Shown: piece after piece, positions 1-23,565 of the stretch
Position numbering within the stretch: position 1 is the first letter of the stretch
Layout: each line of letters begins with the position of its first letter
Virus record (IMG/VR): IMGVR_UViG_3300037076_000014
Location: 1 to 23,565 of that record
Reading direction: 5' to 3' (one strand)
DNA length: 23,565 nt
DNA from: a virus
Notes under the pieces: model-generated
What the model was told of the DNA's origin: nothing
The model's input: the letters and a program-made list of their open reading frames with translations, nothing else
Database searches by the model: none
Translations under genes and position numbers: made by a program

Positions 1-1
1 A

Positions 2-253
2 AGTCAAAGGTGTTCTGCTTGTGGATGGACTCGGAAGGATAACAGGAAGAGTAAGAAGTTTAAGTGTGGGAAATGTCAATGCGAACTTGACGCAGATTTA
101 AACGCTTCTCTTAATTTATCTTTCAACTTACTCCCTATCGGGAAGTCAGAACGACTACAACATAAAAATAGAGAGGGATTCTATTGGAATGTTGTCGGCA
201 AGGAACCTATAGTTCCTCGTGTTCAGAAAACTAATTCATATTTTTCAATATAA
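2..253 (+). CDS. tnpB: TnpB-like RNA-guided nuclease, C-terminal fragment (5' end outside window)
   Basis: This open frame enters from the left edge and ends with TAA at 251-253, giving the last 83 residues. It begins with a zinc ribbon (CSACG, then CGKCQ about 18 residues on) followed by DADLNASLNLS. This is the pattern of the OrfB zinc ribbon and the last RuvC aspartate in IS200/IS605 and IS607 TnpB proteins, which are RNA-guided DNA nucleases that favour transposon retention. The tail (EPIVP followed by QKT) resembles TnpB homologues carried by phages. The N-terminal half, any partner transposase and the left element end lie outside the window, so it cannot be said whether this is an active transposon or a stand-alone phage nuclease. 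The next gene, on the other strand, ends 18 bases downstream. The family assignment is fairly secure; activity is unknown. Confidence 0.8.
   Translation, partial: SQRCSACGWTRKDNRKSKKFKCGKCQCELDADLNASLNLSFNLLPIGKSERLQHKNREGFYWNVVGKEPIVPRVQKTNSYFSI
201..217 (+). other. Hairpin in the 3' end of the TnpB-like gene, possible guide RNA element
   Basis: AGGAAC at 201-206 and GTTCCT at 212-217 form a perfect 6-bp stem with a 5-nt loop, inside the last codons of the TnpB-like gene. In TnpB elements the guide RNA (reRNA/omega RNA) overlaps the 3' end of tnpB and is structured, so this hairpin could belong to such an RNA. A short stem inside coding sequence can also be chance. Confidence 0.3.
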
Positions 254-271
254 TTAGTAACTATTCCATAA

Positions 272-1408
272 TCATTTTCTCCAAATCCACACCACTTTTC
301 CATTATCCCAAAATTTATCATACCCGTTCAATTTCATATTATCCCATTCCGATAATTCTGGATTAAATGTTAACAATTTTTCCTTTAAATTCTTATCTCC
401 TTTAAAAAACATTTTATTATAGATACACTTATAATCGGGACTGATATAATGATAATCGGGCGGCATAATTTTATCAAATTTAAATCCTAAAGTTAAATGA
501 AAATTATCATCTAAAAATCTCTTATTACTATATCCTAAAACTGAACTCGGCTTATATTGAGAAACAAAATAATCAAACAATACTTTAGCACTATTTCCTC
601 TTATAACAATATTTAATAAGTCACAATATCTTAATATTTCCCATTCCACCTTTTTATTAAAGCGGCTCCTTATAAAAGTCATAACCGATACCAATCTATT
701 ATTATGATATAACCCCAACTTAACACCGCTTTTATCTTCTCCATATAAATGATTATTAACTAAAAATTCATTCTTCTCCCTATTATCAATTTTTTTAACA
801 ACACAGTCTGATACATCTATAGTATTACTATTAGGAATTTTTAACATTCTCCTCAACTCCGATTGAACTATTTCTTTATGATCTCGCCATTCATTTTCTA
901 ATATATGAATTAATTGAATTCCATGAAATAAGCATCCATTCGTCTTATTAAGATGATATCTCTTATTCTTCTTCCCACCTATTTCAGAATGCCAATATAA
1001 TCCATTAAATTCAAGAGCTATTTTCTTTTCGGGAAAATAAAAATCTAATTCTTTACCATTTAAAACGGTTCGATCATGTCTCGTTATTAATAGGGGCGGC
1101 ACTAATGAATTTAAAAAATCAAATATATCATTTTCCAATTCAATTATACTTCGGGTGTCTGTTGTAGTTTTTATATTAATAAGAGGGGTATGTAATTTCC
1201 TTATACTCATAGGATGCCCGCCATATTTTGTAAGGAATGTTTTCTTAGAATTTGTGATATTCTTTTTAATTACATCTGTATTATTAGATGCACATTTATG
1301 GGAGCAGTATGTCCGCTGATTTCTTAAATAATAATGTATATTAAAATTCAATTTACATGTTGGGCACGTTTTTGTTATTGTATTTGGAAGTAATTTTAAT
1401 CTTGCCAT
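272..1408 (-). CDS. EDxHD/Vsr-like homing endonuclease with GNAT-like C-terminal domain
   Basis: This 378-residue protein is probably a free-standing homing endonuclease. Residues 15-39 form a zinc site (CPTC, then CSHKC). Around residue 60 is a single copy of a YG-type repeat found in several copies in the paralogue at 3770-5707. Residues 120-172 hold the nuclease core: ELDFYF, then IALEFNGLYWHSE, then IHILENEW. This fits the EDxHD family of Vsr-like homing endonucleases known from phages. Residues about 200-330 resemble a GNAT/Mom-like acyltransferase fold: a KLGLYHNNRLVSVMTF stretch, an SAKVLFDYF helix and a final LGF strand followed by PDYHY. The gene runs against its neighbours and has its own sigma70-like promoter at 1440-1467, so early expression is inferred. 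It converges on the TnpB-like gene with an 18-nt gap. The nuclease call is firm; the acyltransferase resemblance is tentative. Confidence 0.82.
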   Translation of the reverse strand: MARLKLLPNTITKTCPTCKLNFNIHYYLRNQRTYCSHKCASNNTDVIKKNITNSKKTFLTKYGGHPMSIRKLHTPLINIKTTTDTRSIIELENDIFDFLNSLVPPLLITRHDRTVLNGKELDFYFPEKKIALEFNGLYWHSEIGGKKNKRYHLNKTNGCLFHGIQLIHILENEWRDHKEIVQSELRRMLKIPNSNTIDVSDCVVKKIDNREKNEFLVNNHLYGEDKSGVKLGLYHNNRLVSVMTFIRSRFNKKVEWEILRYCDLLNIVIRGNSAKVLFDYFVSQYKPSSVLGYSNKRFLDDNFHLTLGFKFDKIMPPDYHYISPDYKCIYNKMFFKGDKNLKEKLLTFNPELSEWDNMKLNGYDKFWDNGKVVWIWRK

Positions 1409-1439
1409 GATAATTATTATCGTTTGGTTCGTATATTGA

Positions 1440-1467
1440 TATATATCATATAAAAGTATAATTTCAA
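1440..1467 (-). promoter_or_regulatory. Sigma70-like promoter for the minus-strand endonuclease gene
   Basis: Read on the minus strand, TTGAAA (1467-1462), a 16-bp spacer and TATATA (1445-1440) precede the ATG at 1408. No Shine-Dalgarno sequence follows. The same layout occurs in front of the genes starting at 3770, 9170 and 18944. Confidence 0.5.
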
Positions 1468-1488
1468 CGTTAATATTTGTATTGTTGC

Positions 1489-1498
1489 ATTATTTATA
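1489..1498 (+). promoter_or_regulatory. Late-type TATATTTATA box, 4 nt before the endonuclease ATG
   Basis: ATTATTTATA matches the recurrent TATAT(T/G)TATA box at 8 of 10 positions and ends 4 nt before the ATG at 1503. The same spacing is seen at the tape measure gene and at 12489. The box may originally have served the tail tube gene that now lies behind the endonuclease. Confidence 0.45.
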
Positions 1499-1502
1499 TT
1501 CA

Positions 1503-2291
1503 ATGAGTAAAGTTAAAGACTATATTGCTAGTGGTAAATTATGGAAGAATTCCAATGGAAACTGGTGTAAACAATGCCCAAACTGTGATGCTATAGTCGA
1601 GAGTAAGGGTGGAACACCTGAATTAATGCATGGTATGTCATCGTCCATAACAAAACAGCAAGTATGTCATTCATGTATTAAAATAGGGAAACCATCGTGG
1701 TCATCTCTTAATAGAGATATAATGTCGAAGAGACATACTGGGAAAAATCATCCTATGTATGGACGGCATCATACTGAAGAAATGAAGAATGCACAGAGAA
1801 AACGATATTCCGGTATAAAATTATCAGATGAACATACGAATAATATGTCTATTAGTGCTAAAAAGGCGTGGCAAAATCCAGAAAGTAGAGAGAAATATTA
1901 CAGTGCATTACTTAGAACTAAATGGCTAAATGTAAGATGTGACGTTGGACAGTCCGAACTACTTAAAAAATGGAATAATTTAGGATTTAAATTTGAGATA
2001 AACTATCAAATCAAATGTGATAATAATCTATATTATGTAGATGGTTATGATATGATAAATAATATATGCATGGAATATGATAGTGAATATCATAATAAAC
2101 CAAATCAACAAAAAAAAGATAAAATCCGACAGGATAAAATAATTTCTTATTTGTCTCCAAAAAAATTCTGGAGATACAATAAAAAAACTGGCGTCTTTAC
2201 TGATGTCATTTCAAATCAAACAATAACAACCAACCATACCAGTAGGTATGTAAAAGAAAGACAAAAAAATGCCGGATTTATTGACGAATAG
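1503..2291 (+). CDS. NUMOD3-containing homing endonuclease with Vsr-like nuclease domain
   Basis: A 262-residue protein. I chose the ATG at 1503 over an in-frame TTG at 1482, which lies inside the putative promoter box. Residues 25-58 hold one zinc site (CPNC, then CHSC). Residues 79-128 contain two NUMOD3-type DNA-binding repeats (GKNHPMYGRHHTEE, then LSDEHTNNMS). The C-terminal nuclease-like part has a Glu near 152, YVDGYD at 178-183, CMEYDSEYH at 189-197 and KIRQDKIISYL near 207-217. The endonuclease at 15172-16185 has the same signature (FLDGYD, FEYDEQHH, IVRQSKIIEL). This looks like a PD-(D/E)xK or Vsr-type core, but the catalytic residues are inferred. The stop codon lies 23 nt inside the tail tube gene, which suggests insertion immediately upstream of that gene and possible translational coupling. 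Confidence 0.8.
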   Translation: MSKVKDYIASGKLWKNSNGNWCKQCPNCDAIVESKGGTPELMHGMSSSITKQQVCHSCIKIGKPSWSSLNRDIMSKRHTGKNHPMYGRHHTEEMKNAQRKRYSGIKLSDEHTNNMSISAKKAWQNPESREKYYSALLRTKWLNVRCDVGQSELLKKWNNLGFKFEINYQIKCDNNLYYVDGYDMINNICMEYDSEYHNKPNQQKKDKIRQDKIISYLSPKKFWRYNKKTGVFTDVISNQTITTNHTSRYVKERQKNAGFIDE

Positions 2292-2760
2292 CGAGATATT
2301 CGCTACACAATTCGAACTTAAGGTCGCAAATCGTTTTATTATGTATATTGATGGTATTCCATCTTATGTAATTAAAAAAGTTGAACGTCCCAAATGGAGT
2401 CAAAAACGCCAAACAATTGATTATATCAATTTACAATGGTTCTATAAAGGTAAAACTACATGGGAAGAAATTAGCATTGAATTATATGATCCAATCGTTC
2501 CTTCTGCCGCTCAAGCGGCAATGGAGTGGTTCAGATTGTCACACGAATCTGTTACTGGGAGAGATGGATATTCGGATTTCTACAAGAAAGACATAACTAT
2601 CAGTGTGTTAGGTCCTGTTGGGGACAAGGTGGAAGAATGGACGTTGAAAGGTGCCTTTCCAACGTCATTCAAAGGGGGAGAGCTTGACTGGACGAAAGAT
2701 GGAGATCCTTTGTCGATTACTTTAACACTCAGCTACGATTACGCAATTTTACAATATTGA
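2269..2760 (+). CDS. gp19: Tail tube protein, T4 gp19-like
   Basis: The 163-residue product is exactly the length of T4 gp19. It has the expected tube-protein features: an N-terminal FELKVANRF/MYIDGIPSYVIKKVERP segment, a central WEEISIELYDP strand pair, a WFRLSHES helix and a C-terminal LKGAFPTSFKGGELDW plus LSITLTLSYDYA pair. Proteins of this family stack as hexameric rings inside the contractile sheath and surround the tape measure protein. No Shine-Dalgarno sequence is visible before the ATG, which sits in a run of A. The upstream endonuclease gene overlaps its first 23 nt, so transcription probably comes from the box near 1489. A strong terminator follows at 2806-2840. No sheath gene is present in the window. 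Confidence 0.9.
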   Translation: MPDLLTNSEIFATQFELKVANRFIMYIDGIPSYVIKKVERPKWSQKRQTIDYINLQWFYKGKTTWEEISIELYDPIVPSAAQAAMEWFRLSHESVTGRDGYSDFYKKDITISVLGPVGDKVEEWTLKGAFPTSFKGGELDWTKDGDPLSITLTLSYDYAILQY

Positions 2761-2805
2761 TGTATTATTTTATTTAATATGGCGTAATTATATCGCAGTT
2801 TCACG

Positions 2806-2840
2806 ATCCTTCCAGATACTTATATATGGAAGGATTTTTT
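2806..2840 (+). terminator. Rho-independent terminator after the tail tube gene
   Basis: ATCCTTCCA (2806-2814) pairs perfectly with TGGAAGGAT (2827-2835) across a 12-nt loop and is followed by a run of T to 2840. It ends the tail tube transcript. The HNH gene starts only 6 nt further on. Confidence 0.8.
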
Positions 2841-2845
2841 ATTTT

Positions 2846-3649
2846 ATGTTTAAATGTAAATTATGTGAATCAGAATTCGAAAAATATAGTTCATTGAGTT
2901 GTCACTCAAATCGGACACATCATATATCAACTGATCAATGTTATGTTGATTATTATTTGAACGGTGTATGGCCACTATGTAAGTGTGGATGTCAAGAAAA
3001 AACTAAATATTCATATGAATTAAAAAGATTTCGAGAATATAAGCAAGGTCATATAGCAAGAATAAAAAATAATTGGGGACATAACAGATCGGCAATTGAA
3101 AAATCATCAGAAACTCGTCGGAAACAATTCATGTCAGGAAAACGGAAAGTTTGGAATGATGGATTAACTATGGATGACCCACGAGTAGCAAATAATATAT
3201 TAAAATTTAAGGAGTCTATAAACTCCAATCCCGCAGAATTGAAGAGGAGATCCGATTTGATGTCAGAAAATAGAAAAAACGGAGTTATACCGACATTATA
3301 TGGGAAAGAGAGTTCTCAATGGAAGGGAGGAATATCAGAAGTTGGTGGAATTGCTAGAAATGATAAGCGGTTATATGACGAGTGGAAATATCCTATTTTA
3401 ATAAGAGATGGTTTTAAATGTGTTATGTGCGGTAGTAGTGACAAATTACATATACACCACGATAAAGAAACTATGAGTGATATTGTTAAAAAGCATATGC
3501 CTGATATTGAAGACATTATCGATTTTGAATTAAAAAAATTAATTGCTGCTAAAATAGTAGATTATCATATAAATAATCCAGTTTCAGCTATCACATTATG
3601 TTCGGAATGTCATAATAATTTACATCCATCGTTAAATTTTAAACATTAA
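2846..3649 (+). CDS. HNH homing endonuclease with N-terminal C2H2 zinc finger
   Basis: This 267-residue protein starts with a C2H2-type finger (C4, C7, H20, H25) and a second Cys-rich knot (CKCGC, 45-49). A basic middle region (about 70-150) leads into GKESSQWKGGIS, a segment often seen just before the HNH module in phage endonucleases. The HNH domain spans 188-260: RDGFKCVMCG (C192, C195), LHIHHD (H202, H204, H205) and LCSECHNNLH (C252, C255, N258, H260). An insertion of about 45 residues separates the two halves. Such proteins nick or cut DNA to spread their own gene. The gene starts in the T-rich tail of one terminator and is closed by another at 3682-3708, so it is a self-contained cassette between tail tube and the next endonuclease. 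No clear promoter of its own is visible. Confidence 0.9.
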   Translation: MFKCKLCESEFEKYSSLSCHSNRTHHISTDQCYVDYYLNGVWPLCKCGCQEKTKYSYELKRFREYKQGHIARIKNNWGHNRSAIEKSSETRRKQFMSGKRKVWNDGLTMDDPRVANNILKFKESINSNPAELKRRSDLMSENRKNGVIPTLYGKESSQWKGGISEVGGIARNDKRLYDEWKYPILIRDGFKCVMCGSSDKLHIHHDKETMSDIVKKHMPDIEDIIDFELKKLIAAKIVDYHINNPVSAITLCSECHNNLHPSLNFKH

Positions 3650-3681
3650 CTCATACGTCAGTATAACCCAATATTAACATC

Positions 3682-3708
3682 AATCCCACTTAATTGTGGG
3701 ATTTTTTA
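3682..3708 (+). terminator. Rho-independent terminator after the HNH gene
   Basis: AATCCCAC (3682-3689) pairs with GTGGGATT (3696-3703) around a 6-nt loop, followed by a T run. Its downstream tail (GGATTTTTTATTTTAT) is identical to the tail of the terminator at 2806-2840. Confidence 0.8.
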
Positions 3709-3717
3709 TTTTATCGC

Positions 3718-3745
3718 TTGACATTTAGAAAACATGATATATACT
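3718..3745 (+). promoter_or_regulatory. Sigma70-like promoter for the large endonuclease gene
   Basis: A perfect TTGACA (3718-3723), a 16-bp spacer and TATACT (3740-3745) lie just after the terminator. A transcript would start near 3752, before the ATG at 3770. An in-frame ATG at 3734 falls inside the promoter and is therefore rejected as the start. Confidence 0.7.
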
Positions 3746-3769
3746 TATATAAGTAACCATTATAAAATT

Positions 3770-5707
3770 ATGTTAACTAAAGAACAAGTTATAGAAATAA
3801 TAAAGAACTCAAAAAGTTCTTATCCTCAAATATTAAAGGCACATCATAAAGAAACTTATGAAGTAATTAATAAATTTTATACTGATGGTAGATTTTCTGA
3901 AAAAGTTTATCGGTGGCTCCATTCTAATGAAATTGTTGGAAGATGTAAAGAATGCAACTTACCAACCAAATTCCTCGATATTGATAATGGATATCGATTA
4001 TATTGTTCTACGAAATGTTCTAATAAAGGAACGGCACCGGACAGGTCTAAAACCTTAATAGAGACCAATAAAGAAAAGCACTATGACTATTACGACAAGA
4101 TTAAATGTGCCGTCTGTGGTAAAGAATTTGAAGCTTTAAAATATAGAGAACAGAAATGTTGTTCGGGAAAATGTTGTGGAATCTATGTTGCGAATTCACC
4201 GAATAGAATGGAAAAAATTAAAGCCACAAAACTAGAGAGATATGGAGATGAAATGTATGTTAATCCCGATAAGGCACGAGAAACGTGTTTGAAACGATAT
4301 GGGGTTGATAATATATTTAAATCTCCAGAAATAAAGGATAAAATAAAAAATATGAATTTAAAAACTTATGGAGTGGAATGGACTTTTCAATCACCAGTAA
4401 TAAAGGAAAAAATTAAATTAACTAATTTAGAACGATATGGTGTGGAAAATCCGGCACAATCATCAGAAATAAAATTAAAAATAAAGGATATAATGAATGA
4501 GAAATATGGAGTTGACAATATTTTTCAACATGAGGAAACTATGAATATGATTTATGCCAATAATATTATTAATTATGGGACAAAGATTCCAGTTAACTGC
4601 GAAGAATTGCAACAACAAGTTATTCGTAAATCATATGATAAAGCGTATCATAGAAATGTTGACCGTTTATCTGATACCCACGAATTTTTATTTTCAGTTG
4701 AAGAGTATCATGGCCTAGAAGGAATGTATAAATTTAAGTGTAAAAAATGCAATACTAAATTTGAGGATCATATGGACGGAAACGGTCATCCGAGATGTTT
4801 AATTTGCAATCCCTTTATTGCCGGATTTAGTTTGGATGAAGTTGAATTATGTGATTATGTTAAATTATTAGTTGGAGATAGTAACGTAGTAGAAAATGAT
4901 CGATCTATACTAGGAGGTCTGGAACTTGATATTTATGTCCCTTCAAAAATGGTTGCAATTGAATATAATGGATTATATTGGCATAGTGAACATAGCGGAC
5001 AAAAGCCCAAGCGGTATCATAAAAATAAAACGGAATTATGTGAATCGAAAGGAATACGTCTTATCCATATATTTGAAGATGAGTGGCAACAGAAAAAGAA
5101 TATTGTTAAGAGTAAAATTAAGCATATTCTTCAGGATAATTTGAAAGAAGTTGCTATCTATGCTAGAAAATGTATTATTAAACCCATTGATGATTGTAAA
5201 GAATTAATGATGAATAATCATATTCAAGGAAATTGTCCTGCCGCCATTAAATTAGGAGCCTTTTATAATGATGAATTAGTTGCTGCCATGACCCTTGGAA
5301 ATCGACGAGTAGCAATGGGGAAGAAAACAAGTGCTGTTGGAGAATATGAATTATTAAGATTTGCTACAACGAAACGAGTTGTTGGTATAGCCAGTAAATT
5401 AATGTCATATTTTATAAAAACATATAATCCCAATAAGATTACGACTTATGCTGACCGACGTTGGAGTGTTGGTAAATTATATGAAAATATTGGATTTACG
5501 TTGGTAAGTAAAACGGAACCCAATTATTATTATTTTAAAGTTGGTGAGACGAGAAGGTGGCATCGTTTTAATTTCAGAAAGGATCAATTACCTAAGAGAT
5601 TATCAAAATTTGATATTAATTTGACGGAATGGGAAAACTGCAAAGCGGATGGGTATGATAGAATTTGGGATAGTGGAAATATTAAATATGAATGGAATAA
5701 GGCGTAA
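3770..5707 (+). CDS. Large EDxHD/Vsr-like homing endonuclease with zinc sites, YGV repeats and GNAT-like domain
   Basis: A 645-residue protein when started at ATG 3770. An N-terminal part of about 150 residues carries two Cys clusters (CKEC/CSTKC at 59-83; CAVC/CCSGKCC at 113-136). Residues 154-275 are tandem repeats of 23 residues, each with a (R/K/T)YGV core, probably helical DNA-binding units. A third zinc site (CKKC, CLIC) lies at 324-346. The nuclease core is at 385-440: ELDIYV, VAIEYNGLYWHSE, YHKNKTELC and IHIFEDEW, matching the EDxHD/Vsr-like family. Residues about 465-590 look GNAT/Mom-like: KLGAFYNDELVAAMTLG, VGIASKLMSYF and TTYADRRWSVGKLYENIGF. The protein at 272-1408 is a smaller paralogue with one repeat. 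It has its own sigma70-like promoter and no Shine-Dalgarno sequence. Whether the acyltransferase-like part is active is unknown. Confidence 0.85.
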   Translation: MLTKEQVIEIIKNSKSSYPQILKAHHKETYEVINKFYTDGRFSEKVYRWLHSNEIVGRCKECNLPTKFLDIDNGYRLYCSTKCSNKGTAPDRSKTLIETNKEKHYDYYDKIKCAVCGKEFEALKYREQKCCSGKCCGIYVANSPNRMEKIKATKLERYGDEMYVNPDKARETCLKRYGVDNIFKSPEIKDKIKNMNLKTYGVEWTFQSPVIKEKIKLTNLERYGVENPAQSSEIKLKIKDIMNEKYGVDNIFQHEETMNMIYANNIINYGTKIPVNCEELQQQVIRKSYDKAYHRNVDRLSDTHEFLFSVEEYHGLEGMYKFKCKKCNTKFEDHMDGNGHPRCLICNPFIAGFSLDEVELCDYVKLLVGDSNVVENDRSILGGLELDIYVPSKMVAIEYNGLYWHSEHSGQKPKRYHKNKTELCESKGIRLIHIFEDEWQQKKNIVKSKIKHILQDNLKEVAIYARKCIIKPIDDCKELMMNNHIQGNCPAAIKLGAFYNDELVAAMTLGNRRVAMGKKTSAVGEYELLRFATTKRVVGIASKLMSYFIKTYNPNKITTYADRRWSVGKLYENIGFTLVSKTEPNYYYFKVGETRRWHRFNFRKDQLPKRLSKFDINLTEWENCKADGYDRIWDSGNIKYEWNKA

Positions 5708-5723
5708 AAATAATTTATTCTAT

Positions 5724-5873
5724 ATGGAAACTAAAAAAGATATATCACGCATTCCGAATGGGTTATATTGTTATACTTGGAAAGAACTTCCCACATCCGA
5801 TAATAATTTTAAAGGAAAAATTAACAGGTGTCCTTATTTCGAAGATAAGAATATAGAGGACTATATTAATTAA
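5724..5873 (+). CDS. Small phage protein with GLYCY and CPYF motifs
   Basis: This is a 49-residue ORF. The ATG at 5724 is preferred over an in-frame ATG at 5649 that would overlap the endonuclease gene. The features seen are IPNGLYCYTW near the start and INRCPYF near the end, a layout like small conserved phage proteins of unknown function; the two Cys might bind metal. It sits 16 nt after the endonuclease gene and may share its transcript. No function is proposed. Confidence 0.55.
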   Translation: METKKDISRIPNGLYCYTWKELPTSDNNFKGKINRCPYFEDKNIEDYIN

Positions 5874-5909
5874 TTTGGTGCTTTTTTGTTGATATAATGG
5901 AATATTGAT

Positions 5910-5919
5910 TATATTTATA
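5910..5919 (+). promoter_or_regulatory. Late-type TATATTTATA box
   Basis: A perfect copy of the recurrent box ends 23 nt before the ATG at 5943. It would start the block of genes 5943-7701. This copy would leave a short leader, unlike those at 9234 and 12475. Confidence 0.45.
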
Positions 5920-5942
5920 CTTATAACTTTACAACCATTATT

Positions 5943-7073
5943 ATGAAAATACAAAAACAACTTTTAGAATCCCTTATTCGTGTCTGTGCCAAAGAAGTAT
6001 TGGCTCAATTAAATGAAGGCAAGAAGAAATCAAAAAAATGTAAATGTGGCAAGCAATTACTTATGGGTGCCACGGAATGTAAAGACTGTATGGAAGAGGC
6101 TGGATTAACCAGTGAAGGAAAAAAGAATTGGATACAGAAGGCCATTAAGAAGCCGGGTGCCCTCCATAAACAATTAAACGTTCCTACCGATGAAAAGATT
6201 CCGACTTCTAAATTGAATGCGGCGGGCGGAAAGTTAGGAAAACGTGCTAATTTAGCAAAAACTTTAAAAGGCTTACATGAAGAAGATGGGGAAGATGAAA
6301 TTGATACTGAAGAAGATGAAAATGATATTTGCCCGACCTGTAATGGTAGCGGAGAAGGAATGGCCGATGGATTAAGATGTTCCGACTGTAAAGGTTCAGG
6401 AAGCACTCGCAGAGGTAAATTAAGTAAACGAAACGATCCGGATTATGATTGGGATTCTGAGAGAGAAGATGATGAAAAAAATTGGGGTGGAATAGACGAG
6501 GAGGATAGTAATACAGTTGGTGCTCCTCAATCTGGAAGTGGAGAATCGGTCGATATTGAAACAGAAAGACCTGAAGTTGATAGTGAACCATCCGAAAAAG
6601 AAACTCCTCAAAAGAAAGAAAAATTACAAGGATTAGTATTACTTTCACCTGATGGTTCCACGAGAAATATTCCTATTCGCATGTTTCCAAGTGAATCAGA
6701 TATAGAAAAAACTTTGCACCGCATTGGAGCAAATTTAGCTGGTAATAAAGTAAAAGTATCATTGGCGGCATTAAGAACTATAAAAACAAATTTAAAATCA
6801 GGTAAACCTATTTATTGCTATCTAGGAACGTTATCGGATGAGGCCGAGGAATTGTTTGTATTTGCCAATACTAATTTAAATGCAGCAAAAGAGGAAATGG
6901 CTCCAATTGAGAAAATTAAAGGAGAAGATGTTGGCGATGCAACTGAAAAATACAACAACGACCAAACAGTAAATAATGATGATGAATTATTAGCCAAACG
7001 AATGGCGGGTGAAGATAAACCTAATATTGATAGAGAAATTGGGTATGATGACAGTGAAACTGGACAAGATTAA
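5943..7073 (+). CDS. Probable virion-associated protein with zinc ribbons and acidic linker
   Basis: A 376-residue protein of unknown exact role. Residues 5-24 form an amphipathic helix (LLESLIRVCAKEVLAQLNE) like that of the next gene. Residues 33-49 hold a Cys cluster (CKCG, CKDC). Residues 70-111 contain the GALHKQLNVP, KIPTSKL, GGKLGKRANLAKTL signature, which is common in hypothetical proteins of large phages. Residues 130-153 are a DnaJ-type zinc module (CPTCNGSGEG, CSDCKGSGS). A long acidic, Ser/Pro-rich linker (about 165-225) leads to a compact C-terminal domain (about 227-310). The context is a late-type box upstream and virion genes downstream, so a structural or assembly role is inferred. 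The zinc module does not by itself make it a chaperone. Confidence 0.75.
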   Translation: MKIQKQLLESLIRVCAKEVLAQLNEGKKKSKKCKCGKQLLMGATECKDCMEEAGLTSEGKKNWIQKAIKKPGALHKQLNVPTDEKIPTSKLNAAGGKLGKRANLAKTLKGLHEEDGEDEIDTEEDENDICPTCNGSGEGMADGLRCSDCKGSGSTRRGKLSKRNDPDYDWDSEREDDEKNWGGIDEEDSNTVGAPQSGSGESVDIETERPEVDSEPSEKETPQKKEKLQGLVLLSPDGSTRNIPIRMFPSESDIEKTLHRIGANLAGNKVKVSLAALRTIKTNLKSGKPIYCYLGTLSDEAEELFVFANTNLNAAKEEMAPIEKIKGEDVGDATEKYNNDQTVNNDDELLAKRMAGEDKPNIDREIGYDDSETGQD

Positions 7074-7074
7074 T

Positions 7075-7443
7075 ATGGCTACTATCACCGAAGAAAAATT
7101 AAAATATCTGGTTAAGAATATTGTAAAACAATTAGTTCAAGAATATTCGGTATGGGATAATTCACAATCTTCACCATCAACCGGAACTACTCAACCCGAT
7201 AATACTGATAATCAAGTAACTGACCCCAATAATATGTCGGCTACACCCATGTCTACATCGGATAAAATGAAATTAGACAAGATTAAAAAAACTCAAACTC
7301 AGAACGATATTAAACAAAAACAGTTGGAACTTGATACCGTTAAAAAGAAATTGGATTTTACAAAAAAAGATCAAGATCAAATGAAGAGAAGTCAAATTCC
7401 TACTCTCCAGAAATCTATTCAACAATTGAAGAGTCAACATTAA
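7075..7443 (+). CDS. Small coiled-coil protein, probable virion component
   Basis: A 122-residue protein. The ATG at 7075 comes right after the stop of the previous gene (7071-7073); an in-frame ATG at 7009 would overlap that gene and is not favoured. The N-terminus (ITEEKLKYLVKNIVKQLVQE) matches the amphipathic start of the preceding protein. A Ser/Thr/Asn-rich linker follows, then a Lys/Gln-rich heptad-like region (about 65-122) predicted as a coiled coil. There is no Shine-Dalgarno sequence. It is cotranscribed with its neighbours. Function unknown; the shared N-terminal helix suggests delivery to the same structure. Confidence 0.7.
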   Translation: MATITEEKLKYLVKNIVKQLVQEYSVWDNSQSSPSTGTTQPDNTDNQVTDPNNMSATPMSTSDKMKLDKIKKTQTQNDIKQKQLELDTVKKKLDFTKKDQDQMKRSQIPTLQKSIQQLKSQH

Positions 7444-7449
7444 TAAGTT

Positions 7450-7701
7450 ATGATAAAATTAAAAGATATTTTAGAAGATATAGAATGGAAGAAGTCCATA
7501 TCTAATAAATCTCAAAAAATATTAGATGAGATGAATCATACAATGAATGAGATGGGAATTTTACAATTAACGGATAACGATTCAAAAATATTAAATGAAC
7601 GATGTAATGTTTCAAGAGTAGACACATTACACGGAAAAGAACTCTTAAATAAGCTTCGACAGACCTCCGAAGAATTGGGGATGTTGTTAAATAATAAATA
7701 A
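7450..7701 (+). CDS. Hypothetical small helical protein
   Basis: An 83-residue ORF 6 nt after the previous gene. It starts MIKLKDILEDIEW, a short amphipathic start of a kind frequent in phage proteins, and is otherwise charged and helical without cysteine clusters or recognisable motifs. Its stop codon shares a base with an ATG that opens a 17-codon ORF. No function can be assigned. Confidence 0.6.
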   Translation: MIKLKDILEDIEWKKSISNKSQKILDEMNHTMNEMGILQLTDNDSKILNERCNVSRVDTLHGKELLNKLRQTSEELGMLLNNK

Positions 7702-7754
7702 TGAATTTATTTGAATCAAATGTTGATATTGATTGGATGATGGAATTAACTTAA
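7701..7754 (+). CDS. Possible 17-residue micro-ORF
   Basis: The ATG overlaps the preceding TAA by one base (TAATG), an arrangement that can allow termination-reinitiation. The encoded peptide is short and acidic (starts MNLFESNVDID). It may be a real leader peptide, a remnant or chance. Confidence 0.2.
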   Translation: MNLFESNVDIDWMMELT

Positions 7755-7788
7755 ATCAAATATAATTAATAATTTTTTAATTTTCTCA

Positions 7789-7798
7789 TATATGTATA
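7789..7798 (+). promoter_or_regulatory. Late-type TATATGTATA box before the gp26-like gene
   Basis: This is the G variant of the recurrent box, ending 31 nt before ATG 7830. The same G variant occurs on the minus strand at 12350-12359. Confidence 0.45.
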
Positions 7799-7829
7799 GT
7801 TAGAAACATTAACAAGATTACATTAAATT

Positions 7830-8645
7830 ATGTCTGACATTATACCAATCACGAGACCATCTGCTGGAATGGCACCGCAACAGTCTAAGCCCGAACAACC
7901 TAAATATCCTACAGAATTTATATCATTGCCCTCTCAAGGACTATTATATGATAGCAGCAATCCGCTCTCAACGGGCCAACTTGAGATGAAACAGCTAACC
8001 GCCCGTGAAGAAAACCTTTTAAGCAATACCACATTGCTACGTAATGGAACATTAATTGATAAATTATTGGAATCGGTAATTGTTGATAAATCAATTAAAG
8101 TTGATGACATGTTAATGGTCGACGTTGACGCTTCCATTATTGCTTGTAGATCAATTTCATATGGCCCGAAATTCGATGTTCAGGTAACTTGTGGTAAATG
8201 TGGCAAAGAATCTCAAGTTGAAATGGATATTACTACAATGAAGAATAAGGAATTGGATTTATCAGTATATCCCAAAGGAAAAAATGAATTTCCCTTCCAA
8301 TTGCCTTCTTCTAAAGTAAATATTACTTTTAAATTTTTAACTCGTAAGGATATCTATAATATTGATAAAGAAATAGAATCATTAAAGAAGATTAGTAAAC
8401 AATCGGCAGAAATGACTACTCGTTTAAATTATATTATTACTTCTGTTGATGGTGATAATTCTGTTGCTCGTATTAGAAAATTTGTTGATAATGAACTATT
8501 ATCCAAAGATAGTTTAGAATTAAGACGTTATATTAAAAATATTTCACCGGAATTTGATACTTCCTTTGAATTTCACTGCGAACATTGTGATTACACGAAA
8601 GTTGAGGTTCCCTCATTGGGAACGAACTTTCTGTTTCCGAACTGA
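7830..8645 (+). CDS. T4 gp26-type baseplate/tail assembly protein with zinc ribbon
   Basis: A 271-residue protein. After a Pro-rich start comes the hallmark EFISLPSQGLLY (29-40), NPLSTGQLEMKQLTAREENLL (44-64), then TLIDKLLESVIVDKSIKVDDML and ISYGPKFDVQVTCGKCG. This is the pattern of the T4 baseplate protein family that includes gp26. The Cys pairs 121/124 and 250/253 can form one zinc ribbon split across the protein. In T4 these proteins act in assembly of the central baseplate hub. The next ORF overlaps it in the +1 frame, and the last codons include TTT followed by C (8634-8637), a sequence that could permit +1 slippage. Compare the tail assembly chaperone pairs that precede tape measure genes in other phages. 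Confidence 0.85.
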   Translation: MSDIIPITRPSAGMAPQQSKPEQPKYPTEFISLPSQGLLYDSSNPLSTGQLEMKQLTAREENLLSNTTLLRNGTLIDKLLESVIVDKSIKVDDMLMVDVDASIIACRSISYGPKFDVQVTCGKCGKESQVEMDITTMKNKELDLSVYPKGKNEFPFQLPSSKVNITFKFLTRKDIYNIDKEIESLKKISKQSAEMTTRLNYIITSVDGDNSVARIRKFVDNELLSKDSLELRRYIKNISPEFDTSFEFHCEHCDYTKVEVPSLGTNFLFPN

Positions 8646-8859
8646 TAAAGAATACGTTCTCAGCATTCATAATCAGATATTTGATATGGTTCATCATTCT
8701 GGGTTTTCCCACTCGGATTGCTACGAAATGCCGGTTCCTCTTCGGAATTATTACTATTCTAGATTATTGAATACCAAGGAGAACGAAAGAAAAGATATGG
8801 AAAAATCTCAGGGAATATCTTCGGGTAAGCCACCCACAAATAGTGTTAATGGTAGGTAG
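8602..8859 (+). CDS. Short tail assembly ORF without a good start, possibly expressed by +1 frameshift
   Basis: This frame is open from 8554 to the TAG at 8857. Its conserved-looking part, YVLSIHNQIFDMVHHSGFSH plus EMPVPLRNYYYSRLL, resembles small proteins found after gp26-type genes in other T4-like phages. That part begins about 11 residues before the first ATG (8686), and no ATG or GTG lies between the upstream stop and that point. The TTG at 8602 is given here as the start, but initiation there is doubtful. Alternatively ribosomes shift +1 at TTT-C (8634-8637) near the end of the gp26-like gene and make a fusion. The tape measure gene follows after the minus-strand insertion at 8865-9170. 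A role in tape measure chaperoning is an inference from position. Confidence 0.6.
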   Translation: MRFPHWERTFCFRTDKEYVLSIHNQIFDMVHHSGFSHSDCYEMPVPLRNYYYSRLLNTKENERKDMEKSQGISSGKPPTNSVNGR

Positions 8860-8864
8860 TTTAC

Positions 8865-9170
8865 TTAACGAAATGGACAATTGGAGTTGATATTAACTTG
8901 AACGGCTAAAATTACAGACCAACTAGCAATACAAATAATCCAGAATAATACTTTAATCGGTAATATTCTTGCTTGAACTCTTGAGTCATTCTCGGAACAT
9001 CCCAATTCTCCACATATTCTTCCTGTAAAATATGGCACAAACATAGGGGTAAACAATAGAAAGAATATAACAAATCCGCCAATGGCACAGGCAATCACGC
9101 CAGCGGCAAATTTAATTGAATCGGTTACAAACTTCGTGACCATGTTTTCTGAGTTATTGTTGTTATTCAT
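8865..9170 (-). CDS. Small membrane protein in the tail gene block
   Basis: A 101-residue product. The ATG at 9170 is preferred over an in-frame start at 9254, which would run through the promoter and into the tape measure gene. It starts with a polar Asn-rich segment. Two hydrophobic stretches follow (about residues 20-48, FAAGVIACAIGGFVIFFLLF and on; and about 73-92, VLFWIICIASWSVILAVQV), with a short loop containing two Cys (CGELGC). It should be an inner-membrane protein. It lies opposite to the late genes, has its own sigma70-like promoter (9178-9205) and converges on the preceding ORF with a 5-nt gap. This is typical of an added gene acting on the host cell, for example in exclusion, but no function is shown. 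Confidence 0.65.
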   Translation of the reverse strand: MNNNNNSENMVTKFVTDSIKFAAGVIACAIGGFVIFFLLFTPMFVPYFTGRICGELGCSENDSRVQARILPIKVLFWIICIASWSVILAVQVNINSNCPFR

Positions 9171-9177
9171 GATTAAG

Positions 9178-9205
9178 AGTATATCGGAGAAATATAAAAA
9201 GTCAA
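9178..9205 (-). promoter_or_regulatory. Sigma70-like promoter for the membrane protein
   Basis: On the minus strand TTGACT (9205-9200), a 16-bp spacer and TATACT (9183-9178) lie so that the -10 element ends 7 nt before the ATG at 9170. Transcription would begin at or next to the start codon, giving a leaderless mRNA. Confidence 0.6.
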
Positions 9206-9233
9206 GGGAAATTAAAAATAAATGACATCCTAC

Positions 9234-9243
9234 TATATTTATA
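9234..9243 (+). promoter_or_regulatory. Late-type TATATTTATA box, 4 nt before the tape measure ATG
   Basis: A perfect box followed by GTGT and then ATG at 9248. There is no room for a Shine-Dalgarno sequence, so a leaderless transcript is predicted if the box is a -10-like late promoter. Confidence 0.55.
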
Positions 9244-9247
9244 GTGT

Positions 9248-11593
9248 ATGGCAACAGAAACCAACCAATTTGGCTATACCAAGGCTACCACCGACGAAAT
9301 AGCCAATGCAAATAGGCTATTGAAAGATCAATCCGATCCGTTGGCTGATATATTAAGCCTTACCGAGAAAATTAACTTAGGTTGGAAAAATACTATCAAA
9401 ATTCAAGGGGAATTGGAAGGTCAACTCCAGAAAACACATTTGGAGATTTTACGGGCACAGTTAATGGTTCAATCATCTAATGCAACAGAACAAGCCGAAG
9501 GCAGAATCATTTTAAAATCAATAACTCAAAGAAAATCAGAACTTGAAAAAGAATTGGGAATGTTAAGAGTTATCAATTCGTCTGGCCTTGCTCCTATGTT
9601 ATTTTTATGGATAGAAATGTGGAAATTATTCAAGGAAATGGATAAAGCAACAGTTGAGTTTAATATGCATTTAGGAATGATGCGTAGTTCAACTGAAAAA
9701 ATACAACAATATTCGCAGAAAATAGCAATTGATTATATGAATGTTGGAGTTAATATTGGAATAGTATTAAAATCAGTTGAAGCATTGGGAGAAGTATCTG
9801 GGGGAATTAAGAATGTATCATTAGAAATATTAAAAACTACATCACTATTAAACGCTCAATTAGGAATTAGTCAAGAAACTTCTGCTGGATTTTTTAGAAA
9901 TATGGCTGCTATTTCCGGAACGTCTATGGAAAGTCAGCAGAATATGGCCGGATATGCTGTTGCGTTGTCAAATGCGGCTGGCACAAATTTAAATCAAGTA
10001 ATGTCAGATTTGGCTAGTAAGTCATCTAATACGTTGATGTTATTAAGTCATATCCCTGAAATAGCAATTAAATCGGCAGTCGAATTTAGAAAATTAGGAA
10101 CTTCATTAGATGCGGTTGCCGATGGTGCTGCTCATATATTGAATTTTACTTCAAGTATTCAAGAGGAAATGGAAGCATCAGTCCTCATTGGGCACAGCCT
10201 CAATATGCAGACGGCTCGTCAAAAAGCATATATGGGAGATTTGGTTGGTTATAATAGAGAAGTATTAAAATTGGCTCAACAAAATCATTTTCTAAATGGA
10301 ATGGATATGTTTCAAAAACAGGCATTTGCAAATATGACTGGAAAATCAGTAGCAGATTTAACGGCAATGGTTCAAGCCGAAAAAGAATTAACAGACGCTA
10401 AGAGTAGTTCTAATGCAGAAATTAGAGCGGCAGCAACTGAGTATGAAAGATTAAGAGATTTAAATAAAGAAGCGGCTAAAGATGAAGGTGCTAAGATGTT
10501 GTTATCAATGCAAACCAAATCCAATCAAGAAAGAATGGTTGCTATTCAACAAAAATGGAATCAGCTAGTTGCTCAGATAATGCCTCCTTTATTAAAAATA
10601 ACTGATTGGGCATTATCAATTGTTCCTCCGTTATTACCGTTACTTACATTATTTGGCGGATTGATATATGGTGTTGGCGTGTTTGGTAAGACGTTAGATT
10701 TAATCGGCACAAAACTTACTTCTGTATATGGTCTAGCGTCGAAATTAGGACAGTGGGGATATAGCATGACACATTATGGAATGCGAATATTGAATATATT
10801 TACAGACGTTGGAAGATTTTTTAGCACGATAGGAACAAAAGCATCGTCAATTTTGGGAATTTTTGGATCAGTTGGAAAACTTGGGTCTGTTTTAGGAACA
10901 TTTGCTGAATTTTTAGGACCTATAGGATTCGTAATAACTGCGGTCACGTCTTTATTTGCTATATTCAGTGATTTTGGAAATACTAAAGGTAGAGGTATTG
11001 GATTTCGTATAGCCCATGCAATCTTCGCAGGAATAGAATCGGTAATAGATCCTATATTAAAACTTTTATTGTGGCCATTTGAAGGTGCTTATAAATGGTT
11101 AATGGAGAAGTGTGGACTTGTCGGACACTCACCATCAAAACTAGGTCTCTCAATTGTAAAAGGAATAATATCAGTTGGTGCCATGTTATATGATGCATTA
11201 ACATATCCCTTTCGTCATGCTTTTGCATGGATATTAGATCATATACCCGGAATGGGAAAAGTAGCATCTGGATTAAGAGATGGATTTGGTGGAGTTGCTA
11301 CAACTATAAATCATAAATTAGATGGTATAGGTAATAATGAAATTAAACCATCAGATAAATCAACAGTTACGGCAGAAGTATCAAAGAATGTAAAGGAACA
11401 AGTAGTTGCTACTAAAGAACAAAAGGATACTAGTGGAGATACTAATGCGTTATTACAAGGAGTAATAGATGCTATTGCCGGATTAAGAAAAGATTTGAAT
11501 GATGGTAAAATTTCTATCAATTTGGATGGTAGCCGAGTTTCTACTTATTTAGCCCGTTCTGATGCGTATAAAGGTTCCTTTAGTAGTCATTAA
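9248..11593 (+). CDS. Tail tape measure protein
   Basis: A 781-residue protein. Residues 30-110 and 370-445 are charged and likely coiled coils; the middle is Ala/Ser/Met-rich helical. Hydrophobic stretches occur at about 447-480 (MPPLLK, IVPPLLPLLTLFGGLIYGVGVFG) and 556-575 (LGPIGFVITAVTSLFAIF). Near 624-665 is GLVGHSPSKLGLSIVKGI, a GxxSPSK element typical of tape measure proteins, followed by a repeated Gly/hydrophobic stretch. Such proteins fill the tail tube and fix tail length; at about 1.5 angstrom per residue this one would fit a tail of roughly 115 nm. The context agrees: gp26-like gene upstream, baseplate genes downstream. Its stop overlaps the stop of the minus-strand gene at 11590 by 4 bases (TTAA). 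No terminator lies between them. Confidence 0.85.
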   Translation: MATETNQFGYTKATTDEIANANRLLKDQSDPLADILSLTEKINLGWKNTIKIQGELEGQLQKTHLEILRAQLMVQSSNATEQAEGRIILKSITQRKSELEKELGMLRVINSSGLAPMLFLWIEMWKLFKEMDKATVEFNMHLGMMRSSTEKIQQYSQKIAIDYMNVGVNIGIVLKSVEALGEVSGGIKNVSLEILKTTSLLNAQLGISQETSAGFFRNMAAISGTSMESQQNMAGYAVALSNAAGTNLNQVMSDLASKSSNTLMLLSHIPEIAIKSAVEFRKLGTSLDAVADGAAHILNFTSSIQEEMEASVLIGHSLNMQTARQKAYMGDLVGYNREVLKLAQQNHFLNGMDMFQKQAFANMTGKSVADLTAMVQAEKELTDAKSSSNAEIRAAATEYERLRDLNKEAAKDEGAKMLLSMQTKSNQERMVAIQQKWNQLVAQIMPPLLKITDWALSIVPPLLPLLTLFGGLIYGVGVFGKTLDLIGTKLTSVYGLASKLGQWGYSMTHYGMRILNIFTDVGRFFSTIGTKASSILGIFGSVGKLGSVLGTFAEFLGPIGFVITAVTSLFAIFSDFGNTKGRGIGFRIAHAIFAGIESVIDPILKLLLWPFEGAYKWLMEKCGLVGHSPSKLGLSIVKGIISVGAMLYDALTYPFRHAFAWILDHIPGMGKVASGLRDGFGGVATTINHKLDGIGNNEIKPSDKSTVTAEVSKNVKEQVVATKEQKDTSGDTNALLQGVIDAIAGLRKDLNDGKISINLDGSRVSTYLARSDAYKGSFSSH

Positions 11594-12345
11594 TCCATTA
11601 AAAGTTTCTTATTATTTTTCAAGTAATAATCTTCGATTAACATTTTAACATGTTCTTCATTAATTTTTAGTTTAAAATCGGTTAAATTTTCATCTCTAAG
11701 TCCCTTTGCATATAGATCCACTATTCCAAGTTTTTCAAGTTCTGCCGCAATTATCTTAGACATACGTTCAATTGTTCGATTGTTTCGTTCTATTGTCAGT
11801 CCACCCTTTCCAACATCATTAAAACGTTCCATATTGAAGGGAGTTCCGTAGGGAATATTTTCGGAATTAGTTAATAGTCGGAAATGTAACATTTGGAATG
11901 ATTCGTAAGTTTGTCCCGTTTTTTCATTTTTAAAGATGACGTATTTTTTATTAAGGGGATCAGAGTTTTCAATTCGGGTAATTTTTTCGGTTAACGGAAT
12001 ATGAGTTACTGCTCCTATTCCCATATCAAGTCCAATAAATTTAACTTCAAAATAAGAATTGCCGGATGTTATAAAATCTTCAACTATATTCCTTATCATT
12101 TGATCTTGATCTATCGTTACATAAAATAAGTTAAATAAATGCAATTCATTGGTTGAATTTTTATCTATAATAGACATGGTCGGATTATATTCCGATGATT
12201 TTCGAGAAGAAATGGCATTTAATAATGCCCGATCTGCCCAGTCCGTTAAACTTAAACATTTTTCTTTGCAATATCCTTGCAAGACATCCATCGTAGTTTT
12301 ACTGATATTTAAGACCCGACGAGTTGATTTTTTATTATTTTTCAT
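11590..12345 (-). CDS. Ribbon-helix-helix domain fused to portal (gp20-like) fragments
   Basis: A 251-residue protein on the strand opposite to the tail genes. Residues 8-46 fit a ribbon-helix-helix DNA-binding domain: RRVLNIS strand, TTMDVLQGYCKEKC helix, LSLTDWADRALLNAI helix. Residues 79-174 look like part of a T4-type portal protein: IVEDFITSGNSYFEVKF, IPLTEKITRIENSDPLNKKY, TYESFQMLHFRL and NIPYGTPFNMERF. Residues 197-243 (KIIAAELEKLGIVDLYAKG, DENLTDFKLKIN) resemble the C-terminal region of such portals. The part between is missing, so this cannot be a working portal. A chimera from a duplicated portal gene is inferred. It is preceded by a late-type TATATGTATA box 4 nt from its ATG. Possible roles are regulation, interference with portal assembly in competing phages, or decay. 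Confidence 0.6.
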   Translation of the reverse strand: MKNNKKSTRRVLNISKTTMDVLQGYCKEKCLSLTDWADRALLNAISSRKSSEYNPTMSIIDKNSTNELHLFNLFYVTIDQDQMIRNIVEDFITSGNSYFEVKFIGLDMGIGAVTHIPLTEKITRIENSDPLNKKYVIFKNEKTGQTYESFQMLHFRLLTNSENIPYGTPFNMERFNDVGKGGLTIERNNRTIERMSKIIAAELEKLGIVDLYAKGLRDENLTDFKLKINEEHVKMLIEDYYLKNNKKLLMD

Positions 12346-12349
12346 ATTC

Positions 12350-12359
12350 TATACATATA
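12350..12359 (-). promoter_or_regulatory. Late-type TATATGTATA box for the portal-like chimera
   Basis: Read on the minus strand the box ends 4 nt (GAAT) before the ATG at 12345. The rest of this spacer (to 12488) is AT-rich and holds only the box for the next plus-strand gene. Confidence 0.5.
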
Positions 12360-12474
12360 ACTGAGTTTACCGAAAGAATAAAAATTATTCACTTTTATTC
12401 ATCTATATTTTAATTGTATCTTATAATCGATAGATTGTAAAGTTATTTTATTTACCAAATATATTGCTATTCAG

Positions 12475-12484
12475 TATATTTATA
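12475..12484 (+). promoter_or_regulatory. Late-type TATATTTATA box, 4 nt before ATG 12489
   Basis: A perfect box followed by TAAT and ATG. The spacing is identical to that at the tape measure gene. Confidence 0.55.
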
Positions 12485-12488
12485 TAAT

Positions 12489-14822
12489 ATGGCAGAAAGT
12501 ATCCAACAACTAACCTCTATATCACCAAGTCAACCCGGTAATATTCAGAATGTGTGGAGTAAAACGAATGGTCAATTATATCATAAATTGAGTCCTTATA
12601 CGAATGATAGTGGTTTAATCGCTTGGGGTAATGAACCTTACAATTATGTTTTCCCAGATAAAACTAATGCGTTTCTCAATGGTAAGTATGATTCATTCTC
12701 ACTACCAATAGGCTCGGCAGCAAGCGATGTAATGCGTATGGGACGTTTCATAACGTCAGGAAAAGGAGTTCTCTTTCTTGCCAAGAATCTACTTTTACAA
12801 ACGGGAAATGCATTCAACGAAACTCGGCTATATTCACCAACAGAAGTATTAGTATCTGCTGCTCGGCCTGCAACTTTGGGTCTAATAAACCGTCCTACTC
12901 GTCATATAGATATATCTGGGGGTGGATTAATGGGAATATTAGGTTCCTTAGTAGGAATAGGAAGTGAAAATTCTAATCAACCATCCGGAACTGTCAATGG
13001 TCCTAGTGATGACACAGTATTCAATAAATCTCCATTATCGTCTAATGGAGAATATATATCAACGGAAACTAGAGGATTATCTCGTGCCGGAACTGCTAAT
13101 GCTGGATTGGCTAATTTTAATAGTAAATGGGTAGGTAAACAATCTGGTGCCGGATTTTTTGGTTCGTTATTTGCTAATTTCATACCGGCAACACAGGATG
13201 GAATAATTTATAAATCTTGTGAGGGTGCTTATGGGTCGATGATTTCAAACAACCTCAGACTAAAATATACAGATGTGAGTGGGTGTTATATGAAGCATTA
13301 CCAAAAATGGATTGCAGGTGGAAAAATAATGCGTCCAAAGGATGAAGATTCAAATGTGAATGTGACGTTTTTTGCGGATGCGTATCCACTCGGCGGATTT
13401 CATAGTGGAGACATATCAGATGGCAATACTCGAATACTTACAATGCCAAAAGTGGCACCTAAGAATGTAGATGGAATTGGAAGTGTTGGGTTTATGCGGG
13501 TAAAAAGTTCTAATACCAACATTTCCGGTATACGATATGGAGATAATATTGGAGCCGATAGTAATCCTAATAATGGTCCATATGAAGCATCAGAAATTAT
13601 GGTTCAGTATGGATTATTTGTAGACCCCAAAAAAGAATATGCGAGTAAAAAGATAGATAAGAAATCTGTAGATGCACAAAACAGTTTATTAAAATCTGTA
13701 ATAAATGATATAAATAATACCAGTGATAAATTATATACTATTACTGTTCCGAAGGATTCTAGAATAATAGGAAGTGGACAATCAACTGATAATGGGTATA
13801 ATAGATTATTCAAAACTAGCATTCAAAGCACAAGCACCAACACAAATACGAAGACGGGTATTAATTATCCAATAGGAGTATTATCAAGTTATAGATCAGC
13901 TAGTATCATGATGGTTAGCGATGATTTGTCGGGACCAAAAAAATCCCTACGAATGCCATCTTCTAATAATTTTGATGCTATAAATACATTAAAGGTTATA
14001 AATAGTGATTCGTTCGGTCCGTCTGGTCTTAGTGATTTAGATAATATTGGGTGGTTAGAAACAAAATGGAGTCCATATCAACATGACCAAATAGCATTTT
14101 ATTTTTATGATATAGTTAATCAGAATTATATTCCCTTTCGTGCTACTATAACAGGAATATCGGAAGGTGGTGGGGCAGAATGGGAAGCTCTATCATTTAT
14201 AGGTCGTGCCGATAAAGTATATTCTTATAATGGATTTACAAGAACGTTATCATTTAAATTTTCTGTTCACATTTCAAGTATAGCAGAACTTGCTCCAACT
14301 TGGCAAAGAATAAATTATTTATCAACATTGATTAAACCTTCAAATTATACGACTGATACAGTAGCGAAAAATGCTTCGGTAGATGGTTCTAAATCTAAAA
14401 ATAATATAACAAATAGATTCATGATACCACCAATGGTTATGTTAAATGTTGGTGATGTGTATAGAGACCAACCCGTTATAATAACTCAAGTTGGAATTGC
14501 AATACCGGAAGATGCATCATGGGAAACTTTGAATGAAGATAATACTAGTGAAAGCGATGTTGATGGAAATAAGATTTGGAATTATCTTGCTAAAAATATA
14601 CAATCCAATAAAGGAATGAATTTCGGTCAACTTCCAAGAACAGTTGATATATCATTAACAATGAATTTATTAGAAAAAGAACAACCAATTGCTGGTGGAG
14701 CAAATTTCGGACATGCTCCGAGAAATAGCATATTTAAAACAAATGATTGGAATATTAATACACCTGATAATTCTAAAATAACCGATTTCAATAAGAATTT
14801 GGTGGTTGATGTAAATAAATAA
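12489..14822 (+). CDS. Large tail/baseplate structural protein
   Basis: A 777-residue protein. An N-terminal part contains MRMGRFITSGKGVLFLAKNLLLQ (about 81-104), followed by Gly/Ser/Asn-rich low-complexity stretches (about 145-205). A more ordered C-terminal region (about 535-625) contains IPFRATITGISEGGGAEWE, FIGRADKVYSYNGFTRTLSFKFSV and LAPTWQRINYLSTLIKPSNY. This combination resembles inner baseplate or tail-tip proteins that work with a LysM partner in contractile systems. A LysM-like gene does follow after 4 nt. No transmembrane segments or enzyme motifs were seen. The exact T4 counterpart is not clear, so only a structural role next to the tube and baseplate hub is proposed. Confidence 0.7.
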   Translation: MAESIQQLTSISPSQPGNIQNVWSKTNGQLYHKLSPYTNDSGLIAWGNEPYNYVFPDKTNAFLNGKYDSFSLPIGSAASDVMRMGRFITSGKGVLFLAKNLLLQTGNAFNETRLYSPTEVLVSAARPATLGLINRPTRHIDISGGGLMGILGSLVGIGSENSNQPSGTVNGPSDDTVFNKSPLSSNGEYISTETRGLSRAGTANAGLANFNSKWVGKQSGAGFFGSLFANFIPATQDGIIYKSCEGAYGSMISNNLRLKYTDVSGCYMKHYQKWIAGGKIMRPKDEDSNVNVTFFADAYPLGGFHSGDISDGNTRILTMPKVAPKNVDGIGSVGFMRVKSSNTNISGIRYGDNIGADSNPNNGPYEASEIMVQYGLFVDPKKEYASKKIDKKSVDAQNSLLKSVINDINNTSDKLYTITVPKDSRIIGSGQSTDNGYNRLFKTSIQSTSTNTNTKTGINYPIGVLSSYRSASIMMVSDDLSGPKKSLRMPSSNNFDAINTLKVINSDSFGPSGLSDLDNIGWLETKWSPYQHDQIAFYFYDIVNQNYIPFRATITGISEGGGAEWEALSFIGRADKVYSYNGFTRTLSFKFSVHISSIAELAPTWQRINYLSTLIKPSNYTTDTVAKNASVDGSKSKNNITNRFMIPPMVMLNVGDVYRDQPVIITQVGIAIPEDASWETLNEDNTSESDVDGNKIWNYLAKNIQSNKGMNFGQLPRTVDISLTMNLLEKEQPIAGGANFGHAPRNSIFKTNDWNINTPDNSKITDFNKNLVVDVNK

Positions 14823-14826
14823 TAAT

Positions 14827-15129
14827 ATGGCAAATCGATATCAATATTCCAATTCTAATATTCCAAGATGGGATGGTAAACAAGTATATAAATCAACGAC
14901 TTATCCTATAATAACTCCTCAAGATAGTGATATTATAATAATAAGTAATGAGTCAACAATGTTAGATAGTTTAGCGTTTAAATACTATTCCGACTGCTCG
15001 TATTGGTGGATAATTGCATTAGCTAATAATTTAGGTTCGGGTCGGCTGGCAATTCAGCCGGGATTAACTCTTAGAATTCCTACAAATATTGCCGGAATTC
15101 TAAATCAAATGAAACAATTAAATAGTTGA
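14827..15129 (+). CDS. LysM-like baseplate protein, gp53-type
   Basis: A 100-residue protein, 4 nt after the preceding gene and clearly cotranscribed. Residues about 45-95 read as a LysM fold: STMLDSLAFKYYSDCSYWWIIALANNL, then GLTLRIPTNI. The 'YYxDxxYWWIIAxAN' segment is characteristic of T4 gp53 and the matching small baseplate proteins of contractile injection systems, which join the hub to the wedges. It is shorter than T4 gp53 (about 200 residues) and keeps only the LysM-like core plus an extended N-terminus. No Shine-Dalgarno sequence is visible. Confidence 0.8.
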   Translation: MANRYQYSNSNIPRWDGKQVYKSTTYPIITPQDSDIIIISNESTMLDSLAFKYYSDCSYWWIIALANNLGSGRLAIQPGLTLRIPTNIAGILNQMKQLNS

Positions 15130-15158
15130 AAATATTTTCACGATTTTTGTTTTCACTT

Positions 15159-15168
15159 GATATGTATA
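15159..15168 (+). promoter_or_regulatory. Late-type GATATGTATA box, 3 nt before an endonuclease ATG
   Basis: GATATGTATA matches the box at all but the first base and ends 3 nt before ATG 15172. An in-frame TTG at 15157 lies just upstream and is not used as the start. The box probably once served the hub gene that now begins at 16182. Confidence 0.45.
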
Positions 15169-15171
15169 TAC

Positions 15172-16185
15172 ATGAACAGTCAACAATCTAATATGAAAGA
15201 ACAAGTTATATGGGAAGAAAAAAACTCCACCGAACCATTGCAGAATTGCGAGAACAATCAAACAATCGTTCCAAACGATACTACCAACGAAATAAAGAAC
15301 AAATTTGTGAAGGGCGAATGCAACGATACTGGAAAGAAGTGGGTAAAAAAATGCCCTGAATGTGGGGGAGAGATGAGGTATAGTAGCGAGCCGTCTCTAA
15401 AACGTTCTATTAAAAATAATAGTATATGTAATAAATGTTATGCAAATTCACTTAGATTACCACCTCAAACAGATGGATGGACAAGGAGTTGCCCCGAATG
15501 CGGTGATAGTATTATTTTTGCTTCACAGGGTTGTTGGTATAATTCTAAAAAAATTAATAGTAAGTGTAAAAAGTGTCGGGTCAATGCACGTAGATTACAA
15601 ATTCCAATAAATGGATGGAGCCGAGAATGTCCATCGTGCAAAAATACGGTTATATATACACAAAAAAGTCATTTAAAATATGCAAATAAACACAATTCTA
15701 TTTGTCGAGATTGTTTTGAGATGTCCAAAATGCCCATTGGTGGATGGGTAAAGATATGTCCTGAATGTAAGGAAACTCAAATATACGGCACTAAAAAATC
15801 ATTGGATGCGGCAATAAAAAATAATAGTTCATGTAATGATTGCGCTGCGAAAATATGTGGTGCCTATTTGACGACACGATATAATCCCAGCGCATGTGTT
15901 TTTATGGATACTTATGGTAGTCTGAATGGATACATATTTCAGCATGCCAAAAATATTCGAGAGTATCAAGTCGGGCGATATTTTTTGGATGGATATGATA
16001 AAGACAAGAATGTCGTATTTGAATATGATGAACAACATCATTTTAGAGGCGGGAAGTTGATGCCAAAAGATATAGTCCGACAATCTAAAATTATTGAATT
16101 GATTCGTCCAACTGCATTTTTTAGATATAATGAACCTAAGAAAATATTAACCGAAGTAATAAGTGGGAAAGAAATCAAATTATGA
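15172..16185 (+). CDS. Homing endonuclease with four tandem zinc ribbons
   Basis: A 337-residue protein. After a polar N-terminus come four zinc ribbons with identical internal spacing (CxxC, 21 residues, CxxC): C61/64-C86/89, C107/110-C132/135, C153/156-C178/181 and C196/199-C221/224. Each starts with W(V/T/S)(K/R)xCPxC and has a similar IY/IF strand, so they are internal duplications, 46, 46 and 43 residues apart. The C-terminal part (about 240-325) is a Vsr-like or PD-(D/E)xK nuclease core: YFLDGYD, VVFEYDEQHH, IVRQSKIIELI, FFRYN. It is related to the endonuclease at 1503-2291, which has one ribbon. The ribbons probably set DNA specificity. Its TGA overlaps the ATG of the hub gene (ATGA), so it is inserted exactly upstream of that gene. 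Confidence 0.8.
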   Translation: MNSQQSNMKEQVIWEEKNSTEPLQNCENNQTIVPNDTTNEIKNKFVKGECNDTGKKWVKKCPECGGEMRYSSEPSLKRSIKNNSICNKCYANSLRLPPQTDGWTRSCPECGDSIIFASQGCWYNSKKINSKCKKCRVNARRLQIPINGWSRECPSCKNTVIYTQKSHLKYANKHNSICRDCFEMSKMPIGGWVKICPECKETQIYGTKKSLDAAIKNNSSCNDCAAKICGAYLTTRYNPSACVFMDTYGSLNGYIFQHAKNIREYQVGRYFLDGYDKDKNVVFEYDEQHHFRGGKLMPKDIVRQSKIIELIRPTAFFRYNEPKKILTEVISGKEIKL

Positions 16186-18905
16186 ATTTTAAAATAGATC
16201 CGATAATTCCATGGGCACCCGCCGCATTTCCCCAAAACATAAAGAGTGAACTAATGCGGCGTGAGGGCAACCGGTCGTTTAATTATGTGAAGGACGTTGA
16301 TGGTAATTGGGGAGATTCTGATGGGGCGTGGTCTACTGCGAAGGGGCCGATGGTCAGTTGGTGCCGCATTACTTCAAATGGACAAGGTCGAGAGAGAGAT
16401 AATAATGGAAAATTATTAGACCCAAAAGATATTAAGCCGGGATTTATTTTTTCCGGTGGTAAAGATTTTTACCAGACGTATGGGTTCGGTAAGACAGCAA
16501 ATTCAAATAGCAGGGGAAATGAACAAGTAATTGGATATCAACCCAATGCTTGGAATACCCCTCATATAATAAATAACGATAAGACTAATGCTTACCCAGT
16601 AAATGTGCCTTGTCCCGAAATAAGTAGTATCAATGTGGAAATCCAAAAAGAGTTGTATAGACGTGCAACCATAGAATGGGTTTGTTTTTCTAAGGCACAA
16701 TTAGAATATATGACGCCTTATTTTTTAGTGCCGGGAATTTCCTGTGTATTAGAATGGGGGTGGAATCATTATAATCCTGATTGTTTATTGGATGTTGCCG
16801 AAACAAAAAAATTAAAAGATTTAATGAATAATCCCTATCTATTATATACCGATCATATATTAAAATCCAATGGTAATTATGATGTGATGATTGGAATTGT
16901 AACAAATTTCGATTGGTCGATTGAAGGTAATAAATTTAAATGTAAAACGGAAATTACATCAAGAGATAGAATTTATGCTGGATTAGTAACAAAAGCGACT
17001 ATCGAACAAGCCGAGACATTATTTGATATTAATGGAAATGAACTTCCTGAAAGTCAAAAAGAACCACCTAAATTTATAATGGGTAGTTTAGAAGAGTTTA
17101 TTAAGAATGATATAATGTCAATTAAAGATGTTGCCAATAAACAATCAGATTTACATATGTATCTCATTGAGCAAGAGTCAGTTGCGGCTGGACTGAGACC
17201 TGCAACACCAGCCGATATTGCACCAACATTTGCAGTTACTAATAGAAGTCACAATCAAAAAGTATTGGTAAAAGATGGAGTTCATTATGCTGGAAATTAT
17301 TTATATGATAAGATAACTTCTAATTCTAATTTAAATAATGTCAGTAACTTTATAAATTATGTTCGAGAAAGTCATCCCGATAATTGGAAAGAATATGTTT
17401 ATGGAATATTCTTTGGTCGAAATACAGACAAATCATCGACATCTACTATCGACAGAAAATATTCCGCTGCGGGTAAAGATTTTGACAGGGAAAAGCAAGA
17501 TGAGTTGTGGTTGAATTTCGGGTTAGTTGTTGATATTTTAAATTATCACGCTTCCCATCTTAAATTTGGAGATGCCGAAGTATTTAAAATATCAGTTGAC
17601 GATATTAAAATAACGGCACATAAAAATATGATATCGACTGATGGTGGGGCGTTGTTAATACCAAATTCAGTGGCACCAAAATATTTTTATGGAAGTGCAT
17701 TATTAGCAACTGAAAATTTATCAAAAGAAGAAACTGACAATCTAAAAAATGCATCTAAATCATATAAGTTTGACGATGAATCATTTGCAGATCGTAAGTT
17801 ATCTGATGTTTGTTTACAACTAAATCATGTGGTTTACCGAGACGATTTAAATGAATTGATTAATAAAGTTCGAATTGAGAATTCAAGTAACCGGGCATTT
17901 ACTAAACGAGATTTCTCATTTCCATCCACCGATGCGACAAAATTTGACGACGGCTATCTAAAAGATTTATACGTGAATGTGAACCTCTTAACTTTACTAA
18001 CTAAAAATTCTGATATAAAAACATATACTGAATTTATTGAGTCTCTACTAGCAAGTATTTCGTCGGCATGTGGAAATTTCTGGGATTTGAAATTAGTTTC
18101 GGCAGCAGGAGACCCCGATATAACGAAACCGTCTACGATGAAAATAATCGATACTAAATATGTTCCAAAAAATACAACGGGAGAACAACCATATACATTT
18201 AAATATATGTCGGATGAGAATATTCTATTGGGGATGGAGTTCCACCCAATTCTCAGCAATGCCGTTGCAATTCGAACAATTTATGCTCCGACGGATAATA
18301 CAAAATCAAATAAAATACGACTTAATAATGGGAGTAACGAATTATTAGATTATAAATTTAAAGATCGGCTTACTATTGATGATAGTATTAAAACACCAAC
18401 AGTAAAAAATTCTCCCGATTCTAAAATTAAATTAGGAATTCTAAAACAATTACAAGTTTTAACTCCCACCGATAAAATGTATCAGATGACGACACGAGAA
18501 CCAATGACTGCTGGCCAGTTACAATACGCCAATGCTCATCCAGAAATGATACAAGGAAAAACAGTCGTTGATACTGATAGTGGTAATATTATAGTTCGAC
18601 GATTAGTTCTTCCTAATACAGATTTATTGAATATGCTATTTGACGATGGAGATTATGAGGGAAATACTGGTTATACTGGAATAATGCCGAACATAAAAGC
18701 AACATTTACATTACAAGGAATCGGTGGATTACGAACATTCCAAATGTTCTTAGTTGATTTACCCGAACCTTATTCTAAAGAAAATATTGTATTTCGTATA
18801 ACTAATGTTACTGAAACTCTCTCAAAAGGACAATGGACAACCACCATCGTAGCAGGAATTATTCCGTTAAGGGGATATATCAAAACAAAACTAGGTTTAA
18901 AATAA
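16182..18905 (+). CDS. Baseplate hub-like structural protein
   Basis: A 907-residue protein starting in an ATGA overlap with the endonuclease stop. The N-terminal half includes ISSINVEIQKELYRRATIEW (148-167), MTPYFLVPGISCVLEWGWNHYNP (177-199) and a YDVMIGIVTNFDWSIEGNKF segment with CKTEITSRDRIYAGL, a fold of the kind seen in hub proteins. The C-terminus has IKATFTLQGIGGLRTFQMFLV, LPEPYSKENIVFRITNVTETL and GQWTTTIVAGIIPLRGYIK, which resembles the end of gp27/GpD-type hub domains. It probably forms the centre of the baseplate together with the two preceding structural proteins. No lysozyme motif was seen. The T4 equivalent cannot be named with certainty. Confidence 0.7.
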   Translation: MNFKIDPIIPWAPAAFPQNIKSELMRREGNRSFNYVKDVDGNWGDSDGAWSTAKGPMVSWCRITSNGQGRERDNNGKLLDPKDIKPGFIFSGGKDFYQTYGFGKTANSNSRGNEQVIGYQPNAWNTPHIINNDKTNAYPVNVPCPEISSINVEIQKELYRRATIEWVCFSKAQLEYMTPYFLVPGISCVLEWGWNHYNPDCLLDVAETKKLKDLMNNPYLLYTDHILKSNGNYDVMIGIVTNFDWSIEGNKFKCKTEITSRDRIYAGLVTKATIEQAETLFDINGNELPESQKEPPKFIMGSLEEFIKNDIMSIKDVANKQSDLHMYLIEQESVAAGLRPATPADIAPTFAVTNRSHNQKVLVKDGVHYAGNYLYDKITSNSNLNNVSNFINYVRESHPDNWKEYVYGIFFGRNTDKSSTSTIDRKYSAAGKDFDREKQDELWLNFGLVVDILNYHASHLKFGDAEVFKISVDDIKITAHKNMISTDGGALLIPNSVAPKYFYGSALLATENLSKEETDNLKNASKSYKFDDESFADRKLSDVCLQLNHVVYRDDLNELINKVRIENSSNRAFTKRDFSFPSTDATKFDDGYLKDLYVNVNLLTLLTKNSDIKTYTEFIESLLASISSACGNFWDLKLVSAAGDPDITKPSTMKIIDTKYVPKNTTGEQPYTFKYMSDENILLGMEFHPILSNAVAIRTIYAPTDNTKSNKIRLNNGSNELLDYKFKDRLTIDDSIKTPTVKNSPDSKIKLGILKQLQVLTPTDKMYQMTTREPMTAGQLQYANAHPEMIQGKTVVDTDSGNIIVRRLVLPNTDLLNMLFDDGDYEGNTGYTGIMPNIKATFTLQGIGGLRTFQMFLVDLPEPYSKENIVFRITNVTETLSKGQWTTTIVAGIIPLRGYIKTKLGLK

Positions 18906-18907
18906 TC

Positions 18908-18936
18908 TTGATTTTCTTTTCTTGATATGTTATAGT
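18908..18936 (+). promoter_or_regulatory. Sigma70-like promoter for the DNA polymerase gene
   Basis: TTGATT (18908-18913), a 17-bp spacer and TATAGT (18931-18936) are followed by the ATG at 18944 after 7 nt. The transcript would start at about the start codon. It marks the switch from the late baseplate block to replication genes. Confidence 0.6.
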
Positions 18937-18943
18937 AGTCAAA

Positions 18944-20296
18944 ATGGTTGAAAATTCTAAAGATTTAGAAGATTTTATCTCCTCAATTGGAGATAATGAT
19001 GAATTGTTTTTACATCCTATTTTATCAGATACTAAAATCCATCCGGCGCAGAATAAAATAAGTGTAATTTTCATCAAACATAAGAAAAAAACTTATTGGT
19101 TATCTTTTAATCATCCCGATTCGATTTGTGATGATGATACTAAATTGATGTTTATAAATTTCATACAGAATTCAAAAAATATAAAGTGGGTAGTTGATAA
19201 AAAATCATTTTTACAGATACTACCATGTAATAATTTGAAGGATATTAATTTGAGTAAGTATTTAACGAATAATACTACTATTAATATGGAAGAATATTCA
19301 ACATCGGCTCATGATTTTATTTATCGACAGTATCAATCATTTCCTAATATTAATTTGTCAATTCCTCTTTTAAAACATTTAGAATTATTTGAGGAATTAT
19401 ATGATGATGTAAAATCAACCATTAAAAAATTCGTAATAGACGATAAAGCATATGACTCTGTTAATGATATTATTATTCCAACTTTAAGTATGGTTGAGAG
19501 AAATGGCGTTTATGTTGACCCCACCATTTTTAAGGATAAGTATGATAAATTACCGGATAAAGATAATTTAGTTTATACGAGATATAACTTATGGACTTCA
19601 ACAGGAAGACCTTCTAATGCCTTTGATGGTATAAATTATGCTGCCATTAAAAAAGAAGATGGATCAAGAAATGCCTTTAAATCTCGTTATGGTAAGGATG
19701 GATCAATGGTATTGATTGACTACACTTCGTTTTTTCCACATATAATTTGCTGGTTGACTAAACACTTCTTACCGGTAGGAACTGATATATATGCTTATTT
19801 AGCAGGATTATATTTCCAAGTAAAAGAACCAACCCCCGAACAAATTAAAGAAGCCAAGACAATTACTTTCCGACAATTATTCGGTGGCATTGAAGAGAAG
19901 TATTCTCATATTAAATACTTTAAAAATCTAAAAGGATATATGGACGAACAGTGGGAATTCTTCCAAAAAAATAATTATATTGAAACTCCCTTATTTAAAA
20001 GAAAAATAAGCTCGGCACACATTCAAGAACCAAGCTCTCATAAAATATTTAATTATATTTTACAGGCTACAGAAGGAGAAATAGCAATATCTCGATTGAA
20101 AGAGGTATTGATATATTTAAAAAATAAGAGAACGATTCCCGTTTTGTATACTTATGATAGCGTGTTATATGATTTTTATAAGCCAGACGGTTATGAATTG
20201 CTCGATGAAATTTACAAAATAATGAGCTTTGATAATATATTCCCGATGAAAATATATGACGGAAATTCTTATGGAGAATTGATGTTGAAATATTAA
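18944..20296 (+). CDS. Compact family A (PolA-type) DNA polymerase
   Basis: A 450-residue protein, about half the size of E. coli Pol I. Residues 1-165 look like a worn-down 3'-5' exonuclease fold without the usual acidic residues. Residues 170-195 (IIIPTLSMVERNGVYVD) match the segment before the thumb, but the thumb itself is almost absent. The polymerase core is well kept: STGRPS (R222), motif A MVLIDYTSFFPHI (D259), helix O AKTITFRQLFGG (K305, F309, F313), NYILQ (N370, Q374, equivalent to N845 and Q849 of Pol I) and motif C LYTYDSVLYD (D405). In motif C the usual HDE is YDS, so the second acid is replaced by Ser406. Both metal-binding Asp are present, so catalysis is plausible. It starts the replication block and has its own sigma70-like promoter. 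Confidence 0.85.
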   Translation: MVENSKDLEDFISSIGDNDELFLHPILSDTKIHPAQNKISVIFIKHKKKTYWLSFNHPDSICDDDTKLMFINFIQNSKNIKWVVDKKSFLQILPCNNLKDINLSKYLTNNTTINMEEYSTSAHDFIYRQYQSFPNINLSIPLLKHLELFEELYDDVKSTIKKFVIDDKAYDSVNDIIIPTLSMVERNGVYVDPTIFKDKYDKLPDKDNLVYTRYNLWTSTGRPSNAFDGINYAAIKKEDGSRNAFKSRYGKDGSMVLIDYTSFFPHIICWLTKHFLPVGTDIYAYLAGLYFQVKEPTPEQIKEAKTITFRQLFGGIEEKYSHIKYFKNLKGYMDEQWEFFQKNNYIETPLFKRKISSAHIQEPSSHKIFNYILQATEGEIAISRLKEVLIYLKNKRTIPVLYTYDSVLYDFYKPDGYELLDEIYKIMSFDNIFPMKIYDGNSYGELMLKY

Positions 20297-20303
20297 ATAA
20301 ATT

Positions 20304-20426
20304 ATGAGAAAATTACCGAAAATTAAACAACGATTAATAATTCCGAATAAACATATTTGGAAAGATAGATATGAATGGTATCATTCCCGACTGTTTAATA
20401 TTGAATTATTGGGAAATGCTATTTGA
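20304..20426 (+). CDS. Small basic ORF after the polymerase gene
   Basis: A 40-residue ORF 7 nt after the polymerase stop, beginning MRKLPKIKQRLIIP. It is Lys/Arg-rich at the start and contains WKDRYEWYHSRLF. No family is recognised. A +1 shift near its end would continue into the next ORF (20431), so a damaged longer gene or a sequencing error is possible. Confidence 0.35.
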   Translation: MRKLPKIKQRLIIPNKHIWKDRYEWYHSRLFNIELLGNAI

Positions 20427-20430
20427 CGAT

Positions 20431-20502
20431 ATGAAAACATGTAAGGAACGAGGAAGAATGTTTGGTTATCGAGAAGAAATATTATTCGATACTATCTTAT
20501 GA
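20431..20502 (+). CDS. Very small ORF, coupled to the HExxH gene
   Basis: A 23-residue ORF (MKTCKERGRMFGYREE and on) whose TGA overlaps the ATG of the next gene (ATGA). It could be a leader for translational coupling or the tail of a split gene together with 20304-20426. Confidence 0.25.
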   Translation: MKTCKERGRMFGYREEILFDTIL

Positions 20503-20930
20503 TTATATTGCGTTACATTCATTGTTATTGGTTGATGATTTATCTTTCTATAACAGAAGGAATATGGAGAATTCCTAAATTGACATTATCACCTGATAAT
20601 TACCCCGCACATGTTTCAATGTATAATAAACGTCACATTACAATTTGCAATGATATTATGTATCTGGAAGTGTTTTACCACGAATGGAGACACTTTTATC
20701 AAGATATTACCGATACATGTAACTATCACGATTATAATTTTGAACGATATACCAGATATAAGGATATATTTTATCAAATGCGGAAGAATACGTTGTTGGC
20801 ACATCATTTTCCAAGAGTTTCTAAAATGTTTAAAAATGAGTTTCTATTTGAAAAAGATGCCATGGAATATCATATTAAAAAATGCCCTAATGGAAAACTA
20901 GCAATATATTTTAAAAAGTTAATGAGTTAA
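20499..20930 (+). CDS. Putative zinc metallopeptidase-like protein (HExxH)
   Basis: A 143-residue protein. It has HITICNDIMYLEVFYHEWRHFYQ (46-68), i.e. an HExxH zinc motif (H61, E62, H65) inside a hydrophobic helix preceded by a beta strand. About 53 residues later comes FEKDAMEYH (117-125), which could supply the third zinc ligand (E118). This arrangement is the minimal zincin layout. The first 20 residues (IILRYIHCYWLMIYLSIT) are hydrophobic and may be a membrane anchor or simply a false extension. It sits between polymerase and virion-type genes. Whether it is a protease, and on which substrate, cannot be told; a non-catalytic zinc protein is possible. Confidence 0.6.
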   Translation: MIILRYIHCYWLMIYLSITEGIWRIPKLTLSPDNYPAHVSMYNKRHITICNDIMYLEVFYHEWRHFYQDITDTCNYHDYNFERYTRYKDIFYQMRKNTLLAHHFPRVSKMFKNEFLFEKDAMEYHIKKCPNGKLAIYFKKLMS

Positions 20931-20953
20931 TATCTACTTTGAGTGATTATTCA

Positions 20954-20963
20954 TATATTTATA
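20954..20963 (+). promoter_or_regulatory. Late-type TATATTTATA box, 6 nt before ATG 20970
   Basis: A perfect copy of the box; the 6-nt gap again leaves no room for a Shine-Dalgarno sequence. Confidence 0.5.
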
Positions 20964-20969
20964 TGATAT

Positions 20970-21647
20970 ATGAATAATATAATAGATTACATTTTATCGG
21001 AAGTTTCTTTGGATGATAGGGTTAATGGAATATTTTTAATGGAAAATAATATTCACATGGATGTTCTACGGGAATATTTAATAGAACATGGAATTCCTAG
21101 AGATGAAGTCCTAGAAATGACTAATAAAATGGTAGAAGGAAACTACCCTGACAGGCAGATTTTTAGATCTGATACCGGGCAGTTAGTAACGTTTCCCTCT
21201 CCCGAATATAAAGCAAAAGCCATTAAAGAAAATCCCGGTAAATATACTGAACAAGACCCCAATCCTAAAAAAGATGTTCCGGCTGAACCAACAGAAAAAC
21301 CTATTCAAAATACAGAAGAACCATCGTCGGCACCATTAAAACAAGAACCTATTCCAACAGAAAAAACACCTAATATATTTGAACCTCAACAATCTTTAAA
21401 AGTTGAACCTATTAATCAACAACAATCACCAACACAACAAGCCCAACCAATTCAACCATTACCTAAAACTCCTCAAGCAATTGCGGCAGAAAAAGAATAT
21501 ATTAATCAAATATTTGATACAGATAATAATAACCTATCCAATTTAACTCCAACATTGGCCGAACAATTAAAAGTTCTTTATAAAAATGCTGATGAATTAG
21601 GTCTTCGAGAAGCCGTAACATTTTTAACCAAATATGTTAAGCCATAA
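20970..21647 (+). CDS. Conserved phage protein with Pro/Gln-rich linker
   Basis: A 225-residue protein. The N-terminal domain (about 1-90) has LDDRVNGIFLMENNIHMDVLREYLIEHGI and ends TFPSPEYKAKAIKENPGKY, a pattern that recurs in hypothetical proteins of large myoviruses. Residues 95-165 are a disordered linker rich in Pro, Gln, Glu and Thr. A short helical domain (about 167-225) closes the protein. It has a late-type box directly upstream, so late expression and a virion role are inferred. No enzyme motif is present and the function is unknown. Confidence 0.7.
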   Translation: MNNIIDYILSEVSLDDRVNGIFLMENNIHMDVLREYLIEHGIPRDEVLEMTNKMVEGNYPDRQIFRSDTGQLVTFPSPEYKAKAIKENPGKYTEQDPNPKKDVPAEPTEKPIQNTEEPSSAPLKQEPIPTEKTPNIFEPQQSLKVEPINQQQSPTQQAQPIQPLPKTPQAIAAEKEYINQIFDTDNNNLSNLTPTLAEQLKVLYKNADELGLREAVTFLTKYVKP

Positions 21648-21653
21648 GTCGTT

Positions 21654-21663
21654 GATATTTATA
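21654..21663 (+). promoter_or_regulatory. Late-type GATATTTATA box, 7 nt before ATG 21671
   Basis: It matches the box at all but the first base and lies in the 23-nt gap between two genes. Confidence 0.45.
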
Positions 21664-21670
21664 TACATAT

Positions 21671-22081
21671 ATGACATATAAACGCCAATTATTATGCACC
21701 TTTTCTAAAGTTAATAACATCGATAAAACTATTGAACTGATTAAAAATACGTATAAAGATTTTAATGATAAGATATTCATATTCTCCAATTCAAATGAAT
21801 CATCCGACGTTTATCTGACCTATAATATCACGAATAATATAGAGAAAATTCCTAACACCATTTTAATTCATCGAAAAAAAGATTACAACACTCTCTACAC
21901 AATTAATAGCCTCAATCAGTTAATTCGTGACGAAAACGGCGGCATTTTAGATAAATCATTCATCGTTCAATGGGATTTATATCAAAATTGTCTCATAATC
22001 AATGGGGAAATATCTGTCAAAATAATCCCACTTTCATTACTCCGAATAGAACATTCTCACAAATATTTTAAAAAAAGTTGA
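21671..22081 (+). CDS. Conserved phage protein of unknown function
   Basis: A 136-residue protein. Recognisable segments are LLCTFSKVNNIDKTIELIKNTY, KIFIFSNSNESSDVYLTYNI, NTILIHRKKDYNTLYTINSLNQLI and GGILDKSFIVQWDLYQN. This looks like a small alpha/beta protein often seen in hypothetical genes of T4-like phages. There are no Cys clusters, membrane segments or catalytic motifs. It lies between a virion-type gene and the gp32-like gene and has its own late-type box. No function is proposed. Confidence 0.65.
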   Translation: MTYKRQLLCTFSKVNNIDKTIELIKNTYKDFNDKIFIFSNSNESSDVYLTYNITNNIEKIPNTILIHRKKDYNTLYTINSLNQLIRDENGGILDKSFIVQWDLYQNCLIINGEISVKIIPLSLLRIEHSHKYFKKS

Positions 22082-22114
22082 GTATTTTTCAATTTTTTGT
22101 TATTCTCATCAATA

Positions 22115-22157
22115 GTTATAAGTGATGAAGAAAATATCTGAGATATCGTAACTCATC
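22115..22157 (+). other. Possible RNA pseudoknot upstream of the gp32-like gene
   Basis: GTTA (22115-22118) can pair with TAAC (22149-22152), and GATGA (22124-22128) with TCATC (22153-22157). The pairings cross, as in an H-type pseudoknot, with a small ATATC/GATAT hairpin inside. About 40 nt of A/T-rich, apparently unstructured sequence then leads to the ATG. T4 gene 32 controls its own translation through such a layout. The stems are short, so this is tentative. Confidence 0.3.
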
Positions 22158-22196
22158 AAAAATAATTAAAAACTTAACAATTAAAAAATTAAAATT

Positions 22197-23030
22197 ATGG
22201 CATTTAACATTGAAAAACTTAAAAACTTAAAGAAACAAGTAGACGACGGTTCCGATAGAGCAAAGCTTAGTAAACTTATCTGGAAACCTAGCAATCCTTC
22301 CACTCAAATTCGCATTGTAAATTACAGACCTCTAGGTCAGGAGGCAGACCATCCGTTTATTGAATTGGGGTTCTATTATGGAGTCGGGGGCCGCACGTAT
22401 TTGGCACCACAAACCTTCGGTAAGGCCGATCCTATGCAAGAATATATTGACGAATGTCTTCAATCTAATGATCCAGTTCTCAAGGATTTTGCCAAGAAGA
22501 ATTCGGCGAAACAACGTTGGTTCGTGCCAATTTTGGTGCGTGGAGAGGAAAAGGACGGAATCAAATTCTGGGGATTCAGTAATACTATTTATAAGAAGCT
22601 ATTGTCCCTCTTATCTCAAGATGATGGGAGTGTTCTATCATTAACAGATGGACATGATGTAATTGTAACGTATGTAAAGGATGCCAAGACATTACCCAAT
22701 GGTCAAAAGATCCCCGACATTGATGTTAATCCCGTATTGAAGAGTTCAATGGCTGTTTCTCCTTCTGATAAGGAAGCAATGGAAAGTATCAAAAACCAAC
22801 CTGATATTACGAAGGCATTTTCATTGCCGACGTATGAGGAATTGAAAGACGCAATTGATAAGTGGCTCAATCCTGAAGGTGAAAATCCGTCTGCCGAAGA
22901 GCAAGAAAAGGCCGCAACTGCCGCTGATGCTGCCCCCGTAGCAAAAGTAAAAGCCGAAGCAGCAACTCACGTTCCGGCAACTGCTGCTGAAGTTGAAGAC
23001 GAATTCTCGAAGTTTTTTAAGAAAGCTTAA
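22197..23030 (+). CDS. gp32: Single-stranded DNA-binding protein, T4 gp32-like
   Basis: A 277-residue protein. The N-terminus is basic (IEKLKNLKKQ, RAKLSKL), as expected for the part used in cooperative binding. The core (about 25-220) contains WKPSNPSTQIRIVNYR, HPFIELGFYYGVGG, QRWFVPILVRGEEKDGIKFWGFSNTIYKKLLSLL and HDVIVTYVKDAKTLPNGQKIPDIDVNPVLK, the pattern of gp32-type OB folds. It has no Cys cluster for the zinc site of T4 gp32. An Ala/Glu-rich linker leads to an acidic tip (VEDEFSKFF) that should bind replication partners. A long A-rich leader without a Shine-Dalgarno sequence precedes the ATG, and a 14-bp hairpin terminator follows. Confidence 0.88.
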   Translation: MAFNIEKLKNLKKQVDDGSDRAKLSKLIWKPSNPSTQIRIVNYRPLGQEADHPFIELGFYYGVGGRTYLAPQTFGKADPMQEYIDECLQSNDPVLKDFAKKNSAKQRWFVPILVRGEEKDGIKFWGFSNTIYKKLLSLLSQDDGSVLSLTDGHDVIVTYVKDAKTLPNGQKIPDIDVNPVLKSSMAVSPSDKEAMESIKNQPDITKAFSLPTYEELKDAIDKWLNPEGENPSAEEQEKAATAADAAPVAKVKAEAATHVPATAAEVEDEFSKFFKKA

Positions 23031-23047
23031 TACAAATTAAAAATCGT

Positions 23048-23084
23048 AATTCAGGAGAAGTTGAAATATTACTTCTCCTGAATT
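23048..23084 (+). terminator. Terminator hairpin after the gp32-like gene
   Basis: A perfect 14-bp stem (23048-23061 with 23071-23084, core TCAGGAGAAGT) with a 9-nt loop follows the stop codon by 17 nt. The T tract after it is weak (CTTTCT). The stem is nearly symmetrical and could work on either strand. Confidence 0.75.
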
Positions 23085-23095
23085 CTTTCTATTAT

Positions 23096-23565
23096 ATGAC
23101 TCCTGACCCAACAAATCTCACTCCTGAAGAACTTAAAAAATTAAAGCAGAAGGAATATAATCATCAATACAGAATTAAAAATCTGGATAGAGCAATAGAG
23201 AACGGCAAACGATATTATAGAGAAAATAAGAAATTATTAGATTTAAAGAATAAAGATTATAGGAAAAACTATTATATAAAAAATAAAGTTGAAATTAATA
23301 GAAAACAAAAAATATTTAGGGATACTCATATTGGCTTAAATGCTAAACGGTGTAAAGAGTATGCGGAAAAACATATAGAATCAATAAAAAAATATAGAGA
23401 TTCGCCAGAATTTAAAGAAAAAGAAAAGAAACGAAGAATTAAAAATAAAGAAAAACTGAAGATTCAACAAGTAGAATATTATATCGAGAATAAAGAAAGA
23501 ATAAATAAACGGACGAGTGCATATAAAAAGAGAAATCGAAAGAGTATAAACGAAGCTAAAAAGAT
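23096..23565 (+). CDS. Lysine-rich N-terminal part of a probable HNH-type endonuclease (3' end outside window)
   Basis: The frame is open from ATG 23096 to the window edge (156 codons). The product is almost one third Lys/Arg and made of loose repeats like YYRENKKLLD, YYIKNKVEIN and YYIENKERIN, with Tyr-Asn-Lys spacing. Such repeats form the N-terminal arm of many phage and giant-virus HNH endonucleases, where they probably grip DNA. The catalytic domain is outside the window, so the nuclease call is an expectation. The gene starts 11 nt after the gp32-like terminator, the same placement as the HNH gene at 2846 after the tail tube terminator. Confidence 0.6.
   Translation, partial: MTPDPTNLTPEELKKLKQKEYNHQYRIKNLDRAIENGKRYYRENKKLLDLKNKDYRKNYYIKNKVEINRKQKIFRDTHIGLNAKRCKEYAEKHIESIKKYRDSPEFKEKEKKRRIKNKEKLKIQQVEYYIENKERINKRTSAYKKRNRKSINEAKK

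Follow-up and report, generated by a model that had tools for sequence, protein, structure and literature searches.

A 251-amino-acid protein encoded antisense among the tail genes of a T4-type phage is, on sequence evidence, a single domain of the portal protein, the wing, without the stem, clip, tunnel loop, and crown. Its gene (ORF P0001, positions 11590 to 12345, minus strand) lies on a metagenomic contig of 23,565 nucleotides, analyzed here in full as the window. The portal is known as a machine of 12 subunits whose wing, stem, clip, and crown work jointly; a single portal domain that is maintained and expressed late would, if this assignment is true, mean that the wing is usable alone. 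We tentatively read the product as a late portal-wing decoy or as a regulator of portal and prohead assembly, a plausible role that we hold to be short of probable.

Portal homology and domain composition

A profile of 82 T4-type portals matched the 251-residue protein with an E value of 9e-19 in a search space of one sequence, scoring 53 bits against 7 bits for the best of 2000 shuffles. When the A6 portal profile was run on the window, the ORF was matched at 2.6e-12 and 8.5e-4; the curated Pfam model PF07230 did not reach the ORF protein. Phage portals were the sole matches in tblastn searches with the protein. Residues 179 to 228 are 42% identical to gp20 of Flavobacterium phage immuto and residues 51 to 167 are 28% identical to the portal of LR756508, with other portals matching residues 70 to 167, and the portal of Microcystis phage Mel-JY01 matches both regions. 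The C-terminal 200 residues thus match two stretches that lie apart in T4-type portals, and the order of the stretches is unchanged; the two separate matches and the deletion of the part between them had been predicted. Profiles of the two regions matched at 26.4 bits (E value 4e-10, wing segment 1) and 52 bits (E value 3e-18, wing segment 2), and 0 of 1000 shuffles were as good in either case.

The borders of these regions were placed on T4 gp20 by a mapping anchored on the equivalence of Mel-JY01 residue 229 and T4 residue 255. In T4 gp20, the wing spans residues 70-254 and 378-450, the stem 255-278 and 359-377, the clip 279-358, the tunnel loop 374-398, and the crown 451-524 (PMC4493910). 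The ORF begins with a non-portal N-terminal domain (residues 1-51; 12193-12345, minus strand), which is ribbon-helix-helix-like by sequence pattern only. Wing segment 1 (residues 52-167; 11845-12192, minus strand) corresponds to Mel-JY01 residues ~111-224 and extends to about T4 residue 250, just short of the stem; its start near T4 residue 105 comes from a weak alignment. An 11-residue linker, TPFNMERFNDV (residues 168-178; 11812-11844, minus strand), replaces the stem-clip-stem portion and the tunnel loop, and the alignments indicate that ~135 portal residues are missing at this point. Wing segment 2 (residues 179-231; 11653-11811, minus strand) corresponds to Mel-JY01 residues ~360-412 and T4 residues ~392-450, from helix alpha-8 onward. 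It begins at about T4 residue 392, where the tunnel loop ends and just ahead of that helix, and its match ends at about T4 residues 445-450, the end of the wing. A short C-terminal tail (residues 232-251; 11593-11652, minus strand) stands in the absence of the crown domain.

Profiles of the other portal parts agree with this assignment. The stem and clip profile scored 4.3 bits on the C-terminal piece, which is shuffle level (19 of 1000 shuffles were as good), and left the whole protein unmatched. The crown profile also left the protein unmatched, and portal similarity ends where the crown would begin. The portal N-terminus profile found no match in the protein, ruling out that the N-terminus is a remnant of the portal N-terminus. 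Because both segment borders fall at the limits of the wing, the sequence points to one portal domain rather than two random fragments, and this wing-only composition goes further than the earlier description of two portal regions. The protein is homologous across both wing segments to the T4 gp20 family (PF07230/phrog_213), including the immuto and Mel-JY01 portals, and has the motifs PYG, GK, RT.ER, EL, and LY..G in common with it. It differs from these portals in length (251 versus ~620 amino acids), in lacking the N-terminal arm as well as the stem, clip, tunnel loop, and crown, and in having a new N-terminus, an antisense orientation, and a location among tail genes.

An AlphaFold model of the whole protein is of moderate confidence (mean pLDDT 60, pTM 0.54). 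Strands are abundant in its middle part and are followed by a long helix at residues 181-213, similar to helix alpha-8 of T4 gp20, which has 30 residues (PMC4493910). Most of the top structure matches in BFVD are annotated as portals or portal-like phage proteins (E values of 4e-3 to 1e-1, the best of them 4e-3 to 1e-2), matches in the PDB are weak and mixed and include a few portals, and neither database yielded a match at an E value of 0.001 or below. The model agrees with a portal wing as a matter of consistency only, because the alignment from which it was made contains portals and it is not independent of them.

Genomic context

The contig is a 23.5-kb piece of a T4-type phage genome. Its tube protein (49% to 56%) and hub protein (44% to 52%) are identical at these levels to those of Flavobacterium phage immuto and IMG/VR relatives, and its gene order (tube, hub, tape measure, and further tail genes) is that of immuto. 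The phage's own portal gene is absent from the 23.5-kb contig. The 3' end of the ORF shares 4 bp with the convergent tape-measure gene (9248-11593, plus strand), and the next tail gene lies beyond the ORF (12489-14822, plus strand). In 34 relatives, the slot between these two tail genes usually holds a small sense ORF, of ~70 to 130 amino acids in most of them (34 loci among L090-L169; immuto35A_234), and an antisense gene of at least 100 amino acids occurs in 0 of the 34. The window is without the small sense ORF and has the antisense ORF in its place. Given this difference in the content of the slot, the ORF seems to have been inserted, or to have replaced the usual gene, in its own lineage only.

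Five homing-endonuclease-like or related ORFs are present among the tail genes of the window (272-1408 on the minus strand, 1482-2291, 2846-3649, 3734-5707, and 15157-16185). The ORF at 1482-2291 contains NUMOD3 and the one at 3734-5707 contains DUF7487; relative L128 is matched by both 272-1408 and 3734-5707. Directly after the tail genes, positions 18944-20296 encode a 450-residue protein that is weakly similar to family-A DNA polymerases (PF00476 below the cut-off; phrog_17), and related proteins occur in L107, L148, and LR756508.

Probable late promoter sequences

The sequence ATATGTATA is located at 12350-12358 on the minus strand, 4 nt ahead of the ATG of the ORF. A late-type box of its own had been part of the original prediction, and this part stands; the TATAAATA that had been cited as the box (12477-12484, minus strand) is the neighbor's box reversed, being the reverse complement within the plus-strand ATATTTATA box (12476-12484) of the next tail gene. 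We examined 398 tail-gene starts in relatives for these sequences. In the sense direction, 129 of them have ATATTTATA in the 40 nt ahead of the start, with 2.4 expected, and 13 have the ATATGTATA variant there (0.38 expected, a 34-fold enrichment). Upstream of the same 398 starts, TATAAATA is not enriched (3 versus 3.65 expected). All five ATATTTATA sites in the window precede genes (5911-5919, 9235-9243, 12476-12484, 20955-20963, and 21655-21663, plus strand). From its position upstream of gene starts, ATATTTATA is a strong candidate for the late promoter in this group of T4-like phages, and probably serves as such. The spacing of 4 nt between box and ATG is common to the ORF, both flanking tail genes, and 11 cases in relatives, and transcripts starting from such boxes would be almost leaderless. 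Copies of ATATTTATA are also present in L090-L169 and L007, often with a T-rich stretch ahead. The core of ATATTTATA is TATTTATA, which corresponds to the T4 late box TATAAATA in reverse complement.

The location among tail genes, with a box and spacing as in the neighbors, would suit a minor structural part, for example an adaptor or plug in the head or tail that resembles the wing and has replaced the usual small sense gene, which is missing here and present in most of the 34 relatives. However, the ORF is oriented opposite to the surrounding virion genes, and we regard such a structural role as very unlikely.

Coding status and divergence

The original prediction of an intact antisense frame over 11590-12345 was borne out, and an open frame of 251 codons has a chance probability of ~4e-10 in DNA of this composition. 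The in-frame codon score of the ORF is 0.223, compared with 0.24 to 0.37 for nearly all core genes and 0.04 to 0.20 for the endonuclease-like genes, and it shows no break between the parts of the ORF. A score based on synonymous choice only did not separate core from endonuclease-like genes. The two ends of the ORF share a 17-nt direct repeat (coding for KNNKK), which was set aside, being equalled in 2 of 100 shuffles.

The ORF has diverged from portals beyond the range seen among the portals of these phages. Identity to portals is 21% to 29% in wing segment 1 and 41% to 51% in wing segment 2; the portals are 51% to 78% and 69% to 89% identical among themselves in the same segments. The ORF retains 30 of the 64 wing residues that are invariant in portals, which indicates that it is no longer under portal-type constraint. 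In a neutral simulation that assumes most of the divergence to have come after duplication, 8 of 4000 copies were free of stops at 70% identity and 0 of 4000 at 60%; post-duplication divergence was estimated from the portals of relatives because the contig does not include the portal of this phage. The ORF looks like a functional gene, because its codon usage is native-like, no neutral copy stayed stop-free at 60% identity, and it has its own late box. The earlier argument that the intact frame speaks for selection therefore holds, and strong divergence without a stop disfavors the earlier suggestion of a recent fusion that is being lost. The ORF is known from a single metagenomic contig, in one instance.

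The N-terminal domain

A ribbon-helix-helix (RHH) DNA-binding domain had been proposed for the N-terminus, and database searches did not confirm it. With hmmscan, residues 1 to 50 had no match in Pfam or NCBIfam, RHH families included, residues 1 to 51 had no sequence match in the PDB, and a PF01402 search of the window gave no match. The N-terminus is matched by phrog_2727, of unknown function, at an E value of 0.011 only; this family was rejected as an RHH lead, its relatives among the phages examined being uninformative. No relatives of the N-terminus were found in plasmids, and those in phages were chance-level matches only.

The structural models of this part disagree. AlphaFold with the portal alignment, in which the portal rows had been trimmed so that the N-terminal part was unaligned, predicts helices at residues 16-28 and 33-49 with RHH spacing, without a beta strand and at low confidence; residues 1 to 51 folded alone form one helix (3-49). 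The likeness to RHH proteins of the Arc/CopG type (PF01402) consists of predicted secondary-structure spacing and pattern in residues 8-49, whereas there is no significant sequence or family match and the fold is unsupported when predicted alone. An RHH domain is possible, if unproven.

If such a domain dimerizes, the protein may be a DNA-binding regulator in which the wing acts as a sensor of free portal or prohead, linking head assembly to late transcription. The spacing of residues 8-49 in the aligned model (strand-like 8-14, helices 16-28 and 33-49) and the weak phrog_2727 match are in keeping with this idea. The lack of an RHH family or PDB match and the single helix predicted for the N-terminus alone count against it, and late expression suits a regulator less, making this a quite unlikely explanation. 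In the decoy or assembly-regulator reading that we prefer, an RHH fold of residues 1-51 would make the protein dimeric and able to bind DNA as well, which is unproven.

Proposed role in head assembly

We propose that an ancestral T4-type portal gene was copied, on the opposite strand, into the interval that separates the tape-measure gene from the tail gene after it. Stem (the channel), clip (docking of terminase and neck), tunnel loop, and crown would then have disappeared from the copy, which would have acquired 51 new N-terminal residues and a late promoter. The wing of T4 gp20 is the main contact with the capsid shell and the clip is the docking site of the terminase (PMC4493910). A protein that has the wing but neither stem nor clip would therefore be unable to conduct DNA or dock the motor, and binding to head proteins would still be possible. 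Since the clip is absent, docking on terminase, as had been suggested for this protein, appears unlikely. If the two wing segments fold together, the remaining wing may be a protein-interaction module that binds portal subunits, the major capsid protein, or scaffold, and so may modulate assembly by tuning or blocking the initiation of portal and prohead in this phage or in a relative that infects the same cell. Such a protein would be a natural reagent for studying portal-ring and prohead initiation, and perhaps a natural inhibitor of that initiation.

A rival explanation, raised already with the original prediction, is that the wing fragment acts against competitors, as a dominant negative that poisons portal rings or the start of prohead formation in related phages or satellites sharing the cell, with the phage's own portal having diverged to escape poisoning. 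The ORF lacks every part that a working portal needs and keeps the wing, has a late box, and diverges fast, all of which would fit. However, the literature searched yielded no portal-fragment inhibitor and no account of a comparable protein made from part of a portal, the protein matched no PADLOC model of known anti-phage defense proteins (E value up to 10), and it occurs once. We know of no interference phenotype or comparable system for such a fragment, and consider the anti-competitor function somewhat unlikely.

In their mode of action, satellite capsid-hijacking proteins (a PLE protein of V. cholerae and rcm of SaPIpT1028) resemble the proposed decoy as small proteins that interfere with or redirect head assembly. 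The likeness is proposed for the mode of action only; these proteins act on coat or capsid and are encoded by satellites, and the abstracts describing them do not mention derivation from a portal, unlike the portal-derived ORF.

Related fusions and portal inteins

Looking for the same fusion in related phages had been suggested with the original prediction, and none was found among the matches listed. Peptide patterns searched in viral and genome contig collections gave no fusion relatives among the matches listed, and tblastn against 50,697 phage records detected no homologous fusion. Where a contig carried a related portal or hub gene, portals were all that was found. In a portal-alignment scan of the best 80 of 338 relatives, the portal ORFs examined are full-length except at contig ends and in L074. 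Patterns for adjacent wing segments 1 and 2 also gave no such fusion among the matches listed; the candidates were rejected, one as an intein-bearing piece, one as a chance match, and the others as ordinary portals matched out of frame or at a wrong position. The fusion is likely rare. The L074 portal is split into two ORFs (4858-6306 and 6310-6768, 483 and 153 amino acids), for which a frameshift, a stop codon within the frame, and an error in sequencing are possible causes.

The portal segment missing from the ORF sits between two intein sites of related portals, one after PYG[KR], seen in LR756508 and L310, and one after GK, seen in LR756508 and L302. The borders of the missing segment fit these sites to about two residues, and the GK is kept in the ORF. 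The insertion sites of intein-bearing portals (LR756508.1; IMG/VR 3300007735_000803 and 3300044961_000149) thus bound the missing segment, but these are portals with inserts, whereas the ORF has an 11-residue linker and no intein sequence, a Pfam scan of it (E value up to 10) finding no intein family. The match of borders and intein sites is possibly a coincidence, since conserved motifs are where inteins sit and also where domains meet.

These sites, the many homing-endonuclease-like genes of the window, and the occurrence of the ORF as a singleton would fit a reading of the ORF as debris, a by-product of homing or intein recombination (a deletion between two portal intein sites) that is still open and being lost. 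This origin is unlikely in view of the native codon usage, the own late box, and the lack of stop-free neutral copies (0 of 4000) at 60% identity. Intein-site borders would, if causal, mean that mobile elements carved a new gene from an essential one. It is distinctly unlikely, and offered as speculation, that the ORF represents a class of late wing-only decoys that were cut at ancestral intein sites, acquired a new and possibly DNA-binding N-terminus, and sabotage or control portal-ring and prohead initiation.

Inteins or intein-like inserts were observed at three or more sites in T4-type portals, namely after PYG[KR], after GK, and between RNM and CKYGD. The loci carrying them are L003 (3608-7768), L310, L302, and L237/L254. 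LR756508 has three intein-splicing matches within one portal, and the portal intein of L302 carries an HNH domain.
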